Assembly: GCA_000270325.1 (NCBI GenBank)
Contig: BA000048.1
Coordinates: 1,232,981 to 1,296,980 of the forward strand
DNA from: Candidatus Caldarchaeum subterraneum
GTDB taxonomy: Archaea; Thermoproteota; Nitrososphaeria_A; Caldarchaeales; Caldarchaeaceae
Reading direction: 5' to 3'
DNA: 64,000 nt
The translations under genes and the position numbers were made by a program. Below the pieces are notes generated by a model. The model was not told the DNA's origin. It was given only the letters and a program-made list of their open reading frames with translations, and ran no database searches. This document shows positions 1-64,000 of the stretch, one piece after another; position 1 is the first letter of the stretch, and every line of letters begins with the position of its first letter.

Positions 1-2406
1 CTTTCGGGAGGAGGCGTCTCAAGCGGTGTCATGTCGTTCCTCAAGGTGGGAGACGCTGTGGCCGGCTCCATCAAGTCAGGTGGGACAACGCGGAGAGCGG
101 CCAAGATGGTTGTGCTGAACATCGACCACCCCGAGATAGAGGATTTCATCGACTGGAAGATGAAGGAGGAGCAGAAGGTCGCCGCGTTGGTCGCAGCAGG
201 CTATTCACCAGATTTCGAAGGCGAAGCATACCAAACCGTATCAGGCCAGAACTCCAACAACTCTGTCAGAGTGACCAACGAGTTTATGCGCGCTGTTCTC
301 GAGGACAGGGACTGGGCGCTCACAAGGAGAACAGACGGTAAACCCGTGAAGTTTGTCAAAGCCCGTTATCTCTGGGAGAAAATTGCGAAAGCTGCTTGGG
401 CTTGCGCAGACCCGGGTCTACAGTTCGACACCACGATAAACGAGTGGAACACGTGCCCCGAGACAGGTAGAATAAACGCCACCAACCCCTGCTCGGAGTT
501 CAACTTCCTCGACAACACCGCCTGCAACCTAGCATCCCTTAACCTCGTAAAATTCTACGACGAGGAAAAAGGAGTGTTCGATGTGGAAGCCTTTAGACAC
601 GCTGTGCGGCTGTGGACGATAGTGCTTGAGATAACGGTTGGTATGGCCCAGTATCCTAGCCCAGAGATTGCGGAGATGAGCTACAAGACTAGGAGTCTTG
701 GCCTCGGATACGCAAACCTTGGAGGATTGTTGATGAGGATGGGGCTGCCATATGATAGTGACGAGGGCCGCGCGGTCGCCGCCGTCATAACGGCTTTGAT
801 GACCGGCGAAGTTTATGCAACATCAGCGGAGATAGCGAGTATTGCGGGCCCGTTTGAAGAGTTTGAGAAAAACCGTGTTCATGTTCTGAGGGTTTTGAAC
901 AACCACCGTAGAGCCATATACCAAGCTAAGCCCCATGAATATGAGGGACTCGAGATTAAGCCGCATCTACCACCGCTTGAGCTGGCTCCAAAGTATCTTC
1001 TCGATGAGGCGAGGGCCAGCTGGGACCGTGCTGTCGCGATGGCGGAGAAATACGGCGTCAGAAACGCTCAGGCAACCCTGATAGCGCCGACGGGGACAAT
1101 TGGGCTTTTGATGGACTGCGACACTCTCGGCGTAGAGCCAGACTTCTCACTCGTTAAGCTGAAGAAGCTGGTGGGCGGAGGCTATTTCAAGCTTGTCAAC
1201 AGGTCGCTTGAACCGGCTCTGAGAAAACTGGGGTACAGCGAGAAACAAATTAGAGACGTCATCGAATACGTAATCGGTACAAACACTTTACACGGCAATC
1301 AGCCCGTCAACTACAACGCGCTGAAAAAGCGGGGACTCACAGACACAGAGTTGCAGAAGATAGAGCAGCTACTCGTGTCGGCTACTCGTTTAAGCGATGT
1401 CATCAACCCGCATACACTCGGTGTCGAAGCCATGAAGAGACTCGGCATCCCCGAGAATGTCTACAAAGCACCGGACTTCTCACTGCTCAAGTATCTGGGC
1501 TTCAGCGACGAGGAGATCAGAGTTTCGGAAGATGTTATCTGCGGCTCCTTGACGGTGGAGGGTGCGCCGCATATCAAGCCTGAGCACATTCCGGTGTTTG
1601 ACTGCGCTGTTCCAGCTGGACGGAAGGGTAAACGCTTTGTCCACTACAGGGCCCATATCTTGATGATGGCCGCTATCCAGCCGTTTCTGAGCGGTGCGAT
1701 AAGCAAGACAGTGAACATGCCCAATGAGGCGACGGTGGAGGATGTGGCACAGGTTTACATGGATGCGTGGAGGCTCGGCCTAAAATGCATAGCAATCTAC
1801 AGGGATGGTAGTAAGCTGTCCCAGCCCTTGACGACAGCTAAGAAAACCGAGGAGCAGGCGCCTCGGCCGGTTCGCCGCCGCCTACCCGCTGAGAGAAAAG
1901 CCATCACACACAAGTTCAGGGTCGGAGAGCAAGAAGGATACATAACAGTGGGCCTCTACGAGGACGGTGCACCGGGTGAAATATTCATCAAGATGGCGAA
2001 AGAGGGCAGCACTCTAGCAGGTTTGATGGACTCCTTCTCAATCGTGACCTCGATAGCTTTACAGTACGGTGTTCCTCTACGTGTTTTGGTTGAGAAGTTT
2101 ATACATACGAGGTTTGAGCCCATGGGCTACACCGACAACCCTCAGATACGTTTCGCGAAATCGGTTGTGGATTATGTTTTCAGATGGCTTGCGCTGAAGT
2201 TTCTGCCGGCGAGCGAGATAGCTGAGCTGGGCATATCAGAGGGACCTGTTGAGACGCAAGTTGTTGCAGGAGAAGAGATGCTGAAGAGGGTTTCCGCGAC
2301 ACCTGCGCCCGACGCTCCTGCGTGTAGAGAATGCGGAAGCATAATGGCTAGAAGCGGTAGCTGCTACGTCTGCACCAACTGCGGAGCCACGACAGGCTGC
2401 TCCTGA
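1..2406 (+). CDS. nrdJ: Adenosylcobalamin-dependent (class II) ribonucleotide reductase, 5' partial
   Basis: Reduces ribonucleotides to deoxyribonucleotides in the cytoplasm using a B12-derived thiyl radical. The frame is open from base 1, so the N-terminus, including the first active-site cysteine, lies outside the window. The visible part starts with the conserved GGGVSSGVMSFL segment. The catalytic NPCSE loop lies near 484-498 and the APTGTIG phosphate-binding loop near 1084-1105. The last 30 residues carry two CxxC pairs, the zinc/redox tail typical of class II enzymes. The central size fits NrdJ with no intein in this portion. The gene is followed at once by the promoter of the next one. 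The family call is very secure; the true start cannot be seen. Confidence 0.95.
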   Translation, partial: LSGGGVSSGVMSFLKVGDAVAGSIKSGGTTRRAAKMVVLNIDHPEIEDFIDWKMKEEQKVAALVAAGYSPDFEGEAYQTVSGQNSNNSVRVTNEFMRAVLEDRDWALTRRTDGKPVKFVKARYLWEKIAKAAWACADPGLQFDTTINEWNTCPETGRINATNPCSEFNFLDNTACNLASLNLVKFYDEEKGVFDVEAFRHAVRLWTIVLEITVGMAQYPSPEIAEMSYKTRSLGLGYANLGGLLMRMGLPYDSDEGRAVAAVITALMTGEVYATSAEIASIAGPFEEFEKNRVHVLRVLNNHRRAIYQAKPHEYEGLEIKPHLPPLELAPKYLLDEARASWDRAVAMAEKYGVRNAQATLIAPTGTIGLLMDCDTLGVEPDFSLVKLKKLVGGGYFKLVNRSLEPALRKLGYSEKQIRDVIEYVIGTNTLHGNQPVNYNALKKRGLTDTELQKIEQLLVSATRLSDVINPHTLGVEAMKRLGIPENVYKAPDFSLLKYLGFSDEEIRVSEDVICGSLTVEGAPHIKPEHIPVFDCAVPAGRKGKRFVHYRAHILMMAAIQPFLSGAISKTVNMPNEATVEDVAQVYMDAWRLGLKCIAIYRDGSKLSQPLTTAKKTEEQAPRPVRRRLPAERKAITHKFRVGEQEGYITVGLYEDGAPGEIFIKMAKEGSTLAGLMDSFSIVTSIALQYGVPLRVLVEKFIHTRFEPMGYTDNPQIRFAKSVVDYVFRWLALKFLPASEIAELGISEGPVETQVVAGEEMLKRVSATPAPDAPACRECGSIMARSGSCYVCTNCGATTGCS

Positions 2407-2410
2407 TTAT

Positions 2411-2419
2411 CTTAAAAAG
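2411..2419 (+). promoter_or_regulatory. TATA box for the Mrp/Nuo-like subunit
   Basis: The sequence CTTAAAAAG lies just after the nrdJ stop and about 30 bases before the ATG at 2449. This is archaeal TATA spacing for a leaderless or nearly leaderless mRNA. It is inferred from sequence only. Confidence 0.5.
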
Positions 2420-2448
2420 CCACTGTAGAGCCGAATAACCGAGTCTCG

Positions 2449-3909
2449 ATGATAGACTTCACACCCTCCCTGAACGCCCTGATAATTTTCACACTTGTCT
2501 CACCTGTCTTCTCACTGATTGGCAGAGGCTTGAACAAGCCAAGAGTTGTCGAGGTTTACACCGCTTTAGCTTTGGCGGCTACGACAATTATTGCCCTTGC
2601 CCAAGCGTCAGAAATTTTCGCGGGAAAGATTTACACAGTCTCCTACGGGTTCCCAGGCTCGCAGATATACGTGGATGGCCTCTCGATTTTTCTTGCACTG
2701 ATTTTCTTGGTTGTTGGTCTGCTTTCGACGGTGTTTGCCTTCGGCTACATCGAGGAGCGTAAACCCGAGTTCTACCCTCTTCTGATGATTCTGGTGACCG
2801 GGTTGGTGGGAGTGGTTTACTCAGGCGACCTCTTCACCTTCTTCATTTTCTGGGAGCTGATGTCAATCTCCTCATATCTCCTCGTCGCATTCAGATACAG
2901 GACATGGGAGGCTGTGGAAGCCTCGCTTAAGTACCTCATAATGAGCGCCGCGGGAGCGGCCGCGATACTTTTCGGGATGTCGCTGATGTATGGCCTCGCA
3001 GGTACCCTTGAGCTGAGCAGGCTGGGAGAGGCTCTCGCATCACAAGCTGTTGCGGCCGAGCCATGGGCTTATCTCGCAATCGCTCTACTTATAACAGGGT
3101 TCGGGGTCAACGCGGCGATGGCGCCGTTTCATTCTTGGCTGCCTGATGCGCACCCCGCGGCACCGAGCCCAATCAGCGCCATGCTTTCCGGCGTGGTGAT
3201 CAAGGCGGGTGTTTACGCGATGATCAGGGTGTTGATGGGGGTGTTTCCGCCGAGTCTCTTCGGTTGGCAGCTGGGGTTGGCTATTTTCGCCATCTTGACC
3301 ATGTCGCTGGGAAACCTGTTGGCGCTTTTGCAGGAAGATATCAAGAGGCTGCTGGCCTTCAGCTCAATAGCACACATCGGCTACATCGTCTTCGGGATAA
3401 GCATAGCGACAGTGACAGGGTTAACTGGCGGAATATTTCACGTGCTAAACCACGCTCTCATGAAGGCCCTGCTCTTCCTCAGTGCTGGCGCATTCATACA
3501 CGCTGCTCAGACACGGCGCTTAGACGACCTCGCGGGCATAGGTAAGAAACTCCCCCTAGCCGCAACCTGCTTTGGCATAGGTGCCTTCTCCCTCGCCGGC
3601 ATACCCGGTCTAAACGTCTTCTGGAGTGAGTTCACCATCGTCACGGCAGCCCTACAAGCAGGAGGCATCTACTCAATCCTTGCCGCGATAATGGTAATCA
3701 ACATCTTGGTCAGCGTAGCATACTACATGAGGCTCGTCCAAACAATTTTTCTCAAAGAACCTTCTACTACACTCCAACTCAAGAGGCCGGTGACGCTGGG
3801 TATGCGGTTCTCACTACTGGTTCTCGCAGCGTCAGCCATAGTGATAGGCGTCTATCCGACACCCTTCCTCGACGCAGCCCTAACAATCTCCACCATCTTA
3901 ATGGCTTAG
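2449..3909 (+). CDS. Proton/cation-translocating membrane subunit, MrpD/NuoN/NuoM family
   Basis: A polytopic membrane protein of 486 residues with about 14 hydrophobic segments, belonging to the antiporter-like subunits of respiratory complex I, Mrp antiporters and membrane-bound hydrogenases. The family's FxxFWELMS segment (essential Glu) is near residue 140. The HSWLPDAHPAAPSPISAML stretch, followed by a lysine-bearing helix, is near 230-255, and LFHxLNH-type sequence is near 330. It probably moves protons across the membrane, coupled to redox chemistry elsewhere. It stands alone here, about 18 kb from nuoM and nuoL and divergent from both. Whether it is NuoN of the same complex or an MrpD/hydrogenase subunit cannot be decided from this sequence alone. 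Confidence 0.85.
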   Translation: MIDFTPSLNALIIFTLVSPVFSLIGRGLNKPRVVEVYTALALAATTIIALAQASEIFAGKIYTVSYGFPGSQIYVDGLSIFLALIFLVVGLLSTVFAFGYIEERKPEFYPLLMILVTGLVGVVYSGDLFTFFIFWELMSISSYLLVAFRYRTWEAVEASLKYLIMSAAGAAAILFGMSLMYGLAGTLELSRLGEALASQAVAAEPWAYLAIALLITGFGVNAAMAPFHSWLPDAHPAAPSPISAMLSGVVIKAGVYAMIRVLMGVFPPSLFGWQLGLAIFAILTMSLGNLLALLQEDIKRLLAFSSIAHIGYIVFGISIATVTGLTGGIFHVLNHALMKALLFLSAGAFIHAAQTRRLDDLAGIGKKLPLAATCFGIGAFSLAGIPGLNVFWSEFTIVTAALQAGGIYSILAAIMVINILVSVAYYMRLVQTIFLKEPSTTLQLKRPVTLGMRFSLLVLAASAIVIGVYPTPFLDAALTISTILMA

Positions 3910-3940
3910 ACTTAAGAACAGCTTAAACCATAGCATAGCG

Positions 3941-5038
3941 GTGACCAAAGCAAAACCTCTCCAAAAAAAGGATGACACGAGGGACAAGGTTCTCAAAAGC
4001 ATTACAAAGTTTGCTGAAACAATCATCAAGAGCATTGAGCGTGGAGAATTTCCAGAAGTAGCCATCCCGGCTAGAACAACATCCAACATCGAGTACAACC
4101 CACAGCTCAGACAATATGTGCTAGGAGAACGGAAGATTATCAGAACAGCCCGAAACATCAAACACCTCCGGCCGCTTGCCCAGCTCAGCTGGATGGCCAT
4201 GTTCGCTTCACAGCTCATACGCTCAAGAAAAACAAGCACCCTGAGAGACGCGTTCTACAACGCTCTCGGCTACGATGTGGACTTTGAGGACCAGCAGGAA
4301 AGCGACGAAGCGGTAACGGAGCTCGAAACCATCATAGGCACGGTGCGCGAGGATTTCAACATCTATCCCGAGGAGCGTTCAAGCGTCTTCGGCCCCCTAA
4401 CTATAGAATATGATGTGCCAGGCTATGAGGGAAGGAGACTGGACCTCACAACTATTCCGGACGGAGCTATGATAGGGCCTGCCATGACCACAGCCAAGTT
4501 CGTCAAATCATCCGCCAAACAGGTCTTCGTGGTCGAGAAAGGCGCGATATATCAGAGGTTTCTCGAGGAAAACGTGCCATCCAAGTATAAGGCGATAGTC
4601 GTGCATACTGCGGGTCAAGCTCCACGAGCCACGCGCAAATTCATACGAAGGCTCAACACGGAGCTGGGGTTGCCGGTTTACATTTTCACCGACGCCGACC
4701 CATGGGGTATGCATATTGCGAGCGTCATAGTCTTTGGCTCGGCCCTCTCCGCACATGTCAGAGAACTAAATGTTCCAGACGCTGTATGGGCGGGCCTCTG
4801 GGCCAGCGACATAACTAAGTATAAACTCCCCGCCATGAAGTTCAACGACGAAGACATCCGCCGAGTGGCGGAGCTGGAGAAGGACCCCCGCTATGTCTCA
4901 GACCCTTGGAAACGAGAAATAAGCAACTTCAAAAAACTGCAGAAAAAAGCGGAGCTCGAGGCACTCAGCCGCTACGGCCTCGAATACATCGTATCCGACT
5001 ATCTGCCCGAGAAGCTCGCTGAGCTGACAAAGTCATGA
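3941..5038 (+). CDS. top6A: DNA topoisomerase VI subunit A (Spo11 homologue)
   Basis: The DNA-cleaving subunit of type IIB topoisomerase, which with Top6B relaxes and decatenates DNA using ATP. At 365 residues it is full length. The winged-helix/CAP part holds the catalytic tyrosine at about residue 106, in STLRDAFYNA. The Toprim domain shows VVEKGA (metal-binding Glu) near 196 and TDADPWG (DxD) near 248-254. The start is GTG, about 27 bases after a CTTAAG box. Its stop overlaps the ATG of the phosphoesterase by 4 bp (ATGA), so the two are translationally coupled. The expected neighbour top6B is not in the window; the gene instead heads a Top6A/phosphoesterase/SWIM operon. Confidence 0.95.
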   Translation: MTKAKPLQKKDDTRDKVLKSITKFAETIIKSIERGEFPEVAIPARTTSNIEYNPQLRQYVLGERKIIRTARNIKHLRPLAQLSWMAMFASQLIRSRKTSTLRDAFYNALGYDVDFEDQQESDEAVTELETIIGTVREDFNIYPEERSSVFGPLTIEYDVPGYEGRRLDLTTIPDGAMIGPAMTTAKFVKSSAKQVFVVEKGAIYQRFLEENVPSKYKAIVVHTAGQAPRATRKFIRRLNTELGLPVYIFTDADPWGMHIASVIVFGSALSAHVRELNVPDAVWAGLWASDITKYKLPAMKFNDEDIRRVAELEKDPRYVSDPWKREISNFKKLQKKAELEALSRYGLEYIVSDYLPEKLAELTKS

Positions 5039-5820
5039 AGCTCGTAGAGGGCCATGGTGCGCTGTTTCTCGAAAAACCAATCAAAACACTTGCAGTCGCG
5101 GACCTTCATCTCGGCTTTGAGGAGGAGCTTCGCAGCAAAGGCGTCCGCGTCCCCCTCCAGAGCATCAAAATCGTCGATGAATTGATGGCCGTCATCGAGT
5201 CGACGGGGGCAAAAAGACTGGTTGTGGTCGGCGACCTTAAACACAACATCCAAGGCCCTTCAAGTCTTGAATACGAGGTTCTTCCGAGGTTTGTTAAGCC
5301 GGTTAAGAGTCTGGTCGATGAGTTGATCATCCTTCCCGGCAACCATGATGGAAAGATTGAGAAAGTTTTGGCGGGCCATGCCACGTTATGTAGAGCGGAC
5401 GGGTTTGTTGTAGAGGAAGAATCTATCGGGTTTACTCATGGACATGTAAAGCCCTCAATACATGTGGCCTCCATGGACGTTATTGTGACAGGACATCTAC
5501 ATCCAGTTCTAAGGATTGGGCGGGGCGGCTCATCGGTAAGAATGGGCGTCTGGCTGAGACTCCGCGGTAACAGGAGAAAACTCTTCACGAAGCTTTTTAA
5601 AACAGATGCGCCACAGGCTGGTGACGAGGTATCGCTCATCATCATGCCGAGCTTCAACAAAATCATGCAGGGAAGGTCCGTCACCGAGCTGAGCCAAAGC
5701 AGCCTAACAAGAGGCCCGCTACTGAGGTCAGGGGCTTTCGACCTCGAAGAGGCAGAGGTCATAGGTCTTGACGGCGCCTTTCTAGGCACGTTGGCAGACC
5801 TGCGGAGGCTGGTTAGTTGA
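5035..5820 (+). CDS. Calcineurin-like metallophosphoesterase, archaeal SbcD-related type
   Basis: A two-metal phosphoesterase of 261 residues. All the family's metal-binding motifs are in order: DLHLG (about 23), GDLKH (64), GNHDG (102), THGH (137) and GHLHP (155). This matches the archaeal group described as SbcD/Mre11-related phosphoesterases, which in many archaea sit beside Lhr-type helicases and are thought to act in DNA metabolism; the substrate is unknown. The C-terminal 90 residues have no catalytic motif. It overlaps top6A by 4 bp upstream and the SWIM gene by 4 bp downstream (TTGA), so all three are probably one mRNA. Confidence 0.85.
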   Translation: MKLVEGHGALFLEKPIKTLAVADLHLGFEEELRSKGVRVPLQSIKIVDELMAVIESTGAKRLVVVGDLKHNIQGPSSLEYEVLPRFVKPVKSLVDELIILPGNHDGKIEKVLAGHATLCRADGFVVEEESIGFTHGHVKPSIHVASMDVIVTGHLHPVLRIGRGGSSVRMGVWLRLRGNRRKLFTKLFKTDAPQAGDEVSLIIMPSFNKIMQGRSVTELSQSSLTRGPLLRSGAFDLEEAEVIGLDGAFLGTLADLRRLVS

Positions 5821-6161
5821 ACACAGACCTGTCTAGGATGGAGAAAGAGAACCCGGAGCTTTTCCAAGAGGCTTACGAAGCCGTGAAGGCTAAGCGTGTA
5901 AAGAAGTATGTTTTCAAGCCCGGTGACAGGGTGAGGTGGGTGGTTGTCGGAAAAACACGAGATTATCTTGTGTTACCCGAGGCTGGCTACTGTAGCTGTG
6001 AAGATTTCTTCTTCAGAGTGATGAGTCACGAGAAGCCCTTATGTTATCATCTTCTTGCTGTCAAAATTGCTCAGATGACGGAGATGTACACGGTCATAGA
6101 GGAGACGATGGATTGGCATGAGAAGCTGATGAATGAATGGGTTTTCTACGAAAGAGCTTAA
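5817..6161 (+). CDS. Small SWIM zinc-finger protein (SWS1/ZSWIM7-like)
   Basis: A 114-residue protein with a single SWIM motif, CxC-x14-CxH: YCSCEDF at about 58-64 and LCYHLLAVKIA at about 75-85. The form CSC-D-F-F followed by LC-HLLAV is the pattern of ZSWIM7/SWS1, the Shu-complex partner of RAD51 paralogues, for which archaeal relatives are known. The N-terminal 55 residues are charged and helical; the last 30 are acidic and aromatic. The start is TTG in a 4-bp overlap with the upstream gene; an ATG eight codons later is possible. The fold call is good. A role in recombination is inferred from family and from co-transcription with top6A. Confidence 0.75.
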   Translation: MNTDLSRMEKENPELFQEAYEAVKAKRVKKYVFKPGDRVRWVVVGKTRDYLVLPEAGYCSCEDFFFRVMSHEKPLCYHLLAVKIAQMTEMYTVIEETMDWHEKLMNEWVFYERA

Positions 6162-6526
6162 GGGGCTATTGTCGTAGGTAGTGGTCTCTTCCTGTTAGCC
6201 AGTCTTCCCGCGGCGGTGCAAAAAATGTCAAAAGTCACAGTGTCCTCGAGAGCTTCGGCCGCATGTCCGACGTTTGACGGAATAACCACCACGTCTCCGG
6301 TTTTCGCGACCAGCTCTGTGTTGTCGTCGAACCAGAATTTTATGCTGCCCTCAAGAACCACAGTAAGCTGCTCATTCACGTGCCTGTGCATCTGGACACG
6401 GGCCCCCTTCTTTAGCAACAGCTTCGCAACCATCACCCTCTCACCTGACACCATCTTCCTATGAAAATCGTCGCGAACCTTCTCCCAAGCCAACTCATCC
6501 CAACAAACGCTTCTAACCTTAGACAT
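6158..6526 (-). CDS. Small cupin-domain protein
   Basis: A 122-residue single-domain cupin. Cupin motif 1 is visible as G-x5-HxH-x3-E, with HRHVNEQ at about 47-53. Motif 2 follows as GDVVVIPSNVGH at about 77-88, so the His/Glu/His metal site is complete. Proteins of this size bind a small ligand or isomerise/dioxygenate one; the substrate cannot be predicted. The stop codon shares TTAA (6158-6161) with the convergent SWIM gene. It is transcribed divergently from the HAD gene through a shared palindromic AT box. Confidence 0.8.
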   Translation of the reverse strand: MSKVRSVCWDELAWEKVRDDFHRKMVSGERVMVAKLLLKKGARVQMHRHVNEQLTVVLEGSIKFWFDDNTELVAKTGDVVVIPSNVGHAAEALEDTVTFDIFCTAAGRLANRKRPLPTTIAP

Positions 6527-6548
6527 GTATGTCGAAGTCTCTGAACCG

Positions 6549-6564
6549 CTTAAAAATCTTTAAG
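6549..6564. promoter_or_regulatory. Palindromic bidirectional TATA element
   Basis: CTTAAA-AATC-TTTAAG is a 6-bp inverted repeat between two divergent genes. It is about 25-38 bases from the cupin start at 6526 and 33-48 from the HAD start at 6597, so the same AT box may serve as TATA in both directions. It is inferred from spacing only. Confidence 0.5.
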
Positions 6565-6596
6565 ATACAACATCGAGTACAGCCTTTGGGAAGACC

Positions 6597-7733
6597 TTGG
6601 AACCTCCTGAGAGAAAATATCTAGAGTACAGGACAAGCATGGGCACCATCTACGTGAAATACGCAGCATTAGAGCCTCTCTCCAGAGTAGGTGGAGTGAT
6701 TTTTGACTGTGATGGTGTATTGATTGATGAGAAAACCTCCTATGACAAGGTCATCCAAGAGGTGACCGTTTATCTGACACACATGTTGACAGGCTACACG
6801 GTGGATGCTTCAGCCATCAAACAGGAGACAATTTATGACATAAGGGCAATAGGTAGCTTCAACAACGACTCGAACACCATCCAGCTGCTGGTCGAGTGGC
6901 TTGTGGACCGAATATCGGCCGAGTTAGATAACAAAGTTACGGAGAGAATGACTGAGCTTAGGTCGAAAAATTTCACCGAGATGCAGGGTGTTCTGCAAAG
7001 TCGTGGGAAGGTTTCAAGCTCGAGCGTTGAAAACTGGTTGAGGGATTTGTCGGGGAAGGTTGCGCCGTTTTCAGGTTCTGCGGCCGCGTTGACGGCTTTG
7101 GAGGAAGAGATCGGCATAGACATGCAGTTGACGAAGATGGTCAAGGATGTGTTGAAGCCCGGTGGACGATATGGGGAGAGTCTGTTGACCACCGTGTTTG
7201 ACGAGGCCTTCTACGGGTCAGAGAATGTTCAGAAGGTGAGGAACGCGGGGCCTTTCTTCTCCTTTACCGGAAAGCTTGACGAGGAAAAACTCATAGTCAG
7301 CCGGGAGACTCTCGAAAAATTATCGCAGTATGGAATACGGATGGGAATATGCACGGGGCGTGGTTCCTGGGAGACATGGAGAACGTTGGGTGAGTTTAGC
7401 CGCTATTTTGTTAAGGAGGCGTGTATGTTCATCAGCGACTACATCACCATAGACCCAGTCAAATACAGTTATCTCGAGAAACCAAGCCCCATCCCTCTTC
7501 TCGAAGCTCTCAAAGGACTCGGAGGCGATGAACCTAAGCTATATGTCGGCAACTCGGCGGAAGACCACATAATGTTTCAGCGAGCTCTCAGCAGCCGAGA
7601 GAACCTGCTCTTCGCCGGTGTGACGGATAATGATTATAGGCGGTTGGACTACATGTTTGAGAACGAGGCCGACCTCATACTGTCCTCGGTCAACCAGCTC
7701 GCGAAGGTTTTCCAGCTTTTGCGGGAGGAATAA
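6597..7733 (+). CDS. HAD-superfamily phosphatase
   Basis: A haloacid-dehalogenase-fold hydrolase of 378 residues. Motif I is FDCDGVLID at about 36-44 (nucleophile Asp). Motif II, GICTGRGSW, is near 252, and motif III/IV, YVGNSAEDHIMF, is near 313-324. Between motifs I and II lies an unusually long cap of about 200 residues, mostly helical. It resembles the HAD-IA-type hypothetical phosphatases of archaea with no assigned substrate. The TTG start gives an N-terminus (MEPPERKYLEY) before the Rossmann core; the ATG at 6639 is an alternative. The stop lies 13 bases from the restored end of the convergent thrB. Confidence 0.75.
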   Translation: MEPPERKYLEYRTSMGTIYVKYAALEPLSRVGGVIFDCDGVLIDEKTSYDKVIQEVTVYLTHMLTGYTVDASAIKQETIYDIRAIGSFNNDSNTIQLLVEWLVDRISAELDNKVTERMTELRSKNFTEMQGVLQSRGKVSSSSVENWLRDLSGKVAPFSGSAAALTALEEEIGIDMQLTKMVKDVLKPGGRYGESLLTTVFDEAFYGSENVQKVRNAGPFFSFTGKLDEEKLIVSRETLEKLSQYGIRMGICTGRGSWETWRTLGEFSRYFVKEACMFISDYITIDPVKYSYLEKPSPIPLLEALKGLGGDEPKLYVGNSAEDHIMFQRALSSRENLLFAGVTDNDYRRLDYMFENEADLILSSVNQLAKVFQLLREE

Positions 7734-7746
7734 AGGACCGGTGTAT

Positions 7747-8731
7747 TCAGGAAATTTTTACACAGCCCTTGGTGTCTGGAAATGTTTCAAGAATTTCGAG
7801 AACTTTTATCCCCTCTTCATCCAACCCTTGAACCACTTTCTCCACAGCCTTGTCCACAGGCCCTCCCCCCCACTTTCCCCGTGTTTTTTACACGGTTGAA
7901 CAGTAACAGGCGCGAAGGTCCTGCTCCACTAATGACCATGGCAACGCCAAAACCCTTGTAGAGTTCCCGCTTCTCCCTCAAAAGTTTCTGAGCATCATAA
8001 CCAGAGCCATAGACCCCTGCATCGGCCCTAGCAGGCTCTACAAGCGGGTCCACGAGAACAGCTCTAAGAAAAAGGTCAACATCTCCACGGGCAATAGCCG
8101 CCGCCGCCAACGCCGTCTCAGCCGCTATCTTGACATGAACAGAAGTTGCCACACTTTTGGGAACAGCTTCCCTCGCTGCCGCGGTCGACTCTTTTTTCAC
8201 GTCGGGGATTATCAACACGGCTCCGAGGTTCTCCGGCGGCTTCAGCGATAGAATGCTGAACCCCAATTCGTCTCGATGAGTGATAACAAACCCTCCAAGA
8301 AGAGATGCGGCAACGTTGTCCGCATGCTGCCCAGGCTCAGCCGTTGAAGCAAGTTCAACCATCTCCTCCCTTGTCAGCCCCAGTTCGAGTAAAGTGTTTA
8401 GCCCGTAAACCGCTGCCGCCGCTTCGGCCCCGCTTGCTCCAAGCCCCTTTCGGGGGGGAATCGATGCATCTATGGTTAGAGAAAGTTTTTTGCTGATTTT
8501 CCTGTAGCGTAGCATAGCCTCGGCTGCTTTTGCCGCGGCGTTCTCCGCTGGGTTGACAGATATCTCAGAGCCGTATTTCCCAACGATTTTCAGCTCCACC
8601 TCAACATTTTCGCTTTTCTCGGCAACGATGCCGAGCCGCAGCTTTGGTTTCTCCAGAGCCAGTGAGAAAACATCGTATCCGGGGCCGAGGTTGGCGGAGC
8701 TTGCTGGCGCCTCGAAGACGCCGGCGACCAC
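7747..8731 (-). CDS. thrB: Homoserine kinase (GHMP family), with a C-terminal frameshift
   Basis: Phosphorylates homoserine in threonine synthesis. GHMP motifs are clear: PASSANLGPGYD (about 9-20), the ATP loop PPRKGLGASGAEAA (about 92-105) and VISGAGPS (about 264-271). After FNRVKNTGK the uninterrupted frame runs into low-complexity GGRACGQGCGESG and stops at 7817. If one base of the C7 run at 7865-7871 is skipped, the other frame continues as PVDKAVEKVVQGL and ends with a GCVKIS tail at 7747, as a homoserine kinase should. This is therefore an indel, either real or a sequencing error, not a natural end. It follows the dehydrogenase gene by 6 bp, so the two are probably one operon. Confidence 0.85.
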
Positions 8732-8737
8732 AGGTCC

Positions 8738-9757
8738 TCACCTAAGTAGAGCCTCTGCTTTTTTCCGCACCTCTTCGACAAACTGGCTGCACGTGGCCGA
8801 GCCTCCCAAGTCCATGGTTAGGACAAGGCCCTCCGACAAGACGTTGTACACAGCCTTTTCAAGTACTTCTCCAGCATCCGTAAAACGCTTATCCTGCTTG
8901 AAGCGGCCCAGCCAGTCCAGCATCATCTTCGCCGCGAGTAATTGGCCCGTTGGGTTGGCTTGCTCGGGGTTGAGTGTTGGAGCGGAGCCGTGAACAGGCT
9001 CAAACAACCCGAAGCGGTCGCCTACGTTGGCTGACCCAGCTATCCCTATTGTGCCAACAACACCAGCCGCTAGATCACTTAAAATGTCTCCAAACATGTT
9101 GGGTGTAAGAACTATGTCAAACTGCTGCGGGTTCAAAACCATCTGGTAAGCGGCGTTGTCCACATACATCTCATCAACAACCACATCACGATAATTCTTG
9201 GCTACCTGAAAACAAACATCTCGGAAAAACCCATAAGCCCTGACCACGTTACTTTTGTGAACAACAGTAACTTTACGGCGCCTTGTCTCCGCCATCTCGA
9301 ATGCGACACGGGCGATTCTCTCTGCAGCACGCCGCGAAACAACCAGCAAAGCCACGGCATAATCTACTCCAACATCCTCAACAGATTTGTATACATCCTC
9401 AGTGTTCTCCCTCACGACAACAAAGTCAACCCCGCTCCATTTGCTCTTCACGCCAGGCAAATTCTTGAAAGGCCTGATGTTGGCGTAAAGGTCCAGCCTC
9501 TGCCGCAGAAAAACTATCACATCTCTCGCGGTCTCGCCGACAGGGCCCTTGAGGCATGCATCACTCTTCATTATCGTCTCTAGGGACTCGGGCGGAAGAG
9601 CAGACCCTGTCGCTTCTTTGACTGCGTCACCGGCAGGAGCATCGACGAACTCCAGTTTAACACCCAGCCTTTGACAAAGCCAGTCTACAAGCCGACAAGT
9701 TTCCTCAACAATGTGCGGCCCTATTCCGTCACCCTTTATAACGCTGACCCTATACAT
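8738..9757 (-). CDS. Isocitrate / homoisocitrate / isopropylmalate dehydrogenase-family enzyme
   Basis: A metal-dependent beta-decarboxylating dehydrogenase of 339 residues, a normal length. It has the N-terminal GDGIGPHIVEE, the substrate arginines in LRQRLDLYANIRP (about 85-97), RENTEDVY (about 117), HKSNVVRAYG (about 168) and the metal loop MFGDILSDLAAG. RENTE plus LDLYANIRP resembles NAD-type isocitrate and homoisocitrate dehydrogenases more than isopropylmalate dehydrogenase. Because this genome makes lysine through LysW and aminoadipate, homoisocitrate dehydrogenase is a reasonable reading, but isocitrate dehydrogenase cannot be excluded. It is first in an operon with thrB, and its promoter region is shared with the divergent PflX-like gene. 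Confidence 0.8.
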   Translation of the reverse strand: MYRVSVIKGDGIGPHIVEETCRLVDWLCQRLGVKLEFVDAPAGDAVKEATGSALPPESLETIMKSDACLKGPVGETARDVIVFLRQRLDLYANIRPFKNLPGVKSKWSGVDFVVVRENTEDVYKSVEDVGVDYAVALLVVSRRAAERIARVAFEMAETRRRKVTVVHKSNVVRAYGFFRDVCFQVAKNYRDVVVDEMYVDNAAYQMVLNPQQFDIVLTPNMFGDILSDLAAGVVGTIGIAGSANVGDRFGLFEPVHGSAPTLNPEQANPTGQLLAAKMMLDWLGRFKQDKRFTDAGEVLEKAVYNVLSEGLVLTMDLGGSATCSQFVEEVRKKAEALLR

Positions 9758-9780
9758 GGGGCTGAGTTTCCCCCGGTTGG

Positions 9781-9790
9781 ATAAAAAGCA
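9781..9790. promoter_or_regulatory. AT-rich promoter box between divergent genes
   Basis: ATAAAAAGCA lies 40 bases before the ATG at 9821 and about 25-33 bases before the minus-strand start at 9757. It is a plausible TATA for the PflX-like gene, and its complement could serve the dehydrogenase/thrB operon. Confidence 0.4.
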
Positions 9791-9820
9791 TAAGTTTTCC
9801 GACTCCAGTTAGTGTTGGGG

Positions 9821-11080
9821 ATGGCGGCTTTCGAGTCCCTATACGTCTGGAGAAAACCGGAAATACGTGAAAGGCTCGACTGGTATTTCCAGGTGTCGTT
9901 GAACAGGTTGCCGGCGAAGTATCTGCTGTGCAGACGCGTCCCCGTCCACGATGAGCTGGATGGGTTGACGGAAGAGGAGCTCTGGCGCCTACATGACAAC
10001 GCCGCTTCAGAATTCCATCGCATACGTCAAGGAATTAGAGAGGGCTCCATCTCATTCAAAGAACTCATGCTCGAGAAACCCAACCTCCTCGATGTAAAAG
10101 TCGCGTTGGTGAAAAAGATGCTTCGCCACTGCAACTTCTGCCGATGGAACTGTCGAGTGGACAGGACAACAGGCGTCAAACACGGGACATGTCAGCTAGA
10201 ATCCGCCACACGTGTCTCAAGCTATTTTCACCACAGAGGAGAGGAGCTGCCGATAAGAGGCACAAAAGGCTCCGGAACAATATTTTTCACATCATGCAAC
10301 ATGCGATGTGTCTTTTGCCAAAACGCCGACATATCACATGACAAGGACAACGGAATTGTCTTCACTCCCCAGATGCTGGCGTGGGCCATGTGGCAGCTAC
10401 GCATGGAGGGATGTCACAACATCAACCTTGTAGGCGGGGAGCCAACCATACATCTCCACACCATCGTCGAGGCCATAAACATGCTCAGGTTTTTCAAAGA
10501 AACCTACGCAGAGGCCGTGGATGCAAAAGCGGACATATACTATCCCTACAGCCTTGACACAAGAAACGCCTACTACGAAGGCGAGTTCAACACACCAATT
10601 CTCTGGAACTCCAACATGTACATGAGCGGGGAAACCATGAAAATACTCCATGAACTCGTCGACATCTGGCTGCCCGACTTCAAATTCGGCAACAACAAAT
10701 GTGCCACATGGCTCTCTCGAACACCATGGTACTTCGAAACAGTTTCACAAAACCATAAACAGATATACGAATGGGGAGAGGACATCGTCATAAGACACCT
10801 GGTTATGCCAGGTCACGTAGAATGCTGCACAAAGCCGGTGCTACGCTGGATAGCCGAGAACATGCCAGACACGCCTGTAAACATCATGGACCAGTATCAT
10901 CCAGACTGTTACTGCAACCCGTCCGACCCCCGCTTCGACAAGAGATACAGCGACATGGCACGCTATCCAACAGAGGAGGAGATAATGGAGTCATACCGCT
11001 ACGCTCGGTCGCTGGGTATCAACTTTGAGGAAATAACTTTCGAGAAGTCGCTGCGTTTCCATCCACTGTTTTTCCGTTAA
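9821..11080 (+). CDS. Radical SAM Fe-S protein of the PflX family (COG1313)
   Basis: A radical SAM protein of about 419 residues. The SAM cluster motif CNMRCVFC is near residue 165-172, after SGTIFFTS, and a GGEPT SAM-binding segment is near 210. Before it lies a cysteine-rich region, CNFCRWNC with a downstream GTC, as in PflX (pyruvate formate-lyase activase-like, substrate unknown). A C-terminal cluster, CYCNP, may hold more iron or zinc. The extra 100 N-terminal residues include an aromatic, basic stretch. A GTG at 9812 is an alternative start; the ATG at 9821 better fits the box at 9781. No pyruvate formate-lyase is nearby, so the target is unknown. Confidence 0.8.
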   Translation: MAAFESLYVWRKPEIRERLDWYFQVSLNRLPAKYLLCRRVPVHDELDGLTEEELWRLHDNAASEFHRIRQGIREGSISFKELMLEKPNLLDVKVALVKKMLRHCNFCRWNCRVDRTTGVKHGTCQLESATRVSSYFHHRGEELPIRGTKGSGTIFFTSCNMRCVFCQNADISHDKDNGIVFTPQMLAWAMWQLRMEGCHNINLVGGEPTIHLHTIVEAINMLRFFKETYAEAVDAKADIYYPYSLDTRNAYYEGEFNTPILWNSNMYMSGETMKILHELVDIWLPDFKFGNNKCATWLSRTPWYFETVSQNHKQIYEWGEDIVIRHLVMPGHVECCTKPVLRWIAENMPDTPVNIMDQYHPDCYCNPSDPRFDKRYSDMARYPTEEEIMESYRYARSLGINFEEITFEKSLRFHPLFFR

Positions 11081-11111
11081 GCTTAATAGAGCTTAGACGT
11101 TGTCTATAGCC

Positions 11112-11681
11112 ATGGTTAGAGCCTCCCTCGCAGTCGACGCCGAGATAGCCGACTCGCTCTCAAAACTGGCTGAAGCTAAGCACATGACACTCTATTCATT
11201 GACCAACCAGATTCTCCAAACCTTCGTGGAAATGATGAACGAGAACATTGAGCCACAGGATGTAAAGGCTCTTTTCCGGGCTCATGTTCTCTTGAGAGAC
11301 TTGGACGCTGTGGTGCTCCCCTCAGAATTCATGGACATGCTGATAGCTGATCTCTACGCTGTGAACAAAGAAAAGCTTCTTGAAAGGTTTAGGCAGCTTG
11401 GAAGAGATGTCGGCAAAGTTCTCAAAGTCTATGCGGCGAGTGTAGAGGAGCTTTTCGAGCTCGCAAAAACCGTTGGACAATTCTTTCCACTCAAGCGTCT
11501 AGAAGTCAGGCCGAAGCAGATGAAGCAATATGAAATAGCTCTGCTGGGCGTGGGAAGCAGGCCCGAGTCGACCCAATGCGTCTATGAATCGGTCAAAGCT
11601 ATACTTCACGAGTATGGATATAGGACACGGAACGAAACCGTGGGAAAAGGCATCATCAAATGCGACATTGAGCCGGTTTAA
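11112..11681 (+). CDS. Unrecognised protein with ribbon-helix-helix-like N-terminus
   Basis: I do not recognise the family. The first 45 residues (ASLAVDAEIADSL, then LAEAKHMTLYSLTNQIL) have the strand-helix-helix pattern of ribbon-helix-helix DNA-binding proteins. The middle is helical and leucine-rich. The last 60 residues (RPKQMKQYEIALLGVG, then a short alpha/beta stretch ending GKGIIKCDIEPV) look like a small ligand-binding fold. The ATG at 11112 is 27 bases after a GCTTAATAG box, so it was preferred over TTG at 11100. It follows the PflX-like gene by 31 bases but seems to have its own promoter. A transcription-regulator role is only a guess. Confidence 0.55.
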   Translation: MVRASLAVDAEIADSLSKLAEAKHMTLYSLTNQILQTFVEMMNENIEPQDVKALFRAHVLLRDLDAVVLPSEFMDMLIADLYAVNKEKLLERFRQLGRDVGKVLKVYAASVEELFELAKTVGQFFPLKRLEVRPKQMKQYEIALLGVGSRPESTQCVYESVKAILHEYGYRTRNETVGKGIIKCDIEPV

Positions 11682-11733
11682 ACTTCGGAGCATAGAAGCG
11701 GCTATGTAGTTGGGTTAGAGCTTTGCCGCAACT

Positions 11734-11752
11734 GATTTATATCCAAGGAGGA
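11734..11752 (+). promoter_or_regulatory. TATA box and strong Shine-Dalgarno upstream of hemerythrin
   Basis: GATTTATAT (11734-11742) is a TATA box, followed directly by AAGGAGGAT. The AGGAGG core lies 8 bases from ATG 11760, which opens a six-codon frame (MMLWRV, stop), and 16 bases from the hemerythrin ATG at 11768. The spacing is ideal for the short frame, not for the gene. Confidence 0.55.
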
Positions 11753-11767
11753 TAACTGGATGATGCT

Positions 11768-12304
11768 ATGGAGAGTTTAACAAATTCTCTGTTGAGAGAT
11801 CATGAGGTTATTTTGAGAGCTGTTGCGCGGCTTGAGAGCAGGGTGTCGGAGTGGCGACGGAGCAGGCGCATAGAACGCGGCAGCCTAGAGAAGTTTATTG
11901 AGTTTGCCAAACTGTTCACCGATAGGTGCCACCATGGCAAGGAGGAGCGATGTCTTTTTCCATGTATGGAGAAGAGGGGTGTACCGCGTGAAGGCGGGCC
12001 CATTGGAGTGATGCTGTATGAGCATCAATTGGGTCGACAGCTTATAAGCAGGTTGGAGAAAGCCGCTGAGACATACTTTAACGAGGGCCGAGGGCTGGAA
12101 GAGGTGTTGACAGTTTGCGAAGACTATATCGGGTTGATTAGACAACACATAGCGAAAGAGAACGATATTCTCTTTCCCATGGGTGAGAATGTGGCGACCG
12201 AGGAAGATGTTGGCCAAACTAACGCATGTTATGAGGAGGTTGAGTTGAGGGAAGTAGGCGAGGAGGAGCATCACAGGCTCGAGAGAGCCGCGGACGAAAT
12301 CTAG
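11768..12304 (+). CDS. Hemerythrin HHE-domain protein
   Basis: A cytoplasmic 178-residue four-helix protein that should bind a di-iron centre. Candidate ligands are visible in order: RDHEV (about 10-14), RCHHGKEE (about 53-60), YEHQLGRQ (about 83) and RQHIAKEND (about 121). HHE proteins sense or scavenge oxygen or nitric oxide, or repair iron centres. The C-terminal 40 residues are acidic. Its stop overlaps that of the convergent NnrS-like membrane gene in CTAG. NnrS and some hemerythrins are both linked to nitric-oxide stress, which supports a related role, though they are on opposite strands. Confidence 0.85.
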   Translation: MESLTNSLLRDHEVILRAVARLESRVSEWRRSRRIERGSLEKFIEFAKLFTDRCHHGKEERCLFPCMEKRGVPREGGPIGVMLYEHQLGRQLISRLEKAAETYFNEGRGLEEVLTVCEDYIGLIRQHIAKENDILFPMGENVATEEDVGQTNACYEEVELREVGEEEHHRLERAADEI

Positions 12305-13509
12305 CGTAGATTATGCATCATCGCTAATGTCAGGAACACCGAGGCGATGTACAGGGTTGCAGTCGCTGCCGTGAGTGGAATGTTCGGATACGCCCCAGAT
12401 AGAAACCATCCTACTCTAGCGATGTTTCCCATGTTTAGTAAAATAGCTGGCAGATAGCTCAGGCCCTTGTACGGTATGCGGCCGGTGATGAGGCTTGGGA
12501 GAATTATCGGCGAATATGCAAGTATCATGTTTGCTATGAAGCCTACTGTGAAGGAGTGGATGTAGCTGTCCCTGAGAAGATACCATGTCATCGGATTAAT
12601 TTCCCTTATTAGCTGTGTGAGCAATCCGAATACGGCGGCTGCGAGGAGCCAAGCCGAGGCAATAACGTATAGCATCGAGAAATAGAGATATCTGGCCCTG
12701 TCTCTCTCAGCCATCCTATCAACCAACGGCCCATTCGTAACTCTGTGAAAAGCATTGATAGAAAAAATCCACAAAGCTGTTGATGCGAGGAAAAAGACAG
12801 ATGATAGAGTTTCGTAGAGATGGTTTCCGGTGACCGCTGCAGCTAATGCGGAGAAAATGGTGAGGAGCTGTGTGGGGGTGAGTATCCATGATAAACCTCT
12901 TCGCAGCGATGTGTCTATGCGGAAGCGCACTGTCTTGATGCCTATGCCGAAGACCATGGAGGCAGGTGCACCATACAATCCGAGCTGAAGCATTCCTTCT
13001 CTCGAGAATGGGTTGAAACCCAACAGCTCAAGCCAGCCGTGAACAGCTATCGTGACAGGCATCGAAATCATAGAGAGAATAATTAAGGGGTCGGCGGGTG
13101 CGAGATATCCTCTCGGCCTGCCAACAACCTTCACGGTGTAGAAGGTCAACACCGAGGCCCCGAAGCATGCCAGCAAAAATCCAAGAAAATTTAACGGATA
13201 CATTAGAATTGACATCAGAACCCCTCCCGCGAGAAGGGAGACCGAAATCTGCCGAGTCTTCACATACTTTTGCGGAGAAAAATCTCTGAACCTTGGGACC
13301 AGTATCGCAGCTACAGAGGCTATGAAAGTGTAGACAAAGCCATAGAGCACCAGCTTGGGATGATGGATGACAAGCGCAGTGAACATTCTTGAGCCAGACA
13401 AGGACAGCAGCCAAAATGCGCCGAGCAAAACCCCCAGCAACCCCGCGAAAGTAGCCAAAGCAATACCGGGGACAGCAACTCGCCTAGAGGCCCAAAGCCT
13501 CTCCCGCAT
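12301..13509 (-). CDS. NnrS-like polytopic membrane protein
   Basis: A membrane protein of 402 residues with about 12 hydrophobic helices. The start of helix 2, IHHPKLVLYGFVYTFIA, and helix 10, SYIHSFTVGFIANMILAYSP, place histidines at the positions used by NnrS-type haem/copper proteins (HxxxxGF and HxxTVG patterns). NnrS proteins protect against nitric-oxide and metal-nitrosyl stress. Similarity is at the pattern level, so a distant relative of the haem-copper oxidase fold is the safest claim. It is probably transcribed alone. It ends in a shared CTAG with the hemerythrin gene. Confidence 0.6.
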   Translation of the reverse strand: MRERLWASRRVAVPGIALATFAGLLGVLLGAFWLLSLSGSRMFTALVIHHPKLVLYGFVYTFIASVAAILVPRFRDFSPQKYVKTRQISVSLLAGGVLMSILMYPLNFLGFLLACFGASVLTFYTVKVVGRPRGYLAPADPLIILSMISMPVTIAVHGWLELLGFNPFSREGMLQLGLYGAPASMVFGIGIKTVRFRIDTSLRRGLSWILTPTQLLTIFSALAAAVTGNHLYETLSSVFFLASTALWIFSINAFHRVTNGPLVDRMAERDRARYLYFSMLYVIASAWLLAAAVFGLLTQLIREINPMTWYLLRDSYIHSFTVGFIANMILAYSPIILPSLITGRIPYKGLSYLPAILLNMGNIARVGWFLSGAYPNIPLTAATATLYIASVFLTLAMMHNLR

Positions 13510-13552
13510 AAACCATGAACCCCACCGACACGATTAAAATGTTCATTAACAG

Positions 13553-13626
13553 CGCCCAGGCCGGGATTTGAACCCGGGTCCGCCGGGCGACAGCCGGCGA
13601 TGCTAACCTGGCTATACCACCTGGGC
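13553..13626 (-). tRNA. tRNA-Asp (anticodon GTC)
   Basis: A complete cloverleaf on the minus strand. The acceptor stem is GCCCAGG paired with CCTGGGC, discriminator G73. The anticodon stem GCCGG/CCGGC encloses CTGTCGC, giving GTC. The T-arm is CCGGG-TTCAAAT-CCCGG. G15 is present, so it is a candidate archaeosine substrate. CCA is not encoded and there is no intron. Confidence 0.95.
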
Positions 13627-13650
13627 CCCTAAGCTCAGGGAAACGTAGTG

Positions 13651-13660
13651 CTTTATTTAG
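13651..13660 (-). promoter_or_regulatory. TATA box of tRNA-Asp
   Basis: On the minus strand CTAAATAAAG lies about 25-34 bases before the tRNA 5' end, the standard archaeal position. Confidence 0.55.
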
Positions 13661-13734
13661 TCTTTTAGGTCATGCTTGAATCGTCGGAAACCTTAAACTG
13701 CCTTGGTCCCAGTATACCCTGATATTAACAAAAC

Positions 13735-13742
13735 GTTTATAC
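13735..13742 (+). promoter_or_regulatory. TATA box of the peptide ABC importer
   Basis: GTTTATAC lies 31-38 bases before the ATG at 13773, and a GAGG ribosome-binding site follows at about 13765-13768. This would be a short-leader mRNA with a real Shine-Dalgarno. Confidence 0.55.
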
Positions 13743-13772
13743 ATGCCTAATATGCATTTACTTTGAGGACAT

Positions 13773-16502
13773 ATGTTGAAGAGGTCGCTTGTAAATCGTG
13801 GAGATTTTTTCGCGGCCCTTGTTTCGGTGTTGTTGCTCGGACTATTGCTGGGGGCTTTTCCTGTGCAGGCGCAGCAGGTTCCACGTGGTCCTTGGGTCGA
13901 CGAGGTGAGCTTCTTCGTTGAACAAGACCAGGCTAAGGCTATCGACATGCTTGAGAAAGGAGAAATGCATGTCTTCTTCAGGGACCTGAGAGACCCCGAG
14001 CTTTTCAGGAGGGTCAGGGAATCACCCAATCTCTGGTACATCTACTCATATGGTCTATTCTATGAGCTGACCTTCAACCCCGTAGGCCCAGAGTTCCCAG
14101 CTACCGGGAAACTCAACCCGTTCAGCGTCCCGAGGATAAGAGAGGCGATGAACTATCTCATCGACAGGGGCTACATAGCCAACGAGATCATGGGTGGCTT
14201 AGGTGTCCCGAGATATACAGCTCTCACACCTGCTTTCCCAGACTACGCCAGATACGCCGATACACTCAAGCAAATCGAGAAGGAGTATGCGTACAACTTC
14301 GAAAAGGCGCGCCAAATTATCAACGAGGAGATGACGAAGCTGGGAGCTGAACTACGTGAAGGCAAATGGTTCTACAAAGGCGAGCCTGTAACTCTGATAT
14401 TCCTCATCAGGGTGGAGGACCAGAGGAGGCAGATTGGTGACTACGTGGCTTCGCAACTTGAAAAGCTCGGCTTTACAGTTGATAGGCAGTATAAAACCAG
14501 CAGAGAGGCTTCACCCATATGGCTGAGAGGCAACCCAGCCGACGGAAATTGGCATCTTTACACAGGGGGCTGGATAGCTACCGTCATCGATAGAAACGAG
14601 GCTGGAACCAACTTCGGTTTCTATTACACTCCGAGAGGACAACCTGTTCCGCTGTGGCAATCCTATAAACCTGACCCGGAGTTCGACAGAGTTGCTGCCA
14701 AGCTATGGAACAACGACTTCGCCACTTTAGAGGAAAGGGATGAACTGGTTGTCAAAGCTCTGTGGCTGTCGATGAGGGACTCGGTAAGAGTATGGGTTAT
14801 TCACCAGATAGCTCCATGGCCTGCAAGGAAAGATGTTGTTGTAACATATGACCTTGCGGGAGGTTTCTCCGCTGCAAGGCTTTGGCCCTACACAATTAGA
14901 TTCGCCGACAAAGTAGGCGGCTCGGTCAAGATAGCTTCGACTGACCTTCTTGTAGACCCCGTCAACCCCGTAGCCGGAAGCAACTGGATTTACGACATGT
15001 TCTTCGTAAGAGCTACATCAGACCCAGCGCTCATGCCTGACCCATACACAGGACTCTACTGGCCTAACAGAATAAAGAACGCAGAAGTCTACGTCACGTT
15101 TGGAAACCCTGTTGGCGCCACGCTTGACTGGGTGACCCTGAGGTTTGTTCCGGAGATAAGGGTTCCCGAGGATGCATGGTATGGGTGGGACGCAGAAAAA
15201 CAGGAAATAATCACCGCACCATCCGGAACAACTGCAAAAGCCAAGACAGTGATATATTTCGAGGACGACCTGTTTAAGAGAAAACTCCATGACGGCAGCA
15301 CATTCTCGTTGGCCGACATAGTCTACTCCTACATACTGACGTTTGACAGAGCCGACCCGAAGAGCCCATTGTACGATGAATCATACGTCCCAGTCTTCGA
15401 GGAGTTCAGGGCTGTCTTCAAGGGTCTAAGAATAATAAGCGAGGACCCGCTGGTGATAGAAGTGTACTCTGACCGGACCTACCTTGACGCTGAATGGATT
15501 GCGAACGAAGCTGCTTCATGGTTCTTCACAGATTATCTCTATGGGCCTGCCCCATGGCATGTCGTAGCGGTGGGCGCCTTGGCGGAGGAGGCTGGTGAGC
15601 TCGCTTTCTCAGCCGACAAAGCTGATGCACAGAAGATAGAGTGGATGAACCTATTGGCCGGCCCCTCACTACCCATCCTCGCGGCCCAGCTCGACAAAGC
15701 AATCGCGCAGCAATACATCCCATACGAGAACGTCCTCGGAAAATATGTCACAAAAGAAGAAGCAGTCAACAGATACCAGAATCTCAAGAGATGGTACCAG
15801 AGCAAGGGCCACTTCCTCGTAGGCAACGGCCCCTTCTACATAGAGAAGGTCGACCCAACCGCCAAGGCAGTGGTGATAAAGGCATTCAGAGAATTCCCCG
15901 ACGCCGCTGATAAATGGGCACGGTTCGCCAAGCCCAGCATCCCCGAAGCCAAGTTCACCAAGGTTCCATCAGCCGTTGAGCAAGGATTCCCCTCAGAGCT
16001 TAGACTCTCAGTCACGTTCGAAGGAAAACCATACAGAACCGATGACATCGCATACATTAAGTACATTTTGACGAGCCCTGCTGGGACCTCTGTTGGATTC
16101 GCCGAACCAGTGGCAGACGGCGAATGGCGCATAATCCTCAAGCCAGAGGTCACATACGCAACGCCAATAGGCACCGCATCCATAGAGGCGATAGTTGTAT
16201 CAAAACTCGTCGGAGTCCCCGTATCGGCAACAGCCTCCATCAACGTCCTCAGCTTCAAAGACTCTGTATTAAGCGAGATAGCGAAAGCCAGAGCAGACGC
16301 CGACTCGAAGATCGCAGGCCTCAGGTCCTCAATCGACAACCTGAACAACCAGCTAAACAACGTCAACACATCAATCCAAGGAGTACAAGGCTCCATCACG
16401 CTCGCAACAGCTCTCGCCGCCGTAGCGATAGTCCTGTCACTAGCCAGCCTAGGACTAGCGTTCACTAGAGGAAGAAGAGCCGCAGCACAGCAAAAGAGCT
16501 GA
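13773..16502 (+). CDS. ABC transporter substrate-binding protein, peptide/nickel family 5, membrane-anchored
   Basis: An extracellular binding protein for peptides or similar solutes, at 909 residues much larger than the usual 500-600. A signal peptide (about 1-35, ending FPVQAQ) is followed by the family-5 binding fold. The early segments include DLRDPELFRR and YELTFNPVG, and the later part has FSLADIVYSYILTFDRADP. From about 845 a short coiled coil (SSIDNLNNQLNNVNTSI) leads to a single C-terminal membrane helix (about 875-897) and a basic tail, so it is tethered at the cell surface, as is common in archaea. The permeases and ATPases follow. T-rich sequence after the stop may partly uncouple its expression. 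Confidence 0.9.
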   Translation: MLKRSLVNRGDFFAALVSVLLLGLLLGAFPVQAQQVPRGPWVDEVSFFVEQDQAKAIDMLEKGEMHVFFRDLRDPELFRRVRESPNLWYIYSYGLFYELTFNPVGPEFPATGKLNPFSVPRIREAMNYLIDRGYIANEIMGGLGVPRYTALTPAFPDYARYADTLKQIEKEYAYNFEKARQIINEEMTKLGAELREGKWFYKGEPVTLIFLIRVEDQRRQIGDYVASQLEKLGFTVDRQYKTSREASPIWLRGNPADGNWHLYTGGWIATVIDRNEAGTNFGFYYTPRGQPVPLWQSYKPDPEFDRVAAKLWNNDFATLEERDELVVKALWLSMRDSVRVWVIHQIAPWPARKDVVVTYDLAGGFSAARLWPYTIRFADKVGGSVKIASTDLLVDPVNPVAGSNWIYDMFFVRATSDPALMPDPYTGLYWPNRIKNAEVYVTFGNPVGATLDWVTLRFVPEIRVPEDAWYGWDAEKQEIITAPSGTTAKAKTVIYFEDDLFKRKLHDGSTFSLADIVYSYILTFDRADPKSPLYDESYVPVFEEFRAVFKGLRIISEDPLVIEVYSDRTYLDAEWIANEAASWFFTDYLYGPAPWHVVAVGALAEEAGELAFSADKADAQKIEWMNLLAGPSLPILAAQLDKAIAQQYIPYENVLGKYVTKEEAVNRYQNLKRWYQSKGHFLVGNGPFYIEKVDPTAKAVVIKAFREFPDAADKWARFAKPSIPEAKFTKVPSAVEQGFPSELRLSVTFEGKPYRTDDIAYIKYILTSPAGTSVGFAEPVADGEWRIILKPEVTYATPIGTASIEAIVVSKLVGVPVSATASINVLSFKDSVLSEIAKARADADSKIAGLRSSIDNLNNQLNNVNTSIQGVQGSITLATALAAVAIVLSLASLGLAFTRGRRAAAQQKS

Positions 16503-16513
16503 AAAAACAAAAC

Positions 16514-16541
16514 CCTTTTTTCAAACTCTTTCATTTTTTAT
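16514..16541 (+). terminator. T-tract terminator-like stretch after the binding-protein gene
   Basis: Two runs of six T (16516-16521 and 16534-16539) lie in the 46-base gap before the permease gene. Oligo-T tracts end transcription in archaea. Partial termination here would give excess binding protein over permease. Confidence 0.4.
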
Positions 16542-16548
16542 ACAGGGT

Positions 16549-17613
16549 ATGCAGATAAAACGTATAGGGCTCTACTTAGCTAGACGAGGCTTAGTGTTAT
16601 TCCTGACAGTAGTCGCAGCGGTGTACGTAACCATACTTATAGCCAACATGGGTGGATACGTTGACGAGATAATCAAGAGCGAGGTCCTCTTCAGGGTCTC
16701 CACATCAGTTTACCAAAACCCGGCCTACAGAGGATTGAACGAGACAGCTCTGAAGAAACTCGTTACAGAACTTTATGAAAACGAGATAAAAAGGCTGGGA
16801 TTTGACCAGCCATTCTTCATAAGGAGCTTCAACTACTTGGCCGACGCTTTGACCCTGAACCTTGGAAGGGCTCTCTTCATCAGCAGCGACAGCGGCTCAA
16901 GAAACGTTAGAATAATCCTCATGGAGCGGCTTCCTAACACGGTCCTACTCTTCACCACAACACAACTGATTCTCTTCTTCATCGGATTGTTCGGTGGCCT
17001 ATACCTCAGCAGAAAATATGGCTCGAGAACCGATAAAATAGTTTCACTGCTGGCACCTTTATCAGCCCTACCCGGCTGGTTCTACGGACTATTCCTCATC
17101 ATTGTTTTCGCCTCGGTTCTGAGAATTCTTCCATATGGTGGGATGGTGGACATCCCGCCTCCGACAGATAGGTTCGAGTACGCTCTCAGCGTCATGCGAC
17201 ACATGATACTACCGATAATGTCTTGGCTAGTCGCCTACAGCTTCTTCAACATATACACTAGGAGAACATTTTTCCTAATTTTTTCAAAAGAGGACTTCGT
17301 CGAGGTAGCGAAAGCCAAGGGTCTTCCAGAGGATTTGGTAAGGCGGAGATACATACTCAGACCCACGCTTCCACCCATTGTGACAGACCTCTCCCTCACC
17401 CTTATAGCGTCTTGGACAGGCGCAGTAATAACCGAGACCGTCTTCAACTGGCCTGGAGTAGGTAGGCTTTTCTACGAAGCCGCGGCACTGTTCGACACAC
17501 CCGTAATCGTCGGACTTGTAGTAATATATGCCTACTTACTCGCCATCACCGTGTTTGTCCTAGAACTTGTCTACGCAATCCTAGACCCCCGTATTAGAAT
17601 AGGTGTTTCATGA
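16549..17613 (+). CDS. Peptide ABC transporter permease, DppB type
   Basis: An inner-membrane permease of 354 residues with six predicted helices. An N-terminal helix (about 12-33) precedes a roughly 80-residue extracellular loop. The transmembrane core begins at about 125 and has the EAA-like coupling loop DFVEVAKAKGLPEDLVRRRYILRP near 250. The end matches DppB, with the FNWPGVGRL segment near 302. It forms a heterodimer with the next protein, whose ATG overlaps its stop by 4 bp. Confidence 0.9.
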   Translation: MQIKRIGLYLARRGLVLFLTVVAAVYVTILIANMGGYVDEIIKSEVLFRVSTSVYQNPAYRGLNETALKKLVTELYENEIKRLGFDQPFFIRSFNYLADALTLNLGRALFISSDSGSRNVRIILMERLPNTVLLFTTTQLILFFIGLFGGLYLSRKYGSRTDKIVSLLAPLSALPGWFYGLFLIIVFASVLRILPYGGMVDIPPPTDRFEYALSVMRHMILPIMSWLVAYSFFNIYTRRTFFLIFSKEDFVEVAKAKGLPEDLVRRRYILRPTLPPIVTDLSLTLIASWTGAVITETVFNWPGVGRLFYEAAALFDTPVIVGLVVIYAYLLAITVFVLELVYAILDPRIRIGVS

Positions 17614-19019
17614 TGTCGTCGGTTATAGCCGAGGGGTTGAAGTCTGTCGCATCCTACAAATCAGCCTTAATCGGTGCAGCCATTATCTTGATGCTTGTGG
17701 GAATATCGGTTTACACGGTAGTGGCTATTCCTTATGACGAAGCCGTTAGGTTGTGGAGGGCTGGAGAACAGACATGGATAGAGGCGCCTAGAAACGCCTA
17801 CCCAACCTGGTACTCTTACCTACTTCAAAAGAGGCTGCCTGAGACCATCATCAAAGATTCATCAAAACCAGAGCTAGGGGTCAACAAGGTTATCGTTCCA
17901 GCGGGCGAAACAATAAAGGTCCTCAGAATAGAGATGTCCTTCACGTTCGACTACGACGATATCCCTTCCGAGATCAACATATTCTACACCGTGAGGTATA
18001 ACAAGTCAGCTCCCCAGATAACGATGACGTGGTTAAAACCTGACGGTACAGAGATCGAGCTTCGGAAATTCAATCCAGGTTCCGACGGCGCCTACTACCT
18101 GAGCGTGGACTCGTCCCTAGCTTCCAGAGAGGTTGAGAGGCTGGTGAACAAACTTGGCCGGAGACCATCCTATGAACTAACTCCAACCATTTCATTATTT
18201 GCCGTGGAGGACCAATCCATTCTTGAAAGAGAAACTGTCTCCGTGATGAAGGGTGTTTACAGGCTGTCTGTTGAGGGGCTTCTCCTAGACCCGCAGAGCG
18301 ACTTTGACGTCAAGCTAGTTGTTTATGGAAAGGTTTACGGCTGGGCGGGGACTGACCATCTGCGACGCGATATCGGGATAGCGCTCCTCTGGGGGACACC
18401 AATAGCTCTAACATTTGGTCTCATAGCCTCGGTCTCCATAGCGTTGATTCAAATGGCCATAGGAGCTATCAGCGCCTGGTTCGGCGGAGTTGTTGACAAC
18501 TTCATCCAACGCGTCACAGAGGTCTTCATCGTGTTGCCATTCCTCCCAACACTAATAATGGTCTCAACATTGTATAAAATCGACATCTGGACAATACTTC
18601 TCGTAGTGATAATTCTCCTCTCTTTCGGACCTGGTGTTAAGAATTACAGGGCTGTTTTTCTACAGCTCAAAGAGTCACAATACATCGAGGCGGCTAAAGC
18701 CTTCGGAGCTGGCGCTCCGAGAATAATCCTCCTACATCTGGTGCCTAGGGTAATACCCACCATGATACCGGCAATAGTCTACTCGGTTGCAGACTTTGTG
18801 TTCTTAGAGGCGGCCTTAGCTATATTGGGCATAGGCGACCCACGGACACCTACGTGGGGCAAAGTGATAGAAGACTCTTTCTACGGCGGCGCCTTATTCA
18901 AAGGACTCTACTACTGGACACTACAGCCAGCATTTCTACTGCTAATAACATCTCTGAGTTTTGCGCTCGTTGGTCTGACGTTGGACAAGATATTTAACCC
19001 GAGGCTTAGAGAGGTGTGA
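17610..19019 (+). CDS. Peptide ABC transporter permease, DppC type, with large extracellular insert
   Basis: The second permease, 469 residues against about 280-320 for ordinary DppC. The extra length is a soluble region of about 200 residues (about 42-250) between the first helix (about 18-40) and the permease core. The insert is beta-rich and carries no cysteine. The core has the coupling loop YIEAAKAFGAGAPRIILLHL near 350 and the usual IGDPRTPTWGK segment near 408. The insert would face outside and could dock the tethered binding protein. It overlaps the previous gene by 4 bp, and a 64-residue membrane protein follows after 6 bp. Confidence 0.9.
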   Translation: MMSSVIAEGLKSVASYKSALIGAAIILMLVGISVYTVVAIPYDEAVRLWRAGEQTWIEAPRNAYPTWYSYLLQKRLPETIIKDSSKPELGVNKVIVPAGETIKVLRIEMSFTFDYDDIPSEINIFYTVRYNKSAPQITMTWLKPDGTEIELRKFNPGSDGAYYLSVDSSLASREVERLVNKLGRRPSYELTPTISLFAVEDQSILERETVSVMKGVYRLSVEGLLLDPQSDFDVKLVVYGKVYGWAGTDHLRRDIGIALLWGTPIALTFGLIASVSIALIQMAIGAISAWFGGVVDNFIQRVTEVFIVLPFLPTLIMVSTLYKIDIWTILLVVIILLSFGPGVKNYRAVFLQLKESQYIEAAKAFGAGAPRIILLHLVPRVIPTMIPAIVYSVADFVFLEAALAILGIGDPRTPTWGKVIEDSFYGGALFKGLYYWTLQPAFLLLITSLSFALVGLTLDKIFNPRLREV

Positions 19020-19025
19020 GATAAT

Positions 19026-19220
19026 TTGCTAAACAACGAGTACGTCGAGGTGTTGGTTGGCGGCGCGATGATGGTGACTGCGGTTGCCGTCGCATTTTTG
19101 ATGGTTATCGGATTTCTTGAGAAGGATTTGCTCATCAGTTTTGTAACCTACGCAGCATCGCTGGCGGGCTTTGCAGTAGGGCTTCACGGCATCTTCATGA
19201 TTCACAGAGGCAAGGAGTGA
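19026..19220 (+). CDS. Small two-helix membrane protein within the peptide ABC operon
   Basis: A 64-residue protein read from TTG with two hydrophobic helices (about 10-27 and 33-54) and almost no loops. I recognise no family. It lies 6 bases after the DppC-type permease and 6 bases before the first ATPase, so it must be co-transcribed and may be an accessory subunit. Its reality rests on the tight fit between neighbours and the clean two-helix composition. Confidence 0.6.
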   Translation: MLNNEYVEVLVGGAMMVTAVAVAFLMVIGFLEKDLLISFVTYAASLAGFAVGLHGIFMIHRGKE

Positions 19221-19226
19221 TTCTAC

Positions 19227-20210
19227 ATGGAGGATAAAGAGTCCAACGACGCATTGTTATCGGTTAAAAATTTGGTTCTCCATTTCACTACATCCCGCGG
19301 CATGGTAAGGGCTGTTGACGGGGTCTCTTTTTCGGTAAGGCATGGAGAAACGCTTGCCCTCGTGGGTGAAAGCGGGTCAGGAAAATCCTCCACTGCACTA
19401 GCAATAATCAGGCTTCTCCCCAGAAATGTAGCAGCTTACAGGGGCTCAATAATTTTTGAGAAAACGGAGTTGATGAATCTGGATGATGAAGAGTTTAGGA
19501 AAAGAGTTCGGGTGGGAGGTATATCAATGGTGTTCCAGGGAGCGATGAATTCTTTCAATCCTGTTTTGAGGGTTGGGTTTCAGGTGGCTGAGCCACTTGT
19601 CGTAAACATGGGGATGCCGAGAGAGGAAGCCTACAAGAAGGCGGAGGATGCTCTCGAACTTGTGGGACTGGAGAGGTCAATGGCTCAAAGATACCCCTTC
19701 GAGTTGAGCGGCGGAATGAAGCAAAGAGCCCTAATCGCCATGGCTCTAATCACCAATCCTAAGCTTTTGATCTTGGATGAGCCGACCTCGGCACTCGATG
19801 TAATGACTCAAGCGAACGTGATGAATCTTTTGAAGAAATTGAAGAAGGAGCTTGGCTTGACGTACATCTTCATCACACACGACCTTGCTTTGGCGAGCGA
19901 GCTGGCTGACAGGGTTGCGGTCATGTATGGAGGGTTGCTAGCTGAACTCGGACCCTCTGACGAGCTGTACCCCCAACCAAGGCATCCATACACCGAACTT
20001 TTGATAAACAGTGTACCTTTTCTCCGACAGGATAAAGAGCCGACATTCATAAAAGGATCTCCTCCAGATCCTGTAGAGCCTCCCACAGGCTGCCGCTTCC
20101 ATCCGAGATGCCCATACTTCATCAAGGGAAAGTGCGATGTCTCTACACCTCCCATGTTCAAGGTCGACGGCGAACACTGGGCCGCGTGTTGGTTACTGGA
20201 GGAAAAATAG
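19227..20210 (+). CDS. Peptide ABC transporter ATPase, DppD type
   Basis: A cytoplasmic ATPase of 327 residues. Walker A is GESGSGKSS (about 47-55), the signature is LSGGMKQR (about 156), Walker B is LLILDEPTSALD (about 175-186), and the switch histidine is in FITHDLA. The C-terminal oligopeptide-transporter extension has cysteines in GCRFHPRCPYF, GKC and AACW. It pairs with the DppF-type ATPase that starts 3 bases later. Confidence 0.92.
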   Translation: MEDKESNDALLSVKNLVLHFTTSRGMVRAVDGVSFSVRHGETLALVGESGSGKSSTALAIIRLLPRNVAAYRGSIIFEKTELMNLDDEEFRKRVRVGGISMVFQGAMNSFNPVLRVGFQVAEPLVVNMGMPREEAYKKAEDALELVGLERSMAQRYPFELSGGMKQRALIAMALITNPKLLILDEPTSALDVMTQANVMNLLKKLKKELGLTYIFITHDLALASELADRVAVMYGGLLAELGPSDELYPQPRHPYTELLINSVPFLRQDKEPTFIKGSPPDPVEPPTGCRFHPRCPYFIKGKCDVSTPPMFKVDGEHWAACWLLEEK

Positions 20211-20213
20211 GAA

Positions 20214-21209
20214 ATGACGACAGAGTCCTTGGTTAGAACAGAGGAGCTGAAGATATACTTCCCAGTGAGGAAATTCTTAAGCACCGTCGGAGAGGTTAAG
20301 GCGGTTGACGGCGTCAACTTATCAATAGGCCGCAAGGAAACTGTGGCGCTGGTGGGTGAAAGCGGCTGCGGAAAAACCACGTTAGGAAGAGCCCTTCTTG
20401 GACTGGTCAAACCAAAATCAGGCAAAATCTTGTTTGACGGAATAGACCTGACAACTTTGGGTGAAAGGGAACTGAAGCTTATGCGGAGAAGAATGGGGGT
20501 TGTTTTTCAGGACCCGTACGCTAGCCTCAACCCTTCCTTCACCGTTTACAGAATCGTTGAGGAGCCGCTTGTCGTCAATAAGATAGGGACCGGGGAGGAG
20601 AGGAGAGAGATGGTTTTGAAGGCTTTGGAGGAGGTGAAGCTTAACCCGGCGGAGTTCTTTGCCTCAAAGTATCCCCACATGCTCAGCGGTGGCCAGAGAC
20701 AGAGGGTAGCCATAGCGAGAGCGATTATCACGAAGCCCGAGTTCGTCGTGACCGATGAACCTGTTTCGATGCTTGACGCCTCCATCAGAGTTGAGATACT
20801 TCTGCTGTTTAGAGAAATACAGAAGAAGCACAGCGTATCGTTCCTCTACATCACACACGACCTCGCCACAGCAAAATACTTCTCTGATAAGATAGCTATA
20901 ATGTATGCTGGACGAATTGTGGAGACAGGTCCCACCAAAGCAGTTCTGTCCGAGCCTCGCCACCCCTACACCCAAGCCCTTGTAGATGCTATACCAGACC
21001 CAGATCCAGCAAACAGGTTTGTGATGAGGAAGGTTCCAGTCGGTCAGCCGCCGAGTCTCGTTAACCCGCCTAAGGGTTGCCGTTTTCATCCACGTTGTCC
21101 ATTCTTCATGCCTGGTAAATGCGATGTCTTGGGGCCGCCGATGTACCGTGTCGGGGGTGAGAGGTTTTCCGCGTGTTTTCTACACGAGGATAAAGTCACG
21201 ATTAAATAG
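20214..21209 (+). CDS. Peptide ABC transporter ATPase, DppF type
   Basis: The second ATPase, 331 residues. Walker A is GESGCGKTT (about 45-53), the signature is LSGGQRQR (about 158), Walker B is FVVTDEPVSMLD, with THDLATAKYFSD after it. The same C-terminal cysteine motif as in the partner occurs (GCRFHPRCPFF, GKC, SACF). It completes a five-component importer: binding protein, two permeases, two ATPases. Confidence 0.92.
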   Translation: MTTESLVRTEELKIYFPVRKFLSTVGEVKAVDGVNLSIGRKETVALVGESGCGKTTLGRALLGLVKPKSGKILFDGIDLTTLGERELKLMRRRMGVVFQDPYASLNPSFTVYRIVEEPLVVNKIGTGEERREMVLKALEEVKLNPAEFFASKYPHMLSGGQRQRVAIARAIITKPEFVVTDEPVSMLDASIRVEILLLFREIQKKHSVSFLYITHDLATAKYFSDKIAIMYAGRIVETGPTKAVLSEPRHPYTQALVDAIPDPDPANRFVMRKVPVGQPPSLVNPPKGCRFHPRCPFFMPGKCDVLGPPMYRVGGERFSACFLHEDKVTIK

Positions 21210-21233
21210 ACGATGGACACTTGTTGAGTCGAC

Positions 21234-21956
21234 ATGTCGGAGGCCTTCTCAAAAGCTTTCAAGCATGTGTTGGAGCAGCTTGGCAAAAACGTTCCCGAGG
21301 CCGTGATTATGGAGAAGATGCCCGAGTTCAGGGACGGTGCATTCGTGGTCAACAGATACATCCCAGCCACGCCGCCGCTGCTGGGAATGGCTCTCAAAAC
21401 CCCATTACCGGGCATCACATCCGCCGAGAACCTTGGAAAAATAGAGAGGTTTGCTAAAAGGAGGGGCCTTGGACTGTTTATAGAAGGCGACAACATCTAC
21501 CTTGTTACACGAGACGGTGTGAGAAGGGCTTTGCTGAGGCCCGACCTTTTCGCGGCCACCACTCCTCAGCTCTTCGAAAACATAGGAAAAACCTTCTACA
21601 ACATATCGCCCGACCTTGTCTCCGAGCTGGAGACAAAGGAAGGATTCTCCGCGGCAATTGCGCGAATCCTAGCCGACAAGATGCTCGTAACCAAGGCCGT
21701 TGTCGCCCTTTTCATCATACTAACTCCGGCTCTATGGATAGCCATCTCCTCCTTCTTGACCGAGTCGCTTTTCTACCCACGATGGGCCATGATATTATCA
21801 GGCATAGTCGGCATCGGCATAACAGTATACGTGGTCAGACTCTACTTCAGAGAAAACTTTCCCGAACTGTTTGAGAAAACCGACACAGCGTTGCTAAAAA
21901 CCAACCCCGGGTCAGGAGAAAAACAGAGAGAGACAGCTGCCCCTGTTAAAGAGTGA
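21234..21956 (+). CDS. Unrecognised protein with C-terminal double membrane helix
   Basis: A 240-residue protein of no family I know. About 150 N-terminal residues are soluble, mixed alpha/beta and proline-rich around 45-65 (NRYIPATPPLLGMAL). Two membrane helices follow at about 155-175 and 183-204, then a short polar tail. It begins 24 bases after the last ABC ATPase, so it could be the final gene of that operon, but it has no ABC-related motif. It ends 8 bases from the convergent nuoM. Confidence 0.55.
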   Translation: MSEAFSKAFKHVLEQLGKNVPEAVIMEKMPEFRDGAFVVNRYIPATPPLLGMALKTPLPGITSAENLGKIERFAKRRGLGLFIEGDNIYLVTRDGVRRALLRPDLFAATTPQLFENIGKTFYNISPDLVSELETKEGFSAAIARILADKMLVTKAVVALFIILTPALWIAISSFLTESLFYPRWAMILSGIVGIGITVYVVRLYFRENFPELFEKTDTALLKTNPGSGEKQRETAAPVKE

Positions 21957-21964
21957 GCAGTAAA

Positions 21965-23467
21965 TTAAGCGGCGGCGTTTAAGACAAGGGCCGCGGCGCT
22001 GTTTCCGATTACTGTGAGGATTGGTGACGCGAGGAAACCTAACACGATGACGAGAGCCAGCAGAGGTGACATGGGTGCGGTCATCAGGGCGCCCGGGTCT
22101 CTGCCCTCTACACGTCCTTCACCGAAGAAAACAGCCCGCACCATTCTCAGATAGTATCCAGCCGTGATGGCGGTGGCAAACACAGCGACTGCGACAAATA
22201 TGCTCCACCCAGCCTCGACCCCTCCCGCGAATATCATCCATTCGCTCATGAACCCGCCCAGTGGAGGGGTGCCGGCTATTGAGAGTCCGCCGACCAGCAT
22301 GGCTATTGTGGTGAGGGGCATTTTTGAGCTGAGGCCCCCTAGTTTGCGGATGTCTCTTTCATGTACCTCGTGGATGAGGACGCCCGCGGCCATGAAGAGG
22401 AGGCTTTTGGCGAAGCCGTGGTTGAGTACGTGGAACAAGGCTCCCTGCACGCCGGCTAGGTTAGCCGCCGCAAGCCCGAAAACGATGTAGCCTATCTGGC
22501 TGATGCTGCTGTAGGCGAGCAGCCTTTTCACGTCTGATTGCACAAGCGCCATCACCCCGCCCCAAACCATGCTGATAAGCGCTAAGATAGCTATGGGCAG
22601 TCTTAGGTCCATCATGGTGAAGGGCATTATTCCGAGGACGAGCCTCGCGACAGCGTAGACACCTGTCTTAATCATCACCCCGCTCAAGAGAACGCTGATG
22701 GGTGTGGGTGCTTCTGCATGGGCGTCGGGCAGCCACGTGTGGAAGGGGAAAACAGCCATCTTAACAGCCGCTCCTATAAAAATCAGAACGGCTATCGATG
22801 TGAGAACGGGGCGTAGTGTCTCGGAGGCCAGCATAGCTTTTTCGGAGAGGGAGAAGATGTTTAGGTCGCCGAAGACCGCGGCGAGCCAAGCTATGCCGAT
22901 GAGGAGCGAGAGAGCACCCGCGTGTGTAAAAATGAAGTATTTGAAACCAATTAGTCTCGGGTTACCTGTGCCCCAATAAGCTATCAACGCATATGATGGG
23001 ATGAGCATTAGCTCCCAGAAGATGTAGAAGAGGAAAAGGTTGGAGACGAGGACGACGCCGATCATTCCGCCGACGAAGAGCGTCAAAAGCGTGAAGTAGG
23101 ATGTTAAGCCATGTTCTTTCTCCATGTATTTTCCTGAGTAAACTGTCGCGAGGAATCCGACTAGAGTTATTAGTAATACGAATGGGTAGCTGAGGCTGTC
23201 AAGCACCAGTCCCACGCTGAGGCCGAGAAACGGCACCCACTCATACTCTTCATGGAAACCGACGCCGTTCAACACCATGGGAGTGAGGCTGAGGAAAACA
23301 GCCAAAGGGACAAGGAGAACAACAGAGGAGAAGAGATAGGCCGCCCGCCAAGAAGCAACTCTACCCACTAGATACACAAACGGGGTCATAGCTATGGGAA
23401 GGAAGACCGCGAGCGATAGAAGAGGAATATCAAGCTGTGTACCGGGCAGCATCATCCATCCAGTCAA
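21965..23467 (-). CDS. nuoM: NADH-quinone oxidoreductase-type subunit M
   Basis: A proton-pumping antiporter-like subunit of respiratory complex I, 500 residues with about 14 helices. The key Glu is in FYIFWELMLIPSY near 148. HTWLPDAHAEAPTPISVLLSG, with the following Lys helix, is near 240-270, and the second-half motif FHVLNHGFAKSLLFMAAG is near 345. It matches NuoM better than NuoN or NuoL. nuoL is on the same strand upstream, but an oppositely oriented gene separates the two, so nuoM needs its own promoter, perhaps the AT-rich TATATTG region just before the start. Confidence 0.9.
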   Translation of the reverse strand: MTGWMMLPGTQLDIPLLSLAVFLPIAMTPFVYLVGRVASWRAAYLFSSVVLLVPLAVFLSLTPMVLNGVGFHEEYEWVPFLGLSVGLVLDSLSYPFVLLITLVGFLATVYSGKYMEKEHGLTSYFTLLTLFVGGMIGVVLVSNLFLFYIFWELMLIPSYALIAYWGTGNPRLIGFKYFIFTHAGALSLLIGIAWLAAVFGDLNIFSLSEKAMLASETLRPVLTSIAVLIFIGAAVKMAVFPFHTWLPDAHAEAPTPISVLLSGVMIKTGVYAVARLVLGIMPFTMMDLRLPIAILALISMVWGGVMALVQSDVKRLLAYSSISQIGYIVFGLAAANLAGVQGALFHVLNHGFAKSLLFMAAGVLIHEVHERDIRKLGGLSSKMPLTTIAMLVGGLSIAGTPPLGGFMSEWMIFAGGVEAGWSIFVAVAVFATAITAGYYLRMVRAVFFGEGRVEGRDPGALMTAPMSPLLALVIVLGFLASPILTVIGNSAAALVLNAAA

Positions 23468-23593
23468 AAACTACAATATAATGCTAAGCCGGTCTCCGCC
23501 CATGGCCAAACATGTTCGCCGAGGTCGAACTTCGCCATTCTGCTGCTTCAGAAGTCGTATGACAGGGCTGTGAACCCTTGTAATGGCTTCTAC

Positions 23594-24976
23594 ATGCTTA
23601 TTAGGATAGTATTACCTCTACCCTTTAGAGAGTTGAGCGGTGAAAGACCGCGCCCCTTCGCAGGGGAGCAGTTCAAGACTGGTAATAAAGAATTCGACGA
23701 GATAGTGAAGTTCACCGGAGGCGCTGCTGTTCTTGTGCTTGACGAGAGCTTCGCCGAGGGAAGGAATTTCATACAGACGTTGTTCGCGAAAAAGCCTATC
23801 ATGGAAATTATTTCTCCGCGCGGTTCTTCTGAGAGCAGGAATGTCCTTCACGTGGAGGTTGACAACCTTCAGTCGCTTTCCATTCAGGTGAACACAGTGA
23901 GGAAAACGCATCAACCGATGATTCTCCTACATCTCTATCTTCCAGACATCTTAGTGAAACACGGTGAAGAAAACGTTCTGAGAATGATTAATTTCTGGCT
24001 TGACGAGATTAGGAGAAACGGGCATCTCGAGTTCTTCATCATACCCAAGCATACTTTCATCGATTTTGAGAGAAAACTCCTCTCCATAGTCGATGGCGCT
24101 CTTGAGCTGAGTGTGGAGAAGAAACAATCTGGCTATGAAACATTTTTTACACCTATAAGGCTCTCGGATGATAGACACAATCTTAAACCAGTCTCATACG
24201 TCATCGAAGACGGTAAACTATTGGTAAGGCCTCAGATGCAGACTCCTGAGTCTGCTCTTGCGAGGGTAAGGCAGTTGATTATGTCGGGAGAGGAGGTTAA
24301 GGTTGTTCTCACGGGTAAACAGGCTGGTAAAATATCCTTGAGCCACTATTTTCTGCTGAGAGAAGTTTCGGGCTGGAGCTTAGGCTGGATTGCTGAAGCA
24401 TTCTGGGACGAATTGGATGACGTGTTAAAAAGCCTCGGAATCCTGTATGACAGCGGGGTCATCAAGTTTGTGACAATTCCTGTTGAAAGGTCTTTTCTCG
24501 CCGAAAAAGTGGGTAACTATGGTCAGAAGCTTGCCGTTGTTTTCACGGCGGGGTTTGAAGAATTAGCCGAAACCGTAACAGGTTATCTCAACCACGACAA
24601 GGATAAAGATTTGAAACTTGGCTACACCTTGAGCTACCTACGGCAGCTCTACGCACGGCTCTACGCATACGCCCGCGCCTCCATAGAGAGCACTTCATTC
24701 GACACTCTTTTGGCTAAAATGTTGAGAGAGCAGCTTGGGTTGAAGGCGGATGTTAAGAAGAAATCATCCAAGATTTTCGTGGTGGAGGTGAAGAGCTGCC
24801 CCGTATGCGGCGAGTTGGACACCATCGAGGACCCGCAACACTGTCAGGAGGCCTTTTCACCGATGTTAAGTGGTGCTGCCAGGGCTGTTTTAAAGACTGG
24901 TGTGGAGGTTTCGGAGCTGGAGTGCAGCGGTAAGGGGGGCAAGAAATGCGTCTTCGTGGTCAAGGTTCTTAGCTGA
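23594..24976 (+). CDS. Two-domain protein: degenerate RecA/KaiC-like N-terminus and V4R-like C-terminus
   Basis: A protein of about 460 residues that I can place only by pattern. The N-terminal 200 residues resemble KaiC/GvpD-type RecA folds (hydrophobic strands LVLDES, MILLHLYL, FFIIPK and VDGALELSVE), but there is no Walker A GxxxxGKT, so it probably does not bind ATP. The C-terminal 150 residues, with CPVCGEL at the start of a cysteine-bearing segment and ECSGKGGKKCVFVV at the end, match the V4R (4-vinyl reductase-like) ligand-sensing fold. GTG at 23570 is an alternative start. It lies between nuoM and nuoL on the opposite strand, and its 3' end overlaps nuoL by 8 bp. A sensor role is inferred. 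Confidence 0.5.
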   Translation: MLIRIVLPLPFRELSGERPRPFAGEQFKTGNKEFDEIVKFTGGAAVLVLDESFAEGRNFIQTLFAKKPIMEIISPRGSSESRNVLHVEVDNLQSLSIQVNTVRKTHQPMILLHLYLPDILVKHGEENVLRMINFWLDEIRRNGHLEFFIIPKHTFIDFERKLLSIVDGALELSVEKKQSGYETFFTPIRLSDDRHNLKPVSYVIEDGKLLVRPQMQTPESALARVRQLIMSGEEVKVVLTGKQAGKISLSHYFLLREVSGWSLGWIAEAFWDELDDVLKSLGILYDSGVIKFVTIPVERSFLAEKVGNYGQKLAVVFTAGFEELAETVTGYLNHDKDKDLKLGYTLSYLRQLYARLYAYARASIESTSFDTLLAKMLREQLGLKADVKKKSSKIFVVEVKSCPVCGELDTIEDPQHCQEAFSPMLSGAARAVLKTGVEVSELECSGKGGKKCVFVVKVLS

Positions 24977-26882
24977 CGCCGAAGAATACCCTGAGGAGAA
25001 GTAGTAGTAGAATTGCGAGGCCGAGGATGAGGCCGCTGATGTTGATGTTGCTCTGGCCTGTCTGGATGCTGCGGAACACCTGTACAAAGGCTACGGTGGC
25101 TCTTGAGAGGAAATAGTTGAAGCCGTCTATCACTTTGACCTCTATGAAGCGGTAGATGATGGAGCCGAGCCTGTCGAGGCCGTTGACAAACACTTTGTAG
25201 TAGAAGGCGTCTATGTAGTAGCGGTTTTCAAGCAATCTATGCAGCCCCGCCCCTAAGCCCGATTGTCTAACGGCTGCGGGGTCCCTGACGCCGCCGATGT
25301 AGTATAGGTAGCCGAGACCACCGCCTAAGGCAAGGATGGCCGCGGTGGAGGCGTAGGTGGTTAGGCTTACCCCTATTTCGCCATGTAGCCCGAGGTAGTG
25401 GTGAAATTCTTCCTCGAAGAATGGGCCTGCTACGCCTATGAAAACCGATAGGGCCGCGAGTATGATGAGCGGTATTGTCATGACTTTCGGTGCCTCGTGG
25501 ACATGGTTGTGGTGGCCGTTGCTCGGAGGTGCTAGGAAGACTTTGTAGAGCCATCGGAGGCTGTAGGCCACTGTGAGTATGGAGGCGCCTGTGATGAAGA
25601 GATAGACGGGGATGTTGAGGGCCTGCAGCGAGGATTCGATGACGAGGTCCTTGCTCCAGAAGCCGCTGAACAAAGGCACCCCCGAAAGAGACAACACCCC
25701 GACTGCCGAGGTCCAGAAGGTTATGGGCATACTCTTCCTCAGCCCACCCATTTCATCGAGGTTGTTTGTGTGAACAGCGTGGATAACCGCCCCAGCCGCC
25801 AAGAAGAGAAGTGCCTTGAAGATGCTGTGGCTGAGGAGATGGAAAGTTCCGCCAAACAAACCTATCTCCGAGCCCATGCCAAGGGCCGCGAGCATGAGGC
25901 CCAGCTGGCTAATCGTCGAGTATGCAATCACTCTCTTGATGTCGTTGGAGACGAGGCCCATCGTCGCGGCGAAGAAGGCGGTGAAGCCCGCGAGCGTCGC
26001 AACAATCAGATACCAGTCGGCGAACAAAGCTGGTGGAAATTCTTCAAAAGGTATCACCGTGTAAATCATTCGCGCGACAAGGTAGACACCAGCTTTGACC
26101 ATGGTGGCGGCGTGGATTAGAGCTGAGACCGGTGTCGGGCCCTCCATCGCATCGGGCAACCATACATGGAGCGGGAACTGGGCAGACTTGCCTACTGCGC
26201 CGCCGAAAAGCAGCAGCAACGGTATAACTAGGAAGCCGGCGGAAACCACACCTGTCCGCAACCCCTCGGCTATGCTCTTGCTTAGTTCGCTGTAGCTGAA
26301 GGTGCCGAACAACGCGAAGAGAATCAGGATGCCTACAAGCATCGACGCATCCCCTATCCTCGTCGTGACAAAGGCTTTGATGCCCGCGTGGTTAGCCTCA
26401 GGCTTCTTGTTGTAGAAGCTGATGAGGCCGTAGCTGCAGAGGCCGACGATCTCCCAGCCAATGTATAGCATTAACAGGTTCTCCGACATCACGAGAAGAG
26501 TCATGCCGCCTATGAAGAAGAGCATGTAGAAGTAGTAACGCGGAAGCCCCTCCTCGTGAGCCATGTAGCCGACGCTGTACAACACTATCAGAGAACCTAT
26601 GCCGGTAGCTATCGAGGCCATCAAGACGCTGAGAGGGTCGACGAGAAGGCTCGCCTCTATGAAACGGTCTCCGCCAAGAGGAATCCACGGAACTCGAATA
26701 ACTTGAGAATATTTCCCACCATACACGTCGGGAATCATGGAGAGGCTGAATCCAGCGGCGAGAAACGCTACGGCGACAGAGTAAACTTCTCCAACACGTT
26801 TACCGGCTTTGAAGAAAGCGGGGACAAAGAGGCTGCCGAGAAGAGGGACAACCCATGCAAGCCAGGGAGCCAGAGGCAACAT
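24969..26882 (-). CDS. nuoL: NADH-quinone oxidoreductase-type subunit L
   Basis: The largest antiporter-like subunit of complex I, 637 residues with about 16 helices, a lateral helix and a distal anchor. Visible motifs are FIGGMTLLVMSENLLMLYIGWE near 125-146, GKSAQFPLHVWLPDAMEGPTPVSALIHAATMVKAG near 230-265, and FHLLSHSIFKALLFLAAG near 350. A histidine loop, GHHNHVHE, is near 463. No other complex I subunit is adjacent upstream, as cutA starts divergently at 26966. Confidence 0.92.
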   Translation of the reverse strand: MLPLAPWLAWVVPLLGSLFVPAFFKAGKRVGEVYSVAVAFLAAGFSLSMIPDVYGGKYSQVIRVPWIPLGGDRFIEASLLVDPLSVLMASIATGIGSLIVLYSVGYMAHEEGLPRYYFYMLFFIGGMTLLVMSENLLMLYIGWEIVGLCSYGLISFYNKKPEANHAGIKAFVTTRIGDASMLVGILILFALFGTFSYSELSKSIAEGLRTGVVSAGFLVIPLLLLFGGAVGKSAQFPLHVWLPDAMEGPTPVSALIHAATMVKAGVYLVARMIYTVIPFEEFPPALFADWYLIVATLAGFTAFFAATMGLVSNDIKRVIAYSTISQLGLMLAALGMGSEIGLFGGTFHLLSHSIFKALLFLAAGAVIHAVHTNNLDEMGGLRKSMPITFWTSAVGVLSLSGVPLFSGFWSKDLVIESSLQALNIPVYLFITGASILTVAYSLRWLYKVFLAPPSNGHHNHVHEAPKVMTIPLIILAALSVFIGVAGPFFEEEFHHYLGLHGEIGVSLTTYASTAAILALGGGLGYLYYIGGVRDPAAVRQSGLGAGLHRLLENRYYIDAFYYKVFVNGLDRLGSIIYRFIEVKVIDGFNYFLSRATVAFVQVFRSIQTGQSNINISGLILGLAILLLLLLRVFFGVS

Positions 26883-26965
26883 ATCCTTGCCTAAACCAAT
26901 CGATTTGCAATAATTTTAGTCTCACCATGGGATAATGTTTTATTGCCACCATTCTTGTCTATGCC

Positions 26966-27298
26966 GTGCTACGCCTGTTTCTGGTTCCCTACCCAAGGGA
27001 TAGAGACTATGCATCATGGTGTAGAAGCCTTGTTTCTCGAAGACTCGCCGCAAGCATAAACGCCGCAAACGTAGTTTCCTTTTTCTTGTGGGAAAACAGG
27101 TTAAACGAAGTGGAGGAGGTGCTGCTCTTCATCAAGACAAGCTCGGCCAAGGCTGATGAGTTGCGGAAAGTGCTGGAGTCGGAGCATCCCTACCGTGTCC
27201 CAGCCATCATCGAGATATCTCCCGAGAAAGTGAACACAAAATATCTGGAATGGGTTGTGGAGACCACGGGGAATGAGGCGTTTTCTGGCTCTGGTTAA
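26966..27298 (+). CDS. cutA: CutA-family divalent-cation tolerance protein
   Basis: A small trimeric signalling-type protein of 110 residues. The family pattern is clear: SRRLAASINAANVVSFFLWENRL near 27-50, EVLLFIKTSSAK near 51-62, HPYRVPAIIEI near 74-84, and YLEWV near the end. CutA was first linked to copper tolerance, but its true function is unsettled. The start codon is about 30 bases after a GTTTTATT box. The next gene begins inside its last 26 bases. Confidence 0.88.
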   Translation: MLRLFLVPYPRDRDYASWCRSLVSRRLAASINAANVVSFFLWENRLNEVEEVLLFIKTSSAKADELRKVLESEHPYRVPAIIEISPEKVNTKYLEWVVETTGNEAFSGSG

Positions 27299-27812
27299 GA
27301 ACAGGGGCTATAGCCCAGCTGACTCACGCCGCCTCATAGAAGACTTCCGCACGAAGGGCCTCAAAGTTGTGGATGTCAGAGTGGCCACGAACCATGTCGA
27401 GGTCGACATACTGCATGAGAGGGCGCCCGAGCTATCTGGCGAAGAGGTCATCGCGATACTGGAGATAACCGAGAAACCCGCCTCGGCTCCGTCGGAGACA
27501 ATCAAAAAAGCTGTGACTCTATTCAACAGCGAAAGATTCTGGGAGGCACATGAAACCCTTGAGCCTCTCTGGCGACAGGCGAAACCGCCTGAGAAAGAGA
27601 TTCTGCACGGGTTGATACTCACCGCAGCGGCCTTTGTCCATCTCCAGAAAAATGATGTCAAAGGATTCAGGTCTATTCTGCGCAGGGCCCTCAAAGCGCT
27701 GAGCAACGCTCCAAAAACCTACCAAGGCATTTCCATCGACAGTCTCCGGAAAGAGATTGAACATGTCATGGAAAATCCTAGGCCTTTTCGAATTTTTTTG
27801 GGTGATGGCTGA
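27273..27812 (+). CDS. DUF309 protein with an extra N-terminal domain
   Basis: About 179 residues. The C-terminal 105 residues are a clear DUF309 helical domain: FNSERFWEAHETLEPLWR, then LHGLILTAAAFVHLQKND and FRSILRRALKAL. This all-helical fold has no known activity. About 65 N-terminal residues form a separate alpha/beta part (DFRTKGLKVVDVRVATNHVEVDI) that I do not recognise. The ATG at 27273 overlaps cutA by 26 bp, so translation is coupled. Its 3' end lies just before the TATA box of the next gene. Confidence 0.75.
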   Translation: MRRFLALVKNRGYSPADSRRLIEDFRTKGLKVVDVRVATNHVEVDILHERAPELSGEEVIAILEITEKPASAPSETIKKAVTLFNSERFWEAHETLEPLWRQAKPPEKEILHGLILTAAAFVHLQKNDVKGFRSILRRALKALSNAPKTYQGISIDSLRKEIEHVMENPRPFRIFLGDG

Positions 27813-27823
27813 TAAAATTTATA
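27811..27823 (+). promoter_or_regulatory. TATA box of the ECF S component gene
   Basis: GATAAAATTTATA lies across the DUF309 stop and about 25-35 bases before GTG 27847. It indicates that the upstream in-frame extension of the next gene is not translated. Confidence 0.55.
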
Positions 27824-27846
27824 ACCCGAGACGTCGAAAATGTGTT

Positions 27847-28578
27847 GTGAAATCATCCGAAGTCGCGTTGCTTGTTGTTTTCACCGCCTTGGTCGCCGCG
27901 GCCACAATGATCTTAAGCGTTTACTTTCCGCTTACACGCGGATACTTCAACCTCGGAGAGACGATGGTTTACCTCGCTGCTTTGGTCGGAGGCCCCGTCG
28001 TCGGCGCCTTCGCAGGAGGAGTTGGCTCGGCTCTCGCAGACGTTTTACTCGGCTACACAGCCTTCGCGCCCGGAACCCTGCTGATAAAAGCGGCGGAAGG
28101 GGCGACGGCAGCCATACTGTATAGGCGGCTGAGAAATGTCTCGGTGCCGAATGCCCTGCTCTTGTCAGCGATTGTTGTGGGGCTTTACTTCGGAATACTC
28201 GTGTCCGTTGGCGTTTTTCTGATGAGCGGCATCGTAGAGATCACGCTCTACACCGGCGAGAGTTTACAGCTGGCCGTCAACCCTGGCACATGGGTGTTGC
28301 TGGCGCTTCTGGGCTCAGCGGTTCCAGCCTATTACGGGTTTAGGAGAAAGGAGTATGAGGCTTGGTTGGTGGGCTCTCTTCTGCTGGCGGGTCTCGTGAT
28401 GGTTGCGGGATATTTTCTCTACGAGAGTCTGGCCGTGTTTCTGGGGGTTTTACCCGACATCCTGCCTCTGGCGGAGGTGCCCCTTAACATCGGCCAAGTC
28501 GTGGTAGGCTCCGCCGTGGCCATTCCAATATACAAGGCCGTGAGAGCGAGAATATCGCTACCCAGCGTCAGCCGCTGA
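27847..28578 (+). CDS. ECF transporter substrate-specific (S) component
   Basis: A membrane protein of about 243 residues with six to seven helices. The N-terminal domain has the S-component pattern: GYFNLGETMVYLAALVGGP near 37-55, the glycine-rich FAGGVGSALADVLLGY near 59-74, and PGTLLIKAAEG near 78-88. S components bind a vitamin or cofactor precursor and use a shared energising module, which is not in this window; the substrate is unknown. GTG 27847 was chosen because a TATA box lies at the right distance, and the upstream frame from 27757 overlaps DUF309. It overlaps convergent sufC by 11 bp. Confidence 0.75.
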   Translation: MKSSEVALLVVFTALVAAATMILSVYFPLTRGYFNLGETMVYLAALVGGPVVGAFAGGVGSALADVLLGYTAFAPGTLLIKAAEGATAAILYRRLRNVSVPNALLLSAIVVGLYFGILVSVGVFLMSGIVEITLYTGESLQLAVNPGTWVLLALLGSAVPAYYGFRRKEYEAWLVGSLLLAGLVMVAGYFLYESLAVFLGVLPDILPLAEVPLNIGQVVVGSAVAIPIYKAVRARISLPSVSR

Positions 28579-29341
28579 CTGGGCCATATTTCTGCTCTAT
28601 TATGCTGTATCCCTTCTCCTCGAGCAGCTGGGCCAGCTCATAGCCCCCTGTCTCAACCACTTTTCCGCCATACATCACATGCACGACATCGGGCTTCAAG
28701 TAGTTGAGTATTCTCTGGTAATGCGTGATTACGAGAGCACCCATTCCTGTGGCCGCTGATATGGTTTTCACCCCGTCGGCCACAATCTTTACACCATCGA
28801 TGTCGAGGCCCGAGTCGGTTTCGTCGAGGATAGCTATGCGTGGAGAGAGGATTGCCATCTGAAGGACTTCGCAGCGTTTCTTCTCTCCGCCTGAAAAGCC
28901 TTCGTTAAGGTAGCGTCTCGCGATGCTTGGGTCAAGCTTCAGCATCTCAATCTTCTCTTTCAAAAGCTTCTGGAACTCTGGCACACTTATTTTTGACTTG
29001 TCTGCGTCCCCGCCATATTTCATGTTGATGTAGGCTCTTCGGAGAAAGTTCGCCAAAGTCACGCCCGATATCTCGACTGGGTATTGGAATGCGAGGAAAA
29101 GGCCTTTGCGTGCTCGTTGGTCGGGGCTCAGGTCGACTATGCTTTCGCCGTCGAGAAGTATGTCGCCTTCATCAACTGTGTATTTTGGATGGCCCATGAT
29201 TACCGCGGCGAGGGTGCTTTTGCCCGAGCCGTTGGGGCCCATTAGTGTGTGAATCTCTCCTTCTCTGACGGTTAGGTTGACGCCCTTTAGAATCTGCTTG
29301 CCTTCTACGCTGGCGTGGAGGTTGACTATTTTTAGCTCCAT
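28568..29341 (-). CDS. sufC: SufC, Fe-S cluster assembly ATPase
   Basis: A soluble ABC ATPase that works with SufB/SufD scaffolds to build iron-sulphur clusters. At 257 residues it is full length. Walker A is GPNGSGKSTLA (about 34-44), the signature is FSGGEKKRCE (about 150), Walker B is IAILDETDSGLDIDG (about 170), and the switch is ITHYQR. The SufC-specific form SGGEKKR and ETDSGLD are intact. SufB and SufD are not adjacent, so the gene is an orphan here. Confidence 0.93.
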   Translation of the reverse strand: MELKIVNLHASVEGKQILKGVNLTVREGEIHTLMGPNGSGKSTLAAVIMGHPKYTVDEGDILLDGESIVDLSPDQRARKGLFLAFQYPVEISGVTLANFLRRAYINMKYGGDADKSKISVPEFQKLLKEKIEMLKLDPSIARRYLNEGFSGGEKKRCEVLQMAILSPRIAILDETDSGLDIDGVKIVADGVKTISAATGMGALVITHYQRILNYLKPDVVHVMYGGKVVETGGYELAQLLEEKGYSIIEQKYGPVSG

Positions 29342-29368
29342 GTCTCTGGCTAGTTGGGTATAACGCCG

Positions 29369-29378
29369 TTATTTAAAG
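29369..29378. promoter_or_regulatory. Bidirectional TATA region
   Basis: TTATTTAAAG lies about 28-37 bases before sufC (start 29341, minus strand) and 26-35 bases before the RNase J-like gene (start 29404). The same AT stretch is well placed for both. Confidence 0.5.
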
Positions 29379-29403
29379 ACGCCACAACAACACCAGCAGA
29401 TCT

Positions 29404-30807
29404 ATGCAAAGGATTTACGGCAGCCCCCACATTTACCCCGCGTTGAAGCTAACGGTCTACGGAGCAGCAGGGCAAATAGGTGGAAACAAGATACTTCTGG
29501 AGGATCGGAGCAAGGTTTTCCTCGACTTCGGCGTCGACTTCAACACAAGAAGCCGATATTTCAGCACGTTTCTCCAGCCCCGCCGATTCGCCCTCGTCAG
29601 AGACTATGTCACCACAGGCGTTTTACCGCCTTTGAAAGGCCTTTACGAAAAAGAAGGAACACCGTTCGCCGAAGCCGTTGTAATAACCCATGGGCATCTA
29701 GACCATTACGGCCACGCCTCTCTTCTGCGCCCAGACATACCCCTCTACATGGGCGAGACAACTAGGCTTCTGATACAAGCGCGGGAGAATACAAAGCAGA
29801 AATCGCCCGAGAACCTGTTCAACAAGAACGAGGAACATCCCGTAGAGGTTTTCCGCACAGGCTCAAAGCTGGTTTTCGAGGACGCCATCATATATCCTGT
29901 TCACGTGGACCACAGCATCCCCGCCGCCTACGGCCTTGTGATTGAAACCGGTGAAGGCGTGCTCGCGTACACGGGGGACCTTCGGATGCATGGTCCCAAA
30001 TCCGAGATGACGCATGACTTTGTGGAGAAATGTGTAAAGATGAATGTGGAGACGCTGGTCATCGAGGGAACGCGCGTGGATGAAACAGACGTCTCTACGG
30101 AGGATGATGTGAAAAAAGAGTTGACCCGTGTAGCGGCTCAAGTAGGAGACAAGCTTGTTTCTGTGGTCGTTGCTATGATGGATTTCGACAGGCTCAACAC
30201 GGTGCTGAGCGTAGCAGAGAACCTCGACCGCGTCGTAGCAATCTCTCTTCACCACGCCAACCTGCTAACTACACTCAAAACAGGCGGGGCGCGGATGAAC
30301 ATCCCAGAGCTTAGGGATGAAAAGCTTGTCGCCTTTCTCGAGAGAAGACGAACCGGTACATACTCGAAAACAGATTACCCAAGCTGGCAAGCCGAGCTAA
30401 TAGAAAAGATACCGACCGTCGGAGACGAGGAGATACGCCGCGATCAGAAAAAGTATCTACTTGTTTTGAGCAGGGCCGAGGACATCATCAAGCTGAGCGA
30501 CATAGAGCCAGAGCCGGGCTCGCTCTTCATACTGTCGACTAGCGAGGCCCATTCGGAGGAGCAGATGCTTGAGGAAGAAAGGATACACAATTGGGTGAAC
30601 CTCCTCGACCTTCGCTACGAGCACATACACTCCTCGGGACACGCTCCCCAAAAAGACCTGATAAAAATTGTTGAAGAGATAAACCCGCGGAAAATCATTC
30701 CTGTCCACACTCTAAAACCTATGTTGATGAAGCAGCTTCTGAACAATTCCGGTTTGAAGACTGTTGTTGAGGAGCCTGTGCAGGGTATGGGGATGGATGT
30801 GTTTTAA
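29404..30807 (+). CDS. RNase J-like beta-CASP metallo-beta-lactamase ribonuclease
   Basis: A zinc-dependent nuclease of 467 residues in the metallo-beta-lactamase/beta-CASP class. The core motif HGHLDH is at about 96-101 and the metal Asp is in YTGDLRMHGP near 190. The beta-CASP insert runs roughly 200-380. The C-terminal motifs SSGHAPQKDL and KIIPVHTLKP are near 412-440. Length and tail fit archaeal RNase J, a 5'-3' RNA exonuclease, although the N-terminal sequence diverges. Its stop shares TTAA (30804-30807) with the convergent AIM24-like gene. Confidence 0.75.
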   Translation: MQRIYGSPHIYPALKLTVYGAAGQIGGNKILLEDRSKVFLDFGVDFNTRSRYFSTFLQPRRFALVRDYVTTGVLPPLKGLYEKEGTPFAEAVVITHGHLDHYGHASLLRPDIPLYMGETTRLLIQARENTKQKSPENLFNKNEEHPVEVFRTGSKLVFEDAIIYPVHVDHSIPAAYGLVIETGEGVLAYTGDLRMHGPKSEMTHDFVEKCVKMNVETLVIEGTRVDETDVSTEDDVKKELTRVAAQVGDKLVSVVVAMMDFDRLNTVLSVAENLDRVVAISLHHANLLTTLKTGGARMNIPELRDEKLVAFLERRRTGTYSKTDYPSWQAELIEKIPTVGDEEIRRDQKKYLLVLSRAEDIIKLSDIEPEPGSLFILSTSEAHSEEQMLEEERIHNWVNLLDLRYEHIHSSGHAPQKDLIKIVEEINPRKIIPVHTLKPMLMKQLLNNSGLKTVVEEPVQGMGMDVF

Positions 30808-31499
30808 CGGGCTCTTGAGCGGACGTAGGGTTCGAGAAGGCTCCACAGCCATTCCGCAAACTCTGCAGGGTTCTTCGTCTGGACATATAATTCGCCGGGG
30901 CCTCTGACCCTTACGACAAGCCCTTCACCGCCGAGGAGAGTCGACTTAAGGTTGTCGAATTTCATGACATCGTATTGGCACGTTGTTGAGAAGGCGGCGA
31001 GATGAAAGTTGTCGACGACCAGCTCTTCTCCGGGCGAGAGTGTGAATTTTTCGAGGGCGCCGAAGGTGTTTATGAAGAGGTCTCCGCTGCCTGAACATCT
31101 TATCATGAATAGGCCTTGGCCAAAAATGCCTCGCGTAAAGCCCTGCCACTTGATGTCCAGGTCGACAGTCGGAGAGGAGGCCACGTATGCGGAGCGCTGT
31201 ATGATGTAGCCGTTTTCAGGCGATACTCTGAGCTGGGCAATGTCGCCGAGAGGAGCGGAGACAAGGCCCAACCTACCTGACTTCTCGACGGCTGTGTACT
31301 CGTTTACAAAAAATGACTGCCCGCCTAGGAGCTTGAGCCCGAGTGCTTTGACGAAGCTGGATTCTCTAATGCGTGTCTGAACTCTGATGCTGGGGGTCAT
31401 GTAGGTCATCGCTCCCGCCTCAGCCTCGATGGCTTCGCCGGGCATCAGCTCCACCTCTAGAAGCGCGTAGGATGGCCTATGTTTTATCTCGTATCTCAT
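30804..31499 (-). CDS. AIM24/TIGR00266-family protein
   Basis: A 231-residue all-beta protein. The start (KHRPSYALLEVELMPGEAIEAEAGAMTYM) and later GIFGQGLFMIRCSGSGDLFI and LVVDNFHLAAF are the family's conserved segments, found in bacteria, archaea and mitochondrial AIM24. The biochemical function is not established. A TATA box (AATATATCC on the minus strand at about 31520-31528) lies between it and argS, so it has its own promoter. Confidence 0.82.
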   Translation of the reverse strand: MRYEIKHRPSYALLEVELMPGEAIEAEAGAMTYMTPSIRVQTRIRESSFVKALGLKLLGGQSFFVNEYTAVEKSGRLGLVSAPLGDIAQLRVSPENGYIIQRSAYVASSPTVDLDIKWQGFTRGIFGQGLFMIRCSGSGDLFINTFGALEKFTLSPGEELVVDNFHLAAFSTTCQYDVMKFDNLKSTLLGGEGLVVRVRGPGELYVQTKNPAEFAEWLWSLLEPYVRSRAR

Positions 31500-31532
31500 G
31501 CAGAGGAGTCTGCGGGCTTGGATATATTCTTG

Positions 31533-33416
31533 TTACATTTCCTCAACAAGCGGAATACCCGCGGCGTCCGCTGCCGATGAAACAGCTGACCTGAACGCCT
31601 CCACCAAGGCGAGCCTGAAAACCTTCACCTTCTCATCTGCGGAGAGGACTGGACAGTTTTCGTAAAAGTCGTTAAATGCGAAGGCGAGTTCTCTGAGATA
31701 TGTTGCTATTCGTTTTACGGAGAGGTTTCTGACGGCTTCTTCATAGACTAGGGGGAGCATTCCTATTTGTTTGATGAGCATTATCTCCTTGGGGTCGAGT
31801 GTTGTCGGCGGGTTTTGGGGGTTGGGCTGGGTGTCGGCTTTCTCGAGTATCCTCGTGGCCCTCGCATATGCGTATTGTATGTAGGGGCCGGTGTCTCCCT
31901 CGATGTCTGAGGCCTCTTCGCTGTCGAAGACAATCATCTTATCTGGGTCAGCTCTTATGAGGAAGTATCTGATGGCTGCGACAGCTATTTTTTCAGCGAC
32001 TTCTGAGACGCGGCTTTCGCTCCAGTCTGGATGTCTCTGACGAGCTCCTTCAGCGGCCTTCTGCTTAACATAGTCTAGAAGCGGGTCGACGTTGACGTAG
32101 ATTCCTCCCCTGCCGCTCATGTGGACGAATCCACGCTCACCGACGTTGAGGTTGAGTCTCTCGGCGTCTGCTTTGCTGAGCGAAACAACCTCATAGGCGT
32201 AGTGGATGTATCTTGACGGGTCGGCTCCAAGCTTCTCTAAAGCGTAGCGCACAATCTCCTGCGGTCTCTTCTGCCGGACATCTACAACGTTTATCGTGAA
32301 GGATGCGTTTCCGTATTTGTGGGTCTCTGCTCCGCCGCGGTCGGTGATGTAGACTGGTGAATTGTCGGGATTTTTTGCGAGAAGCTTGTAGCGGAAATCT
32401 TTGTCCAGCAGCCCTAGTTTCCACGCGGCGTATCCGAAGTCGCGTGCGACATAGGTTGTGGAGCCGTCGCTCTTGACAACAACCTCGTCACCTTCCTTGC
32501 TTAGCTTGGGGTGGCCGCTGAGGTCGAACAGCCAACAGCCTTTCTTCGGCCCCTCTTCAGCCACATAGAGCACACCCATCTCCCGAAGCCGTTTAAAAAC
32601 CTCCGACCACAGGTCGAAAAACAGGATGTCGCTCTCCTTGTTCAAGACATCATACCTCGCTCCAAGCCGCCAGCATGTCCGGAGCTGCTCCATCAACACA
32701 CGCTCCACCACCAACCTGTTGAGCTGCGACGTCTCCGAATCATGGTCCTCAAGCTGGGCCGCCAGCTGTCGCCTCAATGTTTCGAGCCGCGGGTCGGCCT
32801 CTATTCTTTTGCTCACCTCCGTGTAGACTCTGCCGCAGTATTCGTCGAATTTTTCTCCCTTTGTTGGCTCCATGCTGTATCCGAGGTGTTTGAATGCGAG
32901 AAGCAGCTCAGCCATCTGCACACCGCTGTCGTCAATGTAGTTGGCCACAGCAACATGGTATCCGTTTTTCTTCAGAAGCCGTGCGAGGCTGTCGCCCAAG
33001 CAGACGTTGCGGGCGTGTCCTATGTGGAGGGCCTTGTTAGGGTTTACGCTTGTATGCTCAACCAAGACATATTGGCCGCCTCCTAAGCCGGTTTCGCCAT
33101 AGCTCCTACCCTTTTCACAAGCCTCTGACACAATATCCGCAGCGAGACGGGGCCAGCGGGCGTAGAAGTTGATGTAACCAGCTCCCGCCACCTCAGCCCT
33201 CTCCACGTAAACCGTCCTCGACAAATCCATCCGCTCAACCAGCTCTTTCGCCATCTCGACGGGCTTCTTTCCCGTCTTCTTAGCCAGGTCAAAAGCATCC
33301 GAGGACGAGACGTCCCCGAACCTCGCATCCTTTGCCAGCGAAACTCTCGGCTGACCCACTCCAACGTCTGCCAGCAGTCTGGCAACCTCTTCGAGAAGCC
33401 TCCTCAACCCAGCCAC
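31533..33416 (-). CDS. argS: Arginyl-tRNA synthetase
   Basis: A class I synthetase of 627 residues that charges tRNA-Arg. The N-terminal additional domain (about 1-110) is followed by VNPNKALHIGHARN, the HIGH motif, near 127. The KMSK-equivalent appears as HMSGRGG near 430, the reduced form normal for ArgRS. The C-terminal anticodon-binding DALR domain has the family pattern YIQYAYARATRIL near 515. The start is GTG, with TATA AATTTAATTTT at about 33431-33441 on the minus strand. Confidence 0.95.
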   Translation of the reverse strand: MAGLRRLLEEVARLLADVGVGQPRVSLAKDARFGDVSSSDAFDLAKKTGKKPVEMAKELVERMDLSRTVYVERAEVAGAGYINFYARWPRLAADIVSEACEKGRSYGETGLGGGQYVLVEHTSVNPNKALHIGHARNVCLGDSLARLLKKNGYHVAVANYIDDSGVQMAELLLAFKHLGYSMEPTKGEKFDEYCGRVYTEVSKRIEADPRLETLRRQLAAQLEDHDSETSQLNRLVVERVLMEQLRTCWRLGARYDVLNKESDILFFDLWSEVFKRLREMGVLYVAEEGPKKGCWLFDLSGHPKLSKEGDEVVVKSDGSTTYVARDFGYAAWKLGLLDKDFRYKLLAKNPDNSPVYITDRGGAETHKYGNASFTINVVDVRQKRPQEIVRYALEKLGADPSRYIHYAYEVVSLSKADAERLNLNVGERGFVHMSGRGGIYVNVDPLLDYVKQKAAEGARQRHPDWSESRVSEVAEKIAVAAIRYFLIRADPDKMIVFDSEEASDIEGDTGPYIQYAYARATRILEKADTQPNPQNPPTTLDPKEIMLIKQIGMLPLVYEEAVRNLSVKRIATYLRELAFAFNDFYENCPVLSADEKVKVFRLALVEAFRSAVSSAADAAGIPLVEEM

Positions 33417-33462
33417 CGTTACATGAAGCCAAAATTAAATTGTGACCCTTGGATAGACAGCT

Positions 33463-34002
33463 GTGTTTGGCAGGTTTTCGCTTGTAACTCTTGTCCTCAC
33501 CTTGGCCGCATATGGTGTTCTAGGCTACCTGCTTCTGGCGCCGCGGGAGATTCCTGAAACACCTTCACCGCTTGTTGAAACCCTGCCCCATGCTATAGCG
33601 GCCGTGAACTCCGCCGCCGTCGTCACCCTTCTCTCGGGATACAGGGCCATCAAGAGACGAGACATCCGTCTTCACAAGCTTCTGATGCTCGCATCCTTCA
33701 TCCTCATAACCTCTTTTTTGACGATGTATCTCGGCCGTCTTTTCCTCGGCGGCGTAAAACATTTCACAGGGCCCGTGCTTATACGAGACTTTGTCTACCT
33801 CCCATCCCTAGCCATTCACCTAGGGCTCTCAATAGTCTCCGTCCCCCTTGTGCTCTACAACATCTTAACCGGTCTTTTCACCCCGGTCCCTGAAATCGGG
33901 AGAAAGACGCGGCACAGGGCCGTGGGCAGATGGGGAGTGAGGCTGTGGAGCCTAAGCCTCGTCCTCGGCGTATTTGTCTACTTCCTGCTCAACTATCTGT
34001 GA
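33463..34002 (+). CDS. DUF420 membrane protein (CtaM/YozB-like)
   Basis: A membrane protein of 179 residues with five hydrophobic helices. The DUF420 pattern is present: NSAAVVTLLSGYRAIKRRDIRLHK, followed by HFTGPVLIRDFVYLPSLAIHLGLS and HRAVGRWGVRLW. Histidines in RLHK, KHF, IHL and RHR could bind haem or copper. Bacterial relatives (CtaM) help assemble haem-copper oxidase, suggesting a respiratory assembly role. It is divergent from argS and followed 38 bases later by the DRG GTPase. Confidence 0.8.
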   Translation: MFGRFSLVTLVLTLAAYGVLGYLLLAPREIPETPSPLVETLPHAIAAVNSAAVVTLLSGYRAIKRRDIRLHKLLMLASFILITSFLTMYLGRLFLGGVKHFTGPVLIRDFVYLPSLAIHLGLSIVSVPLVLYNILTGLFTPVPEIGRKTRHRAVGRWGVRLWSLSLVLGVFVYFLLNYL

Positions 34003-34040
34003 AACCTTTATTCCTTCGATAAGGCTGTTTGAACTAGGGA

Positions 34041-35198
34041 ATGCCTACAAACCTGCCCGCCGAGGCTCAGGCGAAGCTGGCCAAGTATCAGGAGGCTCGC
34101 ACTGTGGAGGAGAAGATAAGGGCCCTCGAGGAGGCTCTGCCTCTCATCCCCGACCACAAAGGAACCGAGAAGATGAGGGCCCAGCTAAAAACAACCCTCG
34201 CCAAGCTTCGGAAAGAGGCGGAGAGGAAAAAATCGGCTAAGGTTTCCCGCACAGACCTCTTCGCCTTCAGAAAAGAGGGAGCCGCCACTGTTGCCCTCCT
34301 CGGCGTAGCCAACTCGGGGAAATCAACCATAATCAGGTTCATGACAAACGCCAAAGCCGAGGTAAGCATGTACGAGTTGACGACAACTCGTCCAATTCCA
34401 GCGATGATGCTCTACGAAGACGTATACATCCAACTCGTTGAACTGCCCGCGGTTCTCACATCAAGACTTGAGACCACACCATTCACGTCCAGAAGCATAG
34501 CCGCGGCCCGGGGCGCTGACCTCATACTGTTGACGCTTGACGGCATGAGAGACCTCGAGGAGCAGTATCTCAGACTCGTGGAGCTTCTCGAGGACTCTGG
34601 CATAACGCTGGGAGCGAAGAGCTTCGAGGTTGAGGTTGAGAAAAAGGATAGCGGGGGAATCAGGATTGTATTGTTTGGACGTTTTCATGGCTCTCTTGAG
34701 GAGCTGAAGAGGGAGCTGCAGCAGATAGGGCTGAGGAACGCTGTTGTCAAGATTTATGGTGAAGCCGATGTGGACAGTGTTTTGGAGCAGGTGCTTCATC
34801 CAACTGTCTACAAGAAAGCCATGGTAGCCGTGGGCCGAAGCGACTATGCATCAGCCGAAGGGGTTGAGAGGCTGAGAAGGTTGACCAGTCAGCATGGTCT
34901 ACCATTTTTACAGCTCACCGAAACCAAGCCCGAAACCTTTAGGGACCTCGCGGAGAAAATCTTCCAAAACCTCGAACTCGTCCGAATATACACCCAGAAA
35001 GACGGCGTAGTGAACAGGAAACCCGTCGTCGTGAAGAAGGGAACAACCGTCAAAGAACTTGCCCAAATCATCCACCGCGAAATAGCCGAGGAGCTAAAGT
35101 ATGCACGCGTCTGGGGCAGGTCGGTCAAGATACAGGGCCAACAGGTTGGGCCCAGCCACGTCCTCATGGACGGCGACATCGTAGAACTCGTGGTTTAA
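34041..35198 (+). CDS. DRG-type OBG-family GTPase with TGS domain
   Basis: A translation-associated GTPase of 385 residues. An N-terminal helical hairpin (about 1-70) leads to the G domain, with the P-loop GVANSGKST near 95, switch segment TTTRPIPAMM, and QLVELPAVL at the usual DxxG position. DxxG is here replaced by ELPAV, a deviation worth noting. The C-terminal TGS domain (about 310-385) includes VVKKGTTVKELAQIIH and GPSHVLMDGDIVELV. Archaeal DRG proteins bind ribosomes. Confidence 0.88.
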   Translation: MPTNLPAEAQAKLAKYQEARTVEEKIRALEEALPLIPDHKGTEKMRAQLKTTLAKLRKEAERKKSAKVSRTDLFAFRKEGAATVALLGVANSGKSTIIRFMTNAKAEVSMYELTTTRPIPAMMLYEDVYIQLVELPAVLTSRLETTPFTSRSIAAARGADLILLTLDGMRDLEEQYLRLVELLEDSGITLGAKSFEVEVEKKDSGGIRIVLFGRFHGSLEELKRELQQIGLRNAVVKIYGEADVDSVLEQVLHPTVYKKAMVAVGRSDYASAEGVERLRRLTSQHGLPFLQLTETKPETFRDLAEKIFQNLELVRIYTQKDGVVNRKPVVVKKGTTVKELAQIIHREIAEELKYARVWGRSVKIQGQQVGPSHVLMDGDIVELVV

Positions 35199-35232
35199 CG
35201 TTAAATCAAGGTCTGAGAGAAAGCTTGGCGGC

Positions 35233-35529
35233 TTGAAGGTATACGCTGTGGGTGGAGCGACCTTCGTGAACGGCTTCATCTTGGCCGGTGCGGAAGGTGT
35301 CGCGGTCAACACACCGGAGGAGGCTTTCAAAACCATTAAGGAGCTTATGGGCAGGCCCGATGTCGGCTTGATAATCGTCTCGGAAGACCTTTCAGAAAAA
35401 TTCAGGGATGAATTGAACGATTTAAGGGCCCGCAAACCAACGCCGCTGGTATACGAGCTCTCGCCACCAGTTGGCGCGCCTCGGAAAATCGACTACCGGA
35501 AGCTTCTCCGCAGCGTGCTCGGTGTTTGA
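35233..35529 (+). CDS. atpF: A-type ATP synthase subunit F
   Basis: A 98-residue rotor-associated subunit. The Rossmann-like start KVYAVGGATFVNGFILAG and the centre VGLIIVSEDLSEKFRDEL match subunit F, and the ending YRKLLRSVLGV is typical. It is read from TTG. It precedes subunit E by 42 bases but has no other ATP synthase genes around it. Confidence 0.85.
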   Translation: MKVYAVGGATFVNGFILAGAEGVAVNTPEEAFKTIKELMGRPDVGLIIVSEDLSEKFRDELNDLRARKPTPLVYELSPPVGAPRKIDYRKLLRSVLGV

Positions 35530-35570
35530 CACCTTTTTAAGGAAGAGTAATTCCTAACGGTTGAGCAGTC

Positions 35571-36170
35571 TTGTCGGTGCCGCTGTCCAAGGTGATTAAC
35601 GAGGTTCTGCAAGATGCGTTGGCTAATGCGTTGAGGGTTCTCGAAGCCGCCGAGAACGAGGCTCTCGAGGTTGTTAACCGTGTGGAGAGAGAGGTTTTGC
35701 AGGAACTGGCTCAGATGGAGGAGTCAGGCAAAGCCTCGCGCCAAGCCGCTGTCCAGCGGATACTCAGCACAGCTGAAATCCAGTCCAAGAACATGGCTAT
35801 AGCCGCTGTCGAGGAGGAGGTCAACAAAATATTCGAGTCAGTTCTCGAGAAAATAGCCAAGGAGTCGGGGGCACCCGAGTTTAAAAAAGTGCTGACCAAG
35901 TTGTTGGATGAAACCGTGCAGGTCATGGGACGTGACATAGTGGTGGAGACCAACGAGGCCGCTCTCCCGCTGTTGAGAGAGGTTGTTGCTGATAAGAAAT
36001 ATGGTGTAAAAGTTGTTGTTTCCGATAAGCCAGCGCCGATTATGGCTGGGCTCAGAGCAACCTCACTCGACGGCTCCATGAGATACGACAACTCCGTCGA
36101 GGCGCGGCTTGAGAGGCTTAAGCCGATTCTCCGGACAGAGATTGCGAAGATGCTGATGCAGAAGGAATAG
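35571..36170 (+). CDS. atpE: A-type ATP synthase subunit E
   Basis: A peripheral-stalk subunit of 199 residues. The N-terminal half is a long charged helix (ALRVLEAAENEALEVVNRVEREVLQEL) that pairs with subunit H, and the C-terminal half is the globular domain ending LRTEIAKMLMQKE. The TTG start is about 27 bases after a CTTTTTAAGG box at about 35531-35540, so it may have its own promoter. surE starts 3 bases after its stop. Confidence 0.82.
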   Translation: MSVPLSKVINEVLQDALANALRVLEAAENEALEVVNRVEREVLQELAQMEESGKASRQAAVQRILSTAEIQSKNMAIAAVEEEVNKIFESVLEKIAKESGAPEFKKVLTKLLDETVQVMGRDIVVETNEAALPLLREVVADKKYGVKVVVSDKPAPIMAGLRATSLDGSMRYDNSVEARLERLKPILRTEIAKMLMQKE

Positions 36171-36172
36171 GT

Positions 36173-36976
36173 TTGAAGAAAATACTTGTCACCAACGACG
36201 ACGGTGTTCTGAAGACCGGTCTATGGGCTCTCCACGATGTTTTGAAAGACTTGGGAGAGGTCACAGTTGTCGCTCCAGAGTCGATGAGAAGCGCGGTCGG
36301 CATGAGCATTACTCTACACAAACCTCTGCGGCTCAGAAAAATCAGGGTCGGCGGCAAGATTGCATACTCCTGCTCGGGAACTCCGTCAGACTGCGTCATA
36401 ATGGCTGTTAGACAAGTTTACCGAGGAAAGGGCCCTGACCTAGTGGTCTCTGGAATAAACGAGGGAAACAACGTTTCGCTTCAATCAGTTTACGGCAGCG
36501 GAACCATCGGCGCCGCCATAAGGGCTTGTCTCATGGGCTATCCCGCCGCCGCCTTCTCCCTCTCTCTTCCAGAAGACCGTGTCCCATCGGCAGAGTGGAT
36601 GAAAACCATGATGACAAAGGCAGCGGCCAAGGCAAAACCCATAATAAGCTACATGCTTGAACACGGTCTTCCACCCGGCGTCGACTACCTCAACATCAAT
36701 TTCCCACACGAGCTAACCGATTCCACACGCTACGTCATAACGAGAGCTGCGAGAAACCGTTACAAAGAGCAGGTTGAAGAGAGGATAGACCCGCGGGGCA
36801 AGCCCTACTACTGGCTAAAGGGAGAGCTCCGCAGTGACCTCGAGCCAGGCACAGACGCCTACGCCGTTTTCGTGGAAAAAGCCATCTCAATCACTCTGAT
36901 GAAAACTGATACATCCGCTGCGATTGATGTCGACGGCTCAGCCCTGCTAGACTACCTGAAGAGTCTGCGAGAATGA
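36173..36976 (+). CDS. surE: SurE, 5'(3')-nucleotidase
   Basis: A metal-dependent phosphatase of nucleoside monophosphates, 267 residues. The catalytic start LVTNDDGV (about 4-11) is followed by VVAPESMRSAVGMSIT (about 34-49), SGTPSDCV (about 71-78) and the conserved SGINEGNNVS (about 90-99) with GSGTIGAA. All metal and phosphate ligands are present. The TTG start lies 3 bases after atpE, so they are co-transcribed. Confidence 0.93.
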   Translation: MKKILVTNDDGVLKTGLWALHDVLKDLGEVTVVAPESMRSAVGMSITLHKPLRLRKIRVGGKIAYSCSGTPSDCVIMAVRQVYRGKGPDLVVSGINEGNNVSLQSVYGSGTIGAAIRACLMGYPAAAFSLSLPEDRVPSAEWMKTMMTKAAAKAKPIISYMLEHGLPPGVDYLNINFPHELTDSTRYVITRAARNRYKEQVEERIDPRGKPYYWLKGELRSDLEPGTDAYAVFVEKAISITLMKTDTSAAIDVDGSALLDYLKSLRE

Positions 36977-37044
36977 GGTTTTAAACCAGCTGAACATGTT
37001 GTTTTAGGCGGTTTTGCGACTGGGGAAGTCGAAGGTGTGCTTTT

Positions 37045-37518
37045 ATGGTGTTGACGTTGCGGGAGAAGATTGAGCTGATGAGGCAGGGGATAATACATCG
37101 ATATCTTATCCCCATGCTTGAGGAGAGAGGATTCTTAGTAAGTGATTGGAAAAGGCCAGTTTCCCTCGAGGACAAGGTTCTCCGCGACGACGGCTGGATA
37201 CCCATATACACCAGCTTCACGACCTGGGAAACATACACCAGAAACGCGCCGCTCCACGTTTATTTCAACACCTTCTACGGCGACATCCACGAAAAAGCCT
37301 ACCGGATATGCTTCGTCGAATACATACTCAACAAACACAACTACAGGCTTCCACCAGCTGTTACAGGAGTGTTTACACGATTAAACGTCGAAAACGGCTA
37401 TTACTGGAAACACCGGATACCCATAAACCTCGACGTACCAGATTCCGCTGTAAACGATGTTGACAGCAAGTATGACGAGCTGCTGCTTCTATTGACGAGG
37501 GCAAAAGTTATCGACTAA
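37045..37518 (+). CDS. Unrecognised conserved-looking protein
   Basis: A 157-residue soluble protein of no family I know, rich in Tyr and Arg. It opens with a helical segment (LREKIELMRQGIIHRYLIPMLEERG). A beta/loop middle follows (DDGWIPIYTSFTTWETYTR and HVYFNTFYGDIHEKAYRICFVEYIL), then an ending of acidic helix. There are no membrane segments, and the two cysteines do not form a pattern. It shares its stop (CTAA) with the convergent LysM-like regulator, next to the lysine cluster, but nothing ties it to that pathway. Confidence 0.5.
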   Translation: MVLTLREKIELMRQGIIHRYLIPMLEERGFLVSDWKRPVSLEDKVLRDDGWIPIYTSFTTWETYTRNAPLHVYFNTFYGDIHEKAYRICFVEYILNKHNYRLPPAVTGVFTRLNVENGYYWKHRIPINLDVPDSAVNDVDSKYDELLLLLTRAKVID

Positions 37519-37946
37519 CTTTTCCTGACTTGTCTGAGAATGATGCTTGTGTTTGTTTCGTTTACCCCTGAGATGTTTCTTATTTCTTCGATGACCTTGT
37601 TAAGTGCTGACATCGAGGGGACCGTGATTATGGCCATGACATCCCGTGTGCCAGTTATCTCGTAAACCTCTTCAACACCTTCAAGCTTGATGAGCTTGTC
37701 GGCGACCTCGGGAGTGGGCACAGAGGGATGGACGCTGATGAAAGTAACCGCCTTAACTCCATAGTCCTTGGACAGGACCACGGTAAATCCCTTGATGACG
37801 CCTTTGTCCATGAGATTCTTCACTCTTCGCCGCACAGCCCCTTCCGACAACCCGAGCGCCTTACCCACCTCAGTAAAGTTTCTCCGAGCATCCTCCCGCA
37901 GCATCTCGATAATCTTTCTATCTATTTCATCGATGTCAGCCGACAT
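37515..37946 (-). CDS. lysM: Lrp/AsnC-family regulator, probably LysM-like
   Basis: A transcription regulator of about 143 residues. The N-terminal helix-turn-helix is DEIDRKIIEMLREDARRN, then FTEVGKALGLSEGAVRRRVKNL. The C-terminal RAM ligand domain has VEEVYEITGTRDVMAIITV and the usual GVNETNTSIILRQV end. It is divergent from lysY, the position and family of LysM, the lysine-responsive regulator of Sulfolobus. ATG 37946 was preferred over an upstream TTG. A GATGTC-AGCC-GACATC inverted repeat (37932-37947) covers the start region. The specific LysM assignment is by context. Confidence 0.75.
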   Translation of the reverse strand: MSADIDEIDRKIIEMLREDARRNFTEVGKALGLSEGAVRRRVKNLMDKGVIKGFTVVLSKDYGVKAVTFISVHPSVPTPEVADKLIKLEGVEEVYEITGTRDVMAIITVPSMSALNKVIEEIRNISGVNETNTSIILRQVRKS

Positions 37947-37977
37947 CGGCTGTAAAAGCAATCGAGTGGATAATATG

Positions 37978-37988
37978 CTTTATAAAAA
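37978..37988 (+). promoter_or_regulatory. TATA box of the lysY operon
   Basis: CTTTATAAAAA lies 23-33 bases before ATG 38011, which makes a leaderless lysY mRNA likely and rules out the long in-frame extension upstream. It lies between lysY and the divergent regulator, where that regulator could bind. Confidence 0.65.
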
Positions 37989-38010
37989 AGGGGTTAAGAC
38001 TTTGGCTGGA

Positions 38011-39069
38011 ATGGTTGTCCGTGTAGGTGTCGTAGGCGGCTCGGGATACACAGGCGGAGAGCTTCTGAGAATTCTCGCCGTCCATCCAAACGTTGAAGTA
38101 ACCTATGTAACATCCCGCGAATACGCTGGCAAACCCTTCACAGCCATCCACCCCCATCTCCGCGGATTCTACAAAGGGCTCAAGTTCTCCAACGTAGATG
38201 TCGAAGCAATTGTGGAGAAATGCGAAACAGTTTTCGTCAACACCCCACATGGAGTATCCTCAACACTCACCCCACAGTTTCTCGAGAGAGGTCTCCGCGT
38301 CCTCGACCTCAGCGCCGACTTCCGCCTCAGAAACCCAACGGATTACGAAAAATGGTATGAGACGAAGCATCCGAGGCCCGAGCTCTTGGACAAAGCTGTC
38401 TATGGTTTGCCCGAAATATACAGAGAAACCATCAAAAACGCTCGATTCGTCGCTTGCCCAGGCTGCAACTCAACCGCTGCGCTGATTGCTCTTGTCCCCG
38501 CCGTTGAGAATGGGATAATTGATTTGGAGAAAATTGTTGTCGACATCAAGGTGGGCAGCAGCGAGGCCGGGATAAAGCCTTCGCTTGGCACTCATCATCC
38601 TGAGAGAGCCAACGTAATGAGGCCGTATGAAGCGGAGGGGCATAGACATGTTGCAGAGGTTGAGCAGGAGCTGTCTCTGCTTGCAGGAAAACCAGTCCGG
38701 GTTGCTCTTGTTCCACACGCCGTCGGCGCTGTACGTGGAGCACTTGCAACGGCCCACGTATGGTTCTCCAACCAGGATGCAGATGAAAACATGGTTTGGA
38801 AGGTTTATGCCAGCCGCTACGCCAAGGAGCCCTTCATAAGGATAGTTCATGGAACACCATTCAGGTATCCTGACCCCAAATATGTTGTGGGGAGTAATTT
38901 CGCTGACGTGGGTTTCGCCGTGGAGAAGAGAATAGGGCGCGCGGCTCTTTTCGCTGCTATTGACAACCTGATGAAAGGGGCCGCGGGGCAGGCTGTTCAG
39001 TGTTTCAACATCATGCACGGCTTCGATGAGAGAGACGGCTTAAACTATCCGCCTCTACGGCCAGCCTAA
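38011..39069 (+). CDS. lysY: [LysW]-aminoadipate/glutamate phosphate reductase
   Basis: Reduces the LysW-bound acyl phosphate to the semialdehyde with NADPH (ArgC family), about 352 residues. The Rossmann motif GVVGGSGYTGGELLRIL is near the start, the catalytic cysteine is in FVACPGCNSTAA near 148-160, and the C-terminal GAAGQAVQC segment is intact. It is first in the run lysY-lysZ-lysW-lysX-lysJ. The start was set by the TATA box 30 bases upstream. The LysW substrate is inferred from lysW and lysX in the same cluster. Confidence 0.92.
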   Translation: MVVRVGVVGGSGYTGGELLRILAVHPNVEVTYVTSREYAGKPFTAIHPHLRGFYKGLKFSNVDVEAIVEKCETVFVNTPHGVSSTLTPQFLERGLRVLDLSADFRLRNPTDYEKWYETKHPRPELLDKAVYGLPEIYRETIKNARFVACPGCNSTAALIALVPAVENGIIDLEKIVVDIKVGSSEAGIKPSLGTHHPERANVMRPYEAEGHRHVAEVEQELSLLAGKPVRVALVPHAVGAVRGALATAHVWFSNQDADENMVWKVYASRYAKEPFIRIVHGTPFRYPDPKYVVGSNFADVGFAVEKRIGRAALFAAIDNLMKGAAGQAVQCFNIMHGFDERDGLNYPPLRPA

Positions 39070-39099
39070 CCTTAAATCCAAAGCTGGAGGAGCTTCTCC

Positions 39100-39894
39100 G
39101 TGATAGTTGTCAAGGCGGGTGGCAGGGCGCTCGAGTCTAACAGACAAAAAATACTCGAGTCCGTTGCTCGCCATTCTTCTGATGGAGTGGTTTTCGTCCA
39201 CGGTGGAGGAGATGTTGTTTCGGAGTTTGAGAGGCGGCTTGGTGTTGAGCCGAAGATAGTTGTCTCCCCCTCTGGTGTTAGAAGCAGGCTCACCGACTCG
39301 GCTGAAATAGAGGTCTACACCATGGTTATGGCTGGCAAACTGGGTAAGGAGATTGCCGCCACCCTCAACAGACTGGGTGTCAAGGCTGTGAACCTCTCGG
39401 GAGTGGACGCCTCCATCATAAAGGCCCAGAGAAAGAAAAAAATCGTGATAGTTGATGAAAGAGGGCGGAAACGGGTTGTCGACGGAGGATACACGGGAAC
39501 AATAACAGACGTCGACGCTGAGCTCATTAAACATCTGCTCGGGCTCGGGCTTGTGCTTGTTGTCTCACCTCTCGCGATAGGAGACGAGGGCGAGTTACTC
39601 AACGTTGACGGTGACTCGGCAGCCGCCGCCATAGCCAGCAGCATGCGCGCAGACAGGCTGTATCTGCTAACGGATGTGGAGGGGTTGTTGCTTGACGGGC
39701 AGCTTGTCAAGAGCCTCACAGCGGCGCAGGCCCTTGAGATGTTGGACAAAATAGGGCCGGGTATGAACCGTAAAGTGATGATGGCTGCGAGAGCTGTGCA
39801 GTCTGGTGTGAAGAGGGCGCACATATGTTCGGGGCTTGTATCCGACCCGGTTGAGGCGGCTGATTCGGGCGGTGGAACTGTTATCGTCGGTTGA
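39100..39894 (+). CDS. lysZ: [LysW]-aminoadipate/glutamate kinase
   Basis: An amino-acid kinase of the ArgB family, 264 residues, that phosphorylates the side-chain carboxylate of the LysW-bound substrate. Motifs are VVKAGGRAL at the N-terminus, FVHGGGDVV near 33-41, LVVSPLAIGDEGELLNVDGDSAAAA near 150-175, and the end GPGMNRKVMMAARAV. The start is GTG. A roughly 115-base AT-rich gap follows before lysW. Confidence 0.92.
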   Translation: MIVVKAGGRALESNRQKILESVARHSSDGVVFVHGGGDVVSEFERRLGVEPKIVVSPSGVRSRLTDSAEIEVYTMVMAGKLGKEIAATLNRLGVKAVNLSGVDASIIKAQRKKKIVIVDERGRKRVVDGGYTGTITDVDAELIKHLLGLGLVLVVSPLAIGDEGELLNVDGDSAAAAIASSMRADRLYLLTDVEGLLLDGQLVKSLTAAQALEMLDKIGPGMNRKVMMAARAVQSGVKRAHICSGLVSDPVEAADSGGGTVIVG

Positions 39895-39969
39895 CGAATA
39901 AAGTTTAGACAATTACGATAATCGGAAAAACAATCCGACACCCGATAAATACCTGGACATAATTCTAAC

Positions 39970-39979
39970 GATTTAAATA
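39970..39979 (+). promoter_or_regulatory. TATA box before lysW
   Basis: GATTTAAATA lies in the 115-base AT-rich gap after lysZ, 36-45 bases before the lysW ATG at 40015. A GAGGT ribosome-binding site at 40003-40007 sits 7 bases before that ATG. The carrier protein may thus have an extra promoter, sensible for a protein needed in excess. Confidence 0.5.
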
Positions 39980-40014
39980 ACGGCTTTACGAATATCCCGC
40001 CCGAGGTAATGAGA

Positions 40015-40191
40015 ATGCCGGCCTTGAACTGTCCGGTTTGCGGAGGCTCCGTGGAAGTGCCTAACGACGCGTTGCCCGGCGAGTTGTTCGAGTGCGGAGA
40101 CTGCGGCGCCCAGCTCGAATACTTCATAGACGAAAAGAACAACTCCTCACTCAAAGTTGCTGAAGAGGTTGCGGAAGACTGGGGCCAGTAG
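40015..40191 (+). CDS. lysW: LysW amino-group carrier protein, ending EDWGQ
   Basis: A 58-residue acidic carrier that holds aminoadipate or glutamate by its alpha-amino group through the whole pathway, protecting it and serving as a handle for the enzymes. The N-terminal zinc ribbon has CPVCGG (about 6-11) and CGDCGA (about 31-36); an acidic linker follows. LysW proteins normally end EDWGE, the last Glu being the attachment site. Here the last codon is CAG, so the end is EDWGQ, and a free gamma-carboxylate is missing. ATG 40015 was chosen over ATG 40009 because GAGGT is 7 bases upstream. lysX follows after 3 bases. Confidence 0.93.
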   Translation: MPALNCPVCGGSVEVPNDALPGELFECGDCGAQLEYFIDEKNNSSLKVAEEVAEDWGQ

Positions 40192-40194
40192 AGG

Positions 40195-41040
40195 ATGAAC
40201 ATCGGCCTCTCCTACGACGTTGTGCGGTTTGAGGAGAAGGCTTTACTCCAGTCTATAAACAATCTCGGGCATAAACCTCTACCCATACATGTTCTGGCGA
40301 GAGAGTTTTGGATAAACGAGGTAAACGGTCTCGAAGCAGATTTCATAATACAGCGCTGCGTCAGCTACAACAGGGCAGCAGCAACCACCGCAATATTTGA
40401 GAGAAGCGGCCACATAGTCGTCAACAACACCCAAGTGCTCCGCAACTCAGCCGACAAACTTCTTACATCATGTCTGCTCGCCCGAAAAAATGTCCCCACC
40501 CCTGTAACAGCGATTGCGTTTAACAGAGAAACGGCGTTAAATGCTGCGAAAAAGATAGGGTTCCCAGTTGTGGTTAAACCTGTTTCGGGAAGCTGGGGAA
40601 GAAACATAGCGAGGGCCTTTGACGAGCAGTCGCTTCTCGACATCCTCGAACTGAGGGAGAACATGCCGAACCCGCAGATGAAGATACACTACATACAGGA
40701 GCACGTCGACAAGCCTGAGAGAGACATCAGAGCCTTCTACGTTTGGGGAGAAGTCCCAGTCGCAATCTACAGGGTGAGCAAAAACTGGAAAACCAACACA
40801 GCTCTCGGCGGAAAAGCTCAGCCATGTCCCGTGACAGATGAGCTCGCAGACCTCGTCATCAAGGCGGGAGACGCCGTCGGCGGAGGCGTCTTAGGGGTAG
40901 ATGTTCTCGAGTCACGGGAGAAAGGAATGCTGGTCAGCGAGGTCAACGGAGTCGTTGAGTTCAGAAACACCGTGCTAGTCACCGGATATGATTTGCCGAC
41001 GAAGATTGTTGAGAAGAGTGTTGAGGTGTTGAAGCGGTGA
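40195..41040 (+). CDS. lysX: LysW-aminoadipate/glutamate ligase
   Basis: An ATP-grasp ligase of 281 residues that joins the alpha-amino group of aminoadipate (or glutamate) to the LysW C-terminus. ATP-grasp segments are FPVVVKPVSGSWGRNIARAF near 122-141, IHYIQEHVDKPERDIRAFYV near 162-181, and the metal-binding VSEVNGVVEFRN near 247-258. NWKTNTALGG near 200 is the RimK/LysX substrate loop. The substrate choice between LysX and ArgX cannot be read with certainty; as only one copy is visible it may use both. Confidence 0.93.
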   Translation: MNIGLSYDVVRFEEKALLQSINNLGHKPLPIHVLAREFWINEVNGLEADFIIQRCVSYNRAAATTAIFERSGHIVVNNTQVLRNSADKLLTSCLLARKNVPTPVTAIAFNRETALNAAKKIGFPVVVKPVSGSWGRNIARAFDEQSLLDILELRENMPNPQMKIHYIQEHVDKPERDIRAFYVWGEVPVAIYRVSKNWKTNTALGGKAQPCPVTDELADLVIKAGDAVGGGVLGVDVLESREKGMLVSEVNGVVEFRNTVLVTGYDLPTKIVEKSVEVLKR

Positions 41041-42218
41041 CTGTTTCTCTGCTCAGGTTCGCGGCTCCCCGTGGACTGCGTGTTGCACGCGCTGAGGGAC
41101 AATATGTGTGGGACACCGAGGGCAGAAGATATCTAGATTTTTACATGGGATATGGTGCGGCTTTTCTCGGACACCGTCATCCACGTGTCGTGAAAGCTTT
41201 GGAGGAGCAGCTAAGCCGCTACATGACGATCACCCCCGCATTCGACACTGATGTTCTCGACGCGTGCCTCGACGCCCTTGGGAAAATTCTTCCACCTCAT
41301 TTAACCCGTGTGTTTTTTCTAAACAGCGGCTCCGAGGCTGTGGAGCTGGCTCTTAAGCTGAGCCGTAAGCTGACTGGCAGGAGGAAAGTCCTTGCTTTCA
41401 ACAACGGTTTTCACGGCAGAACCATGGCGGCTCTCTCAACGACCTGGAACCCGAAATATCGGGAGGGCTTTGAGCCTTTTCCGTTTGAAGTGGTATTCGC
41501 ACCTTTCAACGACATCGGGGCTGTTGAGGAGAAGCTGAGCGAGGAGTTTGCGGCCGTCATCTTCGAGCCTGTGCAGGGAGAGGGCGGAATAATCCCCGCT
41601 AAACCCGAGTTTATGAAAGCAGTTGAGAAACGGGCCCGGGAAATGGGTGTGTATGTGGTTGTTGACGAGGTTCAGTCAGGGTTTGGGAGAACAGGAGTGG
41701 TCTGGGCCCATGAGAGAGGCGGAATCAAGCCGGATATGTTGACGGCGGCGAAGGCGGTGGCAGGCGGCTTTCCCGCCAGCCTTATAGCGGTTACCGAGGA
41801 TGTGGCCTCGAAGGTGAAGGACACGGACCATGGCTCAACATACGGCGGCAACCCTCTCGCGCTCGCGGCAATAACGGCGGCCACGCATGTTCTCCGCGAG
41901 GAAAACATTCCCGAGCAGGCCGAGGTCAAGGGAGCCATGCTCGCCGAAGAGCTAGCACCGCTTCTGCAGGAACATGGCAGAGTTTTCAGAGGACTCAGAC
42001 AGGCTGGGCTGATGATAGGTATCGACATGCGCACCACACCCACACAATTCATCAAAATGCTTCAGGAAAATGGCTTGATAGGGTTCAAGGCAGGGCTAAC
42101 CGTTCTCCGGTTTCTCCCACCTTACCTAATCACGAGAGACGACATCCTATACGCTGTTGAGACAATAAGAAAAACAGCGGAGGAGTACATGCGTCTACAG
42201 TCGACTGAGAAAACTTGA
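41037..42218 (+). CDS. lysJ: [LysW]-aminoadipate semialdehyde/ornithine aminotransferase
   Basis: A PLP aminotransferase of the ArgD/class III type, 393 residues, that turns the LysW-bound semialdehyde into LysW-lysine (or LysW-ornithine). Motifs are NSGSEAVELALKLSRK near 97-112, GFHGRTMAALS near 127-137, VDEVQSGFGRTG near 211-222, and the PLP lysine in MLTAAKAVAGG near 239. Its GTG start overlaps the lysX stop by 4 bp. Its 3' end overlaps the convergent COG2403 gene by 24 bp. Confidence 0.93.
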   Translation: MTVSLLRFAAPRGLRVARAEGQYVWDTEGRRYLDFYMGYGAAFLGHRHPRVVKALEEQLSRYMTITPAFDTDVLDACLDALGKILPPHLTRVFFLNSGSEAVELALKLSRKLTGRRKVLAFNNGFHGRTMAALSTTWNPKYREGFEPFPFEVVFAPFNDIGAVEEKLSEEFAAVIFEPVQGEGGIIPAKPEFMKAVEKRAREMGVYVVVDEVQSGFGRTGVVWAHERGGIKPDMLTAAKAVAGGFPASLIAVTEDVASKVKDTDHGSTYGGNPLALAAITAATHVLREENIPEQAEVKGAMLAEELAPLLQEHGRVFRGLRQAGLMIGIDMRTTPTQFIKMLQENGLIGFKAGLTVLRFLPPYLITRDDILYAVETIRKTAEEYMRLQSTEKT

Positions 42219-43529
42219 CAGAGGAGTTCCGGAAACTTGCTCAGCCTCGTACCAAACTCTCACAACAGGCTTACCGCATTCAATTAAGCGGGTTAAATCA
42301 GCTGGGCTGGCTGAAACTATAAGCTCAGCCTCCGCCCTTCGCAGCGTTTCGCCGAGGTCTCTTAGCTGCTCCTCTGTGTAGCCCAGAGCGGGGACAACAG
42401 GGCCCAGATGTTGATATTCGCGGTATAGTTTAGCTATTGTGCCGACGGCATATGGCCGTGGGTCGACGATTGATGCGCCTGCGTTGACGGCTGCTATGTA
42501 GCCGGCTCCGACACTCATTCCGCCGTGGGTGACTGACGGAGAATCCTCAACAACTAACACTCTCCGTCCTCTAAGCGGAACATCTTCCACACGTATCTTC
42601 GAGGCCGTTGCCACGACCTCGGCCCCGGGGTTGACCTTTCTCACCATCTCGGCGGCCCTGTCAAGCTGCTCCTCTGAAACCTTGTCAGCCTTGTGCAGAA
42701 TTATCACATCCGCCATATGGATGTTTGTCTCGCCCGGGTAGCTGTTTGTTATCAGCTCTGGCCGCGTCGCGTCGACCACCGTTATGTGAAGGTCTGGCCA
42801 GTAGAATGGCAAGTCGTTGTTTCCACCATCCCAGACAATGACGTCGCCCTCTTTTTCCGCCTCCTTGAGAACCATCTCGTAGTCAACGCCCGCGTATACT
42901 ATGGTGCCTTCACGGAGATGTGGCTCAAACTCCTCTCTCTCCTCGATGCTGCACCTGTATCTATCGAGGTCGTCTAAGCTGGCGAAACGTTGCACGACCT
43001 GCTTCTCTAAAACACCGTAGGGCATGGGATGGCGGACGACAACGGGTCGGTGGCCCTTTTCCCTAAGAAGCTTAACCAGCATCCGTGAGACGGTGCTTTT
43101 CCCCGCCCCGGTCTTCACAGCCGTAACCGCTACCACCTTTTTCCCTGACTTGAGCATGGTTGAGCGGGGGCCCAGAAGCATGAAGTCACAGCCCAGCGCA
43201 AGAACCTTGGAGGCCTTGTTCATCAACTCTACATGTGTCAGGTCGCTGTATGAGAAGACGACAAGCCTGACCCCTTCTCTCTCAACTATTTCGGGCAGCT
43301 TCTCCTCATCATGTATGGGAATGCCCATGGGGTAGAGTGGGCCGGCGAGCTTGGGAGGATAAACACGTCCAGCGATGCCAGGTATCTGCGCGGCCGTAAA
43401 CGCCACAACCTCATACCGCTCGTTGTTTCTGAAGAAAACGTTGAAGTTATGGAAATCGTGGGGCCTCTAGAAAAAGGCCCTGTCACGTCCAGCGGCTCCC
43501 ATGATTACAGTCTTTACGCGGCCATCCAT
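42195..43529 (-). CDS. COG2403-type GTPase / cyclic 2,3-diphosphoglycerate synthetase relative, interrupted by an in-frame TAG hairpin insert
   Basis: A P-loop protein related to archaeal cDPG synthetase. From GTG 43406 (residues VAFTAAQIPGIAG) to 42195 it is open and has the P-loop VKTGAGKST near 96, WDGGNNDLPFYWPD near 190-203, HKADK and THGGMSVGAG. The family N-terminus (GAAGRDFHNFN) is upstream: from ATG 43529 the frame reads VIMGAAGRD, then RAFF-stop-RPH, then DFHNFNVFFRNNERYEVV into the rest. The extra 27 bases carry TAG (43467-43469) and form a hairpin. The gene is a pseudogene, is decoded by bypass or readthrough, or is processed in RNA. It lies antisense between lysJ and lysK. Confidence 0.75.
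43457..43487 (-). other. Hairpin insert with in-frame TAG and flanking Asp codons
   Basis: Read on the minus strand, an outer helix CGTG/CACG, a 3-base bulge ACA, and an inner helix GGGCCT/AGGCCC close the loop TTTTCTAG, which contains the first two bases of nothing else but the in-frame TAG. The last normal codon before it is GAC (43484-43482) and the first after it is GAT (43457-43455), both Asp. Skipping from one to the other removes exactly 27 bases and restores the conserved GRDFHNFN. Confidence 0.8.
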
Positions 43530-43601
43530 GGTTATCCAACCCCTCATGGGGGTAAAAAGGGTTGCGTAAACACTTAATACAAAACTGTTTCACCAAGTTT
43601 T

Positions 43602-44687
43602 TTGATAACAGGATTGAGCACGGTGGAAATCCATAGAGAGACGGCGGTCTCAACGCTTGTTCAGCTCCTCGAGGTTTACACGCCGCCGGGAGAGGAGCGG
43701 AGGCTTGAGCGAACATGGTTTAGAATCTGCGGCGACCTCGGTTACAGAGATTTTTGGCGGGACGAGGTTGGCAACTATTTCGCAGCCGCTGGAGGCGGAG
43801 AAAGAACAGTTATGCTGGTGAGCCACGTTGACACCGTTCCAGGGGAGCTTCGTGTCCGTGTTTCCGAGGGCAAGGTCTACGGCAGAGGCGCGGTTGACGC
43901 CAAGGGACCTCTATCAGCCATGCTTCTCGCAGGCAGCGCAGCCGCATCCCATCTGAAAAACATACGACTCATCGTTGCTGGTCTCGTCGACGAGGAAGGG
44001 AATGGATACGGGGCTAAGAAGCTTGTCGAAGAAGGTCTCGAAGCAGATGCGATAATAATAGGAGAGCCAACCGGGACAACCGGAATAGCCCTCTCATACA
44101 GAGGAAGTCTGAGCATCAAGATAAGGGCCCAAGCACGTGGAGGCCATGCATCAGCACCCTACATCGCGGAATCGGCTCTGGAGAAAATTCTCCGTTTATG
44201 GAAACTTGTCGAAGAGCACTACGGCGGCAAGAGGTATGAGGAGGTGACTTCCGCTTTAACAACGCTTCATGCAGGAGACTGGGTGAGCAGGATACCTGAC
44301 AGAGCCGAGGGAAGCATAAACATCAGGTTCCCCCATCCATACAGCTCTAAGGAGATATTGTCCCGGCTTGAGGAGTTCGCTAAAATTGCTGACTGCCAGA
44401 TGGAGGTCATCGACATAACCGAGCCGGTCGTCACCCACGTGAACAACTATGCTGCCAGAGGTCTTCAGAGAGCGATGCTAAGGCTGGGGCTGAAGCCACG
44501 CATAGTGAAAAAGACAGGTACAAGCGACATGAACACCCTAGTAGCCGTGACGCCGAACATAGTGGCATGCGGACCCGGCGACTCAACCCTCGCCCACACA
44601 TCAGCAGAAGCAGTAGAGATAAAAGACATAATCACCGCAGCCCAAATCTACGTCGAATTCGTTAAGGAAATGGATTCAGCTCAGTAA
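43602..44687 (+). CDS. lysK: [LysW]-lysine/ornithine hydrolase
   Basis: An M20 metallopeptidase of the ArgE/DapE type, 361 residues, that releases lysine or ornithine from LysW. Metal ligands are visible in LVSHVDTVPG near 68-77, YGRGAVDAKGP near 89-99 and VDEEGNGYGAK near 128-138. GEPTG is near 153 and the final histidine is in LAHTSAEAVEI. The start is TTG, about 27 bases after CTTAATAC (43572-43579), so it has its own promoter, separated from lysJ by the antisense COG2403 gene. Its 3' end overlaps argH by 12 bp. Confidence 0.9.
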   Translation: MITGLSTVEIHRETAVSTLVQLLEVYTPPGEERRLERTWFRICGDLGYRDFWRDEVGNYFAAAGGGERTVMLVSHVDTVPGELRVRVSEGKVYGRGAVDAKGPLSAMLLAGSAAASHLKNIRLIVAGLVDEEGNGYGAKKLVEEGLEADAIIIGEPTGTTGIALSYRGSLSIKIRAQARGGHASAPYIAESALEKILRLWKLVEEHYGGKRYEEVTSALTTLHAGDWVSRIPDRAEGSINIRFPHPYSSKEILSRLEEFAKIADCQMEVIDITEPVVTHVNNYAARGLQRAMLRLGLKPRIVKKTGTSDMNTLVAVTPNIVACGPGDSTLAHTSAEAVEIKDIITAAQIYVEFVKEMDSAQ

Positions 44688-46109
44688 TCTCTGTAAACAG
44701 TCTTCGAGAAAACGCCGCTCCATTTCAACACGGTTTCTCTCTTCCTCAACTATTTTGAGAAGCCGGTCCACGTTCTCAGAGACCATGGAGGGGTTGGCCG
44801 AGCCCTTGGCCGTGTAGCGTTCAACTGTGGCAACCGGGTCCATAATGTTAAGCACTTCCCCGACTGTGTAGATTGGTTTTAGCCCGTGCTCTTGGAAGAT
44901 TGTATCAAGCCTCGTCTGTGTAAGGGTTTTTTCGGCGATGCTGCGGCTGATTTTCGCCGCTATCTGATGTGCTTTTCTGAAGCCTATTCTATGTTTGAGA
45001 GTTAGGTGGTTGGCTAGCTCGACTGCGGCCGTGGGCGGTGCGCATGCCTCCATCGCCCTCTCCTTATTGACCTCAATCATCTCCACATGTTTTTTCAGCA
45101 TGTGGAGGCTTTCAGAAACCTCTCTGAGAGCTTGCCAAAACTTCGGCGTCACCTGTTGAAGGTCAAGGTTGTAGCCACTCGGCTGCCGCGACAAAATCCC
45201 AGACACCGTGGCGAGAAGCCCCAGCACCTCCGCCGTCTTTGTCCTCATAATCTCGGCGACGACGGGGTTCCTCTTCTGAGGCATGATGCTGCTGGTCGCG
45301 GCGAGCTCCTCAGGTATCTGTATGAGGCCGAATTCCTCCGACGAGTAGAGAACCATCTCCTCGGCAAAAGAGGAAATAACCAAGGCGATGGCGTGGAGAG
45401 GTGAGAGAAGCAAAAGAAGAAACTCCCGGGAAGCCGTTGCATCGAGGGCGTTCCAGCTGATTCTCTTAAAGCCGAGTAGCTGGGCTATGTATTCGCGGTC
45501 CACGGGCGCGGATGTTCCCGCGACAGCCGCCGAGCCTAGAGGAGACTCTTCACAAGCCTCAAGATTGTTGAGGAGAGTGTTGCAGCATCTTAGAAGGCGG
45601 ATGGCGTAGGACTGTAGAAGAAACCCGAACGTCGCTGGAGCGGCTCTCTGTAGATGGGTGTAGACGGGGAAAACCGTTGCAGCATGTTCACGGCTTTTCA
45701 TCACAAGTGCTTCTACGGCTCCGAGAAGCTCTTCAGCGACTTTATACACTCTACGCCTCGCCTCGATTTTCACAGCCGCAACAACCGCATCGTTTCTGCT
45801 TTTGCCGAGTGCAAGCATCTCAGCGGCCTCGGGTGCTTTTTGGGCGAGAAGTTGTTCCAGATAGATGTGGATGTCTTCTGTTGTAGGGGGCGGGGTTTGC
45901 CGGGTTTGGAGAAGTTGTTTCAGTGCCGAGACAGCTTTCTCCGCCGATGTCTTGCTTATGAGGCCCTGCTTCTCTAGCATCTTTATGTGGGCCGCGTTAA
46001 CGCAAACCGTTGCCTCATAAATTTCTGCGTCAAAGGACGCGGATGATGTGTAGCGCGCCGCCTCCTCATCCATCCCACGCGATAAAGCTGCTCTATGTGG
46101 TGCATCCAT
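44676..46109 (-). CDS. argH: Argininosuccinate lyase
   Basis: The last step of arginine synthesis, 477 residues, fumarase/aspartase superfamily. The signature loop TSSIMPQKRNP is near 268-278, SRNDAVVAA near 104, and YTHLQRAAP near 150. The C-terminal MDPVATVERYTAKGSANP is as in ArgH. It starts 3 bases after the argG stop, so argG-argH is one operon, convergent to lysK. Confidence 0.95.
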   Translation of the reverse strand: MDAPHRAALSRGMDEEAARYTSSASFDAEIYEATVCVNAAHIKMLEKQGLISKTSAEKAVSALKQLLQTRQTPPPTTEDIHIYLEQLLAQKAPEAAEMLALGKSRNDAVVAAVKIEARRRVYKVAEELLGAVEALVMKSREHAATVFPVYTHLQRAAPATFGFLLQSYAIRLLRCCNTLLNNLEACEESPLGSAAVAGTSAPVDREYIAQLLGFKRISWNALDATASREFLLLLLSPLHAIALVISSFAEEMVLYSSEEFGLIQIPEELAATSSIMPQKRNPVVAEIMRTKTAEVLGLLATVSGILSRQPSGYNLDLQQVTPKFWQALREVSESLHMLKKHVEMIEVNKERAMEACAPPTAAVELANHLTLKHRIGFRKAHQIAAKISRSIAEKTLTQTRLDTIFQEHGLKPIYTVGEVLNIMDPVATVERYTAKGSANPSMVSENVDRLLKIVEEERNRVEMERRFLEDCLQRLLS

Positions 46110-46112
46110 CAG

Positions 46113-47297
46113 CTACTCCTTCTCCCTAAGGCTGCTCAGACGTGTCTCGAGGCTCCACAGCTTGGAAAAGCCTTCCCCAGCCCTCTGGTCAAAAACACTT
46201 TCACGCGCATAGGTGATATACTTGGGAGAGTAGAGGGGTTTTTCTCCACGCCGTCCAACTATCCTCAGCGAGCCTTTGTAAAGCCTGAGACGAACCTCAC
46301 CATCCAGCCCTTTCTGCGACTCGTCGATAAACGCGTCAAGGGCTTTGCGCAACGGGTCCATCCACAATCCAGAGTAGACGAGGTCCGCCCAAAGGCTGTC
46401 CACCTGCTGCTTGAATGCCTGAAAACGTCTTCCGAGAAACATTTTCTCAAGGTCCATGTGCGCGTTGATTAATATGAGTGCCGCGGGAACCTCGTAAACC
46501 TCCCGTGACTTAAGGCCCACGACACGGTCCTCCACATGATCAACCAGTCCGTAGCCATGCATACCGCCCAACACATTCAGCATCCTAACAAGTGACACAA
46601 GGTCTTTTCTCTCGCCGTTGATGTATTCTGGGACACCGTTTCTAAACCCTATGGTGAACTCCTCAGGCTTGTCGGGTGTTTGGTCAAGGGGTTTGACAAG
46701 CTTAAACGCCTCGGTGGGAGGCTCTGTCCAAGGGTCCTCGAGCTCTGCGGCCTCTATCGAGCGGCCCCAGAGGTTCTCGTCGATGCTGAAGCGGCTTTTG
46801 ACAGGGTTGACGGGTAGGTTGTGCTCCAGCGCATACTCTATCTCCTCGTCTCGACTCATGTTCCACTCTCTAACGGGCGCGATTATCTTGAGGCCCGGTG
46901 CAACGGCTGCGAAAGTCGCGTCAAACCGCAGCTGGTCATTACCTTTACCCGTGCATCCATGAGCAACCGCGTCACACCCCTCCTTCAAAGCAACCTTCGC
47001 GGTCTCCTCAGCTATCAAAGGCCTGCTCAAAGCCGAGCTGAGAGGATAACTCCTCTCATACATCGCGTTCGCCTTGATCGCTCTCGACAAAAACTCGTCG
47101 GCAAATTTTTTCTTCGCATCTATGCTGTAGTGCTTGACGGCGCCGCTTTTGTATGCCTTCTCCTCGATTTCTGCAAAATCTTCATCTTGGCCAACGTCAA
47201 CTGTAACCGTCACCACCTCGGCATTGTATCTCTGGCTTATCCATTTGATCATCACGGTTGTGTCGAGACCGCCGCTGTAAGCTAACGCCACCTTCAT
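46113..47297 (-). CDS. argG: Argininosuccinate synthase
   Basis: Joins citrulline and aspartate with ATP, 394 residues. The PP-loop ALAYSGGLDTTVMIKW is at the N-terminus, HGCTGKGNDQLRFD near 113-126, and SRFSIDENLWGRSIEA near 165. It is first in the argGH operon. With lysYZWXJK nearby, the LysW route probably also supplies ornithine, but the carbamoyltransferase is not in the window. Confidence 0.96.
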   Translation of the reverse strand: MKVALAYSGGLDTTVMIKWISQRYNAEVVTVTVDVGQDEDFAEIEEKAYKSGAVKHYSIDAKKKFADEFLSRAIKANAMYERSYPLSSALSRPLIAEETAKVALKEGCDAVAHGCTGKGNDQLRFDATFAAVAPGLKIIAPVREWNMSRDEEIEYALEHNLPVNPVKSRFSIDENLWGRSIEAAELEDPWTEPPTEAFKLVKPLDQTPDKPEEFTIGFRNGVPEYINGERKDLVSLVRMLNVLGGMHGYGLVDHVEDRVVGLKSREVYEVPAALILINAHMDLEKMFLGRRFQAFKQQVDSLWADLVYSGLWMDPLRKALDAFIDESQKGLDGEVRLRLYKGSLRIVGRRGEKPLYSPKYITYARESVFDQRAGEGFSKLWSLETRLSSLREKE

Positions 47298-47329
47298 GGC
47301 TTCTCACATGAGAGGGCCTGTTCTTAAGC

Positions 47330-47740
47330 CTAATCGGCGTCTTCCCCTGCCTTGGCCGCTGTCTCATCAATTTTCCTGAGAATAGAGTCTCTCCTCAGTA
47401 TGCCGACCTCCAGCAAGTTAACCACCGAGTTGGGCGACGCTGTGCCGGTGAGTCTTCCGAAGGGGCCCTTTATCTGTCGCCACTTCAGGTCAGTATTGCC
47501 GCTCTTTGACCTATAAATCACTCCAAGGACCTCGGCTACCTTAACAAACCTGACATCACGCATCTCGCGTAACGGAACCTTTGACACCGCCTCGACATAT
47601 ATTGTGCCACGGTCAGGGTCTCTCTCGGGGAAAACAGAAGTGTCGTGCAGATAGGCTGCAGGCATGTATGAAGCACAGGTGTTCAGTATGATGAATTGCC
47701 TAAATTTCTCCAGATGAGTTTTTTCATCGATTTCAACCAT
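47330..47740 (-). CDS. Unrecognised small protein downstream of PDCD5
   Basis: A 136-residue soluble protein of no family I know. It has a helical N-terminus (THLEKFRQFIILNTCASYMPAAYL), a beta-rich middle (GTIYVEAVSKV, then FVKVAEVLGVIYRSK) and a basic stretch, DLKWRQIKGPFGRLTG. It begins 4 bases after the PDCD5 stop on the same strand, so the two are surely one transcript. The basic character and the partner hint at a nucleic-acid role, but that is a guess. Confidence 0.55.
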   Translation of the reverse strand: MVEIDEKTHLEKFRQFIILNTCASYMPAAYLHDTSVFPERDPDRGTIYVEAVSKVPLREMRDVRFVKVAEVLGVIYRSKSGNTDLKWRQIKGPFGRLTGTASPNSVVNLLEVGILRRDSILRKIDETAAKAGEDAD

Positions 47741-47744
47741 TTTT

Positions 47745-48086
47745 TCACCACCCCGTGTTACGGGACCTGAACTCTATCCGCGTCTCCCTTTTCTTGGGCA
47801 TGATTTTGTCGAGGATTAGTTTGAGGGTCTCATCGTCGACGGGAAGCCTGATGTTTCCTGTCTGCGATACTTGGATGAGGTAGGTCTCGACTTTCTCGGC
47901 TATTTCGGGTTTGATGAGTTTGAGGTTGTTAAGCCTCTGCCTCGCCTCAGGTGTTAGAATGGTCCTCATCACGGCCGCTCTCTCCAGCTCCCTCTGTCTA
48001 CGGGCCTGCTCCTCTGCGGCCCTCGCCTGAAGCTCCGCCATCTTCTGCTGCCTTATCCTCTCCAGCTCCTCGTCCTCAGCCGACAT
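47745..48086 (-). CDS. PDCD5-family DNA-binding protein
   Basis: A 113-residue archaeal/eukaryotic PDCD5 (TFAR19) protein. The charged N-terminal helix (ELERIRQQKMAELQ) is followed by the core LTPEARQRLNNLKLIKPEIAEKVE and the conserved ISQ-type GNIRLPVDDETLKLILDKI. Archaeal members bind DNA weakly; the exact role is unclear. ATG 48086 was chosen because a TATA box (AAATTTATC on the minus strand, about 48113-48122) is about 30 bases upstream. GTG 48101 is less likely. Confidence 0.9.
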   Translation of the reverse strand: MSAEDEELERIRQQKMAELQARAAEEQARRQRELERAAVMRTILTPEARQRLNNLKLIKPEIAEKVETYLIQVSQTGNIRLPVDDETLKLILDKIMPKKRETRIEFRSRNTGW

Positions 48087-48124
48087 CCTGTCCAAAATCA
48101 CTTTTTCTAAGAGATAAATTTAAC

Positions 48125-48826
48125 CTAAACTGCCTCGAACTCCATCAAACTAAGCAGATAAGCTTTTGACAGCTCCTCCGCCGACGGAATCTTCAAAGGC
48201 AAGTTGAGAAGCTTCGCAACGGCTTCGACAGCTCTTTTCGCGGCGAAGAAGTCAGGAGCCATCTCCGCCGTTTCAACCAGCATGGAGAAGTTCTTTAGCC
48301 CAGCCTCTGATGCGAGCACCGTTAAGAGACCAGCTGCGCCGACAATCTGCCCACTATACCTCACACCATCCACAACCTTTATCCACTCCTCCAACAGTTT
48401 CTCATCGGTAGAGGAGCAGTAGACCGTTCTCTTCTCTGAAACCGTTTCCTTCCCGTATCCGCCGATGGTGAGAACCGTTGAGCAGCCGAGGTCTTTCGCT
48501 ACCTGGATTATTTTTGTGCAGAGGTCGTATTGTCCATAGCTTGTCGAGGGCTGTGCATTGCCGTATAGTATGAGAAGCGGAGGGTCGTGTTCGGCGACGT
48601 AGATGTCTGCGAAGCTGAAGATGATTTTTCCTTCGGAGATGTATCCTATGGCGGGGAAAAACGGTGAATAGAATCTGACGACTTTCCTTACTTTCATGTT
48701 TTTGAGAAGATATGCAACCGCAACCTTGGCCACAAGACCTATACCCGGCAGCCCCTCCACCAAAATCCCGTCAGACACCTTCACCTCCCGGCCCCCGTCC
48801 ACGAAGCTTACCTCGGTCTCCAGCAT
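48125..48826 (-). CDS. PAC2-family protein (proteasome assembly chaperone-like)
   Basis: A 233-residue member of the PAC2 family, related to eukaryotic proteasome assembly chaperone 2 and archaeal PbaB-type proteins. The pattern ILVEGLPGIGLVAKVAVAYLL near 20-40 is diagnostic, followed by LLILYGNAQPS and VLTIGGYG. The C-terminus (LSLMEFEAV) lacks an HbYX motif. It ends just before the PDCD5 promoter and is divergent from tgtA. Confidence 0.88.
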   Translation of the reverse strand: MLETEVSFVDGGREVKVSDGILVEGLPGIGLVAKVAVAYLLKNMKVRKVVRFYSPFFPAIGYISEGKIIFSFADIYVAEHDPPLLILYGNAQPSTSYGQYDLCTKIIQVAKDLGCSTVLTIGGYGKETVSEKRTVYCSSTDEKLLEEWIKVVDGVRYSGQIVGAAGLLTVLASEAGLKNFSMLVETAEMAPDFFAAKRAVEAVAKLLNLPLKIPSAEELSKAYLLSLMEFEAV

Positions 48827-48872
48827 ACCGGCTCTACTCCATACATCGTGTTAATAATTGTTTACGCCTCGA

Positions 48873-48883
48873 CTTAATAAATA
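48873..48883 (+). promoter_or_regulatory. TATA box of tgtA
   Basis: CTTAATAAATA lies 21-31 bases before ATG 48904. It shows that the in-frame extension upstream to 48712, which would overlap the divergent PAC2 gene, is not part of tgtA. Confidence 0.55.
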
Positions 48884-48903
48884 GAGACCCTCATCACAGC
48901 TTG

Positions 48904-50460
48904 ATGATGGCTGAGCTCGAGGTTAAGCACAAAGACCTTCTGGGCCGGGTTGGGTCGCTTCAAGTAGGCGGAAAAAAGGTTGAGACACCGGCTTTCGTGC
49001 CCGTGATAAACCCTGTGAGCCAAGTTGTTCCACCCGAGGAAATCAGAAGAAGATTCGGCTGCGGGATTGTTATCACAAACGCTTACATCCTGTTTAAACG
49101 GTTTCGTTCAAGGGCTGTTGAGGAGGGTGTTCACAGGCTTATCGGCTTTGACGGCTTGGTCATGACAGACTCTGGCGGCTACCAGGTTCTTGTCTATGGT
49201 GATGTTGAGGCCACGCCGGATGATATTGCTTTTTTCCAGGAGTCCATCGGCTCGGACATAGCTGTCCCCCTTGACAGGCCGACGGGCTTGGTGGGGCGTC
49301 GGGAGGCTGAGAAAACTGTTGAAGAGACTCTCGCCAACGTCAGGAGAACTGTCGAGCTTGTGGGTCATGGTGGGCGCTGTGTATGGGTGGGGCCTGTGCA
49401 GGGCGGGTTATACCGCGACCTTGTGCAGAAATGCGTTGACGAGTATAAGCGTCTTGGCTTTAGCCTCTACTGTCTCGGAAGCCCAACACCTCTGATGACC
49501 GCATACAGATACCGCGAACTCGTCTCGATGATAACCACCACCAGACACGTACTCGGCACAGTCAAGCCTCTTCACCTCTTCGGAGCAGGCCATCCCATGA
49601 TGTTCGCACTCGCCGTTGCTCTTGGCGTGGACATGTTTGACTCGGCCTCTTACGCGCTCTTCGCCAAGGAGGACCGCTACATATTGCCTGAGGGAACAGT
49701 GCGCTTGGAGCAGCTCAGCCACCTGCCCTGCAGCTGCGAGGTCTGCACACGGTTTTCAGCGAAAGAGCTGCGGGAGCTTGAGAGAGAGGAGAGGTTTAGA
49801 AATCTTGCACTCCACAATTTGTTTGTCTGTTTTCAGGAAGTCGAGGCAATAAAGCAAGCCATCTGGGAGGGAAGGATGTATGAGCTGCTGGAGAGAAAGG
49901 CGCGCTCACATCCAGCAGTCTACGAAGCGTTTCAACACATCTTCACTGATGAAGAAACTCTCCGAACCATGGCCCTGCATACACCCCTCTCGAAACGGCG
50001 TGGGATATTTCTCTTCGACACCACAAGTCTTCAAAGACCTGAATACAGGAGGATGGCTGAGTGGCTGAGGCGGTGGTCACCTTCATGCGTTGACGCTGCC
50101 GTCCTCGTCAGCCACAGGGCCGTGGTTAACCGGAGGCTTGAGAAATTGTTTGAGCTGCTTGCCAAAGTGGTGGGCGACAGCTGCTTCGAGGTCTTTGTCC
50201 ACGACACCCCCTATGGATTGGTGCCGCTATCACTCTACCATGTTTTCCCCATCTCCCAAACCACGTACCCCGAAACACTTGTCAAACAACTCGAGGACAA
50301 AATATTCCGTGAAGCAGCCGAAACCCTCGCCAAACACGGCTTCAAAAAAATAATCATCATCGAAACAAGGCGGGAAACCTATCCGGGATACAGCCGCAAA
50401 CTGGCCCACAGCCTCCAAACAAGCCTATCAAAGGAAGTCGTTTACACAACGTCTAAATAG
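48904..50460 (+). CDS. tgtA: Archaeosine tRNA-guanine transglycosylase, PUA domain apparently absent
   Basis: Exchanges guanine-15 of tRNA for preQ0, the first step of archaeosine. The catalytic TIM barrel has LVMTDSGGYQVL near 83-94, the nucleophile segment DRPTG near 123, and GVDMFDSASYALFAKEDRYI near 240-260. The zinc site is CSCEVC near 277 with a later histidine, ALHN. After the barrel there are about 170 residues (C1/C2 region, ending SLQTSLSKEVVYTTSK). At 518 residues it is short of the roughly 580 of enzymes with a C-terminal PUA domain, so PUA seems missing or separately encoded. tRNA-Val follows 31 bases later. Confidence 0.92.
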   Translation: MMAELEVKHKDLLGRVGSLQVGGKKVETPAFVPVINPVSQVVPPEEIRRRFGCGIVITNAYILFKRFRSRAVEEGVHRLIGFDGLVMTDSGGYQVLVYGDVEATPDDIAFFQESIGSDIAVPLDRPTGLVGRREAEKTVEETLANVRRTVELVGHGGRCVWVGPVQGGLYRDLVQKCVDEYKRLGFSLYCLGSPTPLMTAYRYRELVSMITTTRHVLGTVKPLHLFGAGHPMMFALAVALGVDMFDSASYALFAKEDRYILPEGTVRLEQLSHLPCSCEVCTRFSAKELRELEREERFRNLALHNLFVCFQEVEAIKQAIWEGRMYELLERKARSHPAVYEAFQHIFTDEETLRTMALHTPLSKRRGIFLFDTTSLQRPEYRRMAEWLRRWSPSCVDAAVLVSHRAVVNRRLEKLFELLAKVVGDSCFEVFVHDTPYGLVPLSLYHVFPISQTTYPETLVKQLEDKIFREAAETLAKHGFKKIIIIETRRETYPGYSRKLAHSLQTSLSKEVVYTTSK

Positions 50461-50491
50461 GTCGAATAAGAAAAAATTTGCTGAACCGCTT

Positions 50492-50565
50492 GGGCCGGTG
50501 GTCTAGCCTGGTATGACGCCACCCTGACGCGGTGGAGGTCGGCGGTTCAAGTCCGCCCCGGCCCA
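50492..50565 (+). tRNA. tRNA-Val (anticodon GAC)
   Basis: A complete cloverleaf. The acceptor is GGGCCGG/CCGGCCC with discriminator A73. The anticodon arm is CCACC-CTGACGC-GGTGG, anticodon GAC. The T-arm is GGCGG-TTCAAGT-CCGCC. There is no intron and CCA is not encoded. AT-rich sequence at about 50463-50479 may be its promoter. Confidence 0.95.
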
Positions 50566-50600
50566 TGAGATGAATGTTTATATGATGTCCGGGGAGGGGT

Positions 50601-51467
50601 GTGGTGTTGACCGCCGAGGCTTTGGTGCGGGCTGAGATTGTGGTTGAGGGCGATGTTCAGGGAGTTGGGTTTAGATATTTTGTTAGGAGAGCTGCAAGGC
50701 GTCTCGGCGTAAAAGGATTTGTCGAAAACCTTGAAAGCGGTGCCGTAAAGATTGTGGCAGAGGCCTCTAAAGAGAGGGTAGAGAAGCTCGTTGAGAAGAT
50801 AAAATCCGCTCCACCACCCATAGCGGTCGATGAAATAACGGTAACCTACAGCAAACCAACAGGCGAGTTCAAAACCTTCAAGATTGTTGTGAAGGATTTG
50901 GCGGAGGAGATGGTTGAAGGCTTCGCGACAGGCGCCTCCTACTTCGAAATAATGTTCGAGAAACAGGATAAAGCGCTTGTGAAGCTGGATACTTTGATAG
51001 AGAGGCAGGATTTGATGTTAGTGAAACAGGACCTTATGCTGCAGAAGCAAGACCAGATGCTTGGGAAGATGGATTTGATGCTTGAGAAACAGGACCTTAT
51101 GCTAGAGAAGCAAGACCAAATGCTCCATAAGCAGGACCAGATGCTAGAAAAGATGGATGTGACGCTGGAGAAACAGGGCCAAATGTTGCTTACACAGGAC
51201 CAGATGCTGCTTAAGCAAGACCAAATGCTTGGAAAGATGGACATTATGTTGGAGAAGCAGGATTCGACGTTGCAAAAACAGGACCAGATGCTAAGTAAAA
51301 TGGATTTGATGGTGGAGAAGCATGATGAGATGTTGGAGCGGCAGGATATGTTGGTGGATGAAGTTAAGGGTTTGCGGCGTGATGTTTCATTTCTGATTGA
51401 GGATAGGATTACGCGTATTGAGCGGGATGTTGCCGAAATTAAGGCCCGGCTGGGCATCACTGGCTAG
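50601..51467 (+). CDS. Acylphosphatase fused to a long heptad-repeat coiled coil
   Basis: A 288-residue protein of two parts. Residues about 9-97 are an acylphosphatase with the phosphate loop GDVQGVGFRYFVRR (Arg25) and the catalytic Asn in GFVENLESGAVKI (Asn43), so the enzyme should be active on acyl phosphates. After a short acidic linker, residues 120-252 are about 19 exact seven-residue units of the form xKQDxML, a very regular coiled coil. It ends in a charged helix (ITRIERDVAEIKARLG). An ordinary acylphosphatase is only about 90 residues. The start is GTG after GGGGAGGGG, and tRNA-Val is just upstream. The coil probably oligomerises the enzyme or mimics a scaffold; its role is unknown. 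Confidence 0.8.
   Translation: MVLTAEALVRAEIVVEGDVQGVGFRYFVRRAARRLGVKGFVENLESGAVKIVAEASKERVEKLVEKIKSAPPPIAVDEITVTYSKPTGEFKTFKIVVKDLAEEMVEGFATGASYFEIMFEKQDKALVKLDTLIERQDLMLVKQDLMLQKQDQMLGKMDLMLEKQDLMLEKQDQMLHKQDQMLEKMDVTLEKQGQMLLTQDQMLLKQDQMLGKMDIMLEKQDSTLQKQDQMLSKMDLMVEKHDEMLERQDMLVDEVKGLRRDVSFLIEDRITRIERDVAEIKARLGITG
50958..51356 (+). repeat. In-frame 21-bp tandem repeats with an 84-bp super-period
   Basis: About 19 tandem 21-bp units encode xKQDxML-type heptads. Methionine-containing KMD units recur every fourth heptad, so 28-residue (84-bp) blocks begin near 51000, 51084 and 51168, with a shorter last block near 51252. Third-codon positions differ between units, so selection has kept the protein pattern. 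Confidence 0.85.
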
Positions 51468-51472
51468 TTTGT

Positions 51473-51485
51473 AAAAATTATTATT
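51473..51485 (+). promoter_or_regulatory. TATA region of the first pilin-like gene
   Basis: AAAAATTATTATT lies 24-36 bases before ATG 51509 and just after the preceding stop. Confidence 0.5.
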
Positions 51486-51508
51486 GGACGTGGATGTGGT
51501 GTATTAAT

Positions 51509-52633
51509 ATGTCGGCTGGCAGGCGTGCGATTAGCCTGGTTATTGCGGCTTTGGTTGTTACGGTTGTGTTTCTGGGGATTGTTTCCGCTTCTCTCGCTAT
51601 GCTTTATTCGCTTCAGGGTGCCTCTAGCGAGGCTGTGAAGAGGGAGGCGGAGAGGGCTATGGAGGCGTTTTTCATAATTTACTGGGTGAACGAGACGCAT
51701 GTGCGGCTTGTCAACAACCAGAGCAGCGTAGCCATTCATCTAAGATACTGGATAACCTCGGACACTTCAGGTAGTTCGGTTATCGGCCCTCTCGACCCGG
51801 TTGACTATTCAGTTGAGCCGGGGCAGACGAAGGTTGTGAAAGCCGCTGACTATCCACGTAATCCATCGCGCATCTATAAGGTTGTTTCGGAGAGGGGTAC
51901 TGTTTTCGAGGTCACCGACCCTCCTGCTGACCCTCAGTCAATAATCCAGTATGCGCCGGTCGAGGTGGCTGTGAGGCCCGGCTACACAAGTCGCTTAACC
52001 ACTTTCTTCATCAACACTGGGCCCGAATTTGGTGGAGGGGTTGTCTCGATTCAATGTGTCCACATCTACTACGCTGATGGGAACGTTTACTATCCGTGCA
52101 CGGTCTGGGGGCTTACTTTCTCCCCTAGTGCATCGGTTACGGTGCCCAGCGGCGGCTACGGTGCTGTGCGTGCCGATGTCGCTATCCCTGTCTCGGGCTC
52201 TGGCTCTTCGCTTGGAAACTATTTTGTGCGGTTTAGGCTGGTGTCGTCGGCGTTTACCCGCGAGTACGTGGTGCGTGTGCATCTAGGCGATTTTAGCGTC
52301 TCGGCTCCTAGTCCTTTAACCGTGACTCTGAACAGGGCGGCGTGCATACGTAGCGCAGTGGTGACCATCTCGGTGACAGGCCTCTACACAGGGATGATAG
52401 CTGTCAGAACACTCAACCCTGTTGCTCAGCTTAATGTCTGGTCAGACCCCAACGTCGTCAGCCCCACCGCCCTCAACACACCCATCATCCATGTCGAAAG
52501 AATATGGACGGCACCCAACGCTTTCGCCACCAACACTTTGACGCTTGTTTTTAGCGACGGGCTTGGCGCTGCAAGGTCGGCGACTTTGGTCGTGGTGCAC
52601 AGAGGCGTGACGGCATTAAACATCCCCTGTTGA
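51509..52633 (+). CDS. Large type IV pilin-like surface protein
   Basis: About 374 residues. The N-terminus SAGRRAISLVIAALVVTVVFLG is a class III (prepilin-type) signal: a short basic leader, a possible cleavage site in RAIS, and a hydrophobic helix for filament packing. The rest is an extracellular beta-rich region with NxS/T sequons (NET, NQS), GYTSRLTTFFINTGPEFGGG near 150, and two cysteine-containing stretches. It is much longer than a common pilin, so it may be an adhesin-like minor pilin. It is followed by two smaller pilin-like genes, and the assembly motor is convergent. Confidence 0.65.
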   Translation: MSAGRRAISLVIAALVVTVVFLGIVSASLAMLYSLQGASSEAVKREAERAMEAFFIIYWVNETHVRLVNNQSSVAIHLRYWITSDTSGSSVIGPLDPVDYSVEPGQTKVVKAADYPRNPSRIYKVVSERGTVFEVTDPPADPQSIIQYAPVEVAVRPGYTSRLTTFFINTGPEFGGGVVSIQCVHIYYADGNVYYPCTVWGLTFSPSASVTVPSGGYGAVRADVAIPVSGSGSSLGNYFVRFRLVSSAFTREYVVRVHLGDFSVSAPSPLTVTLNRAACIRSAVVTISVTGLYTGMIAVRTLNPVAQLNVWSDPNVVSPTALNTPIIHVERIWTAPNAFATNTLTLVFSDGLGAARSATLVVVHRGVTALNIPC

Positions 52634-52750
52634 AAGCGGCTAGGCGTTGGCCAATCAAACCCTACCGGTGATAATGGTCGCCGTATTTTTGGAGATGAGG
52701 GCTTATCTTTGTCTTACTGTAAGATTGTAGTCCCACGGGTTGGCGAGTCA

Positions 52751-52760
52751 GATTTATATA
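52751..52760 (+). promoter_or_regulatory. TATA box of the second pilin gene
   Basis: GATTTATATA lies 23-32 bases before ATG 52783 in the 150-base gap between pilin genes. This is a strong, well-placed archaeal promoter, consistent with a major pilin. Confidence 0.65.
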
Positions 52761-52782
52761 TCGTTGCCTAGAGTGGGCCGGT

Positions 52783-53220
52783 ATGACTCGTGTAAAATCT
52801 AGAGGTCTAAGCCCTCTCGTCGCCGTCATACTGTTGATAGCCATAACCGTTGCAGCGGCCGTCGTCGTGTCGGGTGTTTTCTTCAACCTCGCCGGAATAG
52901 CGGGAAGAAGACCCACAGCGGTAATAGACCAGGTGAGGCTTGTGGCGACGCCCGCGGGGGCGGGAACGTGGGCCGTTGTGGTGAAAAACACAGGAGACGT
53001 ACCAATAACAGCAATAACTGCTAGCTACCCAGTGGCGTCATGTAACCCCGCGCTAACTTTTACTCCCCTACCGCTCAACCCCGGGGCCACAGCTTCAGCC
53101 ACAGCTAATGTTGCTACGGGCTGTACCTTGGGCACCACCTACCGAATAGTTCTGACCATTACCTTCCAAGATGGTTCTAGACAGGTTCTAACGACACAGG
53201 TAACAGCGGCCCTAGCTTAA
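52783..53220 (+). CDS. Archaeal type IV pilin
   Basis: A 145-residue pilin. The leader MTRVKSRG ends with the prepilin peptidase site before LSPLVAVILLIAITVAAAVVV, the form typical of archaeal pilins (SPLVAxILLIAITVxAA). The globular part is an Ig-like beta domain (WAVVVKNTGDVPITAI, then ITFQDGSRQVLTTQV) with two cysteines, about 88 and 113, that could form a disulphide. The good promoter and simple size suggest it is the main filament subunit. Confidence 0.85.
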   Translation: MTRVKSRGLSPLVAVILLIAITVAAAVVVSGVFFNLAGIAGRRPTAVIDQVRLVATPAGAGTWAVVVKNTGDVPITAITASYPVASCNPALTFTPLPLNPGATASATANVATGCTLGTTYRIVLTITFQDGSRQVLTTQVTAALA

Positions 53221-53244
53221 ATCAAACCTTTCTCTTCTTTTTTC
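53221..53244 (+). terminator. Pyrimidine-rich terminator-like tract
   Basis: The 24 bases between the second and third pilin genes are almost all C and T, ending in a run of six T (53237-53242), as in archaeal oligo-T terminators. They may also simply be the spacer before the third pilin. Confidence 0.3.
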
Positions 53245-53645
53245 ATGGCTGGTTCTGGTCTCAGCTACATTGTTGGCGTTCTTCTAGTGTTGGGTGTTAC
53301 GCTGGCGGCTGTGGCTGTTTTCACGGCGGTGGCTGGTTTCCAGTCCGGCATTCTCTCCAGCTTGGCGGCTCTCGACGTTAGAAGAGCTGGAGAAAGCATG
53401 GTTGTCGCCGAGTTCAACCGCTACACCAGCGACTTAATCCTTTACAACAACGGCCAAGTCCCCACATGCATCCTCGAGATAACACTGGTCGGAGCACCAT
53501 CCCCAGTCTACAGCGTCCCCACATGCACCCCCACACCCCACAACAATACACAACCATAAACCTCGGCCTCATCAGCCCACCCCAGCGATTCACCCTCATA
53601 GCACGAACAATAAACAACAAAATCCTCACCTTCACAATAGGCTAG
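53245..53645 (+). CDS. Third pilin-like protein, frameshifted near the C-terminus
   Basis: The N-terminus SGLSYIVGVLLVLGVTLAAVAVFTAVA is a pilin-type helix with a very short leader. A beta domain follows (MVVAEFNRYTSDLILYNNGQVPTCILEITLVG). The frame as given stops at 53559 after TPHNNTQP. If one C is added to the C5 run at 53528-53532, reading continues as HTPQQYTTINLGLISPPQ, then RFTLIARTINNKILTFTIG, to a stop at 53645, exactly the kind of strand-rich end expected. The gene is therefore interrupted by a single-base indel, real or technical. Confidence 0.6.
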
Positions 53646-53689
53646 CCCACAAAACCATAAACCAACCCAAGCCATAAACGGAAAAGAAG

Positions 53690-53908
53690 TTGACCACAGA
53701 CATCAAGAAAGAGATAATCCATCTCCTCCGAGAAGACCTAGATCCACGATACACAGTAGCAGGCCTAATAGGGCTGGAGGAGGTGCTGAGACGGCTGGAC
53801 AGACACCAGCAGAGAAACGAACAGGCCAAAGCAGTGGGCGGGACGGTTTACAAATATCGCATCTTACATGCGCTAAACAAAAGCAGAAGCTATGGAATAG
53901 ACCAGTAG
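53690..53908 (+). pseudogene. Truncated DUF3782-like gene remnant
   Basis: A 72-codon frame from TTG. Its N-terminal 45 residues (IKKEIIHLLREDLDPRYTVAGLIGLEEVLRRLDRH) match the start of archaeal DUF3782-type proteins, which continue into a coiled coil and a nuclease-like domain. After residue 55 the sequence becomes unrelated (VGGTVYKYRILHALNKSRS). The last 36 bases overlap the convergent TadC-like gene. It looks like a leftover 5' end. Confidence 0.55.
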
Positions 53909-55258
53909 AGTAGCGAATACACCAGCCCCAGCTCTCCAGCACGCTGCAACAGTCTGGTCCTCAATACGCCCCACCGTAACTCCGAGAACATAGGAGACAA
54001 GCATCGCGAGGGGCAGGACAGGCTCTATGCTGGGAACAGCCACGAGACGCTGTATCTCGGACGAGACCTCCTCTGGAAGACCTGTGAAAGGCGTAAGCGT
54101 TATAGCCGAGACAGCGACTATCGCAGCTCCGCTCGCTATCGCCAGCGCGGTGTAGAGCTTCATACGCGCCCTCGCCCCCGTAAAGCTCAGGTATATGGAG
54201 AGAGCAAGCCTCGCCAACAGGCTGAGAGCCTCCGCCCCCAGCCCACCCAGACGCGCTACTTTAACAGTCTCCATGGCAAGCGCCATGAACCTGTTTAGCG
54301 GAGTTATCTCAAGCCCATGGGCGATAGAGTGGGCATACCGTTTGTACCGTGGGTCGACGACGGCCTCGAGGCTGCGTCCAAGCGGGTAGCCGGCCCTCAG
54401 CCGCGCCGCCACACCGTCGAGAAGAAGAAACGCGGCCTCTCCCTCTGCGACAGCTCTCCTCACATATCTAAAATGAACGAACAAACCCCATACCAGCGTC
54501 GCGAAACCCGCAACCATTCCCAGCAGAACAGGCGTGAACCCCAGCAGACTTGTCGCCAAAACGCCTCCAAACACGAATATCATCGCCGTGGAGGCTATTG
54601 TGATGCTGCGGGGGAGGTCTACGAGATGAAGTGGCTCGGAGGCGCTTGAAACCACGTAAAGGACGGCGGCGGCCGCCACGGCTATCACCACCGAGTAGAT
54701 GAGCGGAAACCCTCCCAGCAGCCCACCGACAACATATATCAGAGGTATCAGCAGTATGACCGAGACAACAACCTCACCCAGCGTCTCGACACTGTCCACA
54801 TATCTTCTCCACCTATCTGCTTCACGTGAAATAGCCTGCTCAATCAGCTTCTCAACCTTCTCAACCACACCGAACCCGCTCTCCAAATCCTCGCCCAAAG
54901 AGCCGAGCAGAAGAGTGAACTCACGGCTAGGATGAACATAGGTCTTCAACCCCTCGGCGAGCGTCTTCTGCTCCGACTCCCGCACAAGATAAGACGACAC
55001 ATCCGAGAGATGTTTAATGTATTTCTTACGCGCCGCAGCTTCTCTAAAAGCCGTAAGCACCGTTTTCCCGCTCTTCATAAAAATATAGAGGATGACGAGG
55101 AAAAAGGTCTGCTCCTTCTCAGCGCTGCTGCTCATCTCCGAAGCCTGCAACCGTCTAAACATGCCCGCGGAAACGGCGGCGAGCCCCGCAATGGAGAGAT
55201 AAGGCCAGTAGGCGAGGATAAAATCCAGGGCCCCTCTGGCCCAAGATGGGTCAATCAA
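53873..55258 (-). CDS. TadC/FlaJ-like pilus assembly membrane protein (T2SS F family)
   Basis: The membrane platform of a type IV pilus machine, 461 residues. One or two N-terminal helices precede a cytoplasmic helical domain (FFLVILYIFMKSGKTVLTAF, then LGEDLESGFGVVEKVEKLIEQA). A helix pair at about 165-215, a second cytoplasmic domain (LLLDGVAARLRAGYPLGRSLEAV, about 285-307) and three C-terminal helices follow. The doubled F-domain order is as in archaeal FlaJ/TadC. It overlaps the zinc-ribbon gene by 8 bp and is last in the ATPase/zinc-ribbon/TadC operon. Confidence 0.8.
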   Translation of the reverse strand: MIDPSWARGALDFILAYWPYLSIAGLAAVSAGMFRRLQASEMSSSAEKEQTFFLVILYIFMKSGKTVLTAFREAAARKKYIKHLSDVSSYLVRESEQKTLAEGLKTYVHPSREFTLLLGSLGEDLESGFGVVEKVEKLIEQAISREADRWRRYVDSVETLGEVVVSVILLIPLIYVVGGLLGGFPLIYSVVIAVAAAAVLYVVSSASEPLHLVDLPRSITIASTAMIFVFGGVLATSLLGFTPVLLGMVAGFATLVWGLFVHFRYVRRAVAEGEAAFLLLDGVAARLRAGYPLGRSLEAVVDPRYKRYAHSIAHGLEITPLNRFMALAMETVKVARLGGLGAEALSLLARLALSIYLSFTGARARMKLYTALAIASGAAIVAVSAITLTPFTGLPEEVSSEIQRLVAVPSIEPVLPLAMLVSYVLGVTVGRIEDQTVAACWRAGAGVFATLLVYSIASAFV

Positions 55259-56168
55259 CCCTTACAACCTCCACCTCTACACCGAATGTCTCGGCAGTCT
55301 TCAAAGCAGGCTCGGCGAACTCGACGCCCGCCATTATCCACCTCACTCTCCCCAAGGCCCCGGGTATGCTGGTCTTCTCAACATCAAGCTTTTTCACGGC
55401 AAACCTCAGCAACACCTCTGCATCAACAAAGTATCCAACCTCGTATATCCTCGTTTCATCAAGCCTAACCGCGAGAAGGCTCACTTGATGCGATGCTCCA
55501 CTGACACCGCGCAACGTAACGTTTTCCGACACCTTGAACCCTTGCTCCAACAGATTCCGAAGCAAAACTCTGTGAGGGCTGCGGACCTCGACCAGCAGAG
55601 AGCCGCTGTCAGTAACCTTGTAACGGCGCATCGTCAGGTAAACATTTTCAGTGACTTTGGAGCTGTAGCCGCATGAAACACATTCAGCAAAAACCTCGGG
55701 ATGCTCAAAAACCTCTCCACAATTGTTGCAGACAAACCTGCCGTGGCTCGCTACAAAATCCTTCTTCTCCAAGGCATCGCCGCACTTGGGGCATGTCTTC
55801 ACCGACGCCAAAAGTGTCTCAGGTATGGATGCCCCACAGTTGTGGACATAAACCATGACCTTATCGATGTTCTCCGAGCCACAAGACACACAGTTTAGAT
55901 GGGTTTGGAAAATTCCCTTACCGCATCTGCTACACAAAGCAATTTTTTTCTCGAAAAAACTCTTAACGAGTGCACGGGACTCAAGCCTCTCGAGAACCTT
56001 AAGCAGCTCAGTAAGCTCTAGCTTCATAGGCGGTTCTGCGACAAGTTTCATGTCTCCAGTTTTAACATCTATGTCGAAAAGCTTTACACCCTCCTCTGAA
56101 CCCTGCTTGAGAAGATTGAGCCACGCCAATACCTCGTATTCCTGTGCAGAGAAATCAACTAGTGACAA
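55251..56168 (-). CDS. Multi-zinc-ribbon protein in the pilus operon (TackOD1-like)
   Basis: A 305-residue protein with an N-terminal winged-helix-like segment (about 5-70), then four CxxC-type pairs: CSRCGK, CVSCGS (about 79-97), CPKCGD (about 126), CNNCGE and CVSCGY (about 147-168), two to three zinc ribbons in all. A beta domain (YLTMRRYKVTDSGSLLVEV) and an alpha/beta C-terminal region follow. The zinc part resembles the thaumarchaeal output domain TackOD1, found with signalling proteins, but this is pattern matching only. It overlaps the ATPase by 14 bp and the TadC-like gene by 8 bp, so it is tied to pilus function. The start is TTG. Confidence 0.6.
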   Translation of the reverse strand: MSLVDFSAQEYEVLAWLNLLKQGSEEGVKLFDIDVKTGDMKLVAEPPMKLELTELLKVLERLESRALVKSFFEKKIALCSRCGKGIFQTHLNCVSCGSENIDKVMVYVHNCGASIPETLLASVKTCPKCGDALEKKDFVASHGRFVCNNCGEVFEHPEVFAECVSCGYSSKVTENVYLTMRRYKVTDSGSLLVEVRSPHRVLLRNLLEQGFKVSENVTLRGVSGASHQVSLLAVRLDETRIYEVGYFVDAEVLLRFAVKKLDVEKTSIPGALGRVRWIMAGVEFAEPALKTAETFGVEVEVVRVD

Positions 56169-57681
56169 GCCTCAGCTCCTTTCTAAGCTTCTCAACCACT
56201 TCAGCCAACTGCTCCGCCTTCAACTCCTCGCCCGAAGACATCAAGTACTCGAGGATGTTGAGCTTGTTTTCATAGTCTCTTCTGAGAGCAGGGTTGTGCA
56301 CCAACATGGGTGAGCTGACGACCAGCTGTTTTCCTGTTTCGGGGAAGAATTTTCCAGACTCCTCGTCATACCAGCTTATGAGATGCTCGTTTCCTGTTCT
56401 CTCAATTTCCCAAACTCCGACAACCCTTCTACCGCGCGAAGTATTCCTCACCAACGCCACCACGTTGAGGAACGAGAGCTCCTCTTTCAGAACCCCCATG
56501 CTCGCACCAGTCAACCTCTGGTAAACATCTTCCAGACTCTCGGCATGTATGGTTGAAGCCATGCCGTGTCCAGTTGCCGCAGCCGAGAACATAACCCTTG
56601 CCTCCACACCTCTGACCTCCCCTACAATGGTGTAGTCAGGCCTGTGCCGCAGGCTCAGCCGTAGAATGTCTGCGAGAGAGTAGGCGGTTTCGCCGAGAGT
56701 TCTCCGTGTAACAAAGCGGTGCCAGTTCTTGTGCCATGAGAGGTTTATCTCGGGATGATAATCCTCGAGAGTCAACAGTTTTGCGTTAGAGGGCAGTAGC
56801 TGGAGAAGCGCCGAGAGAAGAGTTGTTTTTCCGCTGCCGGTGGGCCCGGCAACCATGACAAACTTCTTGTTCTCGAGAGCTGTCCAGAGATAAGCAGCCG
56901 TTACAACGGTCAAGGTTCCTCTACGTATCAGGTCGATGATGGTGTAGGGGCTTCGCGGAAACTTTCTAATCGTGATGGTGCTTGTTCCGGGCGTAAGCTC
57001 GCCAGCATAAGTCAACGCTATACGGTCTCCCTCGCCCGTCATGATTTCGGCGGCGGGCTTGGCTATGCTCAGCTCAGCACCATTTCGCTCGGCAAGCATC
57101 CTCGCCTGCTTATCCAGCTCCTCCGCGGTCAGTGTGATGTTTGTCTCTATCCACCCGAGGTCGGGGTGGCGTCTGTGTATGACGTATACCGGGCCCGGCT
57201 TGGTGATGGTTATGTCCTCAAGCCCCTCATCCCTCATCAAGGGCTCGAGCTTCCACCCGCCCCGCAGATTTTTCCAGAGAAAATATTTCAAAACCTTTTC
57301 ACGGTCCTCGGAGACTTTGTATTCTTCCAGCAGCTTGAACGGGTCACCGCCTTTCTTCACATACTGCTGCTCAACCCGTCTAACTATCTCCTCCTCATCC
57401 TCGGTCAGGCTCGGCTCCTCAGCAACATACTTGCTCGAATAATCCTGTTTCAGTATCGTGACTCTGATAATGTCATCCACCACATACTGGTCTATGACCT
57501 CGGGTGCAGAGGTTTCCTCGGCCTCCAAAACCAGCGGCTCCTCGGCACTGCTTCTACGCCGAGTTTTCAAAATAACCACGGCCGCTGAAACCGCGGCAGC
57601 CACCGCTATCAATGTTATGAGCCCGAGCTGGGTTCCGATGAAGAACCGTAGCAGGAAGTCGACGAGGTTCTCCAAGGCCAT
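56155..57681 (-). CDS. Type IV pilus assembly ATPase (GspE/TadA/VirB11 family)
   Basis: The motor of the pilus, about 508 residues. Unusually there is an N-terminal membrane helix (about 15-38), then a basic stretch and the cytoplasmic ATPase. Walker A is AGPTGSGKTTLLSALLQ near 305, the Asp box is TLEDYHPEINL, Walker B is YTIVGEVRGVEARVMF near 380, and the His box is GHGMASTIHAES. ATG 57681 was chosen because an AT palindrome with TATA spacing lies 18-33 bases upstream; the frame continues further without need. It is first in a three-gene operon. Confidence 0.88.
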   Translation of the reverse strand: MALENLVDFLLRFFIGTQLGLITLIAVAAAVSAAVVILKTRRRSSAEEPLVLEAEETSAPEVIDQYVVDDIIRVTILKQDYSSKYVAEEPSLTEDEEEIVRRVEQQYVKKGGDPFKLLEEYKVSEDREKVLKYFLWKNLRGGWKLEPLMRDEGLEDITITKPGPVYVIHRRHPDLGWIETNITLTAEELDKQARMLAERNGAELSIAKPAAEIMTGEGDRIALTYAGELTPGTSTITIRKFPRSPYTIIDLIRRGTLTVVTAAYLWTALENKKFVMVAGPTGSGKTTLLSALLQLLPSNAKLLTLEDYHPEINLSWHKNWHRFVTRRTLGETAYSLADILRLSLRHRPDYTIVGEVRGVEARVMFSAAATGHGMASTIHAESLEDVYQRLTGASMGVLKEELSFLNVVALVRNTSRGRRVVGVWEIERTGNEHLISWYDEESGKFFPETGKQLVVSSPMLVHNPALRRDYENKLNILEYLMSSGEELKAEQLAEVVEKLRKELRLVTS

Positions 57682-57698
57682 TTCAGAGCCGTTAAAGC

Positions 57699-57714
57699 GG
57701 TAAATATATTTACC
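57699..57714. promoter_or_regulatory. 16-bp palindrome containing the TATA box of the pilus ATPase operon
   Basis: GGTAAATATATTTACC is a perfect palindrome, its AT core about 25 bases before ATG 57681. It is both a TATA candidate and a possible site for a dimeric regulator. Confidence 0.55.
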
Positions 57715-57749
57715 TAGCCCACCTACGTGCAAATATACTGATGAATTAC

Positions 57750-58088
57750 CTACATAATTCTTAACAAAACCTTTAGGGTCTCTTTCTCCGCAGCAAGGGC
57801 GAAAGCCTCCTCGTACTCGTCTAGGCTGAAGACGCGGTCAATCAGTTTTTCAACTTGGACCATGCCTGTTGCTAGAGCTTTGATTGCGGGCTTGAAAGGC
57901 CCGCATCGCGAACCCACAACACTAACCTCGTTCACCACCATCGGAGATAGGTTGAGGGCTGTCACGCCGGGGATAAGCCATATCGGAAGGGCTGCGAAGA
58001 CAAAGAGAAGAGCAGCGCACAACCCCGCCGACACGATGAAAGCTGTTATCATCTGTGTGTGAGACCACATCTTAAACAGTTCTTTCAC
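57750..58088 (-). pseudogene. Chimeric remnant: membrane-protein start joined to alcohol dehydrogenase end
   Basis: A 112-codon open frame made of two unrelated pieces. Residues 1-47 (SHTQMITAFIVSAGLCAALL, LPIWLIPGVTALNLSP) look like the start of a membrane protein, perhaps an ECF S component. Residues about 48-112 (VVNEVSVVGSRCGPF, LIDRVFSLDEYEEAFALA, TLKVLLRI) are the C-terminal end of a zinc-type alcohol dehydrogenase. The dehydrogenase's catalytic and most of its cofactor domain are gone. A deletion probably joined two genes. Whether it is expressed is unknown. Confidence 0.65.
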
Positions 58089-58172
58089 AACTTACCTATC
58101 GGCAGCCCAGAGATAAGCTTACCCCTTGAGCTGTTGCAAACCTTTTTTAGCCGAGCGTGTGGATGATGAGAT

Positions 58173-58613
58173 GTGTTCAGGAAAGTTTTGGTAGCCGTGG
58201 ACGGCTCAGAATTTAGTAAAAAAGCTGTGGATGTTGCTGTGCGGCTATGCAAACAATTGGGAGCCGAGATATCCTTTGTTCACGTGGTTCAGCAGCCTCC
58301 GTATCTTTTCGCGGCTTCAGGCGTTCCCCCCGCTGCGTTGAAGCAGTTTATCGACGACGCTGTGAGGGAGGGGAGACGATATGTTGAGGAAGCTGTTGAG
58401 ACTGCTGCGAGGATGGGTGTGAAAGCTGTTGGAGAAGTGTTGGAGATGAGGCCTTCGGTGGTTGAGGCTATCACGGGTTTCGCTGAAACACATGGTGTTG
58501 ACTTGATAGTGACGGGGACGCGTGGGTTGAGCGGTTTCAAGAAAGTTGTGCTGGGCAGCGTTGCAAGCGGAGTAGTCTCACACGCCCACTGCTCGGTTCT
58601 CGTCGTCAAGTAG
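58173..58613 (+). CDS. Universal stress protein (UspA family)
   Basis: A 146-residue single-domain USP. It has the N-terminal VLVAVDGSEFSKKAV and the C-terminal ATP motif GTRGLSGFKKVVLGSVASGVV (G-x2-G-x9-G-S), so it should bind ATP. The ending HAHCSVLVVK is typical. The start is GTG. It overlaps the convergent unknown gene by 8 bp. Confidence 0.9.
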   Translation: MFRKVLVAVDGSEFSKKAVDVAVRLCKQLGAEISFVHVVQQPPYLFAASGVPPAALKQFIDDAVREGRRYVEEAVETAARMGVKAVGEVLEMRPSVVEAITGFAETHGVDLIVTGTRGLSGFKKVVLGSVASGVVSHAHCSVLVVK

Positions 58614-59073
58614 CTGGTTTGCGGAGACCAAGTGTGGCCAGCTCTTCGAGAACCTTTGAAACGAATCGGTCAACATCCTCGAGTCGAACACCTTTCTCCG
58701 ACAACATCTTCTTGATAAGCGTCTCAACTTTCCAGTAGCTTTTATAACGTTCGTTGAGCGTCCGCCATTTTATATCGGCGAGAGGCGCTGCTATGGCGGG
58801 GTCATAGCTTAGCAGCCCCTTCACCATCAGGAAAGCTATTATCGGGTATCCGACGTAGTTTCTGTAGAATGTTCCGTTGTCGTCGCTGTTGGCGATTTTT
58901 TTCTCAACGTCGACGTAGACCTTGTAGGTTCGCGGGCCCTCCGAGGCGTCCACCAAGCAATTTCGCTCATCGACAACCTTAACCCTTCCGCCGGCCACAG
59001 CACCCAACGCCTCCAAAACCTTGACCCGCGGAGGAACAGAGAGCAAAACCTCGCCCACAAACATCACCTCCAA
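58606..59073 (-). CDS. Unrecognised protein downstream of the metal ABC importer
   Basis: A 155-residue soluble protein of no family I know. It has a short N-terminal alpha/beta part (KVLEALGAVAGGRVKVVDE, then RTYKVYVDVEKKIANSDD), a hydrophobic segment YVGYPIIAFLMVKGLL that is too short to be sure of a membrane helix, and a helical C-terminus (YKSYWKVETLIKKMLSE). It begins 1 base after the znuB-like stop on the same strand, so it may be the last gene of that operon. No metal-binding motif is visible. Confidence 0.55.
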   Translation of the reverse strand: MEVMFVGEVLLSVPPRVKVLEALGAVAGGRVKVVDERNCLVDASEGPRTYKVYVDVEKKIANSDDNGTFYRNYVGYPIIAFLMVKGLLSYDPAIAAPLADIKWRTLNERYKSYWKVETLIKKMLSEKGVRLEDVDRFVSKVLEELATLGLRKPAT

Positions 59074-59074
59074 C

Positions 59075-59878
59075 CTATATTCTTATCCTCATGCTACGCA
59101 ACACCAGACAAAAAACCAAGAAAATCATCAAAACCATGACAGAGGCCGCGCCAGGTGCGATGTCGAGGAAGTAAGACATAAGGACACCCAAAGTCGTAGA
59201 CGTTCCGCCGAACAGCATGGATAACATGATTGATTTTTTGAAAGAGTTTGAGATGAGAGAAGCCGCAGTAGTCGGTATGGCGAGAAGCGCCGTAACGAGG
59301 AGGACCCCGGCTATCTTTATGCCGGTCACTATCGAGAGACCCGCGGCAACGGCGAAGACTAGAGTGTATGTCTCGACTTGCACTCCTCTCACTTTTGCGA
59401 GCTCCTCGCTTACGGTGTAGACAAGTGTTTTGCCGAAGTTGCCGGCGACGAAGAGAGTGACGAACGCGGCTACAGAGGCTCCTACTATAATGTCTTCGAC
59501 CTGGACCAAGATGATGCTTCCGAAGAGGATGGCGTTTAGGTTCACCCTGGCGCCTAAAGAGATGGCGAGCGAGGCTGTTGCTCCGCCGACGGCGAGTAAT
59601 GTGGCGAGAGCTTGGTCACCTGATACGTGGAACCTTCTCATTAGCTGGAGAATTGTGTAGATGGCTGCGACGGGCGCTATGTATGTGAGAAACGTTGCTC
59701 CGAATCCGAGAAGGCTCGACAAAGCGATTACGGCGAATGCTGCGTGGGACGATGCGTCGCCCACAAGGGAGAGTCTCTTGGGCACGAGGTAATTTCCTAT
59801 TAGAGGGAGCAGCAGACCGGTTACAATAGCTGCCCCGAAAGCCCTCTGCATAAACGGCTGCGAAAAGGCTTCAATCAT
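59075..59878 (-). CDS. znuB: Zinc/manganese ABC transporter permease
   Basis: A membrane permease of 267 residues with eight to nine helices, ABC-3 family. Conserved segments are LLPLIGNYLVPKRLSLVGDASSHAAFA near 20-46, with the histidine found in metal permeases, and IVTGIKIAGVLLVTALLAIPTTAA near 185-208. It works with the ATPase overlapping it by 4 bp and the upstream binding protein. The choice between zinc and manganese is not decided by sequence. Confidence 0.88.
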   Translation of the reverse strand: MIEAFSQPFMQRAFGAAIVTGLLLPLIGNYLVPKRLSLVGDASSHAAFAVIALSSLLGFGATFLTYIAPVAAIYTILQLMRRFHVSGDQALATLLAVGGATASLAISLGARVNLNAILFGSIILVQVEDIIVGASVAAFVTLFVAGNFGKTLVYTVSEELAKVRGVQVETYTLVFAVAAGLSIVTGIKIAGVLLVTALLAIPTTAASLISNSFKKSIMLSMLFGGTSTTLGVLMSYFLDIAPGAASVMVLMIFLVFCLVLRSMRIRI

Positions 59879-60630
59879 GTCTCAGACCATCTATGACCAT
59901 GCTGAATTGTGTAGACGTGGAAGCCGTATATTCTGCAAAGCTCTTCTGAGCTGAGAAGATGCGCTATGTCGCCGTCGTAGAGCGCCGACCTGTTTATGCA
60001 GACAACTCTTGAGGCGAGAGTTGAGATGGCTGCTACGTCATGTGTCGCGATTATCACAGTCATCCCCCAGTCTCTATTCACCCGGTTGACTACATTCATC
60101 AACGCCGCGACACCTGTCTGGTCAACGTAGACTGTGGGCTCGTCGAGTATGAGGAGCTGCGGCTTGTTTATCAGGGCTAGTGCGAGCATGGTTTTCTGCA
60201 GGTTTCCGCCGGAGAGGTCGCTGACACGTATGTGTAGGATTTTGTCGGGCTCGTCCACTCCCACAAGCGCGAGGGCCTCGACAGGGTCAAGCGCTCTCCC
60301 GGTCTGCGCTCCTGAGCGGAGAAGCTCCTCAACGCTGAGCGGAGTTCTTTCAAAAAGTGCCGCGGCGTTTTGTGGGACATATCCCAGCCTCCACCGTTCC
60401 CTAAACCTCTGGATTGGGACGCCGAATAGCTTGACCGTGCCCCTGTCAGGCCTCAACACCCCAACCATGGTTTTGAGCAGGGTTGTCTTTCCGCCGCCGT
60501 TGGGCCCTATGATGAACAGCCTCTCGCCCATGAGAACCTTTAGGCTGACGTTGTCGAGGATAGGTGTGTTTCTGGAGTATGAGACAGTGACCTTCTCGAG
60601 TTCTACCGCTGTCTCAGGGTTCGAAAGCAT
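59875..60630 (-). CDS. znuC: Zinc/manganese ABC transporter ATPase
   Basis: An ATPase of 251 residues. Walker A is GPNGGGKTTLLK (about 38-49), the signature is LSGGNLQKTM (about 138), Walker B is LLILDEPTVYVD (about 160), and the switch is IATHDVAAIS. The gene overlaps znuA upstream by 17 bp and the permease downstream by 4 bp, so one operon with tight coupling is clear. Confidence 0.9.
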   Translation of the reverse strand: MLSNPETAVELEKVTVSYSRNTPILDNVSLKVLMGERLFIIGPNGGGKTTLLKTMVGVLRPDRGTVKLFGVPIQRFRERWRLGYVPQNAAALFERTPLSVEELLRSGAQTGRALDPVEALALVGVDEPDKILHIRVSDLSGGNLQKTMLALALINKPQLLILDEPTVYVDQTGVAALMNVVNRVNRDWGMTVIIATHDVAAISTLASRVVCINRSALYDGDIAHLLSSEELCRIYGFHVYTIQHGHRWSET

Positions 60631-61534
60631 CGACCAGCGCCGCTAGATTCTGCCGCATCCTCACGATATATCCTTGTCCCCTGCGATAGTCGTCGGACAG
60701 AAGCGGCTCCATGGTGTAGAGTGTTTTTATTTCTACGCCGAGGTCGTGGGCCAAGGTTTCCAAAATGGGGCTGATGTTGCCATCTTCGGCGAAAACAACC
60801 CTTATCTTCTCCTTCTCGATAAGTTCATAGATTTCTGCTAGATGTGCTGCAGACGGCTCCTCCTCGCCACCCAACACAGCCACTACTTCGAGGCCGAAGG
60901 CCTGGGCGAGATATCTGAAGGCGTTGTGCTGGGTGATGAAAATTTTTCCCTGATGTTTTGACAGTGTCTCTTTGTATTGTTGGTTTAGCTGGAGTATTTC
61001 TTGGATGTAGGCTTCGCTGTTTCTCTGGATTGTTTCGCGTTTTTGGGGGAATTCTTGTGAGAGGATTTGTGCCATGTTTTGGACGATTGTGGCGAATCTG
61101 CTCGGGTCGAGCCAGAAATGTGGGTCGTAGGCTCCGTGGACATGGTCATGGTTGTGTTCGTCTTCATAAGGCATCAGTTCAACCCCTGTCGATACCTTGA
61201 AAGCCTTAACACGGGCCGATGAAGCGAGTTTCTCTCCCCAGTCGTCAAACCCCTCCACTGTCCAGAAAAGCATCCTCGAGCTTCTCACCTTCTCCACCAC
61301 ATCGGGAGTCGGCTCCCAGTCATGAATCTCTGCTCCGGGTGGTAGAATCTGGTGAACCTCTACAGTTCCATCCGTCAGTCTATGCACCACTTCGCCTAGA
61401 AGACCCCATGTCACCGCAACCGTCTCTCCGCTCTGTTGCTGAGGCGTCAATAGAAACGGTCCAGCAGCTAGGAAAGATACTGCGACCGCTGCCGCGACTA
61501 TTGCCGCCGTTAGGAGGACTACTTTTGCGCGCAT
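60614..61534 (-). CDS. znuA: Zinc/manganese ABC transporter substrate-binding protein
   Basis: An extracellular metal-binding protein of 306 residues, cluster 9 (ZnuA/TroA). An N-terminal hydrophobic helix (about 5-28) anchors or exports it; no lipobox cysteine is seen. Metal ligands are expected at His in VHQILPPGAEIHDWEPTP (about 60-77), DPHFWLDP (about 133), the later FITQHNAFRYLA (about 199) and VFAEDGN. A histidine loop, EDEHNHDHVHG, near 120 resembles zinc-specific ZnuA proteins. It overlaps the DtxR-type regulator by 16 bp. Confidence 0.88.
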   Translation of the reverse strand: MRAKVVLLTAAIVAAAVAVSFLAAGPFLLTPQQQSGETVAVTWGLLGEVVHRLTDGTVEVHQILPPGAEIHDWEPTPDVVEKVRSSRMLFWTVEGFDDWGEKLASSARVKAFKVSTGVELMPYEDEHNHDHVHGAYDPHFWLDPSRFATIVQNMAQILSQEFPQKRETIQRNSEAYIQEILQLNQQYKETLSKHQGKIFITQHNAFRYLAQAFGLEVVAVLGGEEEPSAAHLAEIYELIEKEKIRVVFAEDGNISPILETLAHDLGVEIKTLYTMEPLLSDDYRRGQGYIVRMRQNLAALVDAFEP

Positions 61535-61947
61535 CTCGGATGCTTCACCTCCTTACCGTGTATGCATGTTGAGGGGTTGTTGAGGCGTTGGCAGAGTCTT
61601 ATGACTACTTCGTCACCGATTGCATAGTCTATTCGACTGGCTTCTATGCATGCTTTATCAGTTTCTAATCCGAGTTCTTTGTGGAAGAATGTTTCAAGGA
61701 TGCGGTGGTTGTGTATTACTCTTAGGGCGACCGCGTGGCCCCGTGGTGTGAGGCTGAACTTTCCCCATCCTATTTTTGTGACCAATTTTTTCTCGGAGAG
61801 TCTGTTGAGGACGTCGACGGCGGAGGCTGGTTTGACTGCGAAAGCTTTTGCTAGTTCTCCTGTGGTGGGTGTGTGCTGGTTTTCATGCGCCCTATACAGC
61901 TCGAGTAGGTATGATGATTCGACTTGTTGGAGAATAAATTTAGGCAT
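61519..61947 (-). CDS. DtxR/MntR-family metal-dependent repressor
   Basis: A regulator of 142 residues. The winged helix-turn-helix is TGELAKAFAVKPASAVDVLNRL (about 27-48) with GLxxRGHAVAL-type SLTPRGHAVALRVIHNHRILE. The dimerisation/metal part has CIEASRIDYAIGDEVVIRLC and ends NPSTCIHGKEV. Cys, His, Glu and Asp ligands for a divalent metal are present. There is no SH3-like third domain. It is first in the operon with znuA-znuC-znuB, and its ATG lies inside the first operator, so autorepression by metal is likely. Confidence 0.85.
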   Translation of the reverse strand: MPKFILQQVESSYLLELYRAHENQHTPTTGELAKAFAVKPASAVDVLNRLSEKKLVTKIGWGKFSLTPRGHAVALRVIHNHRILETFFHKELGLETDKACIEASRIDYAIGDEVVIRLCQRLNNPSTCIHGKEVKHPRCAQK

Positions 61948-61974
61948 GACCTAATTTAGGACGAGCCTAAATTT
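61938..61974. promoter_or_regulatory. Double operator for the DtxR-type regulator
   Basis: Two palindromes share the pattern TTAGG-N5-CCTAA: 61940-61954 (spacer CATGA, covering the regulator ATG) and 61953-61973 (AATTTAGG-ACGAG-CCTAAATT, perfect 8-bp arms). Their centres are 16 bp apart. The motif matches the TTAGG half-sites of DtxR/MntR-type regulators. Confidence 0.8.
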
Positions 61975-61978
61975 AAGG

Positions 61979-61988
61979 ATAAATATAC
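61979..61988 (+). promoter_or_regulatory. TATA box of the Nudix gene
   Basis: ATAAATATAC lies 23-32 bases before ATG 62011 and only a few bases from the second operator, so the metal regulator could also affect this gene. Confidence 0.6.
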
Positions 61989-62010
61989 ATCAGGCAATAG
62001 CAAAACCTTC

Positions 62011-62523
62011 ATGAGGGGAAAAACGGTTTACAAGGGGAAACTTTTCGATGTCATACATGTCGTTGATGAGGTTGATGGGGTGCGGTTTGTTAAGGAAGTG
62101 GTTGTTCATCCGGGTGCTGTGGCTGTTGTCCCATTGCTGAATGAGTCGGAGCTTGTTTTGGTTGAACAGTTTAGGGCAGCTGTGGGCGAGGTGCTTGTCG
62201 AGGTTCCCGCGGGCACGCTGGAAAATGAGTCGCCCGAGGAATGTGCAGCCCGTGAGCTGGAGGAGGAGACGGGATACTCAGCCGGCTCCTTAAAGAAAAT
62301 AGGTGAATTCTACCTTGCACCAGGCTACTCCACTGAGTTGATGCACGTCTATCTCGCGAAAAACCTTAGGAAAACAGAGGGCCGCAACATGCCAGACGAG
62401 AAAATAAGCGTCATCACCTGCGGCTTGGAGGAGGCCTTTGAAATGGTTCGGAGCGGCAGGATACGGGACGCGAAAAGCATAGCAGCCCTCTCTCTGGCGA
62501 GGATGTTCAACGAACGGGGCTAA
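62011..62523 (+). CDS. Nudix hydrolase, ADP-ribose pyrophosphatase type
   Basis: A 170-residue Nudix enzyme. The box GTLENESPEECAARELEEETGY (about 69-90) has the G-x5-E-x7-REUxEExGU form. The N-terminal GKLFDVIHVVDEVDG and VVVHPGAVAVVPLL, with VEQFRAAVGE, match ADP-ribose/NDP-sugar pyrophosphatases. The post-box FYLAPGYSTELMHVYLA is also typical. It is divergent from the metal regulator and overlaps convergent thiL by 17 bp. Confidence 0.9.
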   Translation: MRGKTVYKGKLFDVIHVVDEVDGVRFVKEVVVHPGAVAVVPLLNESELVLVEQFRAAVGEVLVEVPAGTLENESPEECAARELEEETGYSAGSLKKIGEFYLAPGYSTELMHVYLAKNLRKTEGRNMPDEKISVITCGLEEAFEMVRSGRIRDAKSIAALSLARMFNERG

Positions 62524-63475
62524 AGTGCTGCCAGCCTCTTCTCTCAACAGGCTTGCCCTGAAAATACACTCCCCGTCCTTGGTTGACAGACCCTATCCAG
62601 ACAACCTCTTTCCCCAGACGCGCCAAAGCCTTCTCCACAACATCTCCCCATCCCGGCTTAACCGTGAAAACCAGCTCATATTCTTCACCGCCGTAGAAAA
62701 CAGCCTCCACAGGGTCAAGATTGTTATCAACACAGTATCGCTGCGCCGAGGAGTCTAATGGTAGAGAGTCAACGATAAAGCCCACATCATTTGCTTCGCT
62801 GAGTTGGTGAAGCGACTCGGCCAACCCATCGCTGGAGTCAATGCAAGCCGAGACGCCTCCGCATGTGGCGAGAGCAACTCCTTCGTCAACGCGGGCCACA
62901 GGGCTGTAAACTGCCTCAGCCAACTCTCGTTCACAGGGCCGCGAATTCATGGCTGCGTGTAAACCTGTGAAGGTTTTGCCGAAGAGTCCCGTGGTGGCGA
63001 GCATGTCTCCCGGAGAGGCGCCGACGCGGCTGAGGAGTTTTTCGGAGGAGCCGAGTGCAGTGACAGAGATGGAGTGTGAACTGCTTTCGTTGATGTCGCC
63101 GCCCACTATCGCTGCGCCGTATTTCTTCGAGGCCTCTTGTGCACCGTTTACGAGGTCGAGGAACTCGCTGAACTCTGTGGAGGGTTTGAGGGCCAGCGAT
63201 AGTAGGATGTATTTTGGCCTTGCTCCTTTTGCGGCGAGGTCGCTTACCGCTGCTGTTACAGCTTTCCAGCCCACTTGGCGGAACGTCATCCGTGGTGGAA
63301 CATCTGTTTCCCAGACGAGGGTGTCTACAGATGCTACGAGCTGGCCTGTGAACCAGAAAGCCGCGGCGTCATCCCCGGGCGGCAGAAGGCCGTCCCTCGG
63401 CCAGTCAAGATGCTCCACTAAGTATTGTATCAGACGTTTTTCACCGAGCTCCGACAGCTTAGGCACATATCTCAC
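62507..63475 (-). CDS. thiL: Thiamine-monophosphate kinase
   Basis: Makes thiamine pyrophosphate from thiamine monophosphate and ATP; 322 residues, PurM-like fold. Conserved are PPGDDAAAFWF near 32-42, VASVDTLVWETDV near 47, SDLAAKGARPKYILLSLAL near 80-98, AIVGGDINESSSHSISVTALG near 120-140, and CIDSSDGLAESLHQL near 210. It overlaps the glycosyltransferase upstream by 4 bp and the Nudix gene downstream by 17 bp. Confidence 0.93.
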   Translation of the reverse strand: MRYVPKLSELGEKRLIQYLVEHLDWPRDGLLPPGDDAAAFWFTGQLVASVDTLVWETDVPPRMTFRQVGWKAVTAAVSDLAAKGARPKYILLSLALKPSTEFSEFLDLVNGAQEASKKYGAAIVGGDINESSSHSISVTALGSSEKLLSRVGASPGDMLATTGLFGKTFTGLHAAMNSRPCERELAEAVYSPVARVDEGVALATCGGVSACIDSSDGLAESLHQLSEANDVGFIVDSLPLDSSAQRYCVDNNLDPVEAVFYGGEEYELVFTVKPGWGDVVEKALARLGKEVVWIGSVNQGRGVYFQGKPVERRGWQHFSPVR

Positions 63476-64000
63476 CTCCCCATGATTCTCGCTAACAACG
63501 TCTTCATACTCCAGCGGAGGAAATTGACTATTTCTTTTTTCGAGAGTTTAGATTTGCCGGCCATCCGCGGCATAAAGACCAGGGGTATCTCGACGACTTT
63601 GTAGCCTTGGCTGAGAAGGCGGTGAAGCAGCTCTACTTGAAACACGTAGCCTTTCTCGAAAGGTTTCTCGACCAGATGTTGGACGGCTCTTTGGCTGTAG
63701 GCTCTGTAGCCCGAGGTCATGTCCCTCAGCTTCGCCCCGGTGGCCAAGCGCGCGAGGAGGTTGGCGCCCCTGCTTACTAGCATGCGGGAAAAGTCTGAAG
63801 ACCATTTACCTCCCCTGATATACCGTGAAGCAACAGCCGCGTCGGCCCCATCCTCAACTGCTTTGACAAGCTCGGGAACAAGTTCAACCGGGTGGGAGCC
63901 ATCGGCATCCATCGACAATATGACACGAGGGTTTAGGGTGAGAGCGATTTTGAATCCTTCATAGTAGGCGGAGCCGAGTCCTTTTTTCGCGCCTCTGTTA
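63472..64000 (-). CDS. Family 2 glycosyltransferase (dolichol-phosphate mannosyltransferase-like), partial
   Basis: Only the C-terminal part, about 176 codons, is inside the window; the frame is open to base 64000. Visible are NRGAKKGLGSAYYEGFKIAL, the metal-binding SMDADGSHPVELVPELV, ASRYIRGGKWSSDFSRMLVSRGANLLAR, the acceptor loop SGYRAYSQRAV and the end KSKLSKKEIVNFLRWSM. This matches DPM1-type polyprenyl-phosphate sugar transferases, which feed N-glycosylation. It has no C-terminal membrane domain. It overlaps thiL by 4 bp. Confidence 0.9.
   Translation of the reverse strand, partial: NRGAKKGLGSAYYEGFKIALTLNPRVILSMDADGSHPVELVPELVKAVEDGADAAVASRYIRGGKWSSDFSRMLVSRGANLLARLATGAKLRDMTSGYRAYSQRAVQHLVEKPFEKGYVFQVELLHRLLSQGYKVVEIPLVFMPRMAGKSKLSKKEIVNFLRWSMKTLLARIMGR

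Follow-up and report, generated by a model that had tools for sequence, protein, structure and literature searches.

A LysW carrier protein encoded with a C-terminal glutamine in Candidatus Caldarchaeum subterraneum and ammonia-oxidising archaea

The hot-spring archaeon Candidatus Caldarchaeum subterraneum encodes a LysW amino-group carrier protein whose last residue is Gln, and a Gln-ending LysW is common to nearly all ammonia-oxidising archaea examined. Gln has no gamma-carboxylate. The protein is most likely a working LysW carrier, synthesised as a precursor that ends in Gln; this Gln is quite probably deamidated to Glu. The bond that LysX makes links aminoadipate or glutamate to the gamma-carboxylate of the terminal Glu in LysW (PMC10433800, PMC9303977), and E54A replacement has shown that the C-terminal Glu54 of Natrinema ArgW is crucial for arginine synthesis (PMC10433800). 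The ending EDWGQ was not found in any paper in a literature search of partial coverage. The observation is real and conserved, and Gln-ending LysW is apparently undescribed in the literature searched.

The lysW gene and its surroundings

The window is the whole stretch of DNA analysed, 64,000 nucleotides in length. The lysW gene (40015-40191, + strand) translates to MPALNCPVCGGSVEVPNDALPGELFECGDCGAQLEYFIDEKNNSSLKVAEEVAEDWGQ followed by the stop codon TAG (40189-40191), giving a protein of 58 amino acids. Translation bears out the initial annotation, in which LysW was read as ending in EDWGQ with CAG as its last codon (40186-40188). There is an in-frame ATG at 40009; its use would add two N-terminal residues and leave the C-terminus unaffected. 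The protein passes the cut-offs of the archaeal LysW model NF041070 (79.3 bits, cut-off 75) and of the zinc-ribbon Pfam PF21344 (52.3 bits, cut-off 27); it does not reach that of the equivalog TIGR01206 (34.3 bits, cut-off 53.2). All four zinc-ribbon cysteines (CPVC...CGDC) and the EDWG motif are intact. It aligns over nearly its full length, and through the last residue, with the solved chains 3vpb_E, 3wwl_A and 5k2m_E, all three of which terminate in Glu. The encoded last residue is Gln (CAG) and not the Glu of EDWGE, and the protein is thus a variant of LysW rather than a standard member. The genome is a single contig of 1,680,938 bases; it contains one LysW over the family cut-off, which ends in Gln. 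The features of the region are as follows.

37515-37961, - strand: lysM, Lrp-type regulator adjoining the cluster (NF040947, 161.6 bits, best in the library, below the cut-off of 180)
38017-39069, + strand: lysY/argC, [LysW]-aminoadipyl/glutamyl phosphate reductase (TIGR01850, 428 bits; start estimated from the profile match)
39100-39894, + strand: lysZ, [LysW]-aminoadipate/glutamate kinase (NF010662, 321 bits)
40015-40191, + strand: lysW, amino-group carrier protein with zinc ribbon and EDWGQ C-terminus (NF041070, PF21344, alignment to 3vpb_E)
40186-40188, + strand: CAG codon for the C-terminal Gln, which replaces the conjugated Glu (translation; Gln kept in relatives)
40195-41040, + strand: lysX, ATP-grasp ligase with AAA-type signature EFRNT and intact GSWGR (TIGR02144, 324 bits; 3vpd, 207 bits)
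41037-42218, + strand: lysJ, [LysW]-aminoadipate/glutamate semialdehyde transaminase (best match NF045491, 491 bits, below its strict cut-off)
43602-44687, + strand: lysK, M20 hydrolase releasing lysine or ornithine from LysW, proposed LysW-Gln amidase (TIGR01902, 241 bits, over the cut-off; 5xoy, 139 bits; conserved residues)
44676-46109, - strand: argH, argininosuccinate lyase (TIGR00838, 361 bits)
46113-47297, - strand: argG, argininosuccinate synthase (NF001770, 528 bits)

The cluster is intact in the order lysY-lysZ-lysW-lysX-lysJ ... lysK; argH and argG are encoded on the opposite strand, and lysX begins 3 bases past the lysW stop. In line with the earlier remark that the rest of the protein and the cluster is intact, the four cysteines, EDWG and the lys genes are present. 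LysK is related to the [LysW]-lysine hydrolase 5xoy, keeps the conserved residues, and does not reach the strict cut-offs of NF003367 and NF001747; its start codon is uncertain (TTG listed). Between lysJ and lysK lies a gene for a P-loop GTPase-like protein of 403 amino acids (42195-43406, - strand), with a weak CobW/HypB/UreG match (PF02492, 31 bits). Homologues of this gene occupy the equivalent position in L032 and L034, two relatives whose LysW ends in Gln.

The ligases of this family are distinguished by an Asn-Thr or a Gly-Phe signature (PMC10433800), the position of which in the present proteins was read from alignments made here. A second LysX paralogue (L197, G000:81330-82145) has the Glu-type signature EFKGL, and its closest solved protein is Sulfolobus ArgX (258 bits). 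It is located far from the lys cluster and has no LysW of its own. The Caldarchaeum genome thus contains one Gln-ending LysW, an AAA-type LysX and a ligase resembling StArgX.

Distribution of the Gln ending

Stop-anchored EDWGQ and EDWGE patterns were searched in 398 Thermoproteota genomes, one per species. EDWGQ was matched in 86 genomes and EDWGE in 246; the reversed pattern that served as control produced about 3 chance hits across the 398. One EDWGQ match (G072) is a chance frame of 16 residues and not LysW, which leaves 85 genomes, that of Caldarchaeum included. An extra EDWGQ match in G226 is also not LysW. The Gln ending is widespread in the survey; the initial annotation had treated it as local to the Caldarchaeum genome. 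The 85 genomes fall into groups f7 (61 of 62), f41 (4/4), f45 (6/6), f4 (8), f1 (4), f32 (1) and f35 (1). Archaeal AmoA is carried by all 12 genomes tested from f7, f41 and f45, and these three groups are accordingly regarded as ammonia oxidisers; AmoA was not found in the Caldarchaeum genome by the same test. Nearly all genomes with an EDWGQ LysW in f7, a single family of ammonia oxidisers, retain a second LysW, which ends in Glu.

A comparison of LysW termini among related archaeal genomes had been suggested at the outset, and it finds Gln in the relatives as well (L032-L034, for example). The closest of them, L032, has a LysW that is 91% identical, and Gln-ending LysW is found in separate assemblies of same-genus or same-family genomes (L032-L036 and L038). 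Among the loci read, some of which overlap, the Gln codon is CAG in 62 and CAA in 6. A sequencing or assembly error in which GAG was read as CAG, another early proposal, would require a change of one base; independent assemblies from the same genus and family carry Gln together with synonymous and flanking differences, and the ending is conserved across species. The proposal is refuted for the lineage, and the chance that it is right is negligible. Gln-ending relatives and the synonymous CAG and CAA codons rule out both error and decay.

A family search that was not selected by ending gave 105 distinct LysW-like proteins. Glu is the last residue in 82 (76 EDWGE and 6 EDYGE) and Gln in 20, and three are outliers; as in Pup, the C-terminus is otherwise either Glu or Gln. 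Lys, Gly, Ala, Val and Asp, whose codons are single-base neighbours of GAG and GAA, are absent from the last position of the EDWG-type LysW proteins in this set. Such a strict limit fits a residue that has to become Glu. The outliers, L098 (G101), L097 (G098) and L099 (G072), are LysW-like zinc-ribbon proteins without a terminal Glu or Gln; one ends in EDFGELTK and two have Glu-rich tails, and all exceed the cut-off of PF21344. Beyond the archaea, six bacterial records came from a search of plasmids for LysW.

Arrangement of loci in ammonia oxidisers and Gln-only genomes

A typical f7 genome (L146) has two loci. One is arranged argG-lysW(E)-argX-lysY-lysZ-lysJ-lysM and the other consists of a homocitrate-synthase-like gene followed by lysW(Q)-lysX-lysK; the homocitrate synthase label comes from reading the sequence and not from a profile search. 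The pathway is split in this way in L146 and in similar loci (L148-L150, L151-L155 and L157). In one half a ligase, in some cases with a LysW, stands beside argG, lysY, lysZ, lysJ and lysM; in the other half of the L146-type loci the Gln-ending LysW adjoins the homocitrate-synthase-like gene, LysX and LysK.

Three complete genomes of f45 (G226, G325 and G353) each carry a single LysW and no other, and it ends in Gln. Both ligase paralogues, AAA-type and Glu-type, are present in them, and argG is directly followed by a ligase; the Caldarchaeum genome has the same make-up of carrier and ligases. With a single Gln-ending LysW beside two ligase types, the carrier in such genomes must serve both the lysine and the arginine branch, if both products are made this way. 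The ligase next to a Gln-ending LysW is AAA-type in 52 of 56 rows and Glu-type in 4, the rows not being independent. A lysine-only role for Gln-ending carriers as a rule is excluded by these four cases and by the single-carrier genomes.

Evolution of the Glu and Gln endings

A quick tree of 117 LysX/ArgX proteins, which has some long branches and from which no direction of change was inferred, was labelled with the last residue of the neighbouring LysW. It requires eight changes between Glu and Gln, at least seven of them forced by well-supported branches. The two endings group strongly on the tree (none of 500 shuffles gave so low a number), and near-copies contribute to this grouping. In genus g9, two species have the Gln ending and three have Glu; the lysW-lysX-lysK operon is the same in all five, with no added gene, and LysX is 82-87% identical in four of them. 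In genome G266, from an ammonia oxidiser of f7, the LysW copy linked to lysK (L184) ends in Glu where that of its relatives ends in Gln, an apparent natural change from Gln to Glu.

Ligases and the search for an amidase

LysX proteins beside Gln-ending carriers keep GSWGR, RDIR and the conserved ATP-grasp positions, with one exception. This is L116 (G138), an ArgX-type ligase beside a Gln-ending LysW, which has GSHGR in place of GSWGR, the motif to which recognition of the LysW tail is ascribed. No LysX residue tracks the Gln ending: in 973 tests the best reached about 3.5 of 7 independent pairs, a number of pairs that gives little power. A compensating change in LysX was rejected, as the mutual-information ranking followed phylogeny and the independent-pairs test was within chance. 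The ligase appears unadapted to Gln, which suggests that LysX sees Glu in both cases.

Homologues of Dop and PafA were found in none of 17 genomes, with a positive search control, and Dop/PafA was rejected as the LysW amidase. The Gln-ending LysW may at most work like Pup and, with these enzymes absent, is not a Pup system. The initial annotation had looked to a conserved amidase co-occurring with Gln-ending LysW. No such gene emerged from the clusters; in the neighbourhoods read, none was seen that is common to Gln clusters and missing from Glu clusters.

LysK, the likeliest amidase, was absent from the options first considered. Every one of the 22 genomes searched has it; most of these have a Gln-ending LysW, and some are of Glu type for comparison. 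No other M20 hydrolase was detected in the set's 11 ammonia oxidisers (AmoA was found in 10 of these 11). The lysK gene follows lysW(Q)-lysX in g9 and in the ammonia-oxidiser loci read, and the conserved LysK residues are kept. Nothing in the LysK alignment sets Gln lineages apart.

Proposed activation of the carrier

The explanation that is somewhat favoured as a whole is that LysW is a Gln-ending precursor which is deamidated and then charged by LysX/ArgX, with LysK as the preferred amidase. The terminal Gln would be converted to Glu after translation and before LysX acts. LysX or ArgX would then use ATP to activate the gamma-carboxylate and couple it to aminoadipate or glutamate, and LysZ, LysY and LysJ would act on the tethered intermediate. 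LysK would free lysine or ornithine, leaving a Glu-ending LysW. Since this would be recycled, one deamidation per LysW molecule would be enough.

Conversion of Gln to Glu as in Pup had been one of the early suggestions. It stands as the best-supported reading, given the restriction to Glu and Gln, their interchange beside an unchanged LysX, and the genomes with Gln alone. The case for LysK is more tentative, and the chance that it catalyses the reaction is put at a little short of even. LysK hydrolyses the isopeptide bond between the side chain of the last Glu of LysW and lysine. The encoded Gln can be regarded as LysW-gamma-Glu-NH2, the smallest version of the LysK substrate LysW-gamma-Glu-NH-Lys. 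LysW-Gln would thus resemble the enzyme's own substrate, with NH2 in the place of lysine, and by this analogy LysK is the most economical candidate. If ordinary LysK has amidase activity, lineages could switch freely between Glu and Gln without a new gene. Against this, LysK is also needed for product release in Glu-type species, and its presence is not specific to the Gln ending. In characterised M20 enzymes, moreover, the leaving amino acid is usually held by its carboxylate, and ammonia has none.

Alternative explanations

A separate, unlinked amidase, of nitrilase-, amidase-signature- or CheD-like type, might deamidate LysW-Gln instead of LysK. LysW-Gln needs an amidase and the clusters of independent Gln lineages contain none that is dedicated, so the gene could be anywhere; the usual preference of M20 hydrolases for an amino-acid leaving group also speaks for it. 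This is nevertheless thought unlikely: the frequent switches among close relatives would require the enzyme to have been present ahead of each one, and Dop/PafA is absent. We know of no candidate gene. Direct use of Gln by LysX/ArgX, either by exchange of the gamma-amide for aminoadipate (amide exchange being an early suggestion) or through an ordinary peptide bond at the alpha-carboxylate, would need no extra enzyme, and the alpha-carboxylate of a C-terminal Gln is indeed free. The unchanged GSWGR and ATP-grasp motifs of LysX beside Gln-ending carriers, and the lack of any tracking residue, disfavour it. Use of the alpha-carboxylate should in addition tolerate residues beyond Glu and Gln, and none is seen in EDWG-type LysW; the E54A variant of Natrinema ArgW is defective although its alpha-carboxylate remains (PMC10433800). 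Direct use is therefore improbable.

The Glu-ending LysW kept in most ammonia oxidisers could mean that the Gln-ending copy is not a biosynthetic carrier and is regulatory or decaying. This is very improbable, considering the genomes that combine a Gln-ending LysW alone with a full pathway, the position of the Gln copy between the homocitrate-synthase-like gene and lysX-lysK in ammonia oxidisers, and its retention in nearly every f7 genome. Archaea generally make Gln-tRNA indirectly, by amidating Glu-tRNA(Gln), and escape of the latter at CAG could supply a catalytic pool of Glu-ending LysW, of which little would be needed as the carrier recycles. A minor by-product would hardly account for a residue that about 60 species have kept, and a codon for Glu itself, reached by a single base change, should be preferred; mistranslation is accordingly given a very slight chance indeed.

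Comparison with known systems and significance

The LysW/AmCP proteins of Thermus thermophilus, Sulfolobus and Thermococcus kodakarensis share with the Caldarchaeum protein the zinc ribbon, the acidic EDWG-x tail and the LysX-LysZ-LysY-LysJ-LysK pathway. They differ in the last residue, which is Glu and is conjugated through its gamma-carboxylate, whereas Caldarchaeum encodes Gln. ArgW of haloarchaea (Natrinema gari) is likewise an arginine carrier with an EDWG tail recognised by the GSWGR motif of LysX/ArgX, but it ends in Glu, which mass spectrometry has shown to be the linkage site (PMC10433800). Vzb22-type AmCPs of bacterial natural-product clusters also tether amino acids to the gamma-carboxylate of a C-terminal Glu (PMC9303977); they are described with Glu and lead to different products.

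Pup of Actinobacteria, with Dop and PafA, is similar in being a small carrier or modifier encoded with a C-terminal Gln or Glu and in forming isopeptide bonds through a gamma-carboxylate. Deamidation of PupQ and cleavage of Pup isopeptide bonds are both the work of a single hydrolase, Dop (PMC8599861), and a dual role of this kind is proposed here for LysK. The two systems are not homologous: LysX is an ATP-grasp ligase and LysK an M20 metallohydrolase, and LysW carries metabolites and not a degradation signal.

Annotation of LysW by the EDWGE motif would miss Gln-ending proteins. If the proposed mechanism is true, it would be a second and unrelated activation cycle of the Pup/Dop kind, starting from an encoded Gln and operating in amino-acid biosynthesis; the Pup device of encoding Gln in a position that calls for Glu would have arisen repeatedly in an unrelated carrier system. 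Ammonia-oxidising archaea rank with the most abundant microbes of the sea and of soils. A metabolic model of Nitrosopumilus maritimus cites one LysW beside argX, in passages that make no remark on its ending (PMC6038301). If deamidation takes place, lysine and arginine synthesis in ammonia oxidisers would need an extra activation step that is missing from those passages of the pathway reconstruction (PMC6038301). It is tentatively proposed that the primary metabolism of Caldarchaeum and of ammonia oxidisers may depend on a Gln-encoded pro-carrier activated by deamidation, for which LysK would be the amidase and also the isopeptidase that releases the product.
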